From NCBI RefSeq assembly GCF_000015205.1, contig NC_008701.1:933436-997435 (forward strand): a stretch of DNA of 64,000 nt, read 5' to 3'. This document shows, in pieces, positions 1 to 64,000 of the stretch (positions within the stretch are counted from its first letter, which is position 1; each line of letters starts with the position of its first letter). The position numbers and the translations under genes were made by a program. Origin of the DNA: Pyrobaculum islandicum DSM 4184. GTDB taxonomy: Archaea > Thermoproteota > Thermoprotei > Thermoproteales > Thermoproteaceae. The notes below the pieces were generated by a model that was given only the letters and a program-made list of their open reading frames with translations, did no database searches and was not told where the DNA came from.

Positions 1-632
1 TCTTAGATAAAACAGCTTTTCATGACGGTACTGGCGGATTACAGGCGGATAGCGGGTTTATAATCTACAGAAGTGAGAAATATAGTACAGTGGCCTCCCA
101 CAAAGGCGGCGAGGTAGTCCACATACTAGATAGAGCGCCGGCTTTTAAACCAGGTGATGTAGTCACAGGAATACTAGATTGGGAAAAAAGGTATAGGAAG
201 ATGCGCTTACACACAGCGGCCCATATATTATCTGCCGTACTTTACAAGAGATATAACGCCCTTATTACAGGTGGGGATATAACGCCGGAGTATGCTAGAG
301 ACGACTTTAATATCGAAGGCGATATGGCGACCGTTAGAAAGGCGTTTGAAGAGGCTGTGGCAGAAGCAAATGAAATAGCCCAAAGAGGAATTGAGGTAAA
401 GATCTACTGGTTGCCTAGAGAAGAGGCTTTGAAAATCCCTGGAGTAGTGAAGTTAGCAGAAAAAATGCCGCCCGACATACCCCAGCTCCGGATTGTAGAA
501 ATACCGGGTGTAGATCTACAAGCAGACGGCGGCCCTCATGTCAGAAATACCCGCGAAATAGGCACGATCAAAATTTTGAAGGTAGAAAATAGGGGGAAAG
601 GCAAGAAGAGACTTTACTACACTGTAGACTAG
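1..632 (+). CDS. alaX: Alanyl-tRNA editing protein AlaX (5' end outside window)
   Basis: Free-standing editing domain of the alanyl-tRNA synthetase family, which hydrolyses mischarged Ser-tRNA(Ala) or Gly-tRNA(Ala) in the cytoplasm. The frame is open from base 3 to the left edge, and LDKTAFHDGTGG at the edge matches the family's N-terminal glycine motif, so the GTG at 90 is not the true start. The first zinc motif HTAAHIL (HxxxH) is clear. The second motif reads ADGGPHVRNTREIG: the cysteine usual in CxGTHV is absent, leaving only its histidine. The stop TAG overlaps the GTG start of the next gene by one base. Family assignment is secure; retained activity is not proven. Confidence 0.9.
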   Translation, partial: LDKTAFHDGTGGLQADSGFIIYRSEKYSTVASHKGGEVVHILDRAPAFKPGDVVTGILDWEKRYRKMRLHTAAHILSAVLYKRYNALITGGDITPEYARDDFNIEGDMATVRKAFEEAVAEANEIAQRGIEVKIYWLPREEALKIPGVVKLAEKMPPDIPQLRIVEIPGVDLQADGGPHVRNTREIGTIKILKVENRGKGKKRLYYTVD

Positions 633-2137
633 TGAATTCTCCGCTTGGCGAAATTTCGATAACTATTCTCCTTGGCGTATTATTTGCCTATCTATTTGAT
701 CGCGTAGGTTTTCCACCTTTTCTCGGGTTTTTTCTCGCAGGCGCTATAGTAGGGAAGCTAGGCGCGGTAAATCTCCCTGATGTCTACTTACAGATTTTGC
801 TATCTCTAGTAGCATTTGAGGTGGGCCGCGGTTTAGGCATAAGTGGGCTTTCGCCAGCCGCATTTTTTGCCGTAATACTAGAAAGTGCGCTTATCATTAG
901 TCTGTCTATGCTACTTTTTAAACTAATAGGGCTTACGCTGACAGAGGTTTTAATTATCGCTATCATGATGCTTAGCTCCTCAAGTATTCTTGTTAATAGA
1001 TTTGCCCAAGTTCTGCCAACAGAAGCCAGAGCTATTGCGCTTTCAATAACCACACTTGAAGACGCTGTGCTCTTCTTTGCAATAAGTCTCCTTTTCGGTA
1101 AAACGACTATTGAAAACCTGCCGGTAAATATTGTAGTCGTAACTGCGGTCAGCGTAGTAGCTTTGGCAGTGTTTAGATATGTATACAGACTGATAATCGG
1201 CCGCGAATACGCTATACCTTTTGCGCTCGCCATAGCCTTCGGTTTTGTTTATGTTGTTCAATACTTCCAAATAGCTTCGCCTTTTCTCGGGGCATTTATA
1301 GGAGGTTACATATTTTCGCGAGCCGACACCCACGGTGTTCACATAAAAGAGGCTACAGCCCTTTCCAGCCTAATAATATACCTATATATGCTAGTCGTTG
1401 GATTTTCGATTCCAATGCCAGCGGTAAATCCGCTATTTATCGCCTTAAGTTTAGCCACAGCATTACTAGCAGTATTTGTTAGAGTAACAGCTGTCTTCCT
1501 AAGCGCACTTTTCACCACAGGACAGCCGAGGTTTTCTATTAACGTTGCGACGGCGACGGCGCATATCTCGGAGCTCTCTATAACTATTCCAATAGTTGCA
1601 TATAGGTTAGGCGTCTTGAAAAATGCGGAGTTAGCTTTCGCGTTATCTACCACGCCCATACTGACGCTTTTTCTAGCACCACTGTTCTGGAGACAGCGTA
1701 GCCTACTGGAGAAATATGTGGCCAAACGTATAAGGGAATTAAAAATAGCTGTCGCATATGAAAAGCTGTATAAGGTTGTAACACACTTCTTTATAACAAC
1801 GGCGAAGCTTGTAGTTTTCACTCTCGTTATAGCTATTGTAGTATCTTACCTTGGCATTTTCTCATTAGTACTACTCATACCAACAATCTACTATCTAATT
1901 AAATATTCTAGGTATATATACATAGACTTATTATTAGCACTTAGAGAAATTGAACAAGCCCGCTACGTAAGTATAATGGTTCTAGTATTGACTTTTGCCC
2001 TTGCGTCTTATGTCGTGTTTGCCTTAATAGTAAAAGTAGCCGAATTACACCACTATATAGCTCTCCTAGTAGTCACAGTTTTGACATATCTACTTATAGC
2101 TATATACAAAGAGCTTAGTAGTAACACCACCAAATAA
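632..2137 (+). CDS. CPA2-type Na+(K+)/H+ antiporter, membrane domain only
   Basis: A 501-residue polytopic membrane protein of the Kef/NapA (CPA2) exchanger type, expected to exchange monovalent cations for protons across the cytoplasmic membrane. I see roughly 11-13 hydrophobic segments, including the family-like stretch FPPFLGFFLAGAIVG near residue 27. The C-terminus is a further membrane bundle rather than a cytosolic TrkA-N/RCK domain, so ligand gating as in KefB is unlikely. The GTG start overlaps the alaX stop by one base, which implies co-transcription. The transported ion cannot be told from sequence. Confidence 0.8.
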   Translation: MNSPLGEISITILLGVLFAYLFDRVGFPPFLGFFLAGAIVGKLGAVNLPDVYLQILLSLVAFEVGRGLGISGLSPAAFFAVILESALIISLSMLLFKLIGLTLTEVLIIAIMMLSSSSILVNRFAQVLPTEARAIALSITTLEDAVLFFAISLLFGKTTIENLPVNIVVVTAVSVVALAVFRYVYRLIIGREYAIPFALAIAFGFVYVVQYFQIASPFLGAFIGGYIFSRADTHGVHIKEATALSSLIIYLYMLVVGFSIPMPAVNPLFIALSLATALLAVFVRVTAVFLSALFTTGQPRFSINVATATAHISELSITIPIVAYRLGVLKNAELAFALSTTPILTLFLAPLFWRQRSLLEKYVAKRIRELKIAVAYEKLYKVVTHFFITTAKLVVFTLVIAIVVSYLGIFSLVLLIPTIYYLIKYSRYIYIDLLLALREIEQARYVSIMVLVLTFALASYVVFALIVKVAELHHYIALLVVTVLTYLLIAIYKELSSNTTK

Positions 2138-2149
2138 AACCAAGAATGA

Positions 2150-2512
2150 CTAAGACCTAGCTTCCTTATTTTGTATACAGAGGGTGCGGATAATTCTATT
2201 TAACTCATTTACTACAATTTTGTAAAATTCTTCTTCCACATGTGGAATTTCACAACACCTCTCTATCCCCTCCCGAAAGGCTTTTGCGAGACGGTAATCA
2301 AGACCTGTTATACTCTCTACGTCAGTTTCTACATCGGGTAATATCTGCGAAATTAATGCAAGGTGGTATGCATGATAACGCGCCGCGTTTTTTCTCTCGT
2401 CGCTAAGATATTCAGAATCTGCCAATGAGAAGGCCTTTTGTCTATGCACCTCTATAAGAGCGTTTTTTATCTCATTGATATCCCTCTTTCTTAAAATCTC
2501 TATAATATCCAT
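2150..2512 (-). CDS. Hypothetical helical protein (120 aa)
   Basis: I do not recognise this protein. It is mostly charged and helical, with pairs such as ERCCEIPHVEEEF, and no clear motif. I chose the ATG at 2512 because an AT-rich TATA element (2529-2537) lies about 21 nt upstream, the usual spacing for a leaderless start here. The same frame stays open to about 2674 through a GC-rich hydrophobic stretch, but that part belongs to a repeated island and differs sharply in composition. It runs convergently toward the antiporter gene, 12 bp away. Confidence 0.6.
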   Translation of the reverse strand: MDIIEILRKRDINEIKNALIEVHRQKAFSLADSEYLSDERKNAARYHAYHLALISQILPDVETDVESITGLDYRLAKAFREGIERCCEIPHVEEEFYKIVVNELNRIIRTLCIQNKEARS

Positions 2513-2528
2513 AGCATCGATGCAGAGG

Positions 2529-2537
2529 TAATATAAG
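2529..2537 (-). promoter_or_regulatory. TATA box for the 2512 gene
   Basis: On the minus strand this reads CTTATATTA, about 21-24 nt before the ATG at 2512. It decides the start: the longer reading frame would put this TATA box inside the coding region. Confidence 0.5.
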
Positions 2538-2564
2538 ACTTTAATAACGCAGTACACAACAGTG

Positions 2565-2735
2565 AAGGTCAACGACACGGCCATGACGTGTATCCCGACG
2601 CCGAGCATCGCCATCGCGACCATACCGCTCAGGACAAACACCACCGCGGCCATGGCGACATTGGCCACCACGGCGGCCCCAAGGGCATCAGCGGAGGCGG
2701 GCCCGGAGCCCCCAGAGAGGGCCGGCGTTATGAAG
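2565..2735. repeat. GC-rich relic island with hydrophobic ORF
   Basis: A GC-rich block between two divergent AT-rich genes. On the minus strand it encodes a hydrophobic run including GPASADALGAAVVANVAMAA. About 30-40 nt around 2680-2712 (GGCCCCAAGGGC, then TCAGCGG) recur at 44135-44165. Both divergent genes have good TATA boxes outside the block. I infer a decayed piece of a repeated membrane-protein gene dropped into an intergenic region. Confidence 0.45.
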
Positions 2736-2761
2736 GGGCCTATAACAGGTTATACCATATA

Positions 2762-3769
2762 ATGCGAGTTTTAGGTTTTAATCTCCCTCCCTATGATTCT
2801 GTGGTATTAATACGTATAGGCGAGCGCGAGGAGCGCATCGAATCTATAGAAGACCTAGAGAGACTATGTAAATTGTTGAGAGAAGAACTGCAAAAAGAGA
2901 GGTGTCAATACCACTCGTGGTATATACGTATATCTCCCGAGAGGTTGTTCGCGCTTTTAAAAAAGGCGTATGTAAAATATACACAAGGCGTAATCGACGT
3001 TAGTAGTGTCATAGCGGAGTTCCTAGATGAGAATAAACTGTCAAGAAGTCTATCTCGGACTATTACTCCTACGTTAAGCTCTCTTGGTATTACAACCTCC
3101 GGAAAATTTACTGCAATAGCTGTAGAAATAGGGAGGTTGTTCCATGAGGGAAAAATAGAAGAGGCAAAGGCTAGATTTCGCGAACTGGTATATAGAAACT
3201 GTATATTGAAGGAGGTTATTGAAAAAACAAGTGATTGTTCTGAGCTTGAAAAAGCCGTAACTAACGTACTAACGGCATATGGTAAAAGTATAAGATTTGA
3301 TGAGTTAAAATACACGGCGGAGTTATTGAAATTCATACATCCTAAGTGCGAAAATTGTGACTTTAGATGTATTACACCAGAGAAGATTTCTGCATGCGTA
3401 GAGAGGTTAATTCAACTTTTGACACCCCATATGAGAGAATTGTTTGAAAAATTGGATATTTCGCTTTTACCTGAGCATCTAGACTTTGTAAACACTGACA
3501 GTTCCACGTTCATTATCGGCGTAAAAGGCACAGAGAAGCACATAGGGCTAGTCTTAATTGGAAATCCCATAGAGAGCGCCGATTTGCAACAATTGAAAAA
3601 CGCTTTGGCGAGACTAGAAGAGAAAATAGCAGAGGGGGTCTACGAGGTATATGTTAAGATATTACCTATATTAGAAGGAGGAGAGAAATGTAAGTCTGTC
3701 AAACTCTTGCTAGAAGTCGTACGAGGGGATCTTGAGAGAGTATCTAAATTTATTAAACTCAGCTCCTAA
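2762..3769 (+). CDS. Conserved-type hypothetical protein with cysteine cluster (335 aa)
   Basis: Unrecognised 335-residue soluble protein. The middle holds a possible metal site, CENCDFRC followed by a later cysteine (SACVERL), and the C-terminal third looks like a compact alpha/beta domain ending in VRGDLERVSKFIKLSS. I start it at ATG 2762 because CTATAACA at 2739-2746 is a TATA-like element about 20 nt upstream; the longer frame from 2588 reads through the GC-rich island with a low-complexity His/Gly sequence. Its 3' end overlaps the convergent HD gene by 11 bp. Confidence 0.6.
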   Translation: MRVLGFNLPPYDSVVLIRIGEREERIESIEDLERLCKLLREELQKERCQYHSWYIRISPERLFALLKKAYVKYTQGVIDVSSVIAEFLDENKLSRSLSRTITPTLSSLGITTSGKFTAIAVEIGRLFHEGKIEEAKARFRELVYRNCILKEVIEKTSDCSELEKAVTNVLTAYGKSIRFDELKYTAELLKFIHPKCENCDFRCITPEKISACVERLIQLLTPHMRELFEKLDISLLPEHLDFVNTDSSTFIIGVKGTEKHIGLVLIGNPIESADLQQLKNALARLEEKIAEGVYEVYVKILPILEGGEKCKSVKLLLEVVRGDLERVSKFIKLSS

Positions 3770-4580
3770 TCACATGTGTAGTTTCAAACGTTCTTGTGAC
3801 AAAAAGCTTCCCCTTGACATATGCCCGGACTTCTACATAAGGGGCTAAACCTGATGTGGCTATCTTTTGCCCTAACACAGAATCTATCTGAAAAATCCCG
3901 GTCTCATTTGACATATAGACATTTATAGCAAGAGGTCTGGTGTCGTTAGAAGTAAGCTCTACGCGCTCGATAGCCAAGGCGCTTAACGCGTGTATATCCA
4001 GCTTCCCAATCCGATAGGGAATTCTAGCACGACCACTAGACATATCTGTACCGTCAGCTATTTTAGCACACGCAGCTTCAAATGTTAAACATGTATATGT
4101 CTCGTCGTGACAAAACACGGCATGTAGAACCTCTTGTTTAAGCATATACATTTTCTCTGTGTCTCCATAGACCTTAGATAGTATTTTTTCAGCCAACCTA
4201 TCTGTTAACATAGCTGAATATATGGGGTGGTGCGTACGATGGACAGAATTACCTATGTCATGTAAATACGCGCCCATTAATGTCACAACCATAGAGTCCT
4301 CTATATCTCCTACTCCATCTGCCACTACACTTGGCCTAAAACCCCTTTCTGTAAGTATTTTATATATGGCAAGGGCACTACCAGCAACAATTCTAGAGTG
4401 TACAGGGCCGTGATCATTATATCTTAATCTCTGGACAGCAAAAACATTAGCCATTTTTAGATAGGCTTGAACTTCTGTATCTGTAATAAGTAAATCCCAT
4501 ATTTTCTTAACTTTGTCGCTATCTGGGAGCACCCGCTCTATTAGCTTTATACCGACTTCATAGGCGAACTCTTTTTGCAC
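3759..4580 (-). CDS. HD-domain metal-dependent phosphohydrolase
   Basis: A 273-residue HD-superfamily protein, expected to hydrolyse a phosphoester or nucleotide with bound divalent metal. The HD signature is GAYLHDIGNSVHR around residue 130. Further metal ligands are likely HGPVHSR upstream and HAVFCHDE downstream. The C-terminal 70 residues form a beta-rich extension. The substrate is unknown. The ATG at 4580 follows AT-rich sequence (TATATAAAAAG) about 20 nt upstream. Confidence 0.75.
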   Translation of the reverse strand: MQKEFAYEVGIKLIERVLPDSDKVKKIWDLLITDTEVQAYLKMANVFAVQRLRYNDHGPVHSRIVAGSALAIYKILTERGFRPSVVADGVGDIEDSMVVTLMGAYLHDIGNSVHRTHHPIYSAMLTDRLAEKILSKVYGDTEKMYMLKQEVLHAVFCHDETYTCLTFEAACAKIADGTDMSSGRARIPYRIGKLDIHALSALAIERVELTSNDTRPLAINVYMSNETGIFQIDSVLGQKIATSGLAPYVEVRAYVKGKLFVTRTFETTHVIRS

Positions 4581-4646
4581 TCTATTATATAAAAAGCCTA
4601 TTATTTAACTTTTGACTATACGTACATCTCTGCGATCTCCCTCTCG

Positions 4647-4681
4647 GCGCCCGGCCTTCCCGGGAGTCTGTGCCGAGATTC
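4647..4681 (-). repeat. GC-rich hairpin next to a tnpB remnant
   Basis: CTCGGC and GCCGAG form an outer stem around CCCGG-CCTT-CCGGG. It sits just beyond the 3' side of the minus-strand tnpB remnant at 4728-5076, where intact copies carry structured GC-rich tails, so it may be a leftover of such a tail. It is not a tRNA. Confidence 0.35.
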
Positions 4682-4727
4682 CGCACTCTCATCATAATGT
4701 TTTTCAGACTCACAAGACGACCCTATC

Positions 4728-5076
4728 TATGCCTTGTTTTCAATTCTCAACTGGGCGTTTAACGGAACCGCTCTGAAAAAGATGACATTCTGCCAGAAGA
4801 ATTTGACAAACACCACAAGCGAATTTGCGAGCCTGTACTTGGGAACACCCCCTCTATTATCTTATGTGCCAACTCGCGCCTGTCTGGCGTGGGCAAGCGG
4901 TCCAACTCATTCGGCGTGAGTCTGGGCTCCTCTTGTCCCGTGGCTTCCTTCAACAGTCTTCTCACGTACTCTGCCGCCGCTAGGTACATCCTAGTTACTA
5001 GGTCTAGGACAACCGGTCTCTCTTCTACCAACCGCCAGGGAATTTCTATCTTTAGCGTTCTGTAGACTTGGCCCAT
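4728..5076 (-). pseudogene. TnpB-like gene, N-terminal remnant
   Basis: From ATG 5076 the frame matches the N-terminus of the intact TnpB-like protein at 24273-25538 (MGQVYRTLKIEIPW, then TGQEEPRLTPNELDRL). Near 4870 the frame breaks and resumes as VPKYRLANS, then FRAVPLNAQLRIENKA, before a stop at 4728. About two thirds of the gene, including all RuvC motifs and the zinc ribbon, is missing. Upstream is the conserved AG-rich leader and palindrome at 5142-5174. Confidence 0.75.
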
Positions 5077-5141
5077 GGGCGTGTACGGCGTGGGAGAGAA
5101 AAGCTAGTTGAAAGTCCATCCCTATTTCAACTCTCTCGACA

Positions 5142-5174
5142 CACCTACCTCACGGCGGCGCCGTGAGGTAGGTG
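5142..5174. repeat. Palindrome P1 (TnpB element 5' hairpin)
   Basis: CACCTACCTCACGGCG is followed by its inverse GCGCCGTGAGGTAGGTG, a 16-bp near-perfect stem. The same type of hairpin occurs at 9446, 25846 and 43662. Here it lies between a minus-strand tnpB N-terminal remnant on the left and a plus-strand tnpB C-terminal remnant on the right. Confidence 0.8.
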
Positions 5175-5292
5175 TGATATTGGTTGTGTACCAACGTGTA
5201 GTTTAAAAGGTGAAGATCAGAAAGAATTCTGAAAAACGGAGTTGGGTTAAACGCCGCACTTCAATTGTAAACAAGACAATACGCCACGCCGC

Positions 5293-5407
5293 CGGCCGGA
5301 GACGCCGACAACTATGGGCAGAGAAGAGGTATTGGAAGCTGATAGAAAAGACAAAACAACCCGTTCTTTCAACCGTCTCGGTGACCACCTCACTTTTAAC
5401 CCCCTAA
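5293..5407 (+). pseudogene. TnpB-like gene, C-terminal remnant
   Basis: Only the last about 30 codons of the TnpB-like protein survive: LWAEKRYWKLIEK, then TKQPVLSTVSVTTSLLTP and a stop. They lie directly before a conserved 3' tail (5408-5579). With palindrome P1 this forms a mini-element with both ends and almost no coding sequence. Confidence 0.7.
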
Positions 5408-5579
5408 CTATGTTTCACCAATTAACGACGTCTGGCCCCGGGGCGGTTGACGGGGGTGTGGAGACAGATGCAAAATAAACGACTTGTGGCCGGCCCCCGT
5501 ATGAGCCGCCCCCTCGCCCCGGTGTACTCGAGGCGGGCCCTTGAGTCCCCCAGGGAGGGGCCAAGAGAGAGGTAGGGAG
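5408..5579 (+). ncRNA. Class A structured 3' tail (candidate omega/re-RNA)
   Basis: GC-rich, hairpin-rich sequence downstream of the tnpB stop, shared with tails at 10184, 18451, 24096 and 42804. Shared blocks include GGGGCCAAGAGA and an end of the form TAGGGGGA (here TAGGGAGA). Known TnpB nucleases use an RNA from just this position, with the guide read from the flank beyond the element. That it is an RNA here is inferred. Confidence 0.45.
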
Positions 5580-5672
5580 ACGTGACGACATTACGCTGTT
5601 CGTCAACGTAGCTTTGAGCAAGCTCTGCAGAGTAGAGACGACAAAGTTATTTAAAATAGGTACAACGATAGA

Positions 5673-6020
5673 GTGCCGGTGGACTATGCCCTAGAAGTGA
5701 TAGAGGAGCCTGTCAAATATACCGTGTTTGATGACTATGGCCACTATGACGAGGATGTAGATAGTCTACTGCCGATTACCGCGACGACGGGCAACACGAC
5801 GTTAAAGTTCTACTTGGGGTACACTGAGACAACTCCAGGCGAGGTAAGGGCAGCAACGGTAGAGACGGCCGTTTTAAGACTTAAGAGCCGCCTGTTAACG
5901 AAGTTGGTAAAGAAATTTATCAAAATTGAGACATCGTATGGAAAAACAGTATTAGAGAAGCCCATAGGGGGAAAGCGTGCCTATGCCGGGACAGTCCTAG
6001 AATTTTTAAAACATCCATGA
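5673..6020 (+). CDS. Hypothetical protein co-transcribed with MptE-like gene
   Basis: Unrecognised 115-residue protein with a Lys-rich C-terminal half. The GTG start lies about 15-20 nt after a TATA-like TTTAAAATAGG. Its stop overlaps the ATG of the next gene (ATGA), so the two are probably translated together and the protein may belong to the same pterin pathway. Nothing in its sequence shows a catalytic site. Confidence 0.6.
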   Translation: MPVDYALEVIEEPVKYTVFDDYGHYDEDVDSLLPITATTGNTTLKFYLGYTETTPGEVRAATVETAVLRLKSRLLTKLVKKFIKIETSYGKTVLEKPIGGKRAYAGTVLEFLKHP

Positions 6021-6637
6021 GTTGCAAACCGACGATTTTTGACCCAGCTGAATGGGCGTATGTAATAACTTTGGCAAAGGCGTTGCTACCCGAGCTTTCT
6101 TTTCATAGAGACAACACAGCCACTGAGATTGCGAGCAGACTAAACGGCATATCTATCGAAGTTTTAAGAGACTTCAATTGGGAAGCGCCAGTTATATATA
6201 TGCCTCCCTTTGAGATTTTGGCCGAAGGCACTGTCACTATAGCAGTAGAGGGCTATACCGCTAAAAAATTACTTAGGCGTAATATAAAGGCAGACGTAGT
6301 TGTCAGCGACCTCGATTTTGAGCCAGATGGAGTAGAGCTTGGAAAGACGCAGGTAGTGCATGTACATGGCGATAACTATTGGCGTATTCCAAACAGAAGG
6401 TGGGTCTATACAGTACAGACGTGGCCCATTGGCTGTACATTTAACATCTCTGGCTTTACTGACGGAGATAGAGCTGCTTATCTCGCATATTATATGGGCG
6501 CGAGAGAGTTAACGATTTCCGGCTTTTATCCGCATATTGTTATAAAGAGGAGCAATGATATCAAGAGGAGAAAGCTGGCTGTCGCAACACACCTACTATA
6601 CAGACTCTCTCTCAGAATCCCCATACACTTTCTCTAG
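6017..6637 (+). CDS. mptE: MptE-like 6-hydroxymethyl-7,8-dihydropterin pyrophosphokinase
   Basis: A 206-residue DUF115-type protein. The archaeal MptE enzymes transfer pyrophosphate from ATP to 6-hydroxymethyl-dihydropterin in pterin cofactor synthesis. Family features are KADVVVSDLDFEPDG near residue 95, QVVHVHGDNYW, and GFTDGDRAAYLAYYMGAREL followed by the TISGF strand. The gene overlaps the preceding hypothetical gene by 4 bp and ends convergently with the gene at 6596. Assignment rests on motif recall, so a related nucleotide-binding role is possible. Confidence 0.7.
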   Translation: MSCKPTIFDPAEWAYVITLAKALLPELSFHRDNTATEIASRLNGISIEVLRDFNWEAPVIYMPPFEILAEGTVTIAVEGYTAKKLLRRNIKADVVVSDLDFEPDGVELGKTQVVHVHGDNYWRIPNRRWVYTVQTWPIGCTFNISGFTDGDRAAYLAYYMGARELTISGFYPHIVIKRSNDIKRRKLAVATHLLYRLSLRIPIHFL

Positions 6638-6883
6638 TAAGTATCTAATGGTGTAATCTAAACTTGCAAGCCGTTTTTTATCCGTTTCTATCCTCAGGTA
6701 CTCCTCAAGAGATAGTTGGACAGGCGTCATATCTTGTCCCGATACTACCACACACGGTTGCCCTCCGCAGAGGGCCAGGGTGTATACAGTCCGGAAAGGC
6801 TCGAGATCTATGAAAAACCATATTTGTCCCCCCAATTCTTCTAACGCTTTTTTCAGTCGCGATAGTGGTACCAAGTATTTCAT
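6596..6883 (-). CDS. Hypothetical protein downstream of apgM (95 aa)
   Basis: Unrecognised small protein starting MKYLVPLSRLKKALEELGG. The start is fixed by an ATGA overlap with the apgM stop (6880-6883). A longer frame to 6973 would lie inside apgM and is rejected. The last about 40 bp overlap the convergent mptE-like gene. It is the third gene of the cutA-apgM operon; no function can be assigned. Confidence 0.6.
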   Translation of the reverse strand: MKYLVPLSRLKKALEELGGQIWFFIDLEPFRTVYTLALCGGQPCVVVSGQDMTPVQLSLEEYLRIETDKKRLASLDYTIRYLLEKVYGDSERESV

Positions 6884-8115
6884 TCGCCAAATTTTTCTGT
6901 AAGTGCCAAATAGCTTCCAAGTATAGGCATTACGTCTATACCTCTTATTCTCCCCAGAGCCCCACGCCAACAAGTGAGTTCTGAAAACTTACTTACATCG
7001 TCTGTTACAACATCGGGCCCATATAGTAAAATAGGTACAGACTCCCCCGTATGTTCCTTTATAGATATTGGAGTGGCGTGGTCTGAGGTAATCACTACAT
7101 AGTTATTTAGTAGTTTGTCTAAATATGGCGTTAGTGCTTTGTCTAGTCTCTCTATTACAGAAACCTTGCCTTTAAAATCTCCATCATGTGAGGCGCTATC
7201 TGTGCCCTTTACATGTAGAAATACTAAGTCGTAGCGGCCCATTAGCTCTACCGCAAGTCTTACAGCTTCGTCAAACATATCGTCTTTAGTTCCACCAAGG
7301 CCTCGTGCTGTGTATACGTCCATACCGACTGCACGCGCGACACCTCTTATTAAAGCGACGCCAGCTATAGCCGCGGCTTTGATATTGTACCTCTCCCTAA
7401 CTGGCTCAATCTGGGGCATATAGCCTCCACCTCTTAACAAAATGGCGTTTATAGGCAACCTCCCCTCTAGTCTCCTCTTTCTATTTATTTCTAAGTCTTT
7501 GGCAACTTCGGAAAACCGTTTTGTGACCTCATTTATAACCTCTGCCGTGAGCACGGCCTCCTTACTATTCTCCAGAGGCCGCGACTCTAACAGTTTTGCG
7601 CCAACTTTATGCGGGTCTGTATCACTTACTTTATGGCTTACAGACCCACGGAGTACTAAAACACCTCTATGTTCCACAGTGGATTTATAGATAATCTCCA
7701 CGCCATATTTTCTCTTTATATCCTCGGCTATATTGGCCATGAGGTTTTCTACGGCCTCTACTTCTTCTGGCGTAATGTAGCGACCTGCGCGTCTGTCTAA
7801 AACCATGCCGTTGTCGTCTATTGTAGCGAGGTTAGTTCTAAATGCGACATCGCCTGGCTTTAACTCTAAGCCAGCCCCCAGCGCCTCAAAAGCGCCACGC
7901 CCTGTGTAATACTTATACGGGTCGTAACCGAAGAGAGCTAGGTGCGCAGTGTCAGAGCCTGGGCGTACGCCAGGGGCTATCGGGTCTAAGATTCCACAAG
8001 ACCCAAGAGAAGTTAGATAGTCTATTGTTGGCTTAAATGCGGTATGAAAAGGAGTTCTCCCGCCTACAGGTCTATCGCCTCCCCCGTCGAATAATATCCA
8101 GAAAACGCTAGGCAT
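6880..8115 (-). CDS. apgM: 2,3-bisphosphoglycerate-independent phosphoglycerate mutase (archaeal type)
   Basis: Interconverts 3- and 2-phosphoglycerate in glycolysis and gluconeogenesis. It is 411 residues, normal for archaeal ApgM of the alkaline phosphatase superfamily. Seen: the N-terminal metal-site start FWILFDGGGDRP, the catalytic-loop region GVRPGSDTAHLALFGYDP with its serine, VFLHVKGTDSASHDGDF and the metal-binding VVITSDHATP. Its start overlaps the end of cutA by 8 bp. Enolase (53006) and pyruvate kinase (59938), the next glycolytic steps, lie elsewhere in the window. Confidence 0.93.
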   Translation of the reverse strand: MPSVFWILFDGGGDRPVGGRTPFHTAFKPTIDYLTSLGSCGILDPIAPGVRPGSDTAHLALFGYDPYKYYTGRGAFEALGAGLELKPGDVAFRTNLATIDDNGMVLDRRAGRYITPEEVEAVENLMANIAEDIKRKYGVEIIYKSTVEHRGVLVLRGSVSHKVSDTDPHKVGAKLLESRPLENSKEAVLTAEVINEVTKRFSEVAKDLEINRKRRLEGRLPINAILLRGGGYMPQIEPVRERYNIKAAAIAGVALIRGVARAVGMDVYTARGLGGTKDDMFDEAVRLAVELMGRYDLVFLHVKGTDSASHDGDFKGKVSVIERLDKALTPYLDKLLNNYVVITSDHATPISIKEHTGESVPILLYGPDVVTDDVSKFSELTCWRGALGRIRGIDVMPILGSYLALTEKFGE

Positions 8116-8419
8116 GAGTTTCTCTCTTAACCCACTCTAGGTAGTCGATATACCCGCCTACAATAGGTAGTGCAATAATCTCTGGAAGTTGATACGGATG
8201 AATAGACCTAACCTCTTTTATCAACTCGTCGAGTTTATCTGCGGTAGTCTTCGCTATTAAAAGTACCTCATTAGCCTCTTCTATTCTTCCTTCCCACCAA
8301 TACATCGAGCTTGCTTGTGTAATATTAACACATGAGACAAGTCTCTTTTCAAGAAGATGTCTTGCTATTTTCCTACCGTTTTCATTGTCAGGAGCTGTAA
8401 TCAACACAACTAAGTACAT
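8108..8419 (-). CDS. cutA: CutA-like divalent cation tolerance protein
   Basis: A 103-residue CutA1-family protein, small trimeric ferredoxin-like folds implicated in metal tolerance. Features: MYLVVLITAPDNENG at the start, HLLEKRLVSCVNI, MYWWEGRIEEANEVLLIAKT and the tail IHPYQLPEIIALPI. I chose ATG 8419 because the extra 21 residues of the longer frame (to 8482) have no counterpart in the family and run toward a transposon tail. It leads the operon with apgM. Confidence 0.88.
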   Translation of the reverse strand: MYLVVLITAPDNENGRKIARHLLEKRLVSCVNITQASSMYWWEGRIEEANEVLLIAKTTADKLDELIKEVRSIHPYQLPEIIALPIVGGYIDYLEWVKRETHA

Positions 8420-8483
8420 ACGAGGTGGGTTGGTATACGTTTTGTATATAACCATTGTGTCGCTGACTAAAGTCATGTCCAAA

Positions 8484-8669
8484 CCCCCCTTTGCGGCTCC
8501 CGACCCTCCCCGGGGGGCTCGGGTCGTTGGGGGCTGGCTTTGCCCCCTGGTCGCCGGGCCCCAGAGCCGGGACTCGTTTCCATAATAAAAAATATATTGG
8601 AGGGGGCGGAGGTGTGGTTGTTGTGTGGTAAATGGTAGAGTTGGGAATATCCTTTAAAGGAAAAAATGT
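8484..8669 (-). ncRNA. Class B structured 3' tail (candidate omega/re-RNA)
   Basis: The GC-rich core at 8484-8582 shares blocks with 54303-54448 and, inverted, 26594-26756: CCCTTTGCGGCTCCC at the outer end and GGCTGGCTTTGCCCCCTGG inside. On the minus strand it lies 3' of a tnpB remnant that stops at 8670, and ends GCAAAGGGGGG only about 65 bp upstream of cutA. The RNA role is inferred by analogy with TnpB elements. Confidence 0.45.
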
Positions 8670-9085
8670 CTAACCATGTTGCGTAATCGATGTCGGAGGG
8701 GGTGCGGCGGTTGAGCTGGGGGTAGGGGCGGCTGCAGAAATTAACTTACTGTACAGCTTCTTGGCCCATATTATGGGGATGTTGTCTCTGTTGTCTGAGA
8801 AGCCGCAGGTGGGGCAATGCATTATGCGTCTCCCCTCTTCCGCCATCTTGGCTCCACAACGGGGGCAGACTGTTGAATACAGCCGCTCCTCTAGATACGG
8901 AATGCCGTACCACTGCGCCTCCTCAGCTGGCCGAGGCCGTCTAGGAGGTGTTTCTTCTCTCCGTTCCCCTCCTTCAACTCTCGGTACGTGTCGTCCTCCA
9001 TTGTGTCTACTACGATCACGGCTTGACGTTCTCTGGCCAGCTTTATGATCTCGCGGGCGGCGTTGCCCCTTCCAGTACGAGCCAA
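8670..9085 (-). pseudogene. TnpB-like gene, C-terminal half remnant
   Basis: The minus strand carries REIIKLARERQAVIVVD, TMEDDTYRELKEG and KKHLLDGLGQLRRR, then a frameshift near 8925, then EERLYSTVCP with a zinc ribbon CxxC-CPTCG and DNIPIIWAKKLY, ending at a stop at 8670. The N-terminal half and RuvC-I are missing. The class B tail lies immediately downstream. Confidence 0.75.
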
Positions 9086-9099
9086 CTAGAGACGGCCAT

Positions 9100-9410
9100 A
9101 TACGCGACGCCCGCCGACGCGTTGACTACGGCGGCTGTCTAGGGGCTTCGTTGAGTTGAATCTACTCTTCGCCGACACGTCTTGGCCCGCCGCGGTGGCG
9201 CTGAACGGCGCCGTCGTAAAGGCGGCGTTGGGAGGCATGTTGTTGACCTTCGCAGCCAGAGCCGTCGCTAGCAACTTGCCGACCTCGCCGGCGTCATACG
9301 CCGCCGTTGCCACCCCAAGCCCTGTTCATACCGGCGATACTCATCGCCGTGTTGACGGCACTCGCGGTAAGACCGCCGTAGAACAAACCCGTTTTTAACC
9401 CACCCAGGCT
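9100..9410 (-). pseudogene. Relic of a repeated hydrophobic protein gene
   Basis: Read on the minus strand in two frames: GLKTGLFYGGLTASAVNTAM and SIAGMNRAWGGN, then a shift, then GKLLATALAAKVNNM and PPNAAFTTAP. The same sequence family recurs at 25560-25810 (TASAVNTAVGIAGMDNARGG, AAKVNNMAKSPNAAFTTALW). It looks like a membrane-protein gene in decay and lies between divergent tnpB remnants. Function unknown. Confidence 0.5.
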
Positions 9411-9445
9411 TCTAAACAACGCGGTCACACACCTTGACCAACGCC

Positions 9446-9478
9446 TCGCCTGCCTGACGGCGCGCCGTTAGGCAGGTG
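9446..9478. repeat. Palindrome P2 (TnpB element 5' hairpin)
   Basis: CGCCTGCCTGACGGCG faces CGCCGTTAGGCAGGTG with few mismatches. The rightward flank GTCGAGGGAGTAGAAAG leads into a plus-strand tnpB remnant, as at the other three palindromes. Confidence 0.75.
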
Positions 9479-9552
9479 TGTCGAGGGAGTAGAAAGTCGA
9501 AATACGTCTTCTAGTTTCTCTCTCCCTCGCCGCATGTGCTCATAGTTGCTCA

Positions 9553-10183
9553 TGGAGTTGACAGGAAAGGAGGATCCGAAGCTCACATCGGAGGAGCTAG
9601 ACCGCCTGCTTACTCCCGATAAGCGCGAGTTGGCCGTCAGGATCATTGATGAGGTGTTCCCAAAGTACGGTCTTAAGAAGTATTTCGTGGATAAAGCTAA
9701 GTTCTTCTGACATGACGTGGTATTCTACAGGTCGGTTCCACTCGACGTCCAACTGAGAGTGGAAAACGAGAGAGATGTGGACAAGGCCGTCTTTGTTGAC
9801 CTAAGGAGTGGCGCCAAAGACGTCGCGGGCAAGATAATTGAACTCGCCAGGGCATACAACGCCGGTCGTGGTAGACACAATGGGAGATACAAGTTACCGA
9901 GAGCTCAAGGCGGGAGTGGAGTACTGAGGAGGAGGTTGAAGGAGTCGGCGCAGTGGTACGGCATTCCGTATCTAGAGGAGCGGCTGTATTCAACAGTCTG
10001 TCCAAAGCGCGACGCAAAGGTGGTAGAGGAGAGGGGTCGCGTAATGCATTGCCCCACCTGCGGCTTCAGAGCGCACCGCGACAACGCCCCCATGACATGG
10101 CGGAGAAGAGGTACTGGGGGCTACTCCAGAAACAACCCCCTCGGCGACCACCACCTAACCCCCCAACTACACCTCCCACATGA
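9553..10183 (+). pseudogene. TnpB-like gene, internally deleted
   Basis: Begins inside the N-terminal region (ELTGKEDPKLTSEELDRL), reads through an in-frame stop at FF*HDVV where intact copies have FWRDVV, then jumps from VFVDLRSG to KIIELARA, deleting RuvC-I and the linker. The C-terminus retains EERLYSTVCPKR, CPTCGFRAHRDN and a frameshifted AEKRYWGLLQKQ before the stop at 10183. Palindrome P2 precedes it and a class A tail follows. Confidence 0.75.
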
Positions 10184-10312
10184 ACAACGCCGGCCCCAGG
10201 CGGCAGACAAAGAAAATCGACGACCTACGGCCACATAAGACCCACCCCCCGCCCCGGCACACCCAAAACAGACCCCCAAGCCCCCGGGAAGGGCCAAGAA
10301 AAAGATAGGGGA
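10184..10312 (+). ncRNA. Class A structured 3' tail (candidate omega/re-RNA)
   Basis: Follows the deleted tnpB at 9553-10183. It shares the CCCCCGGGAAGGGCCAAGA and GATAGGGGA blocks with the other class A tails. It is more diverged than the copy at 24096. RNA function is inferred. Confidence 0.4.
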
Positions 10313-10359
10313 ACGAGATGGTTTATCTCTCTGTGGTTGTTAAAAGGTGAAGAGTTGGA

Positions 10360-10413
10360 AATTCAGCGCTTTGGACCCCGATCATCTATCAACAAGTATA
10401 GCGTCATCACATA
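10360..10413 (-). ncRNA. Possible C/D box sRNA (weak)
   Basis: The minus strand has a perfect C box GTGATGA (10410-10404), an AGATGAT that could be C', and a D box CTGA (10366-10363). The internal D' would be the imperfect TTGA, and the D spacer is long (about 14 nt). A TTTTAAAA element lies about 25 nt upstream. It overlaps the leader of the 10440 gene on the other strand. Confidence 0.3.
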
Positions 10414-10439
10414 TTTATTATGATACGGCGTTTTAAAAT

Positions 10440-10994
10440 GTGGAAGGCGTAGAGGTTGCAGTGAAGAGGTATCTGGCCGGCGACGGATCTGCGTTAGATG
10501 CTCTGAGAGAGTTCGGCCTTTTAAATAGGCAGGAGCCAGCCACAAGGGGGTACGTCCTTTACAAAGCCCTTAAGTATGGCATAGACGTATCTAGTTACGT
10601 CAAGTACCTAGACTGGAGGGAGTTCGAGGAGTTTATACGCTATGTCTTCTCGGAGTTTGGTTACAACGTGGTGTCAAATGTTAGACTAAATTGTGGAAGA
10701 AGCGCTGAGTTTGACGTCGTTGCATGGAGCCGAGATGTGGCGTTTGTTGTAGAGGCTAAGAAGTGGAAAGGCGGGGGCGGCAAGTGGGAAGAGATCGCGT
10801 GTAAACACCTAAAGAAAGTTAAAATGTGTATTTCTAAACTACTTGTTTTTGCTCCCTTTGTTGTGCCGCTTGTAATCTCCTCTACTGATGTTAATTTTAT
10901 TTCCGGCGGAGTCCCTGTGGTATCTATTAGAAAAATTGGGAACTTTCTCGCCTCTTTTCACGACTTCAAGAATTACGTCATTATACTTAAATAG
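10440..10994 (+). CDS. Mrr/RecB-like PD-(D/E)xK nuclease domain protein
   Basis: A 184-residue protein with a C-terminal restriction-endonuclease-like fold. The active-site signature is AEFDVVAW followed by VAFVVEAKKW (D...ExK). The preceding DWREFEEFIRYVFSEFGYNV is the helix that introduces Mrr-type domains. The role may be DNA repair or defence; no methylase or partner is nearby. GTG start at 10440; the 3' end is overlapped antisense by the small zinc protein at 10839. Confidence 0.72.
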   Translation: MEGVEVAVKRYLAGDGSALDALREFGLLNRQEPATRGYVLYKALKYGIDVSSYVKYLDWREFEEFIRYVFSEFGYNVVSNVRLNCGRSAEFDVVAWSRDVAFVVEAKKWKGGGGKWEEIACKHLKKVKMCISKLLVFAPFVVPLVISSTDVNFISGGVPVVSIRKIGNFLASFHDFKNYVIILK

Positions 10995-11099
10995 ACACTC
11001 GTCGCATGCATATGTATATATGGCGATAGAAAGCTCGGATTTTATCTTCACTATGTTATATGTTTCAAGTCTGCGTGTGCAGAAGAAGCAGTAGATCAC
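10839..11099 (-). CDS. Small zinc-finger-like protein (86 aa)
   Basis: The N-terminus holds CFFC and, 26 residues on, CDEC, a plausible four-cysteine zinc site. The GTG start overlaps the TGA of the gene at 11096 (GTGA), which supports translation. About 155 bp of its 3' half run antisense through the end of the nuclease gene, and that part (after VPNF) looks like low-quality shadow sequence. The start is credible, the C-terminal half uncertain. Confidence 0.5.
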   Translation of the reverse strand: MIYCFFCTRRLETYNIVKIKSELSIAIYTYACDECLFKYNDVILEVVKRGEKVPNFSNRYHRDSAGNKINISRGDYKRHNKGSKNK

Positions 11100-11575
11100 A
11101 ACCCCTTTTCTGTCTTCTCTTCGGTGATGGAAAGATCTGCGACAACTCTAGCCCTCTTTTGTGGGACTAGGAATTTTTCAGCAACAGCTATTAAAATCGC
11201 GAGTCCAAAAATAGAGAGAGACACGCTCTTTGCGTAATTACTCAGCACCACGACTATGTCATTAAACTTAACTATGTATATATATGGTAGAGGCATGGCA
11301 TAAATTAGTGCAAGAAGCGCCATAATCTTGGGAAGTTGTCCAATGCGCATTTTTACAAAAAACTCCAGATATGCGGAGGTTGCTAATATTGCAATCGACA
11401 AGATAGCGGAGAGCGCCCAGGGGATGTTTAGAAATCTTTCAACTTCTCCACCTACAACTATTTCAAAGTTTCCAATATCTACGGGGATAGTCGCGTAAAT
11501 AGGTTTTGCAAAAGGACCTATCGCAAGTATTACTACAGTTAGTACAGCCGCCATAGATGTCAATAACACAAACAC
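11096..11575 (-). CDS. Hypothetical membrane protein (159 aa)
   Basis: Four hydrophobic segments at about residues 5-25, 52-70, 82-105 and 118-135, with a basic-acidic C-terminal tail (ITEEKTEKGL). The segment IPVDIGNFEIVVGGEVERF between helices 1 and 2 would lie outside. No family recognised. Co-directional with the small zinc protein downstream. Confidence 0.6.
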   Translation of the reverse strand: MFVLLTSMAAVLTVVILAIGPFAKPIYATIPVDIGNFEIVVGGEVERFLNIPWALSAILSIAILATSAYLEFFVKMRIGQLPKIMALLALIYAMPLPYIYIVKFNDIVVVLSNYAKSVSLSIFGLAILIAVAEKFLVPQKRARVVADLSITEEKTEKGL

Positions 11576-11653
11576 CCCCTCTTCTCCCTATTTGAAGTTT
11601 TTCATTGGCGACATTTTGTAAATTTCTCGGTTCTAAGCGCTTATATTGTCTAG

Positions 11654-12424
11654 CTACGGCGGCATTGTTGAATATCTCAGTTTGCCGACTATCCAATCTT
11701 TAAGCACTATACGCGCTGCTTCATCGATGTTTACCTTTCCGCCTTTTAGAAGTCTTTTTTTAACTCTTCCTATCTCCTCAAGTGCGTTTTCTAAATCACA
11801 GTCGATGCCGTAGGCTTCCACAAGGGCTTTTGGGTTATAGGACAACACGCGTCTAAGTAGTGCATACGCGTAGGGTACTGGGTCGTCTATAGCGCCTGGA
11901 TCTACCAAGCCTTTGATAACATCTAAAGCTAAGTCGCCTGTCGACATCGTTTTTACAACGCCTGGCGTATCTAACACCAAAAGCCAGCTTTTAGCTCTCA
12001 CTAGTTGTTCTCCCCTAGTCCACCCTGGCTTGGGACTCGTTGGGGCGACGTAGCGCCCCTTTAGGTAGTTAATTATTGTTGACTTACCGACATTTGGATA
12101 GCCCACGACAACGACTGTGACAGGTATGCGCGGAGCTAGCGATCTAATAGCTACTATCAGCTTTCGCGTGCCAAGTCTATATTTGGCACTTATATAAACT
12201 ACGGCTCTGCCTAGGCTTTTAAAATAGGACCTCCACTTCTCTAACACGTCTCGTTCTACAAGATCCGCCTTGTTTAAAACTATTAGCAACCTCTTGCCTA
12301 ATTTATCTGCCAGCTTTTCAACGTCTTCTACTCTGGTAGCCCCTGGATCTCTTGCGTCAACAACTTCAAGTACTACATCGCCATCTTCTATAACTCTTCT
12401 TACTAGCCGCCAAGTCTCTTTCAC
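11654..12424 (-). CDS. Circularly permuted GTPase of the YlqF/RbgA (MMR_HSR1) type
   Basis: A 256-residue GTPase. Motif order is permuted: G4 NKADL (about residue 51), then G1 GYPNVGKS (about 108), then G3 DTPG (about 151). Relatives act in late large-subunit ribosome assembly, so a role in 50S maturation is the best guess. The C-terminal 70 residues are helical and probably bind RNA. It is divergent from the ATP synthase D gene, 46 bp away. Confidence 0.85.
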   Translation of the reverse strand: MKETWRLVRRVIEDGDVVLEVVDARDPGATRVEDVEKLADKLGKRLLIVLNKADLVERDVLEKWRSYFKSLGRAVVYISAKYRLGTRKLIVAIRSLAPRIPVTVVVVGYPNVGKSTIINYLKGRYVAPTSPKPGWTRGEQLVRAKSWLLVLDTPGVVKTMSTGDLALDVIKGLVDPGAIDDPVPYAYALLRRVLSYNPKALVEAYGIDCDLENALEEIGRVKKRLLKGGKVNIDEAARIVLKDWIVGKLRYSTMPP

Positions 12425-12442
12425 GTCAGATTCTTAGACAAC

Positions 12443-12452
12443 ATTTAAAAAA
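12443..12452 (+). promoter_or_regulatory. TATA box for atpD
   Basis: ATTTAAAAAA lies 20-27 nt before the GTG at 12471, consistent with a leaderless transcript for the D-49aa-K operon. Confidence 0.45.
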
Positions 12453-12470
12453 TGTAGCGATTGTCGCAAT

Positions 12471-13070
12471 GTGTCATTTAAGCCGCCACCTTCAAGACTA
12501 GAACTTATTAGATTAAGAAGACAACTTACGTTATTTCAAAGGATAAGGAAAACTTTAGAAGATGCTCGAAATTCTACAATCCAGAGAATAAGGGCGTTAA
12601 TTACAGACTTGGAAAAGTTACGTCGTGAAATTGCGGACGACTTTGTAGAGATATCAACAAACTTCAAGACTGCGGTAGCTAAGACAGGCATAGATAGAAT
12701 AGAGAGTATAGCAGATTTAACCCCCAAGACTGTAAAGGTGGAGCTTGTAAATAGAGGTACACACATGGGCCTTGAGGTGAGAGACTACGTGATGTATCCG
12801 ACTTATAGCATTGTGACAGAGGCGGCTGAGCTCGATATCGCCCTAGTGAAGACAAGAGAGCTTTTAAAGAAACTTGTGGAATTTGCTGAAAAAGAAACTC
12901 TGTTCTATACGCTTTTAAACAGAGTACGTGAGTATCAGAGGATGATAAATAGCATAGACTACGTAATAATCCCCCGCATAAGAGAGAATATGCAGTACAT
13001 TAGACTTGCGCTAGAAGAGGGTGAGAGAGAGGAGTTTATAAGGAGAAAAATAATAGCGTCACGTATATAA
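12471..13070 (+). CDS. atpD: A-type ATP synthase subunit D
   Basis: Central-stalk subunit of the archaeal A1Ao ATP synthase, coupling rotation of the membrane ring to the catalytic head. At 199 residues it has normal length. The family start PPSRLELIRLRRQL and the end EEGEREEFIRRKIIASRI, two long helices, are typical. GTG start. Followed by a 49-residue coiled-coil gene and the proteolipid gene on the same strand. Confidence 0.9.
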   Translation: MSFKPPPSRLELIRLRRQLTLFQRIRKTLEDARNSTIQRIRALITDLEKLRREIADDFVEISTNFKTAVAKTGIDRIESIADLTPKTVKVELVNRGTHMGLEVRDYVMYPTYSIVTEAAELDIALVKTRELLKKLVEFAEKETLFYTLLNRVREYQRMINSIDYVIIPRIRENMQYIRLALEEGEREEFIRRKIIASRI

Positions 13071-13092
13071 GGTTGGTGTTTCAGACACTAGC

Positions 13093-13242
13093 ATGTCTAT
13101 GAAAGATCTCAATGTAGTTATCAAAGAGCTTGTCGACAAAGAAATCGAAAAAGCCATGGCAAATATAAAAGAAGAAATTAGAGAAGTCACATCTCTTATT
13201 GATAAGAAAATAGAGGAGCTCCGTCAATATTTAAAAACCTAA
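13093..13242 (+). CDS. Small coiled-coil protein in the ATP synthase operon (49 aa)
   Basis: A 49-codon frame from ATG 13093 to TAA 13242 starting MSMKDLNVVIKELVDKEIEK, almost all charged heptad-like helix (SLIDKKIEELRQYLKT at the end). It sits 22 bp after subunit D and 14 bp before the proteolipid gene. Position and composition suggest a peripheral-stalk or assembly partner of the ATP synthase, but I cannot match a known subunit. Confidence 0.65.
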   Translation: MSMKDLNVVIKELVDKEIEKAMANIKEEIREVTSLIDKKIEELRQYLKT

Positions 13243-13256
13243 AAGGTTTAGAGCCT

Positions 13257-13538
13257 ATGAACGCCAAAGCATTAGTCACGGTTATATTAATGGCGATGTT
13301 AACAATGGCCCAGACAACACACACAGCAACAGGGGGCGAGAAGTACTTAGGGGCTGGCCTCGCCGTCGGCCTCGCTGGTCTTGGCGCTGGAATTGGCGTT
13401 GGTATAGCGGGTGCTTCAGCGATATCTGCTCTTGTTGAAAAGCCTCAGGAGCGAATTTGGTACTTAATATTTCTAGCGCTTGCGGAGGCGATAGCGATCT
13501 ACGGCCTGTTGATTGGTCTGCTGGTGTTTACTGCCTAA
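13257..13538 (+). CDS. atpK: A-type ATP synthase proteolipid subunit K (c ring)
   Basis: A 93-residue proteolipid: an N-terminal signal-like segment (ALVTVILMAMLTMAQ), then two transmembrane helices. The first is glycine-rich (AGLGAGIGVGIAGASAIS). The second carries the ion-binding glutamate in LALAEAIAIYGLLIG. It forms the rotating membrane ring. Only one hairpin is present, as in standard c subunits. It ends 4 bp into the convergent subunit C gene. Confidence 0.9.
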   Translation: MNAKALVTVILMAMLTMAQTTHTATGGEKYLGAGLAVGLAGLGAGIGVGIAGASAISALVEKPQERIWYLIFLALAEAIAIYGLLIGLLVFTA

Positions 13539-14566
13539 GCCCTAGTAAGAGGCTCAAACACTCTTCTTCTTTTTTCTGTTGGCACGCCTTCCGCAAGCAA
13601 CGCGGCGACTCTAATCAACGTAATTACTTCCGCCTTCATATACTCTAAATGTGCGGCCAGCGCCCCGAGAGAAAACTCGGAGAACCTTGCTATATATATA
13701 TCTGATAACTTTTTCACATATGCCGGATATATATTGTCCATCGCTATTGAGATATTTTCTAATGTGGGGGCTTCTGCCACCATATCTATTAGTATCTTGC
13801 CCCAAGGCACAGCTCCTGCATTCTCTAAGAACTTTGTCGGTGGGTCTCTTACGGCAGATGTCACTAGCGGCGTTGGTTTGCCAATGATGAGTTCGTTTAG
13901 CTCTTCTGTTAGCCCCCAAATTCTTGCTCTTATTGCTATTAAGACATTGAGGTATTCCTTTAGCTCTGTGATAAACATATTCAAAGATTTGTCTTTACTC
14001 ACGGGCGCCGTCTCAGAGAAGTCTTCGATCCACTGTCTGTCTAGAAAAACGCTTAATTTATCTTCGCCATATTTCGACGCTAGCTCAAAGGCCTTGTAAG
14101 CTGGGTGCCTCATCTGTTTTAATCTATCTCCAATCTCTTCTACGTTTTTAACGCCGAGAAGACTCGCTATTATATGGCGTCTTCTAGTAAATTCGAGAGG
14201 TTCCCAGAGTATGAAATCCTCTGGGTTTCTACCTGCTTTAATTGCTATTGTTAAGTTTCTGATATTCTCATATTCAAAATACTTAAGTGAGGATAGTATC
14301 ACAGCTTTTGCATCACCGCTCGAGCCTAGAAATATTGATTTTACTCTGTCTAGATATATTTTTATTAAGCCCCTACGTAACTCATCTAGGTTGTCTCTAG
14401 TAAGTTTATCAAGAGCTATATTGTAATGTGTTGTTTTTAAAATATTTAAAAACTCATCTAGTGTATTTACATAAACTAGAGAGATAAGTTTATCACGTGG
14501 TAGCTCTTTTATACGGAGACCTCTTACTCTAGGGCCTAAAGAAGGTCTTCTCAGTATTGAACTCAT
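13535..14566 (-). CDS. atpC: A-type ATP synthase subunit C
   Basis: Subunit C (V-ATPase d/AC39 family) links the central stalk to the proteolipid ring. At 343 residues it is normal in size. The C-terminus LEYMKAEVITLIRVAALLAEGVP is the most typical family block (helix with LIR, then GVP). It is preceded in the operon by a coiled-coil subunit with an ATGA overlap (14563-14566). Confidence 0.85.
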   Translation of the reverse strand: MSSILRRPSLGPRVRGLRIKELPRDKLISLVYVNTLDEFLNILKTTHYNIALDKLTRDNLDELRRGLIKIYLDRVKSIFLGSSGDAKAVILSSLKYFEYENIRNLTIAIKAGRNPEDFILWEPLEFTRRRHIIASLLGVKNVEEIGDRLKQMRHPAYKAFELASKYGEDKLSVFLDRQWIEDFSETAPVSKDKSLNMFITELKEYLNVLIAIRARIWGLTEELNELIIGKPTPLVTSAVRDPPTKFLENAGAVPWGKILIDMVAEAPTLENISIAMDNIYPAYVKKLSDIYIARFSEFSLGALAAHLEYMKAEVITLIRVAALLAEGVPTEKRRRVFEPLTRA

Positions 14567-14880
14567 AAATTGAGAATAGCTAATGCCTTCTCGATAAGCT
14601 TGTTTTTGTTTTCCCGGTATTTAGATAAGATTTTCTCTTTCTTATCTTCCGCGCTCTTTATAATCTTCTCTGCCTCTTTTTTTGCCTCTTCAACCGCCTT
14701 GTTTTTATATTCAAATATGGCATTACTAACGATTCCCTCTATTTTTTTAATAATTTCATCGGAATATTTTTTAGACACTTGTTCTACATATATTAGGACG
14801 TTTGTTTTTGTCTCATCGGCGCTCTTTATAACTTTGTCTATCTCTTCGAGTCGCTTTAAAATTTCATCTATTTTAAGCAT
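14563..14880 (-). CDS. ATP synthase peripheral-stalk coiled-coil subunit (H/E type)
   Basis: A 105-residue, nearly all-helical protein: EEIDKVIKSADETKTNVLIY, then a long Lys/Glu coiled coil (VEEAKKEAEKIIKSAEDKK). Size and composition fit the peripheral-stalk H (AhaH) or truncated E subunit. Translationally coupled to atpC. A TATA box at 14901-14911 precedes it. Exact subunit identity is unsure. Confidence 0.65.
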   Translation of the reverse strand: MLKIDEILKRLEEIDKVIKSADETKTNVLIYVEQVSKKYSDEIIKKIEGIVSNAIFEYKNKAVEEAKKEAEKIIKSAEDKKEKILSKYRENKNKLIEKALAILNL

Positions 14881-14900
14881 ATTTATGCATTGAAGCTGGG

Positions 14901-14911
14901 CTTATATAAAG
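14901..14911 (-). promoter_or_regulatory. TATA box for the 14880 operon
   Basis: CTTTATATAAG on the minus strand, 21-30 nt before ATG 14880. It directly abuts the C/D box sRNA on the other strand. Confidence 0.45.
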
Positions 14912-14964
14912 TTGATGAGTCCAGGACTAACTGAGTGGTGAAGATACTTCTCGCATCTGATCAG
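14910..14964 (+). ncRNA. C/D box sRNA candidate (2'-O-methylation guide)
   Basis: The core is C box TGATGA (14913-14918), 12-nt guide, D' box CTGA, 3 nt, C' box GTGAAGA, 12-nt guide, D box CTGA (14957-14960). Both guides being exactly 12 nt is the archaeal archetype. Such RNAs assemble with L7Ae, Nop5 and fibrillarin to methylate rRNA or tRNA. I could not identify the targets. A TATA-like ATATTTAT (about 14879-14886) lies about 28 nt upstream. Confidence 0.7.
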
Positions 14965-15073
14965 ACGCGCGGAATTAACATCATTTTCAGCCCGTCCCCG
15001 TGTAACTTCACCTAACTTTCTCACTGCAGCGGTATTTAATATTTTCCGTCCAACTCCTTACGCCCGATTTGTA

Positions 15074-15901
15074 ATGTCAATAAATTTATTTACCTACGCA
15101 GTAACTATTGTGGTTCTCCAAATCGCTGAACAAATAATATTTGCCGTGTTGTTACTTCTCGCCCTTATAATCCTAGTTACTATACTTTCGTCATCTATTC
15201 GTATAATTCCTGAGTACCAAAGGGCTGTTAAATTTAGACTAGGCCGTGTCGTAGGCGTAGTTGGCCCAGGGCTTGTGTTTATAATTCCGATAATCGATAC
15301 TATAATGAGATATGACCTACGTGTTGAGGTAGTAGACGTGCCCGCACAACGCGCGTTGACTAAGGATAATGTCGAAGTAACTATAGACGCAGCAATATAC
15401 CTTAGAGTAGTTGACCCGTTGAAAACTGCTTTAACTGTAAGAAACCATATACCAGCTGTTGCAATATATGCAGCGTCTACTCTCCGCGATGTTGTTGGCA
15501 TGGTGGATCTCGACACTTTACTCACACATAGAGACGAAATTGCGAAAAAGATCGCATCAATAGTAGACGAACATGTAACTCCATGGGGTGTAAAAGTAAC
15601 CGCAGTTGCTATCAAAGATATAAAGCTTCCTGATGTATTACTCCGCGCAATGGCCAGTCAAGCAGAGGCAGAGAGAGTTAGACGTGCTAAAATTACGCTG
15701 GCTTCTGCTGAATATGAAGCGAGTAAGATCTACCTCGAGGCCGCCGAGCGCTATTCTCAGAATCCCACTGCTGTTCAACTAAGAATGATAGACGCATTGA
15801 TTGAAATAGCTAGAGAACATAACTTAATCATTGTCACGCCGCCCACTCTGGAGTACGTAGCTCTGCCCTTGGCTGTTACCAAGAGAGAAAAGAAGGAATG
15901 A
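15074..15901 (+). CDS. SPFH/stomatin-like membrane protein
   Basis: A 275-residue stomatin/prohibitin-family protein: N-terminal transmembrane helix (about residues 17-38), then the SPFH domain from RIIPEYQRAVKFRLGRVVG through VDVPAQRALTKDNVEV to STLRDVVGMVDLDTLL, and a helical tail (QAEAERVRRAKITLASAEYE). Stomatins organise membrane microdomains and are substrates or partners of NfeD proteases; the next gene is that protease, overlapping by ATGA. Confidence 0.9.
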   Translation: MSINLFTYAVTIVVLQIAEQIIFAVLLLLALIILVTILSSSIRIIPEYQRAVKFRLGRVVGVVGPGLVFIIPIIDTIMRYDLRVEVVDVPAQRALTKDNVEVTIDAAIYLRVVDPLKTALTVRNHIPAVAIYAASTLRDVVGMVDLDTLLTHRDEIAKKIASIVDEHVTPWGVKVTAVAIKDIKLPDVLLRAMASQAEAERVRRAKITLASAEYEASKIYLEAAERYSQNPTAVQLRMIDALIEIAREHNLIIVTPPTLEYVALPLAVTKREKKE

Positions 15902-17214
15902 AAAAGTGGATACTTCTACTTCTTTTGACATGTTTTTCTAACGCTTATATAGTACACACTATATATACGGTTGAAATAAACGGTATAATAGGCCCATATA
16001 CGCTCTCGCAAATAGAGAGAGCGATTTCTCTTGCCGAGCAAAACAACGGCCTTGTCCTACTGTTGTTGTCTACGCCAGGCGGTTTGGCTGATGTAACACT
16101 TCAAATTATGAAAGAGGTAGGAAACTCGCCGGTTCCAGTTGTGGGTTTCGTATATCCAGATTATAGTTACGCTTGGTCTGCGGGCACTTATGTATTAATG
16201 TCGACGCATATAGCGGCTATGGCGCCACATACAGTAATAGGGTCTTGTCAGCCTATTGCTGGAGGGACGCCGGTTAACGAGTCGAAGACTCTTAACGCAT
16301 TGATAGGGTATCTAGAAACTGTTGCCAAGTCTTATGGGCGAAATGGTACTTTTGCCAGGCTATGTATAACTAAAAATGTGAATCTAGGCGCAGACGAGGC
16401 ATTAAGATATAAGGTTATTGATATAATTGCAAACGATATAGACGATTTGTTAAGGAAAATTAATGGGAGTTCTATTGTCCTGAGAAACCAGAGAGTTGAA
16501 ATCGTGGTTATTGGAAGTGCTATACAGCCGGTTACGCCCACGCCTACAGAAACCTTACAGATGTGGTTGAGCGACCCCGTGGTGTCAAGTATTTTATCTC
16601 TACTCGCATTTATACTTCTATTAACAGCCTTTTTGACAGGCCACCCAGCGGCCATAGTAGCCGCGATTATATTACTAGTTGTCTCTATGTTTTCTATTCT
16701 CCCAACTGCATGGCTTAGTCTCGTTTTGATAATTATGGGCGCGTCTCTTATCGTATTTGAAATTTTAGCAGGTATGGCGGCTCATGGAGTTGTCGCTGGC
16801 GTCGGCGCAGTTTTAGTTATAATTGGCTTCTTATCGGCATACCCAGCTAGTGTGTTTGGCAGAGAGCTTATACATATCAAAGATTGGTGGTTGATACAGC
16901 TCGGGCTTTATATAAACATAGCAGTACTAGTCGGCTTTATTGGCCTAATAATTTACAAGGCTGTGGCAGTTCATAAAGTAAAACCCCCCTCTGAGTTTTT
17001 GACAAACCTAAGAGGTATGGAGGGCGTAGCATTAGACGACATTGAACCCGGCGTGCCGGGTTTTGTAAAAGTTTTTGGAGAGTATTGGAAGGCCGTATCA
17101 GATGTGTCTATAAAAAGGGGTTGTAAAATAAGGGTTCTTGAGGTACAAGGTGATAGATTAAAGGTTGAGCCGGCGGGTATCAACACGCCGGAGGGGACGG
17201 AGGGAGAAAAGTGA
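15898..17214 (+). CDS. NfeD-type membrane serine protease (ClpP-like)
   Basis: A 438-residue STOPP/NfeD protein: signal peptide (1-17), ClpP-class protease domain, about five transmembrane helices (residues 225-365), and a C-terminal OB-fold NfeD domain (GMEGVALDDIEPG...KVFGEYWKA). The catalytic serine is in YAWSAGTYVLMS; the substrate-loop STPGGLADV is present. Archaeal homologs use a Ser-Lys dyad and cleave the C-terminus of the partner stomatin, encoded immediately upstream with a 4-bp overlap. Confidence 0.9.
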   Translation: MKKWILLLLLTCFSNAYIVHTIYTVEINGIIGPYTLSQIERAISLAEQNNGLVLLLLSTPGGLADVTLQIMKEVGNSPVPVVGFVYPDYSYAWSAGTYVLMSTHIAAMAPHTVIGSCQPIAGGTPVNESKTLNALIGYLETVAKSYGRNGTFARLCITKNVNLGADEALRYKVIDIIANDIDDLLRKINGSSIVLRNQRVEIVVIGSAIQPVTPTPTETLQMWLSDPVVSSILSLLAFILLLTAFLTGHPAAIVAAIILLVVSMFSILPTAWLSLVLIIMGASLIVFEILAGMAAHGVVAGVGAVLVIIGFLSAYPASVFGRELIHIKDWWLIQLGLYINIAVLVGFIGLIIYKAVAVHKVKPPSEFLTNLRGMEGVALDDIEPGVPGFVKVFGEYWKAVSDVSIKRGCKIRVLEVQGDRLKVEPAGINTPEGTEGEK

Positions 17215-17257
17215 TAGAAAGAGGGGGTTATTTAGTCTGTGTCCGCTTTTCGCCGTC

Positions 17258-17398
17258 CTACTGATATTTGCCGAGGACGGCGTCGTCAAATGTGCCGTCT
17301 TTGCCGACGGCAGTTTCCGACTTCACGACCTTGTCGGTGAAAACGTCGTAATACGTATACACGCCGCCCGCGTCGACTATAGCCAGAGACTCAAACAT
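17258..17398 (-). pseudogene. Short relic ORF (about 46 codons)
   Basis: The minus strand encodes MFESLAIVDAGGVYTYYDVF, then TDKVVKSETAVGKDGTFDD and AVLGKYQ before a stop. GC-rich compared with the neighbouring NfeD gene. It may be the tail of the repeated hydrophobic-protein family seen at 9100 and 25560. The rest of the 17215-17575 gap contains only a degenerate tnpB leader near 17535. Confidence 0.35.
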
Positions 17399-17575
17399 AA
17401 ACAACGCGCCGTCTAGAAGCCCCTACTCCCGCCTCAGAGTCTCAATCAGTTTAATGAACTGCTCCACCATGAGATTGTACAGTTTTCAAAGTTTGGCCCC
17501 ACATGTGGCGCGGAGGAGAAAAGCCAGAGACGCCTCTTTCAACTAGTTTTTCTTTCCCATGCCACATACGCCCAT

Positions 17576-18160
17576 GAGCCAAATCTATCGAATACTAAAT
17601 GTTGGAGATGCCATGGCAGTTGGTAGAGGAGCGTCCGGACGTCTTAGACCTAGTGACAGGGATGCACTTGGCCGTTGAGGAATATATGAAGAGATTGCTC
17701 AAGGAGACCACGGGACAGGAGGAGCCGAGGCTAACAACGGAGGAGCTAGACCGCTTGCTTACTCCCGACAGACGGGAGTTGGCGTACCGAATAATTGAGG
17801 AAGTGTTTCCCAAATACGGGCTTGGGAAAGTACTTCGTGGATAAAGCCAAAGTGTTTTGGCGCGACGTGGTATTCCACAGGGCGGTTCCGTTAGATGCCC
17901 AACTGAGAGCCAAGGACGAGAAAGACGTGAGTAGAGCCGTTTTCGTTGACCTCAAGAGCGGCGTCGTCAGAGTGTGAAAAACCGGCATACTGCCTTTCGC
18001 CGTCAAGTTGAAGAAGGGCGATGTCGTTTGGATCAGAAAGCGGTTGGAAGAGGGTGCGAGACTCAAGGTGGCATTTCTCGGCGTAGAGAAATGGAAAGGC
18101 AAGAAGGGGCCAACGTACGGTGGCTTGTATATCGCTCTCATCTTTGCTAGAGAAGTAAGT
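17576..18160 (+). pseudogene. TnpB-like gene, N-terminal half with frameshifts
   Basis: ATGAGCCAAATCTATCG at 17576 matches the TnpB-like start. An extra G near 17605 shifts frame before MPWQLVEERPDVLDLV. A second shift follows FPKYGLGK near 17825, and a TGA at 17975 replaces an arginine codon in VVRVRKTG. Homology ends at LYIALIFAREVS, before RuvC-I. The upstream leader TCAACTAGTTTTTCT matches other copies, but no palindrome remains. Confidence 0.8.
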
Positions 18161-18202
18161 CAGCTAAAGCGTCTCTTCACGATTCAGGAGACCCTTAGTT
18201 CG

Positions 18203-18433
18203 TCACCTGGAAGAACTTGGGTTGGCTTTAAAATGTTTTTGAGCCCTTAGCAAAACTTTCCCAAGCCTATGGAGATTTCCCAGGAATAACATCACAAGGC
18301 CGAAAACTACCAATTCAGCCTCATTTCCAACAACGCCCATGGCTAAAACTATGGCGCCATATATTGCCATCATATATATGAACATAATTGAGTTATCTCC
18401 TAGCAATATAACACCGGTATTTACATTTGACAT
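18203..18433 (-). CDS. Small hydrophobic protein (76 aa), uncertain
   Basis: MSNVNTGVILLGDNSIMFIY begins a protein with two hydrophobic segments (MMAIYGAIVLAMGVVG and ELVVFGLVMLFLGNL) and a basic tail. No family recognised. It lies between two tnpB remnants and may be a relic of chromosomal sequence or cargo. Confidence 0.4.
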   Translation of the reverse strand: MSNVNTGVILLGDNSIMFIYMMAIYGAIVLAMGVVGNEAELVVFGLVMLFLGNLHRLGKVLLRAQKHFKANPSSSR

Positions 18434-18450
18434 GACGTAATAGCAGTACG

Positions 18451-18622
18451 TCCCCCTATCTCTCTTGGCCCCTCCCTGGGGGACTTAAGGGCCCGCCTCG
18501 GGTACACCGGGGCGAGGGGGCGGGTCACCCGGGGGACGGCCGCGAGTCGCTTGTTTTTACAACAGTTTGGCGCCCCCGTCTGCCGCCCCAGGGGCCATGC
18601 GTCGTTTATGAAGCAAGAAAAC
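18451..18622 (-). ncRNA. Class A structured 3' tail (candidate omega/re-RNA)
   Basis: 3' of the minus-strand tnpB remnant at 18623, ending TAGGGGGA at 18451. Contains stems of the CCTCGGGTACACCGGGG type and the shared block CTCTTGGCCCCTCCC. Nearly colinear with the tail of the intact copy at 24096-24272. RNA role inferred. Confidence 0.5.
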
Positions 18623-19050
18623 TTACGAGGTTAAAAATGTGATGGCTGTTGGGACGGAGGAAAAAACGGGTTGTTTTGTCTTCTCTATTAACTCCCGGTA
18701 TCTCTTCTCTGCCCATATCATGGGCACGTTGTCGCGGTGCGCTCTGAAGCCGCAGGCGGGGCAACGTATGAAGCGGCCTTCCTCTTTTGTCATCTTAGTG
18801 CCACACTTTGGACAGACTGTTGAATACAGCCGCTCCTCTAGATACGGCAGGCCGTACCACTGCGTCGACTCCTTCAGCCTCCTCCTTAACTGCCCGAGCC
18901 CGTCTAGGAAGTGTTTCCTCACGTCGTTTCCGTTGCCCTCCTTCAGCTCTCGGTAACTCTCGTCTTCCATCGTGTCGACGACTATGGCGGCTTGGTGCTC
19001 TCTTGCCAGTTTTATGATCTCGCGGGCGGCGTTTATAACGACGTCGCGGA
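18623..19050 (-). pseudogene. TnpB-like gene, C-terminal half
   Basis: Open frame matching the last about 140 residues of the intact protein: IRDVVINAAREIIKLA, VVDTMEDESYRELKEG, LDGLGQLRRRLKES, zinc ribbon CPKCGTKM-CPACGFRAHRDN and VPMIWAEKRYRELIEK. The 5' half is absent. RuvC-II and III motifs are intact. A class A tail follows. Confidence 0.8.
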
Positions 19051-19195
19051 TATATGCAAGCTGCGAGGTCGTGCGCCGCTGCGCAATGGAGCCAGTCCCC
19101 AACTCACGCCGTACAAGGCCTTGGATATGTCTTCTGGTAGAGACCTAAGCCATGTCATTTCACAGTTATGGACATCCACCTCCTCAGGAGTATAA

Positions 19196-19215
19196 CTTAT
19201 ATAGTATAAAGGTGG
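19196..19215 (+). promoter_or_regulatory. TATA box and Shine-Dalgarno-like site of the flavoprotein gene
   Basis: CTTATATAGTATAAA (19196-19210) is followed by AAGGTGG just before GTG 19223. A leader this short would leave the SD-like site at the very transcript start; it supports the GTG start. Confidence 0.4.
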
Positions 19216-19222
19216 ATACGCT

Positions 19223-20614
19223 GTGAGTTGTACATCTGCTGTGTTTTGTACACCTAGAGCATCTCGCGAAGATGAGCTCGTTGCCGATGTGATAATAGTA
19301 GGCGGCGGATTTGGGGGTCTTGTAACAGCGTTAGAACTTAAGAGATACGGCTATAGACCTAGGGTAGTTTACATAGGACATTTAGGCGGCCACCATATTT
19401 TAGGAAATGCGCCAAGGTACTCGGACTATATAGATGTACAATCAATAATAAGCAAAGCCAGGGAATTAGACGTAATAGAGGGGTTTTTTGATGGAATTTA
19501 CATATATCATAAAGGTATAAAATATAGAGTACGCTATAAACACCTAGTTTTAGCTACAGGGGGTTTCGATGCGCCGATAACATTTCCAAATAGCATCAAG
19601 GCACCTCAGAAGACTGCAGAAGAGGTTCTATTACAACAACCCACAGGTCTTAAAATCGCCGTTTGGGGCACAACCGAGTGGGGGCTACGTACTGCACTTA
19701 CATTAAAAAGACTTGGCAACGACGTAATAGTTTTAGATAACTCTGCATATATAAGAGATACGAAATATTTTGAAAAGGTCAAGAAGACGATAGATTTCCC
19801 CATTGCCACCTCTGTAAGGATTAAGAGTTATGACAGAGGAGTTTTAAAATACAACGTTATAACTGAAAAAAGGACTATAGAGAAAAGAGAGGAGAAACTC
19901 GATCTTATAGTGTCGACTGTAAGAATGGTGAACCCGTATGTAGTCACAAAGCTGGGGTTTAAAGTGTATTACAGCTTTGAGTTAAATTCTCTTATACCCA
20001 GGCGCACCAACCTCGGCGAACTTTTGACACTAGATGACACAGGTAGAGCCGTCGGCGGGAGTAATATCTACGTGACTGGCCACCTCTATGGCGCAGTGAG
20101 AGAAAACCACATCGTAGAACAAGCCAGGTTGCTTGCCATGTACATAGCTTCTAAAGATGGGCTTGAAGATGGGGAAAAAGTTAAAGATGGTTTAGGTAAG
20201 TTCCTCGCCACACTTGCGGTAGAAGCCAACTGGCTTTATAACCTTGGCAACAGACTTGAATATGGCACAGATAACACAGGACGATACATAGAGCCTAATG
20301 TTATCGACGTCCCACACTGGGCTTCGTATTGGCCACAAGAAGAAGATATAGAAGGCGTCATCATATGCCCCTGTGACAATACGCCTATAGATAAAGTGTT
20401 AAAGGAGGTAAAAGAGGCGAATAGGCTGAAAGAGATAAAGACAAAGATAACACATAAAGACGTTGAACTGCTAAGGCAATTAAAGCTTCCACAGCTTTCA
20501 TTTGGAGAATCTGTATGTGCCGAATCTATGTGCCTACCCTACGCAACAATAATACTAGGGGCACTGTTAGGACAGAAGCCGTCGTACTTTATATACGGCA
20601 AACTCCCACAGTAG
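19223..20614 (+). CDS. FAD-dependent oxidoreductase with C-terminal [2Fe-2S] BFD-like domain
   Basis: A 463-residue flavoprotein. The N-terminal Rossmann motif is DVIIVGGGFGGLVTALEL (about residue 22); a second nucleotide motif is KIAVWGTTEWGLRTAL (about 143). GSNIYVTGHLYGAV is the usual FAD-closing block. The C-terminus has CPCDN and, 50 residues on, CAESMC, four cysteines expected to hold an Fe-S cluster, as in sarcosine-oxidase alpha and related dehydrogenases. Substrate unknown; no partner subunits adjacent. Confidence 0.78.
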   Translation: MSCTSAVFCTPRASREDELVADVIIVGGGFGGLVTALELKRYGYRPRVVYIGHLGGHHILGNAPRYSDYIDVQSIISKARELDVIEGFFDGIYIYHKGIKYRVRYKHLVLATGGFDAPITFPNSIKAPQKTAEEVLLQQPTGLKIAVWGTTEWGLRTALTLKRLGNDVIVLDNSAYIRDTKYFEKVKKTIDFPIATSVRIKSYDRGVLKYNVITEKRTIEKREEKLDLIVSTVRMVNPYVVTKLGFKVYYSFELNSLIPRRTNLGELLTLDDTGRAVGGSNIYVTGHLYGAVRENHIVEQARLLAMYIASKDGLEDGEKVKDGLGKFLATLAVEANWLYNLGNRLEYGTDNTGRYIEPNVIDVPHWASYWPQEEDIEGVIICPCDNTPIDKVLKEVKEANRLKEIKTKITHKDVELLRQLKLPQLSFGESVCAESMCLPYATIILGALLGQKPSYFIYGKLPQ

Positions 20615-20642
20615 CCAGAAAATTACGCTAATTGGGTATTTT

Positions 20643-21932
20643 TTATACAGAAACCAGTTGGCTTAACAACTGTCTTAATTTCTCTAGCCCATCTTTTGAA
20701 TTAGACTCCAGCTTAACTCTAAGCACAGGCTCTGTGTTGCTAGGCCTAATTAATAGCCTTCCATCCCTAGTTCTTATATCTATTCCGTCTAGCTCATAAA
20801 ATTCGAAAGAAACAGCCCTCTTTTTTGCCTCTTCGACTGCTTTTCTAGGGTCGGCAACTTTGAGATCTAGACGTTCTTCATAGACCTTAGGCGCCTCCTC
20901 TAGTATTTTGTCTAGTGTCGTGTTTCGCTCTTCGAGAATAGAAAGTATTTTTAAAGCCGCATATATACCGTCGTCAAAATAGTTATTTTCTTTAAACCCG
21001 ATATGTCCACTATACTCTGCCCAGAAAATCGCGTTATATCTCGCCGCCGTGGGCTTTTGGAAACTGTGGCCCACTCTTTGCCTGATTATCTTAACCCCCC
21101 GCTCTTCTGCGACTTTCTCTAGATATAGAGGCATAGTGATATCAAACACGACAGTATCGCCTGGTTTTGCATAGTAATTTATGAGTGTATAAACCATTTT
21201 TTCAGGCCGAAAAACTTCGCCTCTAGCTGTAACAAGGCCAACTCTGTCGCAGTCGCCATCAAGCGCAATACCTGCATCTAGTCTATTCTCTATTACTAAC
21301 TTCTGAAGTTGTTTTAGATTTTCCGCCTTCTCTGGATCTGGCAAGTGAGCTGGAAATCTGCCGTCTGGAAAATCGTTTATTGCAACGACCTTTCTAAAAC
21401 TTCTCTCTAACAGAGGTTTTAATATCACGCCAGCCGCATTAGCCGGGTCAAATCCTATAGATAGATCTAATCTTCTAAACCTCGCCGTTATATAGTCGAT
21501 GTACTTTGTCAAAATATCGCTGACATATACAACGCCGCGAGTCGCTGGAGGGGGGGACTCTAACATATTTGCTAGTTGTTGAATTTCATGACTCTCTAAA
21601 TCTACGCCTCCCGGCTTCATGATCTTCATACCGTTGTACTCCGGCGGGTTGTGAGATGCTGTTATCATCACCGCGGGCTTTTGGAATATATACGATGCGT
21701 AATGCGTCACAGGGGTTGTAGACGTGCCTATAAACACGATGTTGCCCCCCACGAGAAGCCCTCTAGATAACGCTTCGGCAATTCTAAATGAGTGTGTTCT
21801 AACGTCCATACCGACTATAATATCTCCGCCGTTGAAAAACTTCGAAATAGCGTATCCGATCTTCTCAACTAAATCCATCGTCAACTCTCTATCTACTACA
21901 CCTCTAATATCATATGCCTTAAATACCGTCAT
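20643..21932 (-). CDS. manB: Phosphomannomutase/phosphoglucomutase
   Basis: Interconverts hexose 1- and 6-phosphates for sugar-nucleotide synthesis. It is 429 residues. Motifs: KAYDIRGVV at the start, phosphoserine loop TASHNPPEYNGMK (about residue 92), metal site LDGDCDRVG (about 223), sugar loop AEYSGH and phosphate loop RPSNTEPVLRV near the end. Divergent from the DUF763 gene with a single shared TATA region (21954-21964). Confidence 0.92.
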   Translation of the reverse strand: MTVFKAYDIRGVVDRELTMDLVEKIGYAISKFFNGGDIIVGMDVRTHSFRIAEALSRGLLVGGNIVFIGTSTTPVTHYASYIFQKPAVMITASHNPPEYNGMKIMKPGGVDLESHEIQQLANMLESPPPATRGVVYVSDILTKYIDYITARFRRLDLSIGFDPANAAGVILKPLLERSFRKVVAINDFPDGRFPAHLPDPEKAENLKQLQKLVIENRLDAGIALDGDCDRVGLVTARGEVFRPEKMVYTLINYYAKPGDTVVFDITMPLYLEKVAEERGVKIIRQRVGHSFQKPTAARYNAIFWAEYSGHIGFKENNYFDDGIYAALKILSILEERNTTLDKILEEAPKVYEERLDLKVADPRKAVEEAKKRAVSFEFYELDGIDIRTRDGRLLIRPSNTEPVLRVKLESNSKDGLEKLRQLLSQLVSV

Positions 21933-21953
21933 CGCAATTTCAATACTGCAAAA

Positions 21954-21964
21954 TTATATATTTT
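21954..21964. promoter_or_regulatory. Shared bidirectional TATA box
   Basis: TTATATATTTT is a TATA box on both strands. It is about 25 nt from the minus-strand ATG at 21932 and about 23 nt from the plus-strand GTG at 21980, the right distance for two leaderless, divergent transcripts. Confidence 0.5.
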
Positions 21965-21979
21965 GACGTATATACATCT

Positions 21980-23101
21980 GTGAGACTTGGCGGAGTCGCA
22001 GACTTGCCGCTACACGACGGCCATGTGCCGCCTTGGTTATTTATACGCATGAGGAAACTCGCCTCGTTGATTTTACATGTGATGTACGACCTTTACGGCC
22101 CCGACGGCATTATTGAACGTTTTGCACACCCCGTCTTTTTCCAAGCCTTTAACAACATTATAGGCATGGACTGGGATAGTAGCGGTAGCACCACTGTAAC
22201 TACAGCGGTGGTAAAAGAGGTTTTACGAAATTCTGACGTAATACCTGTGAGAGTGGCTGGGGGGAAAGGTCGTCAAGCCTTAAAAACGCCGAATGAGATA
22301 GAAGAAATCGCCAAGCGTTTTGGTCTAGACGCCACACAGCTTATAACAGCTTCTAGACTCACCGCTAAGGTAGATAACACGTTGATACAAGATGGGTACG
22401 AGATATACCACCATGCCTTCTTTATATCTGAGACAGGCAGATGGTGTGTTATTCAACAAGGCATGAACCCAGAGGTTAAAATGGCGCGTCGTTACCATTG
22501 GATTTCTACTGAGGATTTCTTCAATAGTCCCCACACAGGAATCATCGGATTCCGCCATAACAACGTCCTCAATTTAGCATCTAAAAACAGTAGAGATAAT
22601 AGGTCGATAATTTTAGAACTCGTAAATGAGGGAGCTACAAAAATTGCAAAGTACCTAGCCCTTCTGCGCGGTCAGACAACCTTGGTAGACACCCCCTACT
22701 ATCATCCATATGTAAAAACCAGCATCGACATAGACATCAAGACAGTTTTGAAAAATCTACCGCCGCCTAAGTCTGTAGACGATTTTAAAGAACTTCTGCT
22801 CAAATATAGAGTGGGGCCTAAGACTTTACGCGCACTTGCCTTAGTTGCAGAAATCATTTTTAAAACTCCCGCAGACTGGAGCGACCCAGCTGTAGACCCG
22901 TTTAAATTCTCCTTTGCAGTAGGAGGGAAAGACGGGGTGCCGTATCCAGTTAACAAAAAGGTATACGACGAATTAATTGCCCTACTTGATGCGGTTGTAG
23001 AAAAAGCCCATACAAACCCTGGGCTTTATCGCTACCTTGCCCACTTGGCAAAGAAGGCAGAGATGTGGAAATTTCCTGAAGATAAAAAGAGACCTACTTA
23101 A
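21980..23101 (+). CDS. DUF763 family protein
   Basis: A 373-residue protein with the hallmark start RLGGVADLPLHDGHVPPWLF, the block HPVFFQAFNNIIGMDWDSSG and HHAFFISETGRWCVIQQGMN. The family is conserved in archaea and some thermophilic bacteria. An HhH-like segment (LLLKYRVGPKTLRALALVAE) hints at DNA binding. Biochemical function is not established. GTG start set by the shared TATA box. Confidence 0.85.
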   Translation: MRLGGVADLPLHDGHVPPWLFIRMRKLASLILHVMYDLYGPDGIIERFAHPVFFQAFNNIIGMDWDSSGSTTVTTAVVKEVLRNSDVIPVRVAGGKGRQALKTPNEIEEIAKRFGLDATQLITASRLTAKVDNTLIQDGYEIYHHAFFISETGRWCVIQQGMNPEVKMARRYHWISTEDFFNSPHTGIIGFRHNNVLNLASKNSRDNRSIILELVNEGATKIAKYLALLRGQTTLVDTPYYHPYVKTSIDIDIKTVLKNLPPPKSVDDFKELLLKYRVGPKTLRALALVAEIIFKTPADWSDPAVDPFKFSFAVGGKDGVPYPVNKKVYDELIALLDAVVEKAHTNPGLYRYLAHLAKKAEMWKFPEDKKRPT

Positions 23102-23187
23102 CAACTTATTTGACAACTACAACAAGCCTAGCCCTTTAAGGCGAGGAGCGCAGTGGAGGTTCCGCTATGTGCTACCTCTTTGGTGGG
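23102..23187. other. Short gap with an IS605-type hairpin scar
   Basis: Contains CTAGCCCTTTAAGGCGAGGAG, resembling the CCCTTT-AGGG hairpins found at ends of the second TnpB family at 27725, 50440 and 52890. Nothing else recognised. Confidence 0.3.
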
Positions 23188-23784
23188 TCATAGAGTTTCA
23201 AAACAGCTGGGTTTATATTGAGACCACTGTGTAACCCTGGACACGTCCTCGAGGATGTATCTCCCAACTATTTCAAAATCGGCTCCTGCTCGTATGGCGT
23301 CGCCCGGATTACCGCCTTGCGGTCCTATGCCGGGCGAAATAATTCTGTAGCTACAGCCTAGTTTCCTACGAGCGTGGGCTATAACATCTGGTTGGTTGCC
23401 AGGCAAGACGTATCCCCTGACGTCTCCCACATCTAACAACTCCTCCCATATTTTGTCATATAGAGTTGGCGCTGTCATTTTAGCTAGGACGTATATATGT
23501 CTGCCCCTTGGGAGAGACGGATATAGGAAGCCGTGGGTAATTACGCAACATGCACCTCTGTTGATAAGTTTCTCGATTACTCTATTTGCCACATGTGGAA
23601 CGTCAGCAATTTTTAAATCGACAATTACATTACCAAATCTCGCAATCTCGCCAATGATAGATGCACCACTAGCAAGTACTAAGTCCCATCCGACTTTAAA
23701 TCCTGCGACTAAGTCTTTAAGCGTTTTTGCAACGTCAAGAGCCTTTAAGACCTCCGTATCCAATGCCACCACTACTGGGTACAC
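23188..23784 (-). CDS. pyrF: Orotidine 5'-phosphate decarboxylase
   Basis: Last step of UMP synthesis. TIM-barrel with VALDTE near the start, the catalytic block VIVDLKIADVPH (Asp-x-Lys-x-x-Asp) and phosphate site ISPGIGPQGG plus GADFEIVGRYI. I chose GTG 23784 (VYPVVVALDTE), since the TATA box at 23804-23812 is about 23 nt upstream and the 12-residue longer frame to 23820 would read through it. This gives 198 residues. pyrB lies 3 kb away across the transposon cluster. Confidence 0.9.
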   Translation of the reverse strand: MYPVVVALDTEVLKALDVAKTLKDLVAGFKVGWDLVLASGASIIGEIARFGNVIVDLKIADVPHVANRVIEKLINRGACCVITHGFLYPSLPRGRHIYVLAKMTAPTLYDKIWEELLDVGDVRGYVLPGNQPDVIAHARRKLGCSYRIISPGIGPQGGNPGDAIRAGADFEIVGRYILEDVSRVTQWSQYKPSCFETL

Positions 23785-23803
23785 GAGAATACTCTTGTAA
23801 CAA

Positions 23804-23812
23804 CTTATATCC
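23804..23812 (-). promoter_or_regulatory. TATA box for pyrF
   Basis: GGATATAAG on the minus strand, about 23 nt before GTG 23784. It is only about 15 bp from the tnpB remnant beginning at 23830. Confidence 0.4.
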
Positions 23813-23829
23813 TTTGACACTACCCCTTA

Positions 23830-24095
23830 CGTCGACACCGAGAAATGCAAGTCTCAACTTAGCACCTTCTTCCAATCTCTATCTGATTCAAGCGACGTCG
23901 CTCTTTTTCAATTTTACAACAAACGTCTCTCTTAATCTCCACACTTTGATGACACCGCTCTTGAGGTCAACGAAAACGACATTGCTTATATCTTTCTCGT
24001 CCTCGACTCTCAACTGGGCATTGAGCGGAACCGCCCGGTGGAACACTATGTCGCGCCAAAGAAACTTAGCATAATTCACAAGGGTTTTCCCAATA
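23830..24095 (-). pseudogene. Older TnpB-like gene, downstream part of a split copy
   Basis: Starts at the exact end of the class A tail: GKTLVNYAKFLWRD continues where the fragment at 26371-26510 stops (QKYGLG), as compared with GLGKYFVDKAKVFWRD in other copies. It reads on through VFHRAVPLNAQLRVEDEK and VVFVDLKSGV, then decays. I infer that this tnpB was split by insertion of the 24096-26370 segment. Confidence 0.75.
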
Positions 24096-24272
24096 TCCCC
24101 CTATCTTTCTCTTGGCCCCTCCCCGGGGGACTTAAGGGCCCGCCCCGGGTGCACCGGGGCGAGAGGGCGGGTCATACGGGGGACGTGGCGCCAAGTCGTT
24201 AACTTTCGCCGTCTTCGCGCCCCCGTCTGCCGCCCCGGGGCCAAGTAGATGCCGTTCATGAAATAAGAAAAC
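24096..24272 (-). ncRNA. Class A structured 3' tail of the intact TnpB (candidate omega/re-RNA)
   Basis: Downstream of the stop at 24273. Strong hairpins: CGCCCCGG-GTGCA-CCGGGGCG inside a CCCGCC/GGCGGG outer stem, then GGCCAAGAGAAAGATAGGGGGAT at the end (split here as GGCCAAGAGAAAG and ATAGGGGGAT). The boundary is fixed because the next bases are tnpB codons of the older copy. By analogy with TnpB, the transcript would carry a guide beginning at about 24095 and reading ATTGGGAAAACCC. Confidence 0.55.
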
Positions 24273-25538
24273 TTACGAAGTTAAAAATGTGACGGTCGCC
24301 GGAGTGGAAAAAGTGGGTTGTTTTACCTTCTCTATCAGCTCCCGGTATCTCCTCTCAGCCCATATCATGGGCACATTGTCGCGGTGCGCTCTGAAGCCGC
24401 AGGCAGGGCAACGCATGAAGCGGCCGTTTTCCTCAACCATCTTGACTCCACAGCGGGGGCAGACAGTTGAGTACAACCTCTCCTCCAGATACGGCAAGCC
24501 GTACCACTGCGCCGACTCCTTCAGCCTCCTCCTTAACTGCCCAAGCCCGTCTAGGAAGTGTTTCTTATCGTCTCTCCAGTTGCCCTCCCTGAGCTCCCGG
24601 TACGTGTCGTCCTCTATTGTATCAACAACGATCGCGGCTTGGCGCTCTCTGGCCAGCTTTATGATCTCGCAGGCGGCGTTTATAACGACGTCGCGGATTA
24701 TGCCATAGCGCTTTGTCTCAAGTTTCCACAGTTGTCTCTGGAGGTCAAGGGCTCTACGCTGGTCTCTGTCCTCGTCCACACGCGCGAGGGCTCTGCTCAG
24801 TTGTCTTATGTGGATATGTATCTTCTCAAGCTTCCGTATCCGCTCTTTCCTAGGAAACTTCAATAGCTCCACGACACGACCGTCGACCACGAGACCAACC
24901 TTTACGTAGTGGTCTAGGCGGTTGACGTCGATAACGACAAGCGCCTTGGGCTCCACCGGCGTCACCTCTCTAGCGAACACAAGGGCGATATACAGGCCGC
25001 CGTAAGTAGGATCTTTGCCTCTCCTCACGTTGATGTCCAAGAATGCCAACTTCAATTTAGCGCCCTCTTGTAGTCTCTCTCTTATCCAAGTGACGTTGCC
25101 CTTCTCCAACCTGATTGCGAAAGGCGGTATGCCGGTCTTCCGCACTCTGACTATGCCACTCTTTAGGTCGACAAAGACCGCCTTACTTGTATCTCTTTCG
25201 TCCTCAACTCTCAACTGAACGTTTAACGGAATCGATCTGTGGAACACTACGTCGCGCCAAAACACCTTTCCCTGGTCTATGAAGTACCTCCCCAACCCGT
25301 ACTTGGGAAACACCTCCTCGATAATCTGGCGCGCCAACTCACGCTTGTCCAACGTGAGGAGTCTGTCCAACTCCTCCGCCGTCAGCTTCGGCTCCTCTTG
25401 CCCCGTCAGCTCCTTCAACAGCCTTCTGACGTATTCTTTTGCGGCCAAATGTATTCTTGTCACAAGGTCAAGGACGTCTGGCCGCTCTTCGATGAGTTTC
25501 CAGGGGATTTCAACCCTCAGCGTTCTGTATGCGTACAT
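24273..25538 (-). CDS. TnpB-like RNA-guided nuclease/OrfB family protein, intact copy
   Basis: 421 residues from ATG 25538 (MYAYRTLRVEIPWKLIEERP). The longer frame to 25745 runs into a different relic and is rejected. Domains: helical N-terminal half with TGQEEPKLTAEELDRLL; RuvC-I VVIDVNRLDHYVKVG (about residue 219); RuvC-II AAIVVDTIEDDTYREL, where the usual Glu appears as Asp; zinc ribbon CPRCGVKM-CPACGF; RuvC-III AHRDNVPMIWAERR. All three acidic positions are present. No TnpA nearby. Known TnpB proteins are RNA-guided DNA nucleases; activity here is inferred. Confidence 0.8.
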   Translation of the reverse strand: MYAYRTLRVEIPWKLIEERPDVLDLVTRIHLAAKEYVRRLLKELTGQEEPKLTAEELDRLLTLDKRELARQIIEEVFPKYGLGRYFIDQGKVFWRDVVFHRSIPLNVQLRVEDERDTSKAVFVDLKSGIVRVRKTGIPPFAIRLEKGNVTWIRERLQEGAKLKLAFLDINVRRGKDPTYGGLYIALVFAREVTPVEPKALVVIDVNRLDHYVKVGLVVDGRVVELLKFPRKERIRKLEKIHIHIRQLSRALARVDEDRDQRRALDLQRQLWKLETKRYGIIRDVVINAACEIIKLARERQAAIVVDTIEDDTYRELREGNWRDDKKHFLDGLGQLRRRLKESAQWYGLPYLEERLYSTVCPRCGVKMVEENGRFMRCPACGFRAHRDNVPMIWAERRYRELIEKVKQPTFSTPATVTFLTS

Positions 25539-25559
25539 GGCCTTGTATGTGGTGGGGCT

Positions 25560-25810
25560 GAAATCTCTGTTGGTTATAAAAGGCGCATGGGGGCAGGCCA
25601 AAAGTTTTACAAGACAAACCCACAGCGCCGTCGTAAAGGCGGCGTTAGGAGACTTGGCCATGTTGTTGACCTTCGCCGCCACAAGAGCAATCGTTATCAT
25701 AAGCAACTTGCCGCCCCTCGCGTTGTCCATACCGGCGATACCCACCGCCGTGTTGACGGCGCTCGCGGTAAAACCGCCGCAAACCCGTTTCTTAACCCGT
25801 CTACACCTCT
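25560..25810 (-). pseudogene. Relic of the repeated hydrophobic protein gene
   Basis: The minus strand reads TASAVNTAVGIAGMDNARGG, LLMITIALVAAKVNNM and AKSPNAAFTTALWVCLVKLL. It is the better-preserved twin of the relic at 9100-9410, and likewise sits beside a TnpB palindrome. It fuses in frame to the tnpB leader, which explains the overlong reading frame. Confidence 0.5.
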
Positions 25811-25845
25811 AACGCAGTCTCCCACCACTTTCTACTCCCTCGGTT

Positions 25846-25878
25846 CACCTGCCTGACAGCGACGACGTCAGGCAGGTG
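25846..25878. repeat. Palindrome P3 (TnpB element 5' hairpin)
   Basis: CACCTGCCTGAC and GTCAGGCAGGTG form a perfect 12-bp stem around AGCGACGAC. The flanks extend the symmetry imperfectly: CTTTCTACTCCCTCGG on the left, GTCGAAAGAGTTGAAAG on the right. Lies between the intact minus-strand tnpB and a plus-strand remnant. Confidence 0.85.
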
Positions 25879-25994
25879 AGTCGAAAGAGTTGAAAGGACG
25901 TCTCTGGCTTTTTGTAGTGGTGGGGGAGGTATGAAGTTGTCGCATACATTGCCAACGCCGCCGGGCGGATACTAACCGCAATTTCCCCCTATAT

Positions 25995-26368
25995 CCAACA
26001 ATCGCCGGCGAGATCATAAAATTGGCAAGGGAGTACCAAGCCGCCATAGTGGTAGACACGATAGAGGAGGAGAGCTACCGGGAGCTGAAGGAGAGCAACG
26101 GGAGCGGCGAAAAGAAGCACTTATTAGACGGTTTGGGCCAGCTGAGGAGGAGGTTGAAGGAGCTCGCCGAGTGGTACGGACTGCCGTATCTAGAGGAACG
26201 GCTGTATTCGACCATCTGCCCCCGCTGTGGCGCGAAAATGAAAGAGCTGAGTAACAGGCGGATGCGTTGTCCTTCTTGCGGTTTCAACGACCACAGAGAC
26301 AACGTGCCGTTGCTTTGGGCAAAGAGGAGGTACTTGGAGCTCCTCCAGAAACAACCCGTTTTTCCAAC
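25995..26368 (+). pseudogene. TnpB-like gene, C-terminal half
   Basis: Frame matching GEIIKLAREYQAAIVVD, TIEEESYRELKES, LDGLGQLRRRLKELAEW, zinc ribbon CPRCGAKM-CPSCGFNDHRDN and VPLLWAKRRYLELLQKQP. Its last codons (QPVFPT) are interrupted at 26370 by an inverted tnpB fragment and repeated at 26552-26593. Confidence 0.75.
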
Positions 26369-26370
26369 CC

Positions 26371-26510
26371 AGGCCATACTTCTGGAACGCTTCTTCAATA
26401 ATCTTGTGAGCCAACTCGCGCCTATCTCTTGTAAGCAAGCGGTCTAGCTCCTCTACCGTGAGTTTCGGCTCATCTTGTCCAGACAATTCCTTTAACAACG
26501 TTTGGCTCAT
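26371..26510 (-). pseudogene. Older TnpB-like gene, upstream part of a split copy
   Basis: ATG 26510 (MSQT) is fused directly to LLKELSGQDEPKL, so about 30 early codons are already deleted. It reads on through TVEELDRLLTRDRREL to AFQKYGLG at 26371. The continuation is found 2.3 kb away at 24095. The leader on the right keeps the CTAGTTTTTCTTCTC motif typical of these genes. Confidence 0.7.
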
Positions 26511-26551
26511 GGGCGCATATTGCGTAGAGAAGAAAAACTAGGTCGTCGGGA

Positions 26552-26593
26552 CAACCCGCTTTTCCAACCCCGGCGACCACCTTAAACTCGTAA
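26552..26593 (+). pseudogene. Terminal codons of a TnpB-like gene
   Basis: CAACCCGCTTTTCCAACC encodes QPAFPTPATTLNS followed by TAA at 26591-26593, matching the extreme C-terminus of the intact protein (QPTFSTPATVTFLTS). Nearly the same 18 bp also stand at 26352-26369, so the inverted fragment between them is flanked by direct repeats. Confidence 0.6.
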
Positions 26594-26756
26594 GTCTTTT
26601 CGCCCATGGGACAACCGGCCCTAGGGACCCGGCCGGCTGTTGAAGTCCGCCAAGCCCGTCCGCCCGGGCACGGCCGAACCCCCACGCCCCCGGGTTGCCA
26701 AACGCGACTCAGGCACGTGCCCCGAGCCCCCCGGGGCCAGTTGTGCAAAGGGGGGC
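26594..26756 (+). ncRNA. Class B structured 3' tail (candidate omega/re-RNA)
   Basis: GC-rich tail after the TAA at 26593, ending GCAAAGGGGGGC at about 26756, which matches the class B ends at 8484 and 54303. The element end is only about 38 bp from the pyrB start, so it abuts or partly replaces the pyrB promoter region (GTTTAAAAG at about 26767). Confidence 0.45.
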
Positions 26757-26794
26757 TTTGAAAACGTTTAAAAGACGGTACAGTCCATGTGTAG

Positions 26795-27709
26795 ATGTGG
26801 CGTGGGAGAGATGTGATATCTGCACGCGACTTCAATAGAGTAGATCTAGAGGAGCTATTTGAAATGGCTAAATATATGGAGAAGTATGCTAAAAGTCGTG
26901 TCGAGTTTTTAAAGGGCAAAATTATGGCTGTGGCGTTTTTCGAACCTTCTACACGTACTAGGCTGAGTTTTGAAGTAGCAATGAAGAGATTGGGCGGAGA
27001 TGTCATTGGATTCTGGGGGGCTGAAGGCACAAGCGTAGAAAAGGGCGAAACTCTTGCAGATACTATAAGAATGTTAGACGCATACTCTGACATAATTGTC
27101 ATAAGACATAAGTATGAGGGAGCGGCTAAGCTTGCTGCAGAAGTTGCAGAAAGTCCTGTAATTAACGCCGGCGACGGCGCCTATAACCACCCGACACAAG
27201 CCATGTTAGATGTATATACCATATGGAGAGAGTTTGGCACAGTGGATGGATTAAATATAGGTCTCCTAGGCGACTTACGTCATGCACGTACTATAAACAG
27301 CCTCCTTGAAATACTTACAAATTTCAAAGTGAGAGTTTATCTAATCTCTCCCGAACTTCTCCGCCCTAGGGTAGAGACGATAAACTACATCCAATCTAGG
27401 GGATTAATGCTAAGTTTTCATACAAACATAGAGGAGGTTATACATGAGCTCGACGTTGTATATGTAGTAAGGATTCAAAAAGAGCGGTTTATTGACCCAT
27501 TGGAATATGAAAGAATAAAGGGGAGCTACAAAATAACACTAGATACTTTGAAAAACGTAAAGAAGAATCTCATAATACTTCACCCTCTGCCACGTGTAGA
27601 TGAAATAGACCATAGAGTAGATTCAACGCCGTATGCAAAATACTTTAGACAGGCGGCGTTTGGGGTTCCCCTGAGGATGGCACTTCTATACCTTATTCTA
27701 CAGCCGTGA
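26795..27709 (+). CDS. pyrB: Aspartate carbamoyltransferase catalytic subunit
   Basis: Condenses carbamoyl phosphate and aspartate, the committed step of pyrimidine synthesis. It is 304 residues. Carbamoyl-phosphate site [13 protein letters not shown] (about residue 48), [19 protein letters not shown] (about 126) and the C-terminal [10 protein letters not shown] (about 264) are intact. No regulatory pyrI follows in the window; downstream is a transposon relic. Confidence 0.95.
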
Positions 27710-27712
27710 CCC

Positions 27713-27750
27713 GCCTCTCCGCCCTTTAGGGCGGAGTTTCTCCTCGTTCG
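27713..27750. repeat. IS605-type end hairpin
   Basis: CTCCGCCCTTTAGGGCGGAG is a perfect 10-bp inverted repeat, four bases after the pyrB stop. Similar CCCTTT/AGGG hairpins occur at 50440 and 52890. It marks one end of a degenerate second-family TnpB element extending to the right. Confidence 0.6.
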
Positions 27751-27974
27751 CATCTTCATCGACGGCACGACTGTCTCTAACGTGGGGTCGTGGGGCTGGA
27801 CGGCACGCAGCCCTCCTCCAGCGTCTACACCGCGGCTCTCGCCAAAGTTAGTGAGCAATGGAGCGTCCCTTGCCAGGACAATCTTCGAGTTGACCCGCCA
27901 AGCCGTATGGAACATACCTTTATCTCTCTTTACCGCTCTGCCATAGAAAAATATAGACCGCCGGATGTCCCCAC

Positions 27975-28142
27975 TTATGCAAGGTCCGCACTGTAAGGGT
28001 CTCGGCTGTCGTCCCTCGTCGGGGTTAATAGGCCGTTTGAGATGGGATAGTAAGTTTCGATTTTCCTTGGCATCGGCGCCCTGTACCCCAGCATAGCGGC
28101 GACGTTTCTGGCGGCGTTTACGTCTGCGTTCAAAGCAATGCC
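27975..28142 (-). pseudogene. TnpB remnant with RuvC-III motif
   Basis: The minus strand encodes LNADVNAARNVAAMLGYRAP, the classic RuvC-III block of IS605-type TnpB, then MPRKIETYYPISNGLL and a stop at 27975. It is distinct from the neighbouring intact TnpB (GRDVAAVINI), so it belongs to another subgroup. The stretch 27750-27975 contains only degenerate continuation of this element. Confidence 0.6.
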
Positions 28143-28183
28143 AAACCCCTACAGATATAGAGACTGCGGTACACCGTTTGTCC

Positions 28184-29434
28184 CTAGGCGGTCATAGCTG
28201 ACAATTCTTGACTAATCGCGCCTAGGGACTTTCTCCTCGCCCACGCCCCCATTGGTAGCCAGGCTACCTCGGGCATGGGGTCATCGGGCATGGGGCCGGG
28301 CGGCACGCGGCCCTCCTCGAGTGCCCTCCTTTCGATGTTTATGACGGCGGCGACGTCCCTCCCCCATTCCCGCCCGCAGTGGGGGCACCGGAGGAGCCTC
28401 GGGGCAGAGCCCCTCGCAAGCCCCCCGCCACACCGCGGGCAGGTGGAGGAGGTTCTCCTCGGATTGACCTTCACCACGGGGATCCCCCTCTCCCTTGCCT
28501 TACGTATAATTTTCCTCAACATACTTCTAAAGCCAGCTTTGTAGATTCTATCTCTTAATACAGGATCATCAACTCTCGATATCATGTTTTTTGGCGCTTC
28601 CTTTGGCAAATTTTCGACGGCTATTGCGGCACCTAACCTCTCCGCCTCTCTGACTACGAAATTGGCCGCCTTCCTCCTAATGTCGCTCTTCTTGTTCAGC
28701 TCGTTTCTCTTCAGCGCGCGGCTTGTATAGCGGTTGCCCTTGAGAGACTGCATGACCTCCCTACGGCTGTGGTATCCCACAGTGATGTTCCTAATCCCGG
28801 TCTCAAGGATGTATACCCTGCCGCCGGCCTTCACAGCCACGTTGTTCTCGTTGAGGTCAACGGCGATGATGCCCTTCGCCGGCCTCTCCTCTACAACCTT
28901 CTCGAAGACGAAGTAGACGTAGACCGCCCTCCTCTTTTCGTCCAGCTTTAGCCTCGGCTGCGACTTCAGCCTCCAGCCGCCGTTGAGGTGCTTCCAGAAC
29001 TGCTTGGTCGGCCAAAGCGGTATCGTTATCCGACCTCTGTGCGTTGACACCCTTATGGCGGTATAGCCCTCTGGCTTCCAGAGGCGGTCGTCAAGCCAGA
29101 TGCTGATCCTTCGTATTTCTGGCTTTTCCGTCTTCGCCTTGCCCTCGCGCTTCAGCGCCATAAAGCTCTTTACGCGTGTGGCCGCGTCCTGCGCCGCCGT
29201 GTAGACGTAGTGGGATGGGAGGTCGGGGTGCCTCCTCCTCAGCTCTCTGTACTTCTTTTCAAGCTCCTTCAACGCGTTGAACTTCCTCCAGCTGAGGCGG
29301 GCGCTGGGGATTACGACGGCGCGAGTGAGGACGTGATCCCTCTTCTTCTCCGCGTCTTTCTTCTTGCCTCTCTCGGCGCTTTTCCCGCCGCTCTTTCCGC
29401 CCCTCTTCTTCGGCTCGCCCTCCTCTGCTCCCAC
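28184..29434 (-). CDS. tnpB: IS200/IS605-family TnpB (second family)
   Basis: 416 residues. Basic Lys/Arg-rich N-terminus, then RuvC-I GIIAVDLNENNVAVKAG (about residue 200), RuvC-II AAIAVENLPKEAP, zinc ribbon CPRCGGGL-CPHCGREW and RuvC-III GRDVAAVINIERRAL. All catalytic acids are present, so it may encode a working RNA-guided nuclease. The GTG at 29434 follows an in-frame TGA four codons upstream; homologous sequence continues above that stop, so the gene may have lost its original N-terminus. Confidence 0.82.
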   Translation of the reverse strand: MGAEEGEPKKRGGKSGGKSAERGKKKDAEKKRDHVLTRAVVIPSARLSWRKFNALKELEKKYRELRRRHPDLPSHYVYTAAQDAATRVKSFMALKREGKAKTEKPEIRRISIWLDDRLWKPEGYTAIRVSTHRGRITIPLWPTKQFWKHLNGGWRLKSQPRLKLDEKRRAVYVYFVFEKVVEERPAKGIIAVDLNENNVAVKAGGRVYILETGIRNITVGYHSRREVMQSLKGNRYTSRALKRNELNKKSDIRRKAANFVVREAERLGAAIAVENLPKEAPKNMISRVDDPVLRDRIYKAGFRSMLRKIIRKARERGIPVVKVNPRRTSSTCPRCGGGLARGSAPRLLRCPHCGREWGRDVAAVINIERRALEEGRVPPGPMPDDPMPEVAWLPMGAWARRKSLGAISQELSAMTA

Positions 29435-29816
29435 GTAAAATCATTGTTTTCTAAGCTCCTACGTGTTGTAGACGGCGGAGGTTTCCCAGAACCTCTCGGG
29501 CCGCCCGCTGATGACAAAAATGACCATGAAAAAGGAAACACCCCCGTCTTCATACGCCTTGCCGCATGTTGAACATGTCTTTAACATCAACTACGCGCAT
29601 CCTTATTCCATACTCCGTTAACTCAACGTACATGAAGGAAAAAGTGCAAAATATAGAGGAGAATGTGAGTACAGCAGACCGATAATTATCAAGCGTAAGC
29701 TATCGTACCTTGCTGAGCCAGCAACCGAAGTCTAACATGTATAGACAGCCGTAAGCCCTGCTCTTCTGGGCGGGACGCCCTAGACTAAATATTAAATTTG
29801 CAAACTTTTACCACAT
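29435..29816. other. Gap with decayed tnpB leader and hairpin
   Basis: The minus strand reads GRPERFWETSAVYNT, then a stop, then ELRKQ, stop, FYVGAEEG, as if the TnpB N-terminus were decaying. A short frame MYVELTEYGIRMRVVDVKDM follows at about 29570-29630. AGCCCTGCTCTTCTGGGCGGGA (29754-29775) is an end-type hairpin. No other gene seen. Confidence 0.35.
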
Positions 29817-30347
29817 ATGACTATCGAAGTTATAATCGATGGACCGCAGAAGTTTACAGGCAAAGATGGAAAAACCGAGTTTATAATACGTGAAGCAACT
29901 TTAAAAGATATAAATGACGTTGTTGCTATAAATCGAAAGGTACTCCCAGAAAACTACCCCGTTTGGTTTTTTGTTGAACACTTAGAGCAGTTTCCAAAAG
30001 CGTTTATAGTAGCGGAGGTTGGCGGGAAAATCGTCGGATATGTTATGTCACGTGTAGAATACGGCTGGAGTAATATAGAGAGAGGTAAGGTGGTCAAAAA
30101 GGGGCATATAGTTTCCGTAGGTGTACTCCCAGAGGCTAGAAGATTAGGCATAGCCACTGCGATGATGCTACGGGCTATGAGAGCAATGAAGATATACTAC
30201 AGCGCTACAGAAGTCTACTTAGAAGTCCGCGTCTCTAATACGCCGGCAATTTCGCTCTATGAGAAGCTAGGTTATAAAATAGTGGGCAGAATACCGCGTT
30301 ACTACAGCGACGGAGAAGACGCCTACTTAATGGCTTGTCCACTATAG
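29817..30347 (+). CDS. N-terminal acetyltransferase (ARD1/RimI type)
   Basis: A 176-residue GNAT protein. After a 20-residue lead, the domain runs from FIIREATLKDINDVVAINR to YEKLGYKIVGRIPRYYSDG. The acetyl-CoA loop is VSVGVLPEARRLGIATAMM (R/Q-x-x-G-x-A). Archaeal relatives acetylate protein N-termini. Likely monocistronic; the next gene starts 43 bp later. Confidence 0.88.
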   Translation: MTIEVIIDGPQKFTGKDGKTEFIIREATLKDINDVVAINRKVLPENYPVWFFVEHLEQFPKAFIVAEVGGKIVGYVMSRVEYGWSNIERGKVVKKGHIVSVGVLPEARRLGIATAMMLRAMRAMKIYYSATEVYLEVRVSNTPAISLYEKLGYKIVGRIPRYYSDGEDAYLMACPL

Positions 30348-30390
30348 GAGGCACAAAGCAAAATATTTAACAAAGAGATATACATCATGT

Positions 30391-31914
30391 GTGCTTAGTA
30401 CAATTGTTAAATGGCAACTAAGAGGCATTGAACGGACAGACCTTGACCCCCTTAGGTTTAGAGGAACGGCAAGACTTTTCAACCTCTTAGGTCTCGGAAT
30501 CTTGGGAATAGGAGGCGTCTTCATAGCCTTAAGAGCACTCCCACTCGGACCGCTCTTTCTTGGAGTAGGAGCGCTACTCTTTTTCTTCCCCAAGTTGCTT
30601 GTCTCTCTACGCGCCGGCTCTATTCGTGAGCTCTTGACGACAGAGATGGTTTTCTTCACCGCGCTTGTACAAATGGCCTTCGCCACAAAAGCCCACCTGA
30701 ACTTGGTCATTGAGAGGATGATGCGTTATAGAGAGCTCCCAGGCGTGAGAACCCTCGCGATAGCCGCGTGGAATAACGCCAGGATGATCGGCATGGAGCC
30801 TATGGACGCCATGAAGCGCGCCGTGGAGAAGCTGGCTCCCCAGAAGCTGGTGTACCGCTTCAACTCCCTATACACCTCCCTCCGCATCGGCGAAGATATC
30901 GTAGCGAAGCTCTCCCTCTACATGGATATGGACATCGTGGAGTTCTCGACGGCTATGCAGAGGCGCATGGATAGGCTGACGTCTCTCATATCGTCCCTAG
31001 TAGTGGGCCTCGCAATGCTGTCAGTCACGGCGGTGGTCATCGGGAGAGGCAACCCAGCCATGCTCGTGCTAATGGGCGGCCTCCTCCCCGCCATCTTAGG
31101 CGTCGTCATGGCCCTCTTCATAAACGTGCCGCTTATGAAAATGGACTTTAGAATCCCCCCGCTCCTCTTCGGCATAGCTGCCGCTGTCGCCATGATAGTG
31201 TTGGGTTTCACGCCGATGTCCTTCTACGCGCCGCTCATCGCCTTCGGCGTAGCATTGGCTGGATGGGTTATCACGCGGGAAAGAGTCGACGCCAAAGCCT
31301 TCGAGAGGGGGTTCATGGACTTTGTATATACGGTGTTCGACGAGCTTAAGAGAGCCCCCTCCGTCTACCGCGCAGTTGAAAACGCCATAACCTTTGGGGA
31401 CTACGGCCCATTTAACAGCAAGGCGGCTGCGCTCTTGCAGACCATGAAGGTGGGAGACAGTAGGCTTGAGGACGTAGCTTTAAAAGGCATGCAACCGGTA
31501 ATGTCTGTGATATTGAGGATGCTCTTGGACATATACCGCCTCGGCACGTTACCCCGATCCACCATAGACCAGCTACAGAACTTTGTGGTAAAGCTCTTTG
31601 AGTACAGATCCGAGATCGGCAGGACGTTAAACATAACCCGCTTCCTCGCGCTCGCGGGAGCCGCCATGGTGGCCTTCGTAAACACTTCGATGATTAGGCT
31701 GACCGAGGCGATGTCTAAGATCTCCGGTGGGGCGCAACTAGGCGGCGTGGGCATGAGCATGCTGTATCTAGCGCTCGCCATAATGTCCGTGGGCTACTAC
31801 TTCCTCTTCACCAAGATAAGCTTCTCCACTAGAGGCGGGCTTCTGTATTTAGCCCTGCTGTATCTGGCCGTATTCGTTGCGTCGTTTGCGGTAGGGGTGT
31901 TCCTCAAGGCGTAG
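30391..31914 (+). CDS. Type IV pilus/type II secretion membrane protein (FlaJ/TadC type)
   Basis: A 507-residue platform protein for assembling pilin-like subunits. Two F-domain-like repeats: helices at about 30-70, a cytosolic helical domain (FTALVQMAFATKAHLNLVIE), membrane helices at 205-300, a second cytosolic domain (FDELKRAPSVYRAVENAITF) and four C-terminal helices. Ends 3 bp before the ATPase gene. From about 30650 the codons become much more GC-rich than the first 85 codons and the neighbours. Confidence 0.8.
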   Translation: MLSTIVKWQLRGIERTDLDPLRFRGTARLFNLLGLGILGIGGVFIALRALPLGPLFLGVGALLFFFPKLLVSLRAGSIRELLTTEMVFFTALVQMAFATKAHLNLVIERMMRYRELPGVRTLAIAAWNNARMIGMEPMDAMKRAVEKLAPQKLVYRFNSLYTSLRIGEDIVAKLSLYMDMDIVEFSTAMQRRMDRLTSLISSLVVGLAMLSVTAVVIGRGNPAMLVLMGGLLPAILGVVMALFINVPLMKMDFRIPPLLFGIAAAVAMIVLGFTPMSFYAPLIAFGVALAGWVITRERVDAKAFERGFMDFVYTVFDELKRAPSVYRAVENAITFGDYGPFNSKAAALLQTMKVGDSRLEDVALKGMQPVMSVILRMLLDIYRLGTLPRSTIDQLQNFVVKLFEYRSEIGRTLNITRFLALAGAAMVAFVNTSMIRLTEAMSKISGGAQLGGVGMSMLYLALAIMSVGYYFLFTKISFSTRGGLLYLALLYLAVFVASFAVGVFLKA

Positions 31915-31917
31915 GCC

Positions 31918-33402
31918 ATGCTAGACTTTAGACTTGACTCCTGCAGGGGGGCGGTCGTTGAGGAGTACGCCTCTGAGGGGGCCCGCATCCAGATATACAG
32001 GTCTGAAGACGGGTACTGCTACAACGTGGCGTACGCCTTCCCCTACTCTGAGAAAGTTGGCGAATACGCCTACAAGGTTGTGGAGTATCTCACGGCCAAC
32101 CAGATAATCAGGCCTAACCTCACCAGGGAGGAGCTTGGCAAACTTATCGAAATGGCTATGGCCGACATAGGGGTTCCGAGACAATTGCGCGCTGCTGTGA
32201 GATACTACGTCCAGCTAGAGGCTGCCGACTACTCCTACCTTACGCCAATTCTATATGATATACGACTAGAAAACGTAAATATAAACGGAACCGACAACCC
32301 AATATTCGTAGATCATAGAGACTACGGCTATAATATAAGGACTAATGTAATACCGACAAACAAAGAGACGTTAATTAAAATCGTAGGCAGAGTCTACGCA
32401 GAAACCGGACGTCCGCTTAACGAGCAGTATCCCATACAAGACACCTATATACGTCTTAGAAACGGGGCACTTCTGCGCTTCGCCACGGCGATGTCTGGCA
32501 GAGTGGCGAGAAACCCACCCTACGTATCCGTCCGTATACAGCCCCCCCACCCCATATCGCCGACAGAGCTGATAAAGAGACGCACCATCTCCGCCTTGGC
32601 GATGGCTTATCTATGGTACCTATTCGAGCACCACAAGTCTATAATGATTATCGGCGGCACGGGCACGGGCAAAACTACGTTGTTAAACGCATTGCTTGTC
32701 CTTCTGCCCCACAAACGTCTCGCCATAGCGGAGGAGACCCCCGAGATCAGGATGCCTCCTAGCTACCAGAACGTGGTCATGCTTTTCACGTCGCCGATGT
32801 ACGACTACATGAAGAACCTGCCCGGGTCGGAGTCCGCAATATACCTAATAGACCTCGTCAAGTACCTGCTCCGCGCGAGACCTGACATAATTGTCATAGG
32901 CGAGAGCCGCGGCAGAGAGATCCACGAGCTGATACAGGGAGTTTTGACAGGCCACGGCGGCGCTACTACCTTCCACGCCGAGGATATAATGGAGGTGTTT
33001 ATGCGTCTCACAGGCGAGGCCATGGGAGTATCTCCAGAACATATATCGGCTTTCCACGTGACTGTTACAATTAAGCGGTTTGAATTTGGTAGACGCGTTA
33101 CATCTATTACTGAAGTTGTTTGGCTAAGGGCGTATCCATACGCCGCACCGGGTAAAATAAAGATTAAAGAAGAGGAGTTTGGATTAATAAACGTGGGTTG
33201 GTATGACCAACGTAATGATACTGTCGAAATAGATCTAAGGAGATCCTACTGGCTTCAGAAGCTGGGCGGTTACAATGAAATATTAGAAAGAGCAAAATTC
33301 TTGGCCCACTTAGTAGAACGAGGCGTCTTTGACGCAGAGAAAGTAGGAGAGGCTGTAAGAGAGTACTATAGACAGAAGCATGCTGTATTACGGAAAGCCT
33401 GA
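31918..33402 (+). CDS. Type IV pilus/secretion ATPase (FlaI/GspE/VirB11 family)
   Basis: Powers pilin assembly or secretion. It is 494 residues. Walker A IIGGTGTGKTTLLNALL (about residue 245), Asp/His boxes RLAIAEETPEIR, Walker B DIIVIGESRGREIHE (about 323) and HGGATTFHAEDI (His box). The N-terminal 200 residues form the domain that binds the platform protein. Partners are the preceding membrane protein and two small downstream genes. Base composition switches: AT-rich 32225-32450, GC-rich 32460-33050, AT-rich after. Confidence 0.88.
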   Translation: MLDFRLDSCRGAVVEEYASEGARIQIYRSEDGYCYNVAYAFPYSEKVGEYAYKVVEYLTANQIIRPNLTREELGKLIEMAMADIGVPRQLRAAVRYYVQLEAADYSYLTPILYDIRLENVNINGTDNPIFVDHRDYGYNIRTNVIPTNKETLIKIVGRVYAETGRPLNEQYPIQDTYIRLRNGALLRFATAMSGRVARNPPYVSVRIQPPHPISPTELIKRRTISALAMAYLWYLFEHHKSIMIIGGTGTGKTTLLNALLVLLPHKRLAIAEETPEIRMPPSYQNVVMLFTSPMYDYMKNLPGSESAIYLIDLVKYLLRARPDIIVIGESRGREIHELIQGVLTGHGGATTFHAEDIMEVFMRLTGEAMGVSPEHISAFHVTVTIKRFEFGRRVTSITEVVWLRAYPYAAPGKIKIKEEEFGLINVGWYDQRNDTVEIDLRRSYWLQKLGGYNEILERAKFLAHLVERGVFDAEKVGEAVREYYRQKHAVLRKA

Positions 33403-33592
33403 AGATCTTGCTAAAGCCATAATGCGGGAGATCGAATTATTGAATACGCTTTTAAACATCGATGAGAGACTTGATGTATTTATCAAAAAGAAGATAGAAT
33501 TATTAAATAGATGTCTAGCCCAAGTTGGGAAATTGCCACAGGGGGAGTACCAATTAATAGCGGTAGATATTTGTGAAATCGTACCAATATGA
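33380..33592 (+). CDS. Small helical protein in the pilus operon (70 aa)
   Basis: MLYYGKPEDLAKAIMREIEL begins a charged helical protein with two cysteines (LNRCLAQ, VDICEI). It overlaps the ATPase gene by 23 bp and the next gene by 4 bp, so it is almost certainly translated with them. No family recognised; probably an accessory factor for the pilus machine. Confidence 0.6.
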   Translation: MLYYGKPEDLAKAIMREIELLNTLLNIDERLDVFIKKKIELLNRCLAQVGKLPQGEYQLIAVDICEIVPI

Positions 33593-34095
33593 TAGATTTT
33601 CTCCTCGCCGCGATTATAGCCATTTTATCTGCAATAGGAGGAGTACTTATAAAAGACCTAAAGGCCCTGTCTATATTCACAGTACTTATAGCTACTGCGA
33701 CTTTTCTAGTGGCACATATCACAAGCATTCCCTTAGTAACATTGGGGTTGCTGGGTCTTTCTACAGCAGTAGTAAGAATGGGCAAAGCGAGTAAACAAAT
33801 CGTTCAGAAAAGAATACGCACATATAAGTCTTTGAGAAGACTTTCAAAGCTAGAGGAATCCGTAAAAACGCTACCTGAAAATATCATAGACGTAATTCCC
33901 GCCGGGGCTGTTAGAGCAGTTCATCCAAAAATCGCAAGCTTGATATCTTTAGTAAACGATGCCTACTCTAAGGGATATACTGTGGAGGAACCCCACTGGT
34001 TTAAAATAATTAGGCAATACCTCGCCACAGTAGGTCCGCTATATACAGCCGATAGGACAAAAATAATCTCCGAATATGAGGTTATAGATCTGTAG
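33589..34095 (+). CDS. Membrane-anchored hypothetical protein of the pilus operon
   Basis: Two N-terminal transmembrane helices (residues about 4-22 and 28-62), then a cytosolic, basic helical domain of about 105 residues (KQIVQKRIRTYKSLRRLSKL). The ATG overlaps the previous stop. No known family. Position suggests a part of the pilus apparatus. Confidence 0.6.
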   Translation: MIDFLLAAIIAILSAIGGVLIKDLKALSIFTVLIATATFLVAHITSIPLVTLGLLGLSTAVVRMGKASKQIVQKRIRTYKSLRRLSKLEESVKTLPENIIDVIPAGAVRAVHPKIASLISLVNDAYSKGYTVEEPHWFKIIRQYLATVGPLYTADRTKIISEYEVIDL

Positions 34096-34144
34096 AAACT
34101 TAAACATCAGCAGCATAATTTTAAGGGTCCAACCTTACAGCTTT

Positions 34145-35629
34145 GTGTCTTTTGAAATTGTAGCTAAGGATATAGCAGGCAGGATTGGGTTGTTATATAC
34201 AAAAAGCGGAGTTGTAGAGACTCCGGCTCTCTTCCCAGTGGTAGACCCCAGAAGGCAGGAGGTACCGTTGGAAGTTGTAGAGAAGTACTTTAACCAAGTA
34301 ATCACTAACGCCTATTTTCTGTATAGACTCACAGGAGGTAAAGCAGTTGACATAAAAAAACTCCTCGGGTGGAGGGGCGTTGTTATGACAGACTCGGGAG
34401 CTTATCAGATACTGAGATATGGGACTGTAGAGGTAGATCCAGACGAAATTCTATATTTTCAACAGAAAATAGGAAGCGATATTGGAGTAATCCTCGACCT
34501 CCCCTTCGACTATGAGGAGCCTTATGAGAGCGCATTGCTTAAAGTAGAAGAGACTATTAGACGGGCCAAAAGAGCTGCGGCTGTTCTAAAAGACCTAGAT
34601 ATGCTAGTCGTGGCGCCTATACAAGGCGCATTGTATACAGACTTGTTGATTAGGTCTGCCAAAGAGCTGTCTAAACTAGGTTTTCATATCTACGCAATCG
34701 GCAGCCCCACCACTCTTCTAGAGGAGTATAAGTTTGACCTCATCTTAAAAATAGTCTTAGATGTAAAACTTAACATGATGCGAGAGGCGCCTCTTCATCT
34801 CTTCGGCGCAGGTCACCCGCTTGTGCTTCCATTTGCAGTAGCTTTAGGCGTGGATCTATTCGATAGCGCGTCTTACATACTATACGCAAGAGACGATAGG
34901 ATTATACTTCGAGACCGCACGTTACGTCTAGACGATGTAAAAACGGAGTATCTGCCCTGTAGTACCAAACTCTGTTACACGCCTGTAAAAGAGCTTAGGG
35001 AAATGCCGAAACAAGAGCGTATGATGTTAATAGCTGAACACAACCTCGCGGTGTTGAGAGAGGAACTTCTAGAGATAAAACAGAGAATTTACGAGGGCAC
35101 TCTCTGGGAGTACTTAGAGATAAAGGCAAGAGCCCATCCGGCTCTATATAGATTTCTAAAAAACCTCCACCGCTACCGCCGTCTCTTAGAAGAGTACGAC
35201 CCAGAGACACACCCAGATCCACACGGGCTTTTCTTTTTCGCAGATACAGCATCCTCCAGACCTGAGCCTATGAGACATTGGACAAGAATGTCGCATGTAT
35301 CTGCTTTGTCTAAAAAGGCTGTGGTAATTAGGGTAAATGAAAAGCCGTATAACAGAAGCTGGGAGTATATATATCTAAAAGGCATAATAGGCGATAGAGC
35401 CCACATACTTTTCTACGACCCCATCTTTGGCATAATCCCCGAGGAATTAGCTGAAATTTACCCACTTTCTCAAAACGAATCAGAGGGCGAAGACGAGGCC
35501 GCGCGTGCACGCGCCTATGAGTGGCTAGACCGCTACGACGTTATAATAACATATAACGTCGATATCCCACTAGTTAATAAAAGCGTGATTAAAGCCAGCT
35601 CTCTAGAAGAAATCGCTTTATATGTATAA
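34145..35629 (+). CDS. tgtA: Archaeosine tRNA-guanine transglycosylase
   Basis: Exchanges guanine-15 of tRNA for preQ0 on the way to archaeosine. It is 494 residues. Catalytic domain: MTDSGAYQILRYG (Asp nucleophile/base area), DLPFDYEEPYE, GAGHPLVLPFAVALGVDLFDSASY; zinc site CSTKLCYTPVKEL with a later His. The C-terminal C1 region is present but a full PUA domain is not obvious. GTG start at 34145. Ends 12 bp into the convergent PAC2 gene. Confidence 0.9.
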   Translation: MSFEIVAKDIAGRIGLLYTKSGVVETPALFPVVDPRRQEVPLEVVEKYFNQVITNAYFLYRLTGGKAVDIKKLLGWRGVVMTDSGAYQILRYGTVEVDPDEILYFQQKIGSDIGVILDLPFDYEEPYESALLKVEETIRRAKRAAAVLKDLDMLVVAPIQGALYTDLLIRSAKELSKLGFHIYAIGSPTTLLEEYKFDLILKIVLDVKLNMMREAPLHLFGAGHPLVLPFAVALGVDLFDSASYILYARDDRIILRDRTLRLDDVKTEYLPCSTKLCYTPVKELREMPKQERMMLIAEHNLAVLREELLEIKQRIYEGTLWEYLEIKARAHPALYRFLKNLHRYRRLLEEYDPETHPDPHGLFFFADTASSRPEPMRHWTRMSHVSALSKKAVVIRVNEKPYNRSWEYIYLKGIIGDRAHILFYDPIFGIIPEELAEIYPLSQNESEGEDEAARARAYEWLDRYDVIITYNVDIPLVNKSVIKASSLEEIALYV

Positions 35630-36334
35630 TCTAGAGGTCTCCTCCCTTTTACTTTGTTCCTCAAGTCTCCGGCGCATTTCCTCAAGCTCTTTCTCAAGCT
35701 CTTCTGCTAACTGTCTTAACCCGCTTGTGTCTATAGGGAAGTCAAAAAGTTTTGAAAAGAAATCTACAGCAACACTTGCGGCATAAGGATCCGCAGGTCT
35801 AGAGACATCGGCATACGGCAGTATTACTAACGTAGGAAAGTCTAGCTCCTCAAGAAAAGACACTAAATAGGCCAGCGGCCCCACTATTTGTAAACCTTGT
35901 TCTAACACTTTGGCGCCGCCTGTAGGCAACTCCGCCCTCTTATAAGCTGATGTATATACAATACGTAATAGATCTTGGTCTCTACGTAACCTCCCATCCA
36001 ATCCGCCAAAGAGAACTGCCGCCCTAAATTCATTATTGACGACCCAAGACGCTAAAGCCTTTGTGTAATCGTAGACTGCAGCATCATGAACGCCATAGTT
36101 GTTTACTACGCCAACTACCTTTCCACACGAAAAAATCTCGTTTTGAAGCAAAAGCCTACCGCCTTCAATAGACACAACAGGGGGCTCCCCTCTGTATCTC
36201 ACAACGCCAACAACTTCACAATTTCTAGCTATATACTTAGTGGCAAGGTGGCCAACTATACCTATGCCAGCGAACCCCGTTATAAACAATTCATAGTTTT
36301 CTACAGGTTTGAAAACTCTGAATTCTACCCTCAT
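35618..36334 (-). CDS. PAC2-family proteasome assembly chaperone-like protein
   Basis: A 238-residue DUF75/PAC2 protein. Typical blocks are FITGFAGIGIVGHLATKYIA at the start and FLEELDFPTLVILPYAD in the middle; the C-terminus is a charged coiled coil (LAEELEKELEEMRRRLEE). Archaeal homologs resemble proteasome assembly chaperones. Overlaps the TFE stop by 4 bp, so co-transcribed with it. Confidence 0.78.
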   Translation of the reverse strand: MRVEFRVFKPVENYELFITGFAGIGIVGHLATKYIARNCEVVGVVRYRGEPPVVSIEGGRLLLQNEIFSCGKVVGVVNNYGVHDAAVYDYTKALASWVVNNEFRAAVLFGGLDGRLRRDQDLLRIVYTSAYKRAELPTGGAKVLEQGLQIVGPLAYLVSFLEELDFPTLVILPYADVSRPADPYAASVAVDFFSKLFDFPIDTSGLRQLAEELEKELEEMRRRLEEQSKREETSRLYI

Positions 36335-36852
36335 ATTTTGTCAACCTCCTCATATACTTTTGTGAGCTTGTTTATTTCTTCTGTATTTTCTACATACTCA
36401 AGTTGCGTACCACAGACTGGACATACGCCGCCATAATTAATCGCCTCGTCTAAAGTATAACGCATGTGACAAGTTGGACATATGTAGTACGCCCCCTCTG
36501 TCAATGATCTTATAAGTGAAGATATCTTCTCCTTAGCTACTTTTGCCCTATTTTTTATAGCTTGACGTATTATCTCATCGTCTACATACCACGTGTATTC
36601 TATTCTATAATCTTCCGTCGTCCTCTTCTTAACACCAACCATATTTTGTTTCATTAAATACTGAAGTATCCTCCTAGTCTCTGCCGTAGATATATTGAGA
36701 AAAATCGCAACACGGTCATCTGATAAATCCTCTTTACGCTCGTAGAGGAGTTCAACAACTTTACGCGCTAACCTGCCATATTCAGGGCTGTCAAACTCCC
36801 AAGCCACAGATTTCTCCACAATATACAAATAAGCCTCTTTCATACCCTTCAT
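36331..36852 (-). CDS. tfe: Transcription factor E (TFIIE-alpha homolog)
   Basis: General transcription factor assisting TBP/TFB in opening promoters. It is 173 residues: winged helix (residues 15-85, LSDDRVAIFLNISTAETRRI), linker helix, then zinc ribbon CPTCHMRY-CPVCGTQL. An alternative start is ATG 36843 (MKEAYLY). Followed by the PAC2 gene with a 4-bp overlap. Confidence 0.9.
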   Translation of the reverse strand: MKGMKEAYLYIVEKSVAWEFDSPEYGRLARKVVELLYERKEDLSDDRVAIFLNISTAETRRILQYLMKQNMVGVKKRTTEDYRIEYTWYVDDEIIRQAIKNRAKVAKEKISSLIRSLTEGAYYICPTCHMRYTLDEAINYGGVCPVCGTQLEYVENTEEINKLTKVYEEVDKI

Positions 36853-36876
36853 ATCCTACAATACATACGGCCATTT

Positions 36877-37998
36877 TTAAACTAAGATATTGATTCTCGG
36901 CGACAGTTCTTTCGTGCTATATGTAGACATGCGACCATTAACTTTTAGGAATAACACAGTTTTCAACGTCTCAATACCGAAGCCTGTAAGCGCCGAGATA
37001 GGAACAAACCACTCAAAATATTTACTTACTACATTACGTAAGTGTCGTATTTTTTGAACGCCAATTTTATCAACCTTGTTTATAACAAGTATTACCTTGT
37101 CGCGACTTACCCCCACCTCTCCTAGGGTCTCTACTGATGTCTCTAGCTTACGTAGTACCTCTTCCTCCGGCTCGGAGCCGTCTAAAACTAAGAGTATTAT
37201 GTCGGCATCTATAATCTCTTGAAGTGTAGAATGAAAAGACTCAATTAATACAGGCGGCAGGTCGTCTATAAAGCCTATAGTGTCTGTCAACACAATTCTC
37301 CTGCCCCAGAGATCTAGCGCTCTGCTATATGTCTCTAAGGTGGCAAACGGTTTACCATCTACAAGCTTGTTTTCACCTACCATCTTGTTAAACAATGTCG
37401 TCTTCCCGGCACTTGTATAGCCGGTAATCACTACCTCAGGCACGCCGGCTTCTCTCCTTTTCAAGATATACATAGCTCTACTCCTACGCACCTCTTCTAG
37501 CTTACGTTTAATTGTAGATATTCTTCTCACCATATGGCGGTAGTAAGCATCTACGATATACTCACCTGCGCCCATGAAGCCCAACTGCTCCCCCATCTTT
37601 GCCCTCCTTAAATACTCCTTCACCTTTGGCAACTCATATCTCAGCCTAGCTAACTCAATTTGCAACTTCGACTCTATGCTACCTGCTCTTTTTTCAAAAA
37701 TTGTAAGTATAACTAATATTCTATCTATAACACTACGTTTAAAAAGCTTTTCTAAATTAAAAACTTGCAAAGGGGTTAAGCTATGATACGCGATAAATAT
37801 GTCAAAATCTCTCTCTGCAACTTCTTTAGCCTTGCCAGACCCAAGATAAAATCTTGTATCTGCTCTGCCAAACTGGGTAACTACGTCAACAATGTCAAAA
37901 CCTGCCGCCTCTACCAGAGACGTGAATTCCTCTAGTTTATAAGCTAAATTCGGCGTCTTAGGGCCGACGTAAGAAAGAAGCGCCCTATTTCTCATCAC
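36877..37998 (-). CDS. hflX: HflX-type ribosome-associated GTPase
   Basis: A 373-residue GTPase. N-terminal HflX domain (LVEAAGFDIVDVVTQ, FYLGSGKAKEVAE), coiled linker (MGAGEYIVDAYYRHMVRRI), then G1 GYTSAGKTTLFN (about residue 197), G3 DTIGFIDDLP and G4 NKVDK. HflX proteins bind the large subunit and can split stalled ribosomes. The start overlaps the MBF1 gene by 14 bp. Confidence 0.9.
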   Translation of the reverse strand: MMRNRALLSYVGPKTPNLAYKLEEFTSLVEAAGFDIVDVVTQFGRADTRFYLGSGKAKEVAERDFDIFIAYHSLTPLQVFNLEKLFKRSVIDRILVILTIFEKRAGSIESKLQIELARLRYELPKVKEYLRRAKMGEQLGFMGAGEYIVDAYYRHMVRRISTIKRKLEEVRRSRAMYILKRREAGVPEVVITGYTSAGKTTLFNKMVGENKLVDGKPFATLETYSRALDLWGRRIVLTDTIGFIDDLPPVLIESFHSTLQEIIDADIILLVLDGSEPEEEVLRKLETSVETLGEVGVSRDKVILVINKVDKIGVQKIRHLRNVVSKYFEWFVPISALTGFGIETLKTVLFLKVNGRMSTYSTKELSPRINILV

Positions 37999-38470
37999 TA
38001 TCTCTAATCTCAGCTACCTCGCCTAGTGTAAGACCTCTATCTATTCTACCACTCCCTGAAGTGGCGCCTTCTTCAGCTATGTTTATCAGTAGTTTTACTC
38101 CAAGAGTTTTCTCAAGTTTCTTAGCTAATGCTAAATCGGGCTGTAACTGCCCGGATTCTATCCTCCTTAAGACAGCCTCCTTAATGCCTAACATAGCTGC
38201 AAGAGCCTCTCTAGAGAGGCCAAGATTCTCTCTAGCTCTTTTAATAACTTCTCCAAAATTTTCCACAAGATCCACATCGAGAGACTGTAGGCGGGGAGTT
38301 GCAGATTTAGGCCGTGGCGGCGTCTTCTTTTGAACTGCTTGTTGTAGCTGCGGCGACACTCTTTTACCATATCTAGCTGCACAACTTTTACATACGTACA
38401 GTACAGCTTTATCTACCTCTATCGGTATAGGCTCGCCCTCTATGGGCCTCCCACATATTTCACAATACAC
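37985..38470 (-). CDS. mbf1: Multiprotein bridging factor 1 (archaeal MBF1)
   Basis: A 161-residue protein with an N-terminal zinc ribbon (CEICGRPI-CKSCAARYG) and a C-terminal Cro-type helix-turn-helix (VIKRARENLGLSREALAAML, then RRIESGQLQPDLALAKKLEK). This pairing is the archaeal MBF1 signature. Archaeal MBF1 associates with ribosomes rather than acting as a classical coactivator. Co-transcribed with hflX. Confidence 0.9.
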   Translation of the reverse strand: MYCEICGRPIEGEPIPIEVDKAVLYVCKSCAARYGKRVSPQLQQAVQKKTPPRPKSATPRLQSLDVDLVENFGEVIKRARENLGLSREALAAMLGIKEAVLRRIESGQLQPDLALAKKLEKTLGVKLLINIAEEGATSGSGRIDRGLTLGEVAEIRDSDEK

Positions 38471-38516
38471 GTCTTACAACCTTTTATAATTTATTTAAAA
38501 CTTCCCTATACGACGT

Positions 38517-38966
38517 ATGAGGGGTATCATAAACATAATCGCCTATCTCTATGGAAGAGAAGCGGCAGAAAAACTACAACGACATGTGGTTGAAATAGAG
38601 CGGAATAAAGATGGGCGAATTAGACGCGTTTATATAGATGGGAAACTGGCGTTTGTCCTAAGAAATAACGATGGCTACCTCCTCCCGACAATCCACGGGG
38701 CAATGTTTTTAGAGAGAAAAGCCGTAGTAGATTCCGAAGCGGCAAAATATGTTGCAATGGGGAGAAACGTGCCTGCAAAGTATATAATTTCTATAACGCC
38801 TGATGTAAGAGCCAATGGAGAAGTAGCGGTAGTAGATCCAAGCGGATCTATCATAGCTGTGGGGAGGTTAATCTACAGTATCAAGGAGTTAACACTTAAG
38901 AGGGGCTACGCCATTAGAGTTAGAGAAACTCTAGAGAAAACTACACAACAACCTCCGCCGCCCTAG
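38517..38966 (+). CDS. PUA-domain RNA-binding protein
   Basis: A 149-residue protein ending in a PUA domain: KAVVDSEAAKYVAMGRNVPA, then VRANGEVAVVDPSGSIIAVG. The N-terminal 70 residues are an alpha/beta pre-PUA region. PUA proteins bind structured RNA such as tRNA or rRNA. Exact target unknown. The tail QQPPPP is low complexity. Confidence 0.75.
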   Translation: MRGIINIIAYLYGREAAEKLQRHVVEIERNKDGRIRRVYIDGKLAFVLRNNDGYLLPTIHGAMFLERKAVVDSEAAKYVAMGRNVPAKYIISITPDVRANGEVAVVDPSGSIIAVGRLIYSIKELTLKRGYAIRVRETLEKTTQQPPPP

Positions 38967-38979
38967 GCTTGTTAACAGT

Positions 38980-39264
38980 CTATGTCAAAGCGGAAAGAGC
39001 CTCTTCAATAGTGTTATATTCGCCGAGTAATTGAGAGCCTTTGTAAACTTCGACTTTCTTAAGTATACACTGGTGCAATATATTTTGCGGCGTAATCCCT
39101 GGAAATATTCTGCCCCATGGCGCCGGCCTCCCCTCTTCATCAAGCGCCTTGATTTCTCTATCTATACCAACTTTACCGCGACATTTAGTAAAATGGAGAA
39201 CAAAGCGAATTCCCTTACTTCTGGATATTTCCACAAGACGTTCAAACACCCTCAGCATAGACAT
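38980..39264 (-). CDS. Hypothetical protein (94 aa)
   Basis: Begins MSMLRVFERLVEISRSKGIR; ends YNTIEEALSALT. It overlaps the upstream gene by about 23 bp, which is why I prefer ATG 39264 over 39312. Cysteines at HFTKCRGK and HQCILKK could be paired. No family recognised. Confidence 0.55.
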   Translation of the reverse strand: MSMLRVFERLVEISRSKGIRFVLHFTKCRGKVGIDREIKALDEEGRPAPWGRIFPGITPQNILHQCILKKVEVYKGSQLLGEYNTIEEALSALT

Positions 39265-39586
39265 TACGCGGTAGTCTAATTTTTCTGACGAAGTAATATG
39301 TGACAGTGCCATCGTTGCTTACTAACGCCAAAACTGTATCCATAGAAAGAGTCTCTCCCATATTTATAAAACTCAGTAAAGTCTGCGTGGTTACTTCAAT
39401 CCCCTCTACCATAACATAGAAAAGATATTTACTCTTCTTCTCGGCGATAAACATTCTGTCGTTAAGTCTCTCCAGTATCTTAAATCCTCTCGACATAAGG
39501 TCTTTGAAAACCTGTTCTAACAATACGTCATCCACATTTTCCGATGTTTGTCGGTGTTTAAAAATTACAACAGAAAACACCATCAC
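39242..39586 (-). CDS. Hypothetical protein (114 aa)
   Basis: MMVFSVVIFKHRQTSENVDD starts an alpha/beta protein with a DLMSRGFKILERLNDRMFIA core. Operon partner of the 38980 gene. Its start lies within 10 bp of a decayed prenyltransferase relic on the other strand, so its upstream region has been remodelled. Confidence 0.55.
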   Translation of the reverse strand: MMVFSVVIFKHRQTSENVDDVLLEQVFKDLMSRGFKILERLNDRMFIAEKKSKYLFYVMVEGIEVTTQTLLSFINMGETLSMDTVLALVSNDGTVTYYFVRKIRLPRNVYAEGV

Positions 39587-39594
39587 TCGGGCTG

Positions 39595-39752
39595 GGGTTG
39601 TAAAAACGGCAATAGATTATGAGGGCGATATGAAATCTGGCATAAAGACGCTTGCGGTCATAACCGGCCCCTACACAACGGCTAAACTAGGCGCCGCCAT
39701 TACTCTGGCCTCCACAGCCTTTGGTTGGGCTCTGGCCTATGTAGCGGCTAGA
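39595..39752 (+). pseudogene. UbiA-type prenyltransferase relic
   Basis: About 52 codons: KTAIDYEGDMKSGIKTLAVI, then TGPYTTAKLGAAITLASTAF and GWALAYVA. DYEGD with GIKTLAV is the second Asp-rich motif region of UbiA enzymes (e.g. archaeal lipid synthesis). No start, no first motif, and the frame fuses into a tnpB fragment at about 39755. Probably the tail piece of a gene destroyed by insertion. Confidence 0.6.
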
Positions 39753-39754
39753 AG

Positions 39755-40035
39755 TATGCTTAGGGAAATTATACAAAAGGCGAGGGAGCGCGGCGTTCCG
39801 GTTGTGAAGGTGAATCCGAGGGGCGCCCCCTCCCTCTGCCCACGGTGCGGGAAGAAACTCGTGAGGGGCAACGCCCCCGAGACTCCTCCTCTGCCCCAAC
39901 TGCGGGTGGAAAGGGGGGAGGGACGTACCCGAGGTATCTTGGATACCCATGAAGGCGTGGGCGAGGAGAAAGTCCCTAGGCGTAGGGACGGACGGCAGAC
40001 GGTTGTCTGTATTTATACAAAGAAGTTAAATAAAC
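39755..40035 (+). pseudogene. TnpB (second family) C-terminal remnant
   Basis: MLREIIQKARERGVPVVKVN and CPRCGKKLVRGNAP match the intact TnpB at 28184. A frameshift near 39880 breaks the second half of the zinc ribbon; CPNCGWKGGRDVPEV and MKAWARRKSLG are then readable in other frames. The stretch 40036-40232 has a CTGGCTCCATGCCAG hairpin and nothing else I can name. Confidence 0.7.
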
Positions 40036-40232
40036 GCGTTCTGCGGATCGAATAGGCTTTGTCCCCTCGAGCAGAGCCGCGACCGTCTGGCTCCATGCCA
40101 GAGCTAGGCTGATAGTAAATGCGCAAAAAGGGGCCCGCGCAAGCGGGGACGCGACAGTTATACTTGCCTAGCATAAATACACAGCCCTAAAATCTCTCTG
40201 GGCGCTAATATAAATCTTGTAGAGGCGTAAAA

Positions 40233-40242
40233 CTTTATATAC
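40233..40242 (+). promoter_or_regulatory. TATA box for the Sm-L37e operon
   Basis: CTTTATATAC about 22-28 nt before ATG 40261. Confidence 0.4.
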
Positions 40243-40260
40243 TTACTCCAGTGCACGCCC

Positions 40261-40503
40261 ATGGCTTCGGACGTCTCTAAATGTTTCGCAACTCTAGGCG
40301 CCACGTTACAAGATGCCATTGGTAAGCAAGTGTTAGTAAAACTAAGAGATAGTCATGAGATAAGAGGCATACTCCGCTCGTTTGACCAACATGTAAACTT
40401 ACTCCTAGACGATGCAGAAGAGATAATAGATGGAAATGTATACAAGCGGGGGACTATTGTTATAAGAGGGGAGAACGTGCTCTTCATATCGCCTGTGTCA
40501 TGA
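40261..40503 (+). CDS. Sm-like archaeal protein (LSm)
   Basis: An 80-residue Sm fold that assembles as a heptameric RNA-binding ring. Sm1 motif [20 protein letters not shown] and [14 protein letters not shown]; Sm2 motif [15 protein letters not shown]. Overlaps the L37e start (ATGA), the conserved archaeal pairing of LSm with L37e. Confidence 0.95.
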
Positions 40504-40658
40504 AAGGCACACCGTCAATGGGGAAACATAGCAAGGGGAAAACTCACATAAGATGTCCGCGTTGCGGCAGACACTCATATAACGTATCGAAAAAATATTG
40601 TGCTGCATGCGGTTGGGGTAGAACTAAACGTTGGAGGAAATATAATTGGGCAAAGTAA
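40500..40658 (+). CDS. rpl37e: Ribosomal protein L37e
   Basis: A 52-residue zinc ribosomal protein starting [20 protein letters not shown]. Four cysteines in CPRCG and CAACGWG bind zinc; basic tail [12 protein letters not shown]. The ATG overlaps the LSm stop by 4 bp. Confidence 0.95.
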
Positions 40659-40702
40659 AAAGTATATAACATGGAGAAGGCCCGTCATCGCTGATTATGT
40701 GA

Positions 40703-41320
40703 ATGATAAATCTGGGTGCTGACTTAACACCACTTGACTTCCTCACGGCAATAGTCGCGCTTTATGTAGTTGTAGATCCCATCGGTAATGTGCCTCTCTT
40801 TGTTGCCCTTACTGCTAAGTTAGATAAAACACGTAAACGTAGAGTGCTTATACTCTCTGTATTAGTCGCCGCCTCTGTTCTTGTACTTTTCGCAACCTTC
40901 GGCATTGAGATATTCGGCTATTTTGGCGTAAGACTTGGCGATTTTGTTATCGCCAGTGGGCTTATACTAACGGCTTTTTCTCTGTATCAACTATTGCGGC
41001 CTTATGAACAGACTATTTCGTCGAATGGCCTAGAAGTAGCAATAGTGCCTCTGGCAGTCCCGTTTCTAGCGGGGCCGGCGTCTATATCATATGTACTACT
41101 GCTGTCTAAATATATGGGCGTCTTCCCCACGCTATTTGTAATCTTCACAGTCTCGGTGCTCACCCTATTTACGCTCTATATATCGGAATTTATACTAAAA
41201 ATCTTAGGCATGCTCGGAGTCAGAGTACTGGAAAAAATAATGTTAATTATCAGCGTAGCCATCGGGATCTCGTTAATACGTAGAGGACTCCAGTTGTGGT
41301 CGGCAGAACTTCTAACATAG
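40703..41320 (+). CDS. MarC-family membrane protein
   Basis: A 205-residue protein with six transmembrane helices. Family signature VVVDPIGNVPLFVALT near residue 22 and VPLAVPFLAGPASIS near 117. The molecular function of MarC proteins is not settled. A TATA-like GTATATAAC lies 32 nt upstream. Confidence 0.88.
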   Translation: MINLGADLTPLDFLTAIVALYVVVDPIGNVPLFVALTAKLDKTRKRRVLILSVLVAASVLVLFATFGIEIFGYFGVRLGDFVIASGLILTAFSLYQLLRPYEQTISSNGLEVAIVPLAVPFLAGPASISYVLLLSKYMGVFPTLFVIFTVSVLTLFTLYISEFILKILGMLGVRVLEKIMLIISVAIGISLIRRGLQLWSAELLT

Positions 41321-41402
41321 GCCCCATATCTCTCTCTTTAATGAGACATTTTTTCTCTAATCCCAGCTAACAGATTTATAAATTCCATACACATTAGATG
41401 CC

Positions 41403-42326
41403 GTGTCTGTAAAAATTAGCGTTAAAGGGCAAGCAACTGCGCCGGGATCTCTCGCCGAAGTTTTAAAAGGGGTAAAACTCAAGCTCGTTACAATATCTGG
41501 CAAAGGCGGCGTCGGCAAATCGCTTGTAACTACATCCCTAGCCCTGGGTTTTGCCATGAGGGGGTATAAAGTGGGCATATTAGATGGCGATGTTTATGGG
41601 CCTACCGTTCCTAAAATGCTCGGCGTATCAAACAGTATGTTATATGTAGATGAGAAAAGCGGAAAGATAATCCCTGTGACAGGCCCTCTAGGCATTAAAG
41701 TCGTTTCTATCGAATTTGCTCTGCCTAGCGACGATACGGCCGTCATATGGAGAGCGCCTCTTGTTAATCAAGCACTACGGGATTTTATAGCACAGGTTGA
41801 TTGGGGTTCTCTAGATGTCTTAGTAGTAGACCTCCCGCCTGGCACTGGAGACGCCCCGCTTACAATAGCCCAGAGTCTACAAGGGGGGTTAGATGGCAGT
41901 GTAGTAGTTACAATTCCGACAGATATCTCTAGGAGAATCGTGTTAAAAGCAATAGACTTTTCACGTAAATTAAACATCAAGGTGGCCGGCGTTGTCGAGA
42001 ATATGTGTTGTTTTAAATGCCCAGACAATGGAAAGTTGTATTATATCTTTGGAAAAGACGCCGGTAGAAAAATAGCTGAAAGCTCCGGCGTACCATTTCT
42101 AGGAGGGATACCAATAGACCCCGATCTTTCCCAATATCTTGACAGCGGTAGACTTCACGAATTTCTCGCGAGTGAAAACGAGACTGCAAAAGCCATATTA
42201 GAAGTGGTAGACAAATTGATAGAAATGTATAAAGATAAGTTACAACAGCCCATAGAGGCGGAGAAAAAACCAAGGCGGATTTCCCTCCTTAAATTGCCGG
42301 GCGAAGAAGAAGGGGGGAATAGCTAG
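41403..42326 (+). CDS. Mrp/ApbC/NBP35-type P-loop ATPase (Fe-S carrier)
   Basis: A 307-residue ATPase that carries and delivers Fe-S clusters. Deviant Walker A SGKGGVGKSLVTTSLA (about residue 33), Walker B-like VLVVDLPPGTGDAPL, and ENMCCFKCPDNGK with the CxxC cluster ligands at the dimer interface. The C-terminal 30 residues are charged and variable. GTG start. Convergent with cdd, overlapping by 4 bp. Confidence 0.92.
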   Translation: MSVKISVKGQATAPGSLAEVLKGVKLKLVTISGKGGVGKSLVTTSLALGFAMRGYKVGILDGDVYGPTVPKMLGVSNSMLYVDEKSGKIIPVTGPLGIKVVSIEFALPSDDTAVIWRAPLVNQALRDFIAQVDWGSLDVLVVDLPPGTGDAPLTIAQSLQGGLDGSVVVTIPTDISRRIVLKAIDFSRKLNIKVAGVVENMCCFKCPDNGKLYYIFGKDAGRKIAESSGVPFLGGIPIDPDLSQYLDSGRLHEFLASENETAKAILEVVDKLIEMYKDKLQQPIEAEKKPRRISLLKLPGEEEGGNS

Positions 42327-42697
42327 CGTTTTATAAATGGTCTCGGCAACAATTCGCTAAGTCTCACAGTTATCACCTTAGTCCTGCTCGCCATTACTAT
42401 AAGCGCATCTGGATTGAACTCTGCTATCACCTGTCTACATGCTCCACAAGGCGGCGTGGGCTCCTCTGTATCTGTATATACAACGACTACGTCAATATCT
42501 CTATCACCTTCAGATACCGCTTTAAAAACAGCAACACGTTCAGCACATATAGTCAAGCCATATGATGCATTTTCCACGTTAACTCCTGTATATACCTTTC
42601 CACTCTTTGTCTTTACTACAGCCGCCACTTTAAAGTTTGAATATGGGGCATAGGCGTTGTTTATAACAGCCCTGGCCTTCTCTATCAAATCTTCCAC
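42323..42697 (-). CDS. cdd: Cytidine deaminase
   Basis: Deaminates cytidine and deoxycytidine in pyrimidine salvage. Zinc site CAERVA with PCGACRQ; substrate block APYSNFKVAA and GVNVENASYGLTI. I prefer GTG 42697 (VEDLIEKARAV), the usual family start, with a TATA-like ATTATTAATAAG about 20-25 nt upstream; ATG 42739 is the alternative. A class A transposon tail ends about 100 bp upstream. Confidence 0.9.
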   Translation of the reverse strand: MEDLIEKARAVINNAYAPYSNFKVAAVVKTKSGKVYTGVNVENASYGLTICAERVAVFKAVSEGDRDIDVVVVYTDTEEPTPPCGACRQVIAEFNPDALIVMASRTKVITVRLSELLPRPFIKR

Positions 42698-42803
42698 GTC
42701 TCCACACTTTTGCCTCTTATTAATAATATGCCCACCCATACCACCACGCCTTTTTAAGAGACGCCGTCTACCTAACTTCTAGACTCATAAATCTTTTTAC
42801 ACA

Positions 42804-42937
42804 TCCCCCTACCTCTCTCTTGGCCCCTCCCCGAGGGACTTGGGGGCCGCCTCGGGTGCACCGGGGCAAGGGGGCGGGTCATACGGGGGCCGGCCGCGAG
42901 TCGCTTGTTTTGTAACAGCTTGGCGCCCCCGTCTGCC
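42804..42937 (-). ncRNA. Class A structured 3' tail (candidate omega/re-RNA)
   Basis: Same blocks as the tail at 24096: GCCTCGGGTGCACCGGGGC hairpin, CTCTTGGCCCCTCCCC and the TAGGGGGA end at 42804. It is joined directly to the middle of a tnpB gene (after VGLVADG), so the coding 3' half is deleted while the tail is kept. Confidence 0.5.
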
Positions 42938-43605
42938 GTCGGCCACGAGGCCAACCTTTATGTAGTGATCCAACCGGTTGACGTCAACAACGACAAGCGC
43001 CTTGGGCTCCGTTGGCTTGACTTCTCTAGCGGACACCAAGGCAATATACAGGCCGCCGTAAGTAGGATCCTTCTCACCATCTCTCTTCTCAATGCCCAAA
43101 AATGTCAACTTGAGTTTGGCGCCTTCCTGTAGTCTCTCTCTTATCCAAGAGATGCTGCCCTTCTTCAATTTTAAGACAAACGGCGGTATGCCCAACTTCC
43201 GCACTCTGACGACACCGCTCTTAAGGTTAACAAAGACGGCCCTACTCATGTCTCTCTCGTTTTCCACTCTCAACTGGCGTTTAACGGAACCGCCCGGTGG
43301 AACACCACATCACACCAAAGGAACTTAGCCCACTCTGCAAAGTGTCTCTTAAGTCCATACTTGGAGAACACGTCTTCGATAATCTTATGCGCAAACTCCC
43401 GCCTGTCGGGAGTAAGCAAGCAGTCTAGCTCCTCCGACGCGAGCTTGGGCTCCTCCTGTCCCGTGGCCTCTTTCAACAGCCTTTTGGCGTACTCTTCCGT
43501 CGCGAGATGTATCCTCGTCGCTAGGTCTAGGACGTCCGGCCGCTCTTCGACGAGTTTCCAAAGGATTCTGATTTTCAACGTCTTGTACGTTTGGCTCATA
43601 TGCAT
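42938..43605 (-). pseudogene. TnpB-like gene, N-terminal half joined to the 3' tail
   Basis: From ATG 43605 (MHMSQTYKTLKIRILWKLVE) through TGQEEPKLASEELD to FHRAVPLN, a one-base deletion near 43275, then QLRVENERDMSRAVFVNLKS, RuvC-I VVVDVNRLDHYIKVG and LVADG, where the sequence jumps into the tail. RuvC-II, RuvC-III and the zinc ribbon are missing. Palindrome P4 is upstream. Confidence 0.8.
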
Positions 43606-43661
43606 AAAGGGCGTGGGGGAGGAAAGCTAGTTGAAGAGACTCTCTTTCTACTCCCTCGCTT

Positions 43662-43694
43662 CACCTGCCTTACAGCGACGACGTGAGGCAGGTG
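43662..43694. repeat. Palindrome P4 (TnpB element 5' hairpin)
   Basis: CACCTGCCTTAC and GTGAGGCAGGTG flank AGCGACGAC (one mismatch). Imperfect symmetry extends over 43644-43709: CTTTCTACTCCCTCGCTT on the left and GTGAAGGAGTCGAAAG on the right. The left arm leads to tnpB, the right arm to a small membrane ORF. Confidence 0.85.
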
Positions 43695-43762
43695 TGTGAA
43701 GGAGTCGAAAGGGTGAGTGGGCCGAGCCGCGTCTAGCTTTTTATGCATGTGGCGAGGGAGGT

Positions 43763-44004
43763 ATGGGCCTACTGTTGTTTGTGGTTGGGCTCGTCGTCAT
43801 GGAGCAACGCCGTGTTGGCTCTGCTCAGTATTCTTCGTGTTTGCTGATACGTTGGCTAAGCTTCTTGCGTGCGACTTCACTTCTCCGATTGAATACATCG
43901 TGGCGTTTGACACATTCCTGTTCTGTTTTGCCCTGGTCGTTATTGTATCGTTTATAGATCCCAGACAGGGCACAGACAAATCGCGCGACGCACTTAAAAA
44001 GTGA
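43763..44004 (+). pseudogene. Small membrane protein gene with frameshift
   Basis: ATG 43763 starts MGLLLFVVGLVVMEQRR. The frame shifts near 43815 into FFVFADTLAKLLACDFTSPI, then FDTFLFCFALVVIVSFIDP and a stop at 44004. Two or three hydrophobic segments. Its leader (TAGCTTTTTATGCATGTGG) resembles the tnpB leader on the other side of P4 and that at 25920. Confidence 0.45.
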
Positions 44005-44200
44005 CTATGTTCGGCATGTCCGCCACGGCCATCGCCATCTTGTTCATGAACCTCGGATCTCTCACGCCGTTACAAACCGCCAGTCCGGCCCCGGAGAGTC
44101 GGCCGGAAGTCATGGTTCAACCGCGCCGACCCCCACCCCCGCGGCCCCAAGGGCGTCAGCGGGAGCGGGCTCGGCGCCACGAGGGGGCGCGATAGTGTAG
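44005..44200. repeat. GC-rich relic island
   Basis: GC-rich gap sharing GGCCCCAAGGGC, then TCAGCGG, with 2680-2712. On the minus strand it reads GAEPAPADALGAAGVGVG, akin to GSGPASADALGAAVV there. No intact gene. Confidence 0.4.
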
Positions 44201-44228
44201 TTTATATAATGGCTTTTAAAAGCCGCTC

Positions 44229-45167
44229 GTGCCTACTGCGGAAGATGTTAGGAGGCGAATTGTAGAACATGGCTTGTCTATACGTGATAGAGTTGTGGAA
44301 AATCTTCCATATAGCTATAGTGTTATGGTAGAACAGATAAAGTCAATATCGCGCACATATAAGGGTGATTTCGATACATTTTTCTCAAGTCTATCTAACA
44401 TCAAAGGACTTGACCTATTGATAATATATGTCATGCTTGTAGCATTACTAAGTAGATATAAGGCGCTTAAAGATGATGAACTAAGAAGTCTATCGGCCGC
44501 GTTTGAAAAACACATATATGACGTAATTTCTGCGTCAAAACTACGTAGGGTACTTGAAGAAGCCAGTGTAGAAAAAGAGATTTCAAACGAGACAATTTCG
44601 GATCTTTTGAGGTCGCTAAACATAGTAAGCAATAAACATAGCACGCTTTATGCTTGGATAGCTAAACAACGGAGACTGTCTAAATTTGAAGATGAGGTTA
44701 GAAAGATAATCTTTAAAGGTCGGGGAGGCAGCCGCGTTAGTAGAGGAGCGAGACTCTTCATACGCATTTTTATACATGAAACAAATATACCCCTGGCGTT
44801 TAAGATTGTCCATACGCCTGAATACAAAAAATATATACTCCATGGAGATATGTATACGGCGTTAGTTACTTTGAGATCAGGCGCTTTTGAAGATATACCT
44901 ACTCTTACTTCAGAGAGGATAAAAGCGAGGATTGCCAAGAGGATCCTCTGTGAAGCTAGAGAGGGGGGGTCTAGATGTCGCGATGTAGTATTTAGACTAG
45001 AGAGCATACGCGGCTTGATTAGACACGTGGGAAAAATAAGCGGTGACCCCATACTATATGAGAGGGGGGCTTATGACATTGGCATGAAATATTGTAAAGA
45101 GCTTAAATGCGACACATGCCCTCTGAGAGATATGTGTAAACGCTATATCTTTATCAAGCTCAAGTAG
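44229..45167 (+). CDS. Unknown protein with C-terminal Fe-S-like four-cysteine loop
   Basis: 312 residues, mostly helical, GTG start. The C-terminus has CKELKCDTCPLRDMC, a C-x4-C-x2-C-x5-C loop close to the 4Fe-4S loop of endonuclease III/MutY glycosylases (C-x6-C-x2-C-x5-C). The segment FKIVHTPEYKKYILHGDMYT precedes a helical region (RIAKRILCEARE), and GKISGDPILYERGAYDIGMKYC leads to the loop. A helix-hairpin-helix and catalytic Lys/Asp are not evident, so the glycosylase link is only a guess. Confidence 0.55.
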   Translation: MPTAEDVRRRIVEHGLSIRDRVVENLPYSYSVMVEQIKSISRTYKGDFDTFFSSLSNIKGLDLLIIYVMLVALLSRYKALKDDELRSLSAAFEKHIYDVISASKLRRVLEEASVEKEISNETISDLLRSLNIVSNKHSTLYAWIAKQRRLSKFEDEVRKIIFKGRGGSRVSRGARLFIRIFIHETNIPLAFKIVHTPEYKKYILHGDMYTALVTLRSGAFEDIPTLTSERIKARIAKRILCEAREGGSRCRDVVFRLESIRGLIRHVGKISGDPILYERGAYDIGMKYCKELKCDTCPLRDMCKRYIFIKLK

Positions 45168-45203
45168 CATAATGTATTAATAAAGAAGCTATAGCTAAGT
45201 CTT

Positions 45204-45986
45204 ATGCTACTAAAAGGAAAGGTCTCTATAGTCACCGCTGCGAGTAGAGGGATAGGGCGTGGCGTTGCGTCTGTACTCGCGAGAGAGGGTTCTGACTTAG
45301 TTATCGCCGCCCGCGACTCAGAGAAATTAAAAAATGTAGCCAACGAGTTGTCGTCTAAATATGGAGTTACTGTGATTCCCGTTTCTGCAGATTTGACAAA
45401 TAGAGGAGATGTAAAACGAGTAGTAGAGGAGACCATCAAGAACTTTGGGAAAGTAGACGTATTAGTCTACAACACAGGACCGCCTAAGCCGGGGACTTTT
45501 CTTGAACTCACAGAGGAGGACTGGGACTATGGTGTAAAACTACTATTGATGAGCGCTGTGTGGATAACAAGAGATGTCCTCCCCCATATGATTGAGAGAA
45601 GACAAGGCAGATTAATATATATCACATCTAGCACGCTAAAACAGCCGATTCCAACGCTCACACTCTCTAATGTAATTAGAATCTCTCTAGCAGGTTTGGT
45701 AAAAACACTAGCATATCAGCTAGGCAGATACAATATCCTCGTCAACGGCATTATGCAGGGATATGTAGACACAGACCGCGTGAGAGAGGTAGCCGCCGCG
45801 AGAGCCCAAAGAGAGGGGCGTACCGTCGATGAAGTATTAGAAGAAATGGGAAGAGAGATCCCGCTGGGCAGATTAGCTAAGCCGGAAGAGATAGGAGAGC
45901 TCGTGGCCTTCCTAGCCTCCGAAAAAGCTAGCTATATCACAGGCTCTTTAATTTTAATAGACGGGGGACGTACGTTATGTATATAG
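45204..45986 (+). CDS. Short-chain dehydrogenase/reductase, atypical active site
   Basis: A 260-residue SDR. Cofactor motif [16 protein letters not shown]-like YNTGPPKPG, and catalytic-strand serine [13 protein letters not shown]. The usual YxxxK is replaced by [16 protein letters not shown], lacking Tyr and with Arg where Lys would be. The C-terminus [19 protein letters not shown] is standard. An SDR subclass with this change exists in bacteria; whether it reduces anything is open. Ends 12 bp into the convergent glyA. Confidence 0.8.
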
Positions 45987-47267
45987 ATTTAACGAGTGGA
46001 AAATTTTATCTACAATATCTCTACTTATTTTGAATCCATATTTAATTTCTAGATATGATTTTCTAAATTCAACTACATCACGTTTTATATTGTTGACGTC
46101 TTCACCGCGTAATACCCGCGCGATAAATCTCGCAATTTCTCTCATCTCGTCTTTCCCCATGCCGAATCTTGTCATCTCTTGTACGCCTATTCTAATGCCG
46201 CTGGGTTTTAACACACTTTTATCCCAAGGTAAGGCGTTTTTATTAACTATGATGTTTGCCTCCTCAAGCAGAGCTGCTACTTTATCGCCTCCGCCGAACT
46301 TAGACACATCTACAGCAACTTGATGCGTTTTTGTATAACCCTGTCTCTCGGCCACTGGGGGCACTCCCTCTGCTGCAAGAGCCTCGGCCAGAGCTCTGGC
46401 GTTTTCCACAATTCTTGTAGCATATTCTCTTCCAAAAACCTCCATTTCTACAAGTGTTACATATGTTGCGGCATAGCGATGGAGGTGGTAGTTAGAGGTA
46501 AAGGTGGGAAAGACCGCTCTCTGTATCTGTGAGTTTTTCTCTTCATCAAGAACAGTGGCTATTACCCCGCCTTGGGGGCCTGGAAATGTCTTATGAGTAG
46601 ACGCCGTAGTTAAATGCGCGCCTTCTCTCAACGGATTGGGGAAAGCCCCGCCTACGATTAGTCCAAAAACATGTGCAGAGTCGTGAAGTACATATGCCCC
46701 TACGGTTTTTGCAACCTCTGCTATTTCTTTAACCGGGTGGGGAAATAGATATAGAGAGGCGCCTAGTATTATTAAGTTAGGCCGTTTCTCCTCTATTAAC
46801 TTACGTGCCGCATCTACGTCTATGTTAAAGTTTTCCAAATCCCAAGGTAGTTCAACCGCTTTAAGTCTAAGTGCCTTAAGCCCGCCTACAGTGTTATGGC
46901 TTATATGGCCGCCGTATTTTATAGGCAACGAAGCCACTGTACCGCCCTCGGGGACTAAGGCAAAGTAGGCCGCTAAGTTAGCTATCGTGCCTGAAATAGG
47001 TCTCACATCTACAAACCTCGCGCCTAAGACATTTGCAAATTTTTTCGAAAGCGCGTCTTCCAATATGTCTACATATCTTACACCCTGGTAGTACCTACTC
47101 CCAACTATGCCCTCTGCGTATCTACCCGCCAGATCGTTTATATATACCAGTTCCGCAAGTGGCGACATCACATTTTCACTAGCTATTAGATTTATCGTCT
47201 CCTTACGTCTCCATGTATTATGCCTAATTACGACATCTAAGATATTTTCCACTTCCTGCGGTAGCAT
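45975..47267 (-). CDS. glyA: Serine hydroxymethyltransferase
   Basis: PLP enzyme interconverting serine and glycine with a pterin one-carbon carrier. It is 430 residues. [12 protein letters not shown] at the start, [11 protein letters not shown], active-site lysine in [15 protein letters not shown] (about residue 230), and [12 protein letters not shown] near the end. A TATA box (AATATTTAAC, about 47283-47292) lies 20-25 nt before ATG 47267. Confidence 0.95.
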
Positions 47268-47297
47268 TAAGCCAGCTATAGCCTAGGTTAAATATTT

Positions 47298-48032
47298 TTA
47301 CCGAAGTGATACCACTCTTATCTTTGTATATGGGTACTGTCCTCTTTCGTCTTTTTCCCACTTCTTAACCATGTCCCATATGGTGAGAAACGCCACGCCT
47401 ACTGCAAACAGCGCCTCGGGGCCAGGGGGCACATCCCTAGACTTCACAGTCGCGACAGCAGTAAGTATATCTCTCACATCTATGTCTATTTTGAAGGACT
47501 GGATAGATGGACAAGGGCCGCCCATAAGTTCACAAAGCCTTTTTACATTGAGTGCAGCTGCGGTTTGTGCCGCATATATCGGATGTCCTTTATCCACTGG
47601 CTTTTTTACTAAGTCAAGGCTCTTTAGCTCCATCTCTCCATACGCCGACGCTACAACATCTCCGTTTCTCACAAGCGGCAACTCCTCCAACTGAGTTATA
47701 TCTACGGTGGCATAGCCATCGCCTTTTGTTTTAACTTCTACAACGATGTTTTTTATAGTCTCTACGCCAGAGCTCACTGCACCAACTAAAACGCCAAATA
47801 ACACATCCATTTCGACCCCCGTCTGCCACTCTGTTGAACCCTCGACGTATAATCTCCCATTTTTGCAACTTGCCGAGACAGACAAAGGCAGAGGGTGTAG
47901 AAATGGAAGATAGCGATGTGCAAATCTCGCAGCATGTGCCGCAACTGCCGTATTACACCTATCTACTACAACTTCGGCAGACGCTCTCGCATATCTAAAT
48001 ACGTCAGGTTTTCTAGATATATCGACAATCAT
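47298..48032 (-). CDS. moaC: Tandem MoaC-like protein (molybdopterin precursor synthase)
   Basis: 244 residues versus about 155 for ordinary MoaC. The first half has [31 protein letters not shown] (compare IPLCHPL) and [16 protein letters not shown]. The second repeats the pattern: [18 protein letters not shown] and [20 protein letters not shown]. MoaC converts the MoaA product to cyclic pyranopterin. Start ATG 48032 is fixed by ATGA overlap with the upstream zinc gene. Fusion reading is inferred from internal resemblance. Confidence 0.72.
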
Positions 48033-48358
48033 TGAAAACACCTATCGGCATCTGCGTAATATCTCGCCAGTTCAGCTTTTGTCAACTTACGTCTTTCGGC
48101 CCTCTGGATGAGAATTTTGGCTGCCAGAAGCCGCGCGTTTTTTTCATCAAGCTCCTTTAGCAATTGGGTGAGAAGCTCCTCACAGCTTTCAATAGGAGCG
48201 TCGATGTATTTCTCAAATAGCTTGGCCTTTTTTATATCTAGCTCAATCCAAGAATAGTCCACCTGCGGTATAGGCCACCTATGCCCACAGCGTTTACATA
48301 TAAATTCATTACTGGGTAACAACGCAATTTCTCGAGATCCACACTTTGGACAGAACAC
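48029..48358 (-). CDS. Zinc-ribbon protein (109 aa)
   Basis: N-terminal zinc ribbon [17 protein letters not shown], then a helical domain ([20 protein letters not shown]). Co-transcribed with moaC (4-bp overlap) and 28 bp after the IDI gene. Possibly RNA-binding or a transcription-related ribbon; no specific family. Confidence 0.65.
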
Positions 48359-48386
48359 ATGGCGTTAGGTTTCTATGTTTAAAATT

Positions 48387-49451
48387 TTAACAAACGAGCT
48401 TTCTCTGCTCTATCCAATTCCGTAGCCGCGGGCCATAAACCCGTGGCGCCGACTTAAGATCTTCAATTGTACGAGAGCCTGTAAGAAACATGGCAATCTT
48501 CACCTCCGCAATCACAGTCTCTATCTCCTCTCTTAGCCTGCCTTCTAGAGCCGCCTTTAAAAACGGCTGTGACATTGTGAAAAAATCTGCGCCTAATGCA
48601 AGCGCCTTTGCGCCATCGAGACCACTTCTGATACCCCCTGATGCAATTATATAACCGCGGTAGCCGGACCTCGCCTCACATATAGATGCCGCCGTAGGTA
48701 TACCCCACGATTTAAATACTTCTGCAACTCTCCGACGCATAGACGAGCCAGACTCTGCAGCTCTGGCGCCCTCAATAGCTATGAAAGAGGTTCCGCCATA
48801 GCCTCCGACATCTATAGCGTCTGCAACTTCAACTAGACGGGAAGCCACCTCTTTTGAAATACCATTGCCTACCTCCTTTACTATAACCGGCCGGCCCGCC
48901 GCTTTTCTAACGACTTTTATCTTCTCAAATACGCCTCTAAAACGAGGCTCTCCCTCAGGCTGGATAACCTCTTGTGCAGCGTTTAAATGTATAGCTATGG
49001 CATATGCATCTATCATGTCTACTGCTTGAGACACCCACTCGGCTAATTTTTCGTCAGATAACTCGGCTAACTGCGGCGCGCCTAAGTTTGCCACTTTCGG
49101 CACAGAGGGTGCGTTTTTCTTAACTACTTCAAAAGTCCACCTAACTTCTGGCTTCATCAAGGCCACTCTCTGAGATCCAACATAAATCGGTATCCCAAAC
49201 TCCTCTGCTATTTTTGCCAACTCGGCGTTTATCTTACCCGCCAGCTCTGTCCCGCCAGTCATAGCGCCTATTCCAAACGGCGCGTTTACTTTAACACCTA
49301 AAAAACGCGTTGTAATGTCAACCTCAGAAAGATCTATCTCTGGCAATGCGTTATGTAAGAGGATAACTTCGTCAAACCAGGGAGATCCCACTTGAGAAAT
49401 TTCAGAACTGGCCAGATATATGTGGTCGTTTTTCCTCTTATCTATCGCCAT
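48387..49451 (-). CDS. fni: Isopentenyl-diphosphate delta-isomerase, type 2
   Basis: FMN- and NAD(P)H-dependent isomerase that makes DMAPP for archaeal lipids. It is 354 residues. [11 protein letters not shown] at the start, [41 protein letters not shown], and the FMN phosphate loop [22 protein letters not shown] (split: [22 protein letters not shown]). Overlaps the L2 stop by one base. Confidence 0.95.
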
Positions 49452-50191
49452 TATAATTTCTGTTGTGCTCTAGCTCTCACACAGCCGCGGCCAGTACACC
49501 TAGACCCGTAGAAGCCCACTTTCTGGCCTGGAGGCGCAGTCTTTGGCACAGGGGTGCCGCCTTTTGGATGTGAGCCGCCGCCGTGTGGATGCGCATATGG
49601 CGACATAGCCTTTCCTCTGACGGTTGGATACTTCCACGCCTTTGCCTTAGCTCTATGATATTTCTTCCCAGCTTTGAGAAACGGCTTTTCTATTCTGCCG
49701 CCCCCTGCGACAATGCCAACAGTGGCTCTGCCTCTGGAATCTACCTCTACGACTTTTCCGCTGGGTAGTCTAATTATAGTCTTGTTCTCCTCTGGCTTCT
49801 GGCCTACTACCACAGCGTAGGTGCCTCCAGCTCTGGCAAATTTGCCGCCGTCGCCAGCTCTCTTTTCAACATTAAAAACCATTGTACCCTCGGGGACTCT
49901 CCCCAGGATTACTATGTTACCTGTCTTTGGAGCTGCTAAGTCACCTACTTCAATCTCTTGACCAACATAAAGCCCCTCAGCCGCAAAATTCAAAAATTCC
50001 ACGCCGTTTTCAAGCCTTATTCTAGCCACGGGGGCGTTTAAACCAGGCTCATGCAGTATTTCTACGACATAGCCCCTCCCAACAGTTACATTAAGAGGCG
50101 GATATCTAACTGGGCCGTCTCTCTTCCAACTAGGAGATCTGAACTGCGAGCCGCCTCTCCCCCTCCTCTGCACAAGTATCCTTTTACCCAT
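49451..50191 (-). CDS. rpl2: Ribosomal protein L2
   Basis: A 246-residue uL2, a core 23S rRNA-binding protein near the peptidyl-transferase centre. [15 protein letters not shown] at the start, [20 protein letters not shown], and the conserved C-terminal loop [20 protein letters not shown] with its functional histidine. Leads the L2-IDI-ribbon-MoaC operon; not within a ribosomal superoperon here. Confidence 0.97.
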
Positions 50192-50244
50192 CGCGCCACG
50201 AGAGTAAGGAAGTTTATAAACATTTACTGCCTGCCGTTTGCCGC

Positions 50245-50400
50245 TTGTCCTTGCGCCTAGGGACTTTCTCCTCGCTCATGCCTTCATCGGCATCTGTGAT
50301 ACCTCTGGCGAGGGGCCGGGCGGCGCGCGGCCCTCCGCAAGTGCCCTCTTCTCAATGTTTATCACGGTTGCCACCCCCCTCTACAGTCTTCACCAGCTCA
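50245..50400 (-). pseudogene. TnpB (second family) C-terminal remnant
   Basis: The minus strand reads VATVINIEKRALAEGRAPPG, then PSPEVSQMPMKA, a stop, and ARRKSLGA, matching DVAAVINIERRALEEGRVPP and AWARRKSLGA of the intact copy at 28184. It lies 54 bp upstream of rpl2. Confidence 0.65.
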
Positions 50401-50424
50401 GCCATGGAAAAATATATTCACCGG

Positions 50425-50745
50425 CTTAAATCCATCCCCGCCCTAAAGGGCAAGGCTTTCAGTTGTAATGTGATGAAAGAGTTGGGTACTTCTCCCTCAG
50501 CATATTATACAGAGCCTTCCTAAGAGAGGTGTGGCTTGTCACCTCGTGTTCAAAGCCATAATTGACGAGCTGGACGACGAGCTCCTTATACTTCTCCTCA
50601 AGCTCCCTTAGGAGGTTTATCTTACGCTAGCTGAGGCGGGGGCTGGGAGATGGCGACCGTGCGCGTTATGACGTACTCTTTCTTCTCTTGCTTCTTCTGC
50701 GGCTTTCTCCTTCTGTCTCTCGCAACCCTCCTCTACCACAGATAA
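50425..50745 (-). pseudogene. TnpB N-terminal remnant with end hairpin
   Basis: The minus strand reads EYVITRTVAISQPPPQLA, a stop, then frames giving INLLRELEEKYKELVVQL and NYGFEHEVTSHTSLRKALYN, like a TnpB N-terminus. It runs into TTGCCCTTTAGGGCGGGGAT, an IS605-type end hairpin (about 50435-50455). The remaining gap 50746-51120 shows no gene. Confidence 0.5.
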
Positions 50746-51125
50746 ACACCTAGTTTAAAAACAGCTAGAGAGCCGTCTCTGAAGACCTTGGGGGGCCGCC
50801 CGCTCCCTCTCTTTCTCTGCAATCCTCACAGTCTCTGCAGAGCCCACATAGATGGCTAAGAAGTGGGTTAAAGGTCTTGATAACTATATGCTCTTATAGT
50901 TTCTTTACGCGGTATCAGAAGAGACCCCTAACACGCCACACAACGTACAAATGGGGAGATCCAGTTGTATAAAATACAGAGATCCGACGAAGTAGAGTGT
51001 TAAATACAAAGCTGTGGTGTATATACAACAGAGATGTGACGTAGCCCGACCAAATCTCCTATCACCCAAAGCCATGAGCTTATCAGAAAAGCGACAAAAA
51101 CTATAAGTAGCTATACATGAGCTCG

Positions 51126-51182
51126 TAGTGTGATGTAATGCACCTCGTCCGAGAGATGGGGAACTCATGGCGTGCTGAATAT
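51126..51182 (+). ncRNA. Possible C/D box sRNA (weak)
   Basis: C-like box GTGATGT (51130-51136), 12-nt spacer, CCGA in place of D', AGATGGG in place of C', a 14-nt spacer and a good D box CTGA (51175-51178). CTATAAGTAG (51101-51110) would be a TATA box 25 nt upstream. The boxes are imperfect, so this is tentative. Confidence 0.3.
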
Positions 51183-51210
51183 TTAAATACACCCAACTGG
51201 CTTTGGCGCT

Positions 51211-51426
51211 ATGGGACGTGTTAAACCTAAGTATATCAAATCTCTTGCTAGAAGACTACTCGAGACGTATCCAGACAAATTCACAGATAGCTTTGAGGAG
51301 AATAAAAAAGCCGTAGCACAGTTAGCCGACATACCGAGCAAAACTGTGAGAAATAAAGTCGCTGGATATATAACTAGGCTTGTGAAAAGGCTTAAAACGC
51401 AGGAAAAAACCGAATCTGCGGCATAG
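51211..51426 (+). CDS. rps17e: Ribosomal protein S17e
   Basis: A 71-residue eS17. Start [31 protein letters not shown]-type core ([14 protein letters not shown]), [22 protein letters not shown]-like AATATTTAAATAC about 22-33 nt upstream. The FKBP gene follows after 3 bp. Confidence 0.95.
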
Positions 51427-51429
51427 GCT

Positions 51430-52119
51430 ATGCCTCTGGCTAAAGGCGATTATATACTCCTTGACTATACAGTAGTAGTAAAGGACGAGAATAAAGTTAT
51501 AGAGACGTCGCAAGAAGCTGTGGCAAAAGAAGCCGGCATATATAAACCAGAGGAGGTATACAGCCCCCGTCTGGTGATCCTCGGCGAGACGCCACTGTGG
51601 GAGCCCGTGGAAAATACTTTACTAAGTATAGACGAGGGGCAAGACTTTGAAGTAGAGGTCCCGCCTGAAAAGGCGTACGGCGTTAGAGACCCCAACAAAG
51701 TAAAGGTTGTGTCGATAAGAGACTTCCATCGCCACGGCATTGTCCCAAGTGTTGGCGACGTGGTAGAGTTCGAAGGACAACGGGCGAGAGTTGTCTCTAT
51801 ATCGGGTGGACGCGTTGTCTTAGACTTCAACCACCCGCTAGCTGGCAAAACCTTCGTAGTAAGAGGGAGAGTAGTAAAAAAGTTAACAACAGCCGAGGAA
51901 AAAGCCGTTGCACTCCTGAAGCTATATCTCCCAAGAGTGTCCGAAGAAAAAATAAAGGCGTCTTTTGACGGAGATACCTTAGTACTGAATCTACCCGCCG
52001 AGGTATTGTTATATGAACGCATAGGGGGAATTCTTCTCCAATACGCCTCTGAAATTTCCACAAAATTCCCAAATGTCAAAAAAGTTAGATTTATAGAAGA
52101 GGTAGAGCTTAGGGCCTAG
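51430..52119 (+). CDS. FKBP-type peptidyl-prolyl isomerase (SlyD-like)
   Basis: A 229-residue archaeal FKBP with an inserted chaperone flap. KGDYILLDYTVVVKDENKVIETS at the start (shown to residue 27), GQDFEVEVPPEKAYGVRDPN, DFNHPLAGKTFVVRGRVVK. A C-terminal 75-residue domain follows, as in long archaeal FKBPs. Likely acts as a folding helper in the cytosol. Operon with S17e. Confidence 0.88.
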   Translation: MPLAKGDYILLDYTVVVKDENKVIETSQEAVAKEAGIYKPEEVYSPRLVILGETPLWEPVENTLLSIDEGQDFEVEVPPEKAYGVRDPNKVKVVSIRDFHRHGIVPSVGDVVEFEGQRARVVSISGGRVVLDFNHPLAGKTFVVRGRVVKKLTTAEEKAVALLKLYLPRVSEEKIKASFDGDTLVLNLPAEVLLYERIGGILLQYASEISTKFPNVKKVRFIEEVELRA

Positions 52120-52131
52120 ACGCTTCTCCAA

Positions 52132-52170
52132 GCCTAACGCCGGCTCTATAGCTGTTGTTAGGCGATTTTT
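52132..52170 (+). terminator. Hairpin plus T-run after the FKBP gene
   Basis: GCCTAAC (52132-52138) and GTTAGGC (52157-52163) form a 7-bp stem, followed by GATTTTT. It lies 13 bp after the stop of the S17e-FKBP operon. Archaeal termination usually needs only the T-run, so the hairpin's role is uncertain. Confidence 0.4.
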
Positions 52171-52233
52171 AACACGCTTGACGAGATTTTTACTAAGCAA
52201 AGAAATTTATTAACACCGGACAACTAGCGGCTA

Positions 52234-52836
52234 ATGACAACTACAGTTGGCATAGCTGTAAAAGAGGGGGTTGTCCTCGCCACAGATAAACGGGTTACCG
52301 CTGGGTATTACATAGCGCATAAACAAGGCGAAAAAATTTGGAAAATAGACGACCACGTCGCCGCGACTATGTCCGGCGGCGTTGCAGATCTACAATCTTT
52401 ACTGTCTTTTCTCACCCTACGTGCACGTGAATATAAAATAGAATATAAAAGGCCTATCCCAATACGTGCCTTGGTAAACTACGTGTCTCTTATCCTTTTC
52501 TACTCTCGGCCTTATATCTACCTAGTACATTCAATAATAGGCGGTGTAGATAGAGAAGAAGGCGCCGTCCTCTATATGGTAGATTGGCTTGGCACAGTAA
52601 CTAGAGAAAGATATATAGCTACAGGCAGCGGATCGCCCTACGCTAAGGGAGCCCTCGAAGTAGGATATAGAGAAGATATGTCGTTAGAAGACGCAGTAGA
52701 TCTCGCTATAAGATCCGTAAAAGCAGCTATTAGAAACGACCCAGGCTCCGGCGAGGGTATTGACGTCGTTGTTATAACAAAAGAAGGCTTCAGACGGGTC
52801 TTTACGGCACAACAAAAAATTATCATAACAGAATAA
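52234..52836 (+). CDS. psmB: Proteasome beta subunit
   Basis: A 200-residue subunit of the 20S core. The sequence opens MTTTVGIAVKEGVVLATDKR, so the catalytic Thr follows Met directly with no real propeptide; Lys/Asp positions (ATDKRVT) and GSGSPYAKGALE are intact, pointing to an active subunit. Separate from any alpha gene. A TATA-like TTTATTAAC lies about 25 nt upstream. Confidence 0.92.
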   Translation: MTTTVGIAVKEGVVLATDKRVTAGYYIAHKQGEKIWKIDDHVAATMSGGVADLQSLLSFLTLRAREYKIEYKRPIPIRALVNYVSLILFYSRPYIYLVHSIIGGVDREEGAVLYMVDWLGTVTRERYIATGSGSPYAKGALEVGYREDMSLEDAVDLAIRSVKAAIRNDPGSGEGIDVVVITKEGFRRVFTAQQKIIITE

Positions 52837-52839
52837 CCG

Positions 52840-52975
52840 TTTTAATACACAGCGTCTCCGGCCGTAAACTCGCCAGGAGTAGCAGAGGCCTAGCCCTTCA
52901 GGGCTGGAAAGGGGTTATACACCGTACAAGGAACTGCCAGACAACTTAGCGTCTCTAAAGAGGCTGACATGGATA
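52840..52975. other. Gap with an IS605-type end scar
   Basis: GCCTAGCCCTTCAGGGCTGG with the following AAAGGGG (about 52889-52916) is a CCCTT/AGGG hairpin like those at 27725 and 50440. The rest of the gap shows no ORF; it may be a solo end left by an excised or deleted element. Confidence 0.35.
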
Positions 52976-52976
52976 G

Positions 52977-52988
52977 GGTATAAATATG
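52977..52988 (+). promoter_or_regulatory. TATA box for enolase
   Basis: GGTATAAATATG, about 23 nt before ATG 53006. Confidence 0.45.
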
Positions 52989-53005
52989 TATATTTTCCTA
53001 GGAAC

Positions 53006-54259
53006 ATGCAGATAGAAGATGTATGGATTAGGAAGGTTTTCACCGGACGTGGAGACGTCACGGTAGAGGTAGAGTTGACAGCCGAAGATCCTACAACAGG
53101 CGAGGTGGTAATTACAAGAGCCGCCGCACCAGCCGGCGCCTCAAGAGGTACACATGAAGTAGCGTATTTTCCAGAGGGCGGCGTAGATGCTGCTTTGGCG
53201 GCTTTTGAAAAACTAGTAGCCCCTGAAATAGTTGGACTCGACGTATCTGAGGCCTATGTGGTAGATGGAAAGCTAGAGGAGGTAGACGGCACTCCTAGAT
53301 TTGAGCGTATAGGGGGTGCCGTAGCTATAGCTACATCATTTGCCGCCGCTGAGGCGGGGGCCGCTTCTCTGGGGGTTCCCCTGTTTTCTTTCATAGGCGG
53401 AGCGTATACAAGAAAGTTGCCGCTGCCTCTAGGCAATGTGATTGGCGGTGGTAGACACAGCAGAGGGCTGGGCCCCGATATACAAGAGTTTTTAACAATA
53501 CCGCTAAACCCCCCGGATATATTTACCGCGGTGTATACAAACGTAGAGATACACAAAAGGACGCTTAAGTACATTCTTAAGGTAGATAGCTCTTTTACCG
53601 GAGGTAAAAACGACGAAGGCGCTTGGACACCTCGAATATCGTCGCATACAGCGCTAAAGATATTGAGAGAAGTCGCTAAAGAGGTGGAGAAAGAGCTAGG
53701 CGTAGAGGTGGGGGTGGGAGTTGACGTCGCTGCATCGAGTCTCTGGGATGGCAAAAAGTATGTGTATAAAAACGAGGGGGCTGAGAGAGGGCCTAGAGAA
53801 CAGATGGAGTTTATAACAAAACTGATAGAAGAATTCGACCTAGTTTACGTAGAGGATCCCTTCCACGAGGAGGACTTTCAATCTTTCGCCGAGCTCTCCG
53901 ACAGGTTTAGAGACAGGCTCATAGTTGGAGACGACTTATTTGTGACAAACTCAGAACGTATAAAACAAGGCGGTATGTTAAAAGCGGCGACAGGCGTTAT
54001 AATTAAGCCTGACCAGACGGGGACTTTACTCAGAGCCTACCAAGCTGTGGAAATCGCAAAAAGATACGGCATGAGAATCGTGGTATCACACCGCTCTGGA
54101 GATACTGAATATAGGTCATTGGCCCATATAGCAGTGGGGTTTGGGGCAGACATTATAAAAACCGGAATTATGGGCGGCGAGAGAACCGCAAAGTTAAACG
54201 AGTTAATTAGAATAGGCGATTACTTAGGCAAGTGGGCCTCTATCTCACACATACGGTAG
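53006..54259 (+). CDS. eno: Enolase
   Basis: Converts 2-phosphoglycerate to phosphoenolpyruvate. It is 417 residues. APAGASRGTHEVAYF (N-terminal loop), IGGGRHSRGLGPDIQEFL, metal ligands in GVDVAASSLWDG, YVEDPFHEEDFQ and VGDDLFVTN, catalytic Lys in GVIIKPDQTGTL, and VVSHRSGDTEYRSLAHIAVG. A class B transposon tail ends 44 bp after the stop. Confidence 0.96.
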   Translation: MQIEDVWIRKVFTGRGDVTVEVELTAEDPTTGEVVITRAAAPAGASRGTHEVAYFPEGGVDAALAAFEKLVAPEIVGLDVSEAYVVDGKLEEVDGTPRFERIGGAVAIATSFAAAEAGAASLGVPLFSFIGGAYTRKLPLPLGNVIGGGRHSRGLGPDIQEFLTIPLNPPDIFTAVYTNVEIHKRTLKYILKVDSSFTGGKNDEGAWTPRISSHTALKILREVAKEVEKELGVEVGVGVDVAASSLWDGKKYVYKNEGAERGPREQMEFITKLIEEFDLVYVEDPFHEEDFQSFAELSDRFRDRLIVGDDLFVTNSERIKQGGMLKAATGVIIKPDQTGTLLRAYQAVEIAKRYGMRIVVSHRSGDTEYRSLAHIAVGFGADIIKTGIMGGERTAKLNELIRIGDYLGKWASISHIR

Positions 54260-54302
54260 CTCCTAGATGGGAGATAATTACAAACTTTTCTGTTGTACGT
54301 AT

Positions 54303-54448
54303 GCCCCCTTTGCGGCTCCCGGCCCTCCCCGGGAGGGCGCGGGGCCCGCCCGCAGATACGCCTTTCGGCGGCCGCGGGCGAGGGGGCTCGGGTCGTTGGG
54401 GGCTGGCTTTGCCCCCTGGTGGCCGGGCCCCAGGGCCGGGGATGTGGC
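54303..54448 (-). ncRNA. Class B structured 3' tail (candidate omega/re-RNA)
   Basis: 3' of the minus-strand tnpB remnant at 54449. Shares CCCTTTGCGGCTCCC and GGGGGCTGGCTTTGCCCCC with 8484-8582; an added GCAGATACGCC/GGCGGC region gives extra stems. Ends GCAAAGGGGGC at 54303. RNA role inferred. Confidence 0.5.
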
Positions 54449-54960
54449 TCATGAATACAAGAAGTTTACGAGGTTAAATGTGAGTTGAGGGGGAAAAGTG
54501 GGTTGTTTTGTCTTTTCTATCAACTCCCAGTACCTCCTCTTTGCCCAGAGCAACGGCACATTGTCGCGGTGCGCTCCGAAGCCGCAGGCGGGGCAATGCA
54601 TTACGCGCCCTTTCTCCTCCGCCATCTTGGCTCCGCATTTGGGGCAGATCGTGCTGTAGAGCCGCTCCTTTAGATACGTGGGCCGTACCACTGCACCGAC
54701 TCCTTCAACCTCCTCCTCAGCTGGCCGAGACCGTCTAGGAGGTGCTTCTTCTCTCCGCTTCCCTCCTTCAGCTCTCGGTAGCTCTCGTCTTCCATCGTGT
54801 CTACCACGACGGCGGCGTTGTGCTCTCTTGCCAGCTTAATTATCTCACTTACAACGTCCTTAACGACACCTGGAAAAATTAGATACGTGGTTACGTCTCC
54901 GACTACTGGGGCAGCGGGAGCATTGCTCCAAGCCCTGCGCTGGAGCTGGAGAAGAGTCCT
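54449..54960 (-). pseudogene. TnpB-like gene, C-terminal half
   Basis: SEIIKLAREHNAAVVVD, TMEDESYRELKEGSGEKK and LDGLGQLRRRLKESVQWYG, a one-base shift near 54680, then LKERLYSTICPKCGAKM, CPACGFGAHRDN and VPLLWAKRRYWELIEK, with a stop at 54449. RuvC-I and the N-terminus are gone. The extreme C-terminus (TFNLVNFLYS) differs from class A copies. Confidence 0.78.
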
Positions 54961-55058
54961 TGGGGCACACCGGCCTAGGGACATGCGGCAAACGGTTGCT
55001 CTAGACCTCAATGTATTTTAAATGGAACAAGCTAAGTTTTGTGGTTGTAAAAATAAAA

Positions 55059-55448
55059 ATGCGTATATGGGTTGACAAAGATGGACAGGAGATTTTGGGC
55101 CCTGGGATATATACGATTTTAAAAACAGTAGAAGAGACGGGCTCTATTGCCGCCGCTGCGAGAAAGCTTGGATATTCATATAAATTTATCTGGACATATA
55201 TCAAGAAGTTAGAAGATGTCTTAGGAGCTCCTATTGTTGAATCCCGCCGCGGCGGCAAAGAGAGGGGGGTGACAGAGTTGACAGAAATTGGCAAACTTCT
55301 GCTTAGCTACTATGAGTCTATGAATAAGGAGGTAGAACAAGTGACTAAAGCTTGGGAGTCTAGGTTTTCCGAGCTCATCACATCTATTAAGCAATATGCA
55401 GAAGTTAAGAAAGAAGAGGAAGAAATCCCCTATTATGAAGAAGAGTAA
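55059..55448 (+). CDS. ModE-like winged-helix transcriptional regulator
   Basis: A 129-residue N-terminal-ModE/LysR-type DNA-binding domain: GPGIYTILKTVEETGSIAAA, ARKLGYSYKFIWTYIKKLED, GGKERGVTELTEIGKLLL. No molybdate-binding (TOBE) domain; the C-terminus is a helical, acidic tail. I start at ATG 55059 (MRIWVDKDG), as the longer frame adds an untypical lead. Convergent with moaA (16-bp overlap), so control of molybdenum cofactor genes is plausible. Confidence 0.8.
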   Translation: MRIWVDKDGQEILGPGIYTILKTVEETGSIAAAARKLGYSYKFIWTYIKKLEDVLGAPIVESRRGGKERGVTELTEIGKLLLSYYESMNKEVEQVTKAWESRFSELITSIKQYAEVKKEEEEIPYYEEE

Positions 55449-56365
55449 AGTTTAAACCTAGGCTCTCTCTGAGCCAAGGCGGTTTTTACCGCATATAACA
55501 AGCCCTCCACGTCTCTAGCCTTTATATATGGCATAAGATCGACACGGGGCTCTGCGTAGATACACGTCTTTAATTTACCGTCGCTTGTAAGTCTCATAGT
55601 GGTACAGCCGCTACAAAACGCCGGGTTGTTATAGTTCTTTATCAACTCTATGGCCACTCCCCCCAGCGTATAGATAGGTCTATTATGAAGCTCTCTCCTC
55701 AGCCCTAGAGGTCTCCCGCCTAACTCTGTGATAATCTTGGCGACAGTCTCAATCGGCTCATACAGTTGGTTAAATATCTGCACGCCCTGCCCCGTTGGCA
55801 TAAGCTCTATAAATTGTAAAGAGGCGTCTAGCGACGCAGCTAGTTTCACCAACTCTTTAACACTCCTCCTGTCGGTGTTTATATCTCTCAACACTACGGC
55901 ATTTATCTTGACAGAAACCCCACGTGTTTTAATTTCATAAAGCCCGCGTAGAACCGCTCTTAAGAAACCGGGCGGCGTCCCGGTTATCTTTGAGTATTTC
56001 TCAGGATCCACCGTATGTATAGAAACGTTGACTCTACGTAATCCCGCGGCGCTAAGTCTCCCAGCCCATTTCTCTAGGAGAAAGCCATTTGTGGTAAGTG
56101 TAACTACACCGCCTGTCTTAGCTATATTTGCCACAACTAGATCTATGTCGCGTCTCAACAGAGGCTCTCCTCCTGTGATTTTAAAATCTGTCACTCCCAC
56201 AGATTTAAAAACTGTAGAGACAAAACCATAGTCCTCTGCAGTTAGATAAACTCCCTGACGGCGTGTCTGTCCTTCAAAATGGCAAAAAACACAGTTGTAG
56301 TTACACTCATCATTCACCACATATCTTAACTTCAGGAATGGCCTTCCATATCTATCAAACAACAC
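55433..56365 (-). CDS. moaA: GTP 3',8-cyclase (MoaA)
   Basis: Radical-SAM enzyme for the first step of molybdenum cofactor synthesis. It is 310 residues. SAM cluster CNYNCVFC (about residue 21), TGGEPLLRRDID, and the second cluster CSGCTTMRLTSDGKLKTC near the C-terminus; the usual terminal GG is not obvious, as the end reads FKLYSSS. GTG start 56365, with TATA AATATTTAAT (56386-56395) about 25 nt upstream. Confidence 0.93.
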   Translation of the reverse strand: MLFDRYGRPFLKLRYVVNDECNYNCVFCHFEGQTRRQGVYLTAEDYGFVSTVFKSVGVTDFKITGGEPLLRRDIDLVVANIAKTGGVVTLTTNGFLLEKWAGRLSAAGLRRVNVSIHTVDPEKYSKITGTPPGFLRAVLRGLYEIKTRGVSVKINAVVLRDINTDRRSVKELVKLAASLDASLQFIELMPTGQGVQIFNQLYEPIETVAKIITELGGRPLGLRRELHNRPIYTLGGVAIELIKNYNNPAFCSGCTTMRLTSDGKLKTCIYAEPRVDLMPYIKARDVEGLLYAVKTALAQREPRFKLYSSS

Positions 56366-56405
56366 CGTGAGATACCGAATGGAAGCAATTAAATATTACT
56401 ACACC

Positions 56406-56428
56406 GTATACGTAAACTATACGTATAC
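56406..56428. promoter_or_regulatory. Perfect inverted repeat operator candidate
   Basis: GTATACGTA-AACTA-TACGTATAC, two perfect 9-bp arms. It lies between the divergent moaA and kinase genes: about 10 bp upstream of the moaA TATA (56386-56395) and abutting the kinase TATA (CTTATATC, 56428-56436). A dimeric regulator bound here could control both. The ModE-like protein encoded nearby is an obvious candidate, by inference. Confidence 0.5.
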
Positions 56429-56455
56429 TTATATCTCCGGCCTATTTTTGAGCTA

Positions 56456-57910
56456 GTGTTAAACCAGCTCTGGTCAGTCCCCGTAGTTCTCATAGCATTA
56501 GTAGGCTGGAGACTCTATAGACATTACGTCGCACTGTTGTGGACTCTCTTTGCGATCCTTTTATTTTTTCTCTCAACAGAGAGATTAGCTATATTTCTAA
56601 ACTCTCTGCTTGTAACCATAGTAGTATTTAGAGTGGTCTTTGATAGATTTAGAAATATTTTAATAATACTATTTATTGTTACTATATTTGTAAAAATAGT
56701 ATTATTTACAGACTATTACTTAAGTGAGAAATTTAGCTATATATATTACATTATAGATGGAACATATACAGGACTTTCGGCATTTCTACTAGCTGTATAC
56801 TCTTTTAAACCGCCTAGGTTAGAGGGGGCACACCAACTGTTGTTACCCGCTTCTGCACTTTTATCAACCTATACGTCGCCTATTTCGCCGCTTGTCGGCG
56901 TAATCCTTGCGTTGTTAGATACACAGCCTGTGTTTATAGCCGCCTCGGCGGCCTTCAACATATATCTCCTAACTACGTTGGGGGACGTATTGCCTATCCT
57001 TCCCGCATCTCTCTTTGTTTTAACATACTTACTTACATACAAGAGAGTGCTATATCTCTCCCAACAGCCGCCAACTGGGTGGCTTTATTCTTGGCTTGGC
57101 GGTAGGTATAAAGTAGTGCGGTTGTTGGGAGTGGGCGGCTTTAGCTATGTTTTCGCAGTTAGACACAAGAAGTCTATATATGCAGTTAAAATACTCCGTT
57201 ATGTAGACGACTACGGAAACCCGCTCGCAAGCGACGAGAATATACTCCGTATATTTGGACAAGAGATGCAGAGATACCTAGAGATAAAGTCTGACTATGT
57301 AGTTAAAGCATATGAGGTTTATCTGCCGGCGGTGGGATATAGAGATGTGGTACAATACATGAAAAATCCGCCCTATATACTGCTTGAATATATGGAGGGG
57401 GGGACTCTAAGAGATTTGTTGAGAACTAGGAAGAAACTACCTGTGGCGCAAGTAGTGGAGTTGTTTAGACAATTGGCGCAGGGGCTTAGCGACGTGCATA
57501 GACACAATGTAGTACACCTAGACATCAAGCCGGAGAACATCATGTTTACAAAAGACAGGAAGACGGCGAAGATAGGAGATATGGGTATAGCCAAGGTAGT
57601 AAGCGGAGGGTATGTACGTAGTAGTTATATGTCTCCCGCATATGCAGCGCCTGAGGTTAAGAAAGGACTTGCGTCGTTTGCCTCAGACATATACTCCCTG
57701 GGCTGTGTAATCTACGAGATGTTGACAGGGATAAACCCAAACGTGTTTGTCGAAAACGGCTATCAAATACCGCCGCCTAGCACATATAATCCCGAAGTCC
57801 CCACGTGGCTTGACCAACTTGTGCTTAAAATGCTAGAGGTAGAGCCAACTAAAAGACCCAGCGCCGAGGAGATAGTCACTTTTTTAAACAAGGTGGTTAG
57901 AGACGTGTAA
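56456..57910 (+). CDS. Membrane-anchored Hanks-type Ser/Thr protein kinase
   Basis: 484 residues. Residues 1-200 hold about seven hydrophobic segments; the kinase domain is 220-480: GVGGFSYVF (Gly loop), YAVKIL (Lys), VHLDIKPENIMF (catalytic loop), GDMGIAK in place of DFG, and AYAAPEVKKG (APE). All catalytic residues are present. GTG start with a TATA about 24 nt upstream. Its stop overlaps the FHA gene start by one base, a kinase-reader pair. Confidence 0.9.
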   Translation: MLNQLWSVPVVLIALVGWRLYRHYVALLWTLFAILLFFLSTERLAIFLNSLLVTIVVFRVVFDRFRNILIILFIVTIFVKIVLFTDYYLSEKFSYIYYIIDGTYTGLSAFLLAVYSFKPPRLEGAHQLLLPASALLSTYTSPISPLVGVILALLDTQPVFIAASAAFNIYLLTTLGDVLPILPASLFVLTYLLTYKRVLYLSQQPPTGWLYSWLGGRYKVVRLLGVGGFSYVFAVRHKKSIYAVKILRYVDDYGNPLASDENILRIFGQEMQRYLEIKSDYVVKAYEVYLPAVGYRDVVQYMKNPPYILLEYMEGGTLRDLLRTRKKLPVAQVVELFRQLAQGLSDVHRHNVVHLDIKPENIMFTKDRKTAKIGDMGIAKVVSGGYVRSSYMSPAYAAPEVKKGLASFASDIYSLGCVIYEMLTGINPNVFVENGYQIPPPSTYNPEVPTWLDQLVLKMLEVEPTKRPSAEEIVTFLNKVVRDV

Positions 57911-58368
57911 TGCCTTGGAAATGTCCCGTCTGCGGCACGATAAATAGAGACGAGGATTTAGTCTGTAGAATATGTGGAGCTTATAAGCCAGAGGCAACTA
58001 CAAAGAAGATTTCTCAAACGCCTAGAGAGAGTATAGCGGCGGTTGCAATTGTCGAAGTGTTAGAAAGCCCTATCGAATCTTTAATAGGGAGGAAGTTTGA
58101 ATTTAAAATCAATACGCCTGGGGCTATAATAACTGTAGGTAGAGCTGTGGAAAATCAAGTAGTTATACCAGATCCTGCAGTGTCGCGGAGACATATGCGG
58201 TTGATAGTAACTTCAAACGGCGTAGTTGTAGAAGACCTCGGCAGTAGCAACGGGACGTATATAATAGAGGGCAATAACGAGCGTTTAATAAAAGTGGAGA
58301 ACGTGGGGAGACAAGCCGTTTTAAAAATAGGAAATACAAAACTAAGAATTTATCTCACACACCGTTAA
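57910..58368 (+). CDS. Zinc-ribbon FHA-domain protein (ArnA-like)
   Basis: 152 residues: N-terminal zinc ribbon WKCPVCGTIN-CRICGAYKP, a linker rich in Ser/Thr/Ala, then an FHA domain (TVGRAVENQVVIPDPAVSRRH, split here; and VEDLGSSNGTYI) that binds phosphothreonine. The same architecture is found in Sulfolobus ArnA, a phosphorylation-dependent repressor of archaellum genes. Coupled to the kinase gene upstream; likely its phospho-reader. Confidence 0.85.
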   Translation: MPWKCPVCGTINRDEDLVCRICGAYKPEATTKKISQTPRESIAAVAIVEVLESPIESLIGRKFEFKINTPGAIITVGRAVENQVVIPDPAVSRRHMRLIVTSNGVVVEDLGSSNGTYIIEGNNERLIKVENVGRQAVLKIGNTKLRIYLTHR

Positions 58369-58472
58369 TCAACGTCTTATTTAGGAGCGGCGGCAAGGGT
58401 CTAGCGACGGAGCTGTATTAAGTTGGACAGAAGCTCTAAATATTTTTAACCCCCACCGTTGGCGCACATTGT

Positions 58473-59096
58473 ATGTCCGAAGAGACGCAGTATGAATATC
58501 TAGTGCCGCTGGAGAAGTACTTAAGCGCTGGGGTGAGACTAGGCACGCGTCTCTCAAATAAATACCTAGAGGAGAGGGGGTTTATATATGCTGTTAGGCC
58601 AGATGGCTTGAGGATTTTTGACATCAAAAAGATAGATGAACGTCTTAGAATAGCCGCCAAATTTATCTCCAGATACCAACCAGATAGAATACTTGTACAT
58701 ACGACAAGACCCTACGGCTTTAAGCCAGTGCAGATGTTTTGTAAATTTGTAGGCTGTAGAGCTTTAACTGGGAGGTTTATACCAGGGACGCTTACAAACC
58801 CGTATCTGCCAAACTATACAGAAATCGACTTACTCTTTGTCGTAGACCCGAAGCTAGATGCGCAAGCAGTTGCAGAAGCTGCTAAAATGGGGATCCCCAT
58901 AATTGCGTTGGTAGACACCGACACGCCACATCAATATATAGACTTTATGATCCCGTGTAATAACAAGGGGAGGAGAAGTCTAGCGTTAATTTTCTGGATC
59001 CTCGCCAGACAAGTGTTGAGAGAAAGGGGAGAGTTAAAGCCAGACCAAGATCTGCCAGTGCCCCCCGAGGAGTTTGAGACTAGGCTTATACAGTAA
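58473..59096 (+). CDS. rps2: Ribosomal protein S2
   Basis: A 207-residue uS2. [20 protein letters not shown] at the start, [61 protein letters not shown]-like AAATATTTTTAAC about 25-35 nt upstream. Its stop overlaps the MEMO gene start by one base. Confidence 0.96.
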
Positions 59097-59941
59097 TGCG
59101 CGTCAGAAAACCCGCAGTGGCTGGGTATTTCTATGAGTCAGACCGCGAAAAACTTCTACAACAGCTAGAGTGGGCTATTAAACACGAACTGGGACCTAAG
59201 GCGCCGCAGATTCCTAAATTAGGCGCCGAGACTTTGGGAGGCGTTGCGCCACACGCCGGCTATATATACTCGGGGCCTGTGGCGGCTTGGGTATATTCAG
59301 CTCTAGCAGGGTTTGGAAAACCAGACGTCTTTATAATCATAGGCCCCAACCACTATGGAATTGGAGCGCCTGTGGCAATTATGAAATCCGGTGTCTGGGA
59401 GACGCCTCTTGGACGTGTTGAAATAGACGGCGAACTTGCGGAAAAAATAATGCGATATTTTAAAGAGCTAGAAGACGACTTCCACGCGTTTTCTAGAGAA
59501 CATTCAATAGAGGTTCAGATACCCTTTATACAATATTTCTTTGGCGACGTGAAGATAGTGCCTATAACAATTTGGAGACAGACGCTTTCAACTTCACGCG
59601 AGCTTGGCAAAGCGCTTGCCAACGCCATAAGAGAATATGGAAGGAGGGCATACATAATAGCAAGTAGCGATTTTAACCACTACGAGCATCACGACATAAC
59701 AACTAAAAAAGACGAGATGGCCATAGGGAAAATACTTCAACTAGACGAGACAGGTCTTTTCGAAGTGGCGTCTAAATTTGACATATCTATATGCGGCATT
59801 GGGCCAATAGGCGCGCTTATTGTAGCAGCTAAAGAACTAGGCTATAAAAACGTCACACTTCTTAAACACGCCACCTCAGGAGATACAAGCGGCTACAGAG
59901 AGGAGACCGTGGGATATGCAAGCATAATTTTCTACCGCTAA
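59096..59941 (+). CDS. MEMO1-family protein (AmmeMemoRadiSam system protein B)
   Basis: A 281-residue protein: [17 protein letters not shown] at the start, [49 protein letters not shown] and [16 protein letters not shown]. Related to class III dioxygenases, with conserved histidines; exact role in archaea unknown. The AMMECR1 and radical-SAM partners are not in the window. Confidence 0.9.
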
Positions 59942-61284
59942 AACATCACCTTCACTAGATGGACCCCTCCCCTAATTCCATAAGTTGCTACAAAAGGCGC
60001 AGAGCCCCTACTAGCTATCAGCTTCTCTAGGCCATCTTCATAACTATTGGCAGGTATATAGGCCGGTTGTAAAGCCCATATGAGCGAGAGAATACGGGCG
60101 GTTTTTACATCTGGCGTACCTACGTGCACCACATTAAGCGGCCTAAATTTCGCAATTCTCTTTGCCAAAGTGCCGCTCATGCTATAGACTAATATCACGG
60201 CGCCGATATCATGTGCCATTTCCACAAGCCCTTTTGCAAATCTATCTCGTACATCTCCAGGAGATGGAAGTTTAACTATGTTATACTCCACCTTTTCTAA
60301 AATTTTCGAAAGCCATAAGGCGGCGGCAAGTGGGTAACTACCATTTGCTGTCTCATTAGTAAGCCATAGGCTATCTACGCCCATAGAGGCTGTGGTGTAT
60401 ACATCATTTACCTCAGCCCTAGTTGGCGTCGGCGAATTTTGCATAGAATCTAACAACTGTGTCGCCACGGCGACAGGTTTACCATATGAAAGAGATGTAT
60501 ATATAATCTCTCTCTGGACTATCGGTAGCGTATCTAAGCCATAGTGTAAGCCTAAGTCTCCTCTTGCAACCACTATGTAATCTCCACAATAGACAAGCTC
60601 TTCTAAATTTCTCACAGCGCTTCTCGTCTCAATTTTTACAACTATTTGGCTTTCAAACCCCAATTCATTTAACAAAGTCCTCACGGCGTCTACATCTTTA
60701 CAATTCTTTGCAAGACTTACAGAGACGTAGTCAATGTCGTCTTTTAGACGCGATATCTTGTCTAAAATCTCCACGTCGTCTTCAGCTGGGGGAGATACGT
60801 CATAGTCTTTACCCTCTACGACGACGGCTTTGCCGCTTGTTACTACGCCGCTAGACTCGGCGACGGCTTCTACAAAATCTACACCGGCGTTGACCACTCT
60901 AAGTTTTAACTTGCCGTCTAACATCAAGATGGTATCTCCACGCTCTACCACTTGGAAGAGGGCTCTGGTCGGCACAGGTATATAACTGCCATCGGATCTA
61001 TCGCCTAGTTTAAACACAACGTGTTGCCCAACCTCTACTGCCACGGGAGGCGTTTTGCCTACTCTAACGCTAGGGCCCTTTAGATCTACGAGAACAGCCA
61101 GAGGTCGCCCCCTCTCCCTTTCGTATGCCCTAACGGCGTTTATCCTCCTCTCCACCTCGCCGGGGCTGGCGTGTGCCAAATTTATACGTACCCCGTCTAC
61201 CAAGTCTAACAATTTGTAAAAATCCTCCTCTGCGAGACGGTCTGTGGAGGGGCCTAGCGTGGCGACTCTTTTTGTTAAACTCAC
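59938..61284 (-). CDS. pyk: Pyruvate kinase
   Basis: Makes pyruvate and ATP from phosphoenolpyruvate. It is 448 residues. [11 protein letters not shown] at the start, [25 protein letters not shown], metal/catalytic [37 protein letters not shown] and [11 protein letters not shown]. The C-terminal allosteric domain is short, as in archaeal enzymes. Overlaps the aCPSF1 stop by ATGA, and the convergent MEMO gene by 4 bp. Confidence 0.94.
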
Positions 61285-63185
61285 AACGCTCTTATCCTCT
61301 CGCCAACTTTTGGTATAATTGTAGTTATCTTATACTTCAGCTCTATAGACGTGGCGAGGCTGATGATTTTAGAAGGCTCCCCGTGTACTAAAACTATTTT
61401 CTTAGGCTTAGGCTCTATATGTTCTACATATTTCATAAGCTCTCTCCTATCGCTATGGCCTGAGAAGCCAGGTATAGATACGACCTCCATACGTACCTCA
61501 ACTTTAGACTCTCCGCCAACTAGACTTCTAATTGTGAACTCCCGCTCGCCGTTTAATATCCTTCTACCAAGCGTCCCCTCCGCCTGGTAGGAGACAAACA
61601 CAAGCTTATTCCTAGGGTCGTGCGCCAGCTGTGAGAAGTAGTCCACGACAGGCCCGCCGTTTAACATGCCGTGGGGCGCAATTATGACGGCAGGCTCTTC
61701 GCTCTGGGCTATCTTAGCCACTTGGTTTATCCTATCCTCCACCCGTTTGGCGCGGTCCACTATGACCACGCTCCCAGAGGTAGTGAAGGGGTTAACCCCG
61801 CCGTAGATCTCCTCGGCAACCTCGGGGTTTAGGTAGTGGGGGTACATGAGGTATGCGTTGAGCGTTTCTACAATCATCCCATCTACATAGACGGGCACCC
61901 TGGGGATCAAACCCCCCTCAATCATTTTGTTGAGGATGTAGAGGATCTCCTGGCCCCTCCCCGTGCTGAAGGCGGGGATCAGCACCTTGCCGCCTCTCGA
62001 CACGGCCTCAGCCACGTGTTTAGCCAAGGCGTTCTCAGCCTCAACCCTAGGCGGTTGCACGTCATCTCTACCGCCGTAGGTAGACTCCATTATGAGCATT
62101 TCGACCCTCTTGAACTTAGACACAGCGCGGTTCAAAAGTCTCGTCTTGCCGTATTTGAAATCCCCAGTATACAAGATGTTATACCTCCCGTTGCCTATAT
62201 GTAGATGTGCCATGGCCGACCCAATCTCGTGGCCCGCGTCGTAGAAAGTGAGTTTGACGTCTGGCGCTATGTCTGTGACCTCTTCATAGTCCAGCGTTAT
62301 AGTGTGGTATATGACGGACTCCACGTCGGCCCTAGAGAAAGCCGGCTCCAGCCCCTCCCTCTCCTTCAGCTCTATGTAATCCATGAGGAGTATAAACGTT
62401 TGATACTTAGTAGGGTCGGTCATGTAGACAGGCCCTCTATAGCCGTACTTGTAGAGAAACGGGAGACAGCCCACGTGGTCCATATGGGCGTGGGTTAATA
62501 CAACGGCGTCTAGCCTATCGATATCTACGGCGTCGAGCAGGGGGAAGTCCTCGTCGTATTGGCCGGGCTTCAGCCCGCAGTCGAGCAGTATGTTGCTCTC
62601 GGTGGTGCTGACCAGTATTGCGCTACGGCCTACTTCCATCGCGGCTCCGAGAAAAGTCACAGTTATAGCCCCCTCTTTAACCACCGGCTCTTGGTGTATA
62701 TACCTCGCCAAGTGCTCCATAAGCTCCCTCCTCTGGGCGTAGGCCCCGTGGAAAATCTGACGCACTCCCACGATCTCGTGGGCGGGGAGCTTAACCTTAT
62801 CCCGAGGCACCCCGCTCTCTACCACAGCCCTCCAGCCGGTCCTTACAAAAACCTCTCGCGCGATAGCTCTTATCTCCTTCTCCCGCATCGGCTTAGCGAG
62901 GTAGATATAGACGTCGCCGCTTTCTTCAAAAACAATGTCGTCAACTTCGCCGACGATTTCCCTAATTATCTGGGAGGCCTTTTTCTCCGGCAGTCTGCTG
63001 GAGGCCTCAGTCCTCAAAACTACGCGCTTCTTAAGGGTCTTGGCCACCTCGCCGACCATATCTAGGAGAGCCTCGGAGGGCCTCTTCACGTAGATACAGA
63101 GGTTTGGCCCCTCGTAGCTAACTCTAGAGACCTCGGCGCCAGATAGAATAGACCTCACCCTACTTTCAATTTCTGAAAAAGACAC
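61281..63185 (-). CDS. aCPSF1 beta-CASP ribonuclease with KH domains
   Basis: Archaeal homolog of cleavage and polyadenylation factor CPSF73, the endoribonuclease that terminates transcription in archaea. Two KH-like domains (residues 1-140), metallo-beta-lactamase domain with THAHMDHVGCLP, beta-CASP insert, and C-terminal motifs GFSGHSDR and VLVHGEPSK. I start at GTG 63185 (VSFSEIESRV), since the ATG at 63203 falls against the TATA element. Composition turns GC-rich upstream of about 61600. Confidence 0.92.
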   Translation of the reverse strand: MSFSEIESRVRSILSGAEVSRVSYEGPNLCIYVKRPSEALLDMVGEVAKTLKKRVVLRTEASSRLPEKKASQIIREIVGEVDDIVFEESGDVYIYLAKPMREKEIRAIAREVFVRTGWRAVVESGVPRDKVKLPAHEIVGVRQIFHGAYAQRRELMEHLARYIHQEPVVKEGAITVTFLGAAMEVGRSAILVSTTESNILLDCGLKPGQYDEDFPLLDAVDIDRLDAVVLTHAHMDHVGCLPFLYKYGYRGPVYMTDPTKYQTFILLMDYIELKEREGLEPAFSRADVESVIYHTITLDYEEVTDIAPDVKLTFYDAGHEIGSAMAHLHIGNGRYNILYTGDFKYGKTRLLNRAVSKFKRVEMLIMESTYGGRDDVQPPRVEAENALAKHVAEAVSRGGKVLIPAFSTGRGQEILYILNKMIEGGLIPRVPVYVDGMIVETLNAYLMYPHYLNPEVAEEIYGGVNPFTTSGSVVIVDRAKRVEDRINQVAKIAQSEEPAVIIAPHGMLNGGPVVDYFSQLAHDPRNKLVFVSYQAEGTLGRRILNGEREFTIRSLVGGESKVEVRMEVVSIPGFSGHSDRRELMKYVEHIEPKPKKIVLVHGEPSKIISLATSIELKYKITTIIPKVGERIRAL

Positions 63186-63204
63186 GCGCCACAAAATACA
63201 CATG

Positions 63205-63210
63205 TATATA
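63205..63210. promoter_or_regulatory. Shared bidirectional TATA box
   Basis: TATATA, palindromic, about 22 nt from GTG 63185 on the minus strand and about 26 nt from GTG 63234 on the plus strand. It can serve both leaderless divergent genes. Confidence 0.45.
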
Positions 63211-63233
63211 AACTATTGTGGTTTAAATCGCAT

Positions 63234-64000
63234 GTGAGAATCTACAACACCGCCACTAGACAGGTGGAGGAGTTCACAACGTACGTCCCCCGCCTGGCCA
63301 GGGGGTACGTCTGTGGCATAACCCCCTACGACCACATGCACGTGGGACACGGCAGAGTGTATGTCTTCTTCGACATATTCAGGAGGTATCTAGAGAGACT
63401 TGGCTATGAGGTTAGGCTCGTTATAAACTTTACAGACATAGACGACAAGATTATAAACAGAGCAAAAGAGGAGTTCGGCCACGAGGCGTACAAAAGGTGG
63501 AGGGAGATCCCCGAGCGCTACATAGCCGAGTACTTCGAGATGACGAAAAAACTCTACATAAAGCCGGCGTATGCATACCCCAGGGTGACAGAAAACGTAG
63601 AAGACATGGTGAAGTGGATATCGACTCTCGTGGAGAAGGGATACGCCTACGTCGCCCCCGACGGCTCTGTCTACTTCGAAGTGGCGAAGGTGCCTAACTA
63701 CGGCGTGTTGTCGAGACAGAAGATAGAGGAGCTCGTGGCGGGGGCCCGCGTCGAGCCAGAGCCCGGCAAGAGAAACCCCCTCGACTTCGCCCTCTGGAAG
63801 AGCTGGACCCCCGGCGAGCCTTGGTGGGACTCGCCGTGGTGCCCCGGGAGGCCCGGGTGGCACCTCGAATGTGTCGTCATGTCGACAAAACACCTGGGGG
63901 CGCCCTTCGATTTCCACGGCGGCGGCGCCGACCTCATATTTCCACACCACGAAAACGAGATAGCGATAGCGAGGGCCTACTTCGGCGTAGACAACTTCGC
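63234..64000 (+). CDS. cysS: Cysteinyl-tRNA synthetase (3' end outside window)
   Basis: Open frame from GTG 63234 to the right edge, 255 codons, no stop. RIYNTATRQVEEFTTYVP at the start, signature VCGITPYDHMHVGHGRVYV with the zinc Cys and HxGH, NFTDIDDKIINRAKE, CPGRPGWHLECVVMS (zinc site) and GADLIFPHHENEIA. Charges tRNA-Cys with cysteine. GC-rich codon use like the adjacent part of aCPSF1. Confidence 0.95.
   Translation, partial: MRIYNTATRQVEEFTTYVPRLARGYVCGITPYDHMHVGHGRVYVFFDIFRRYLERLGYEVRLVINFTDIDDKIINRAKEEFGHEAYKRWREIPERYIAEYFEMTKKLYIKPAYAYPRVTENVEDMVKWISTLVEKGYAYVAPDGSVYFEVAKVPNYGVLSRQKIEELVAGARVEPEPGKRNPLDFALWKSWTPGEPWWDSPWCPGRPGWHLECVVMSTKHLGAPFDFHGGGADLIFPHHENEIAIARAYFGVDNF

What the first reader, a model, noticed from the sequence alone, without database searches (positions are those of the whole stretch)
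24096..25538. Dispersed TnpB-like family with two classes of conserved structured 3' tails: candidate omega/re-RNAs
Eight tnpB copies or remnants end in a conserved GC-rich, hairpin-rich tail of about 100-180 nt. Class A (5408, 10184, 18451, 24096, 42804) ends TAGGGGGA; class B (8484, 26594, 54303) ends GCAAAGGGGG. Within a class the non-coding tail is recognisable even where coding sequence is badly decayed. Biochemically known TnpB nucleases use an RNA from exactly this place, with a guide read from the flank just beyond the end. A Thermoproteales system with two tail classes, no TnpA in the window, and a divergent protein would be a worthwhile RNA-guided nuclease family.
Basis: partly seen in the sequence, partly recalled or inferred. 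Interest (0 to 1): 0.85.

Follow-up and report, generated by a model that had tools for sequence, protein, structure and literature searches.

The report
TnpB-like family with promoter-driven guide-RNA tails
A heat-loving archaeon carries dozens of copies of a mobile-element protein that folds like RNA-guided DNA cutters, each copy (and many lone leftovers) ending in a short folded RNA-like segment that would read its guide from the neighbouring DNA, which makes a divergent and untested relative of the TnpB gene-cutting systems.

Summary
All eight tails are present, in two classes with sharp 3' ends. Genome-wide there are about 42 class A and 48 class B tails but only about 18 intact tnpB genes, and many tails have no tnpB beside them. 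Tail class follows the protein tree exactly (one change, support 100). Tails fold into one shared junction (P1, P3) plus a pseudoknot (P5) between the terminal GGGGGAC / GGGG(A)GC and an internal GUCCCCC / GC(U)CCCC, directly before the predicted guide; known TnpB and Cas12 guide RNAs have a pseudoknot there. Pairing is kept beyond a tree-aware null at helix level; no single base pair is significant. A TATA-like box sits 24-25 nt before a conserved ATGAAC, so I predict a promoter of its own. The protein model matches Cas12f, TnpB and Fanzor structures, but the RuvC-II glutamate is Asp (D-D-D, 44 of 45) and the score is below NCBI's guided-TnpB cut-off. No Y1 TnpA was found in 19 family genomes. 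Best reading: a divergent TnpB with an autonomously transcribed omega RNA. Expression, TAM and cleavage are untested.

The parts
24273..25538 (-). TnpB-like protein, core of about 421 aa starting at MYAYRTLR (the open frame runs on to 25745)
   Evidence: PF07282 at 37.4 bits, above cut-off; AF2 pLDDT 88; Foldseek top hits Cas12f, ISFba1 TnpB, Fanzor2; D204, D306, D387 and four zinc-finger Cys conserved
24281..24287 (-). TATA-like box TTTTTAA, predicted promoter of the tail RNA
   Evidence: 24-25 nt before the conserved ATGAAC in 40 of 43 tails that have the box; kept in 6 of 8 class A tails without tnpB
24096..24259 (-). class A tail: predicted omega-RNA scaffold from ATGAAC to GGGGGA
   Evidence: MFE fold, z = -2.1; 172.7 bits with CM R2
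24112..24244 (-). P1, closing stem UUGGCCCC / GGGGCCAA (5' strand 24244-24237, 3' strand 24119-24112)
   Evidence: covaries with CCGGCCUU/AAGGCCGG and CCGGCCCU/AGGGCCGG in class B
24139..24163 (-). P3 hairpin CGCCCCGG...CCGGGGCG
   Evidence: six pairs with changes on both sides across the family
24095..24131 (-). P5 pseudoknot: GUCCCCC (24131-24125) with terminal GGGGGAU (24101-24095)
   Evidence: 6-7 bp in nearly all non-degenerate copies; U-A and C-G alternate between classes
24075..24094 (-). predicted guide, about 16-20 nt of flank read through the right end (here inside or next to an older tnpB fragment)
   Evidence: inference from TnpB biology; conservation drops to background after the end motif
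25828..25897 (-). left-end region with palindromic hairpin CACCTGCCTGAC...GTCAGGCAGGTG
   Evidence: conserved upstream of many copies; exact left edge and TAM not resolved
18451..19057 (-). decayed copy, C-terminal half plus class A tail (tail 18451-18609)
5313..5580 (+). decayed copy, C-terminal scrap plus class A tail (tail 5421-5580)
42804..43712 (-). internally deleted copy: left end, N-terminal half and class A tail, C-terminal part missing
9449..10313 (+). decayed copy with degenerate class A tail (10180-10313)
54304..54846 (-). C-terminal half plus class B tail (54304-54452)
26003..26754 (+). rearranged remnant (C-half +, N-half -) plus class B tail (26606-26754)
8485..9496 (-). decayed copy with truncated class B tail (8485-8583)

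Best explanation
This is a Thermoproteaceae branch of the TnpB superfamily. Each intact element encodes a roughly 420-430 aa Cas12f/TnpB-like protein and, just past its stop codon, a roughly 150-165 nt RNA scaffold with its own archaeal promoter: a TATA box 24-25 nt upstream of a start near ATGAAC. The RNA folds into a closed multi-branch junction. Its last 6-7 nt (GGGGGAC or GGGG(A)GC) pair back inside the junction as a pseudoknot, and transcription runs into the flank, so the next 16-20 nt act as guide. The protein binds its class-matched scaffold and, probably, recognises or cuts DNA matching the flank, for example the empty site. Tails whose tnpB has decayed or is gone could be served in trans by intact copies. 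Shown by sequence: tails, boundaries, helix-level pairing, class-protein co-segregation, predicted fold, conserved D-D-D. Inferred: transcription, guide use, binding, cleavage, trans action.
For: Eight window tails and about 90 genome-wide with one common end. Both classes occur in two further genomes. P1+P3+P5 paired cells are 0.936 against 0.732+-0.027 in tree-aware shuffles (0 of 500), and pairs with both sides changed are 12 against 4.8+-1.7 (0 of 500). The pseudoknot lies directly before the guide, as described for the ISDra2 omega RNA and Cas12 guides (PMC10097598). A similar end pairing, GUGYCCC/GGGGYAY, is visible by eye in 34-40% identical Pyrobaculum homologues. The TATA-ATG distance is 24-25 nt. 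The AF2 model hits Cas12f, ISFba1 TnpB and Fanzor2. Tail class needs one change on the protein tree, support 100.
Against: No single pair passes a phylogeny-aware covariation test. Changes to G-U and to A-C pairs are equally frequent (about 21 against 22 events), so pairing alone does not show that RNA rather than DNA is selected; copies with intact tnpB lean to G-U (18 against 10 cells) and decayed ones do not (15 against 18). The RuvC-II Glu is Asp, RuvC-I is DVN, and the score is 49 bits against a cut-off of 100 for NCBI's guided TnpB. The promoter box overlaps C-terminal codons in many copies. No expression data were found. No TAM was determined.
Confidence: 0.8

Rival explanations
1. The tails are only transposon right ends: DNA hairpins and terminal pairings recognised by a transposase now lost or acting in trans, with no RNA function.
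For: GU and AC changes are equally frequent; palindromic left ends; tails persist on internally deleted copies.
Against: No Y1 transposase in 19 family genomes. A TATA-like box at fixed distance occurs even where no tnpB remains. The pseudoknot sits where guide RNAs have it. Intact copies lean to G-U.
Confidence: 0.13
2. The protein is a nuclease-dead or binding-only relative (TldR-like or Cas12k/m-like) that uses the guide RNA to bind DNA, not to cut it.
For: RuvC-II Glu replaced by Asp in 44 of 45 and DVN instead of D-hydrophobic-G.
Against: All three acidic positions and four zinc Cys are conserved in 44-45 of 45 divergent proteins, which suggests a working metal site.
Confidence: 0.25
3. 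Tail conservation is mere recency or gene conversion among dead copies, without selection.
For: L067 and L068 are 99.7% identical over 1,021 bp although both are decayed.
Against: Class A and B tails differ in sequence yet keep complementary stems, and both classes recur in another species and another genus.
Confidence: 0.05

Closest known systems
ISDra2 TnpB with omega/reRNA (IS200/IS605)
   Same: Zinc-ribbon TNB domain, RuvC-like C-terminus, RNA at the 3' end of the gene, pseudoknot next to the guide, guide from the right flank
   Different: No TnpA; the scaffold lies outside the ORF with a predicted promoter of its own; D-D-D instead of D-E-D; only weakly similar in sequence (profile E about 6e-4)
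ISFba1 TnpB (8iaz) and Cas12f (8j12, 8j1j)
   Same: Among the best structural matches of the AF2 model (E 1e-10 to 4e-12)
   Different: 12-16% identity; no CRISPR link was tested
Haloarchaeal sotRNA / IS1341-type omega RNAs (RF02656, RF02657; PMC12558985)
   Same: Archaeal tnpB-associated 3' RNAs
   Different: No Rfam match to the tails at gathering score or, for these families, at E up to 1 for the focal tail
Fanzor and Fanzor-related TnpBs with rearranged Glu (PMC10711439)
   Same: E at six residues before the first zinc Cys in 19 of 22 clade members; Fanzor2 is among the fold hits
   Different: That Glu is not conserved family-wide (26 of 45); DVN rather than DPG; an acid (Asp) remains at the canonical RuvC-II site

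Membership tests
TnpB superfamily (PF07282 proteins) | TNB zinc-ribbon domain above the curated cut-off | tested here: met
   37.4 bits against 26.3
TnpB superfamily (PF07282 proteins) | Cas12f/TnpB overall fold | tested here: met
   AF2 model, Foldseek probability 1.00 to Cas12f, ISFba1 TnpB and Fanzor2
RNA-guided TnpB nuclease (NCBIfam NF040570) | curated score cut-off | tested here: not met
   49.1-49.7 bits against 100
RNA-guided TnpB nuclease | D-E-D RuvC triad | tested here: not met
   D204, D306, D387; Asp aligns with the catalytic Glu of ISDra2
RNA-guided TnpB nuclease | structured RNA at the 3' end of the gene, ending at the guide junction | tested here: met
   (sequence evidence for the structure; transcription not shown)
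RNA-guided TnpB nuclease | pseudoknot directly before the guide | tested here: met
   compared with PMC10097598
RNA-guided TnpB nuclease | TAM next to the left end | tested here: inconclusive
   left ends rearranged; edge not resolved
RNA-guided TnpB nuclease | guide RNA expressed; RNA-guided cleavage | not testable with these tools
   no P. islandicum RNA data for this size range were held; PMC3396285 reads are 20-70 nt
IS200/IS605 element | Y1 TnpA transposase | tested here: not met
   0 of 19 family genomes; controls positive
IS607 element | serine-recombinase TnpA with tnpB | tested here: not met
   one resolvase-family gene in the genome, about 3 kb or more from the nearest tnpB remnant
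Fanzor-type active site | DPG motif and Glu six residues before the zinc finger | tested here: not met
   DVN; Glu353 in 26 of 45
Haloarchaeal sotRNA (RF02656/RF02657) | Rfam covariance model match | tested here: not met

The most novel reading that the evidence does not exclude
The genome carries a dispersed guide repertoire: lone promoter-plus-scaffold units (8 of the 30 best class A tails have no tnpB match in 1.5 kb upstream, 6 of those with an intact TATA box and all 8 with the pseudoknot) are transcribed and loaded in trans by about 18 resident TnpB-like proteins, giving an array-like, multi-guide system with a D-D-D RuvC centre in an archaeon reported to lack cas1 and cas2.
Probability: 0.12. 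Interest if true: 0.85.

Novelty: new variant of a known kind. Interest (0 to 1): 0.6.

Why it matters
It points to thermostable TnpB-like effectors with naturally separate, promoter-driven guide RNAs and a changed catalytic residue, in a lineage where no Y1 transposase was found. It makes three questions testable: whether Asp can replace the RuvC-II Glu, whether orphan guide RNAs work in trans, and how elements without TnpA persist and spread.

Tried and rejected
Per-pair R-scape-like test: no pair significant, so I used helix-level statistics. Strand test GU against AC: neutral. Left end and TAM: attempted by LE profile and empty sites. The left sides are rearranged and often abut an inverted tnpB N-half, so no TAM was called. 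Rfam: no relevant match. The Bernick 2012 small-RNA paper is not held.

Full report
What is there. The window lies in a 1,826,402-bp one-contig genome; that size and the relatives fit Pyrobaculum islandicum (from memory, not shown by the tools). PF07282 has 57 places in it. The window copy is an ORF at 24273-25745(-), with a core from 25538, followed by a GC-rich tail. Profiles built from clean tails find all eight window tails and both classes. Covariance models find 48 class B tails (44 bits or more) and 42 class A tails (30 bits or more) in the whole genome, after removing cross-hits (counts by hand from the tables).

Boundaries. Aligned copies stop in the same place...ATAGGGGGAC| in class A...GCAAAGGGGGC| and variants in class B. 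Information content falls from 1.3-2.0 bits to about 0.1 within a few bases. At the L086 copy, P. neutrophilum-sized G030 lacks the insert and its sequence resumes within about one base of the GGGGGGC end.

Structure. Single copies of each class fold into the same closed junction (z = -2.1 and -3.6). P1 is UUGGCCCC/GGGGCCAA in A, CCGGCCUU/AAGGCCGG and CCGGCCCU/AGGGCCGG in B. P3 swaps many pairs. The 3' end pairs with a segment just inside P1: GUCCCCC/GGGGGAC in A; GCUCCCC/GGGGAGC, GCCCCC/GGGGGC or GCCCCCC/GGGGGGC in B, with lengths matching. This makes an H-type pseudoknot right before the guide. PMC10097598 describes such a guide-PK-stem unit as common to TnpB and Cas12 guide RNAs. Nearly all non-degenerate copies have it; degenerate ones have mostly lost it. 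By eye, 34-40% identical Pyrobaculum homologues have the same layout: TATA box, ATGG, GC-rich tail, GUGYCCC/GGGGYAY.

How strong is the covariation. A phylogeny-preserving shuffle with G-test and APC gives no pair at E below 0.05: 42 sequences and few independent events. At helix level the signal is clear for P1+P3+P5: paired cells 0.936 against 0.732+-0.027, pairs with both sides changed 12 against 4.8+-1.7, 0 of 500 shuffles for both. P5 alone is weaker (4 of 500 for paired cells, 116 of 500 for double changes). The helices were proposed on these same sequences, so some bias towards them remains. Changes to G-U and A-C are equal in number, which does not separate RNA from single-stranded DNA. 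Cells in copies with intact tnpB lean to G-U (18 against 10), decayed ones do not (15 against 18); this is a trend, not a test passed.

Promoter. [CT]TTTTAA stands 24-25 nt before the conserved ATGAAC in 40 of the 43 top tails that have the box, while the spacer sequence varies. It overlaps the last codons in many copies, so coding could explain part of it; it also persists in 6 of 8 class A tails with no tnpB match upstream. I infer transcription start at or near ATGAAC.

Protein. AF2 on 45 family sequences gives pLDDT 88, pTM 0.79. The best solved-structure matches are Cas12f, with Cas12g, ISFba1 TnpB and Fanzor2 among the first ten. D204, D306, D387 and the zinc Cys are conserved in 44-45 of 45. 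In the profile alignment D306 falls on the catalytic Glu of ISDra2 TnpB, so the triad is D-D-D; RuvC-I reads DVN instead of D-hydrophobic-G (PMC10711439). The RuvC-I assignment is by motif and model, not by measured distances. Sequence scores lie below NCBI's guided-TnpB cut-off. Whether it cuts is open.

Class and protein. On a protein tree with 27 tail-bearing copies from three genomes, tail class changes once (support 100; shuffles need about 9). A and B tails are therefore inherited with their proteins, as expected of cognate pairs.

Orphan tails. Among the 30 best tails of each class, 9 A and 9 B follow an intact ORF, 13 and 14 a remnant, and 8 and 7 have no or only distant tnpB sequence in 1.5 kb upstream. 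One class B orphan (L215, 1093124) stands where three relatives have no tail. They may be deletion products or mobile units; trans use of their guides is speculation.

Mobility. No Y1 transposase was found in any of 19 Thermoproteaceae genomes, with positive controls. One resolvase gene lies elsewhere. The left ends carry a palindromic hairpin, but rearrangement prevented a TAM call.

Verdict. It works like a TnpB-omega RNA system; formal membership among proven RNA-guided TnpB nucleases is not claimed, because the D-E-D triad and the NCBIfam cut-off were tested and not met.

Noticed in passing
L067 (genome 723 kb) and L068 (773 kb): Two decayed copies are 99.7% identical over 1,021 bp, and the three mismatches all appear to lie in the last about 20 nt before the right end; gene conversion stopping short of the end is one reading.
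   Followed up: partly
window 17526-19057, 4671-5580, 26003-26754: Copies with one half inverted relative to the other (N-half and C-half plus tail on opposite strands).
   Followed up: partly
genome, e.g. L063, L060, L049, L039: 7 of 18 intact tnpB copies have an inverted tnpB N-terminal fragment head-to-head upstream, across the left-end palindrome; also seen in G030.
   Followed up: partly
window 2665-2738 and 44072-44198: Weak further matches to the class B tail profile and covariance model (E = 0.006); parts of the two stretches are 81% alike to each other.
   Followed up: no
L031-L035, L053: At least four clearly different, more canonical PF07282 proteins in the same genome (65-72 bits); near some related copies a different 3' hairpin, AAACCCCGCCCTTTAGGGCGGGGAGCGCGG.
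   Followed up: no
genome 718980-719435: The only serine recombinase-like gene found (251 aa, with a C-terminal Cys-rich part), not beside an intact tnpB.
   Followed up: partly
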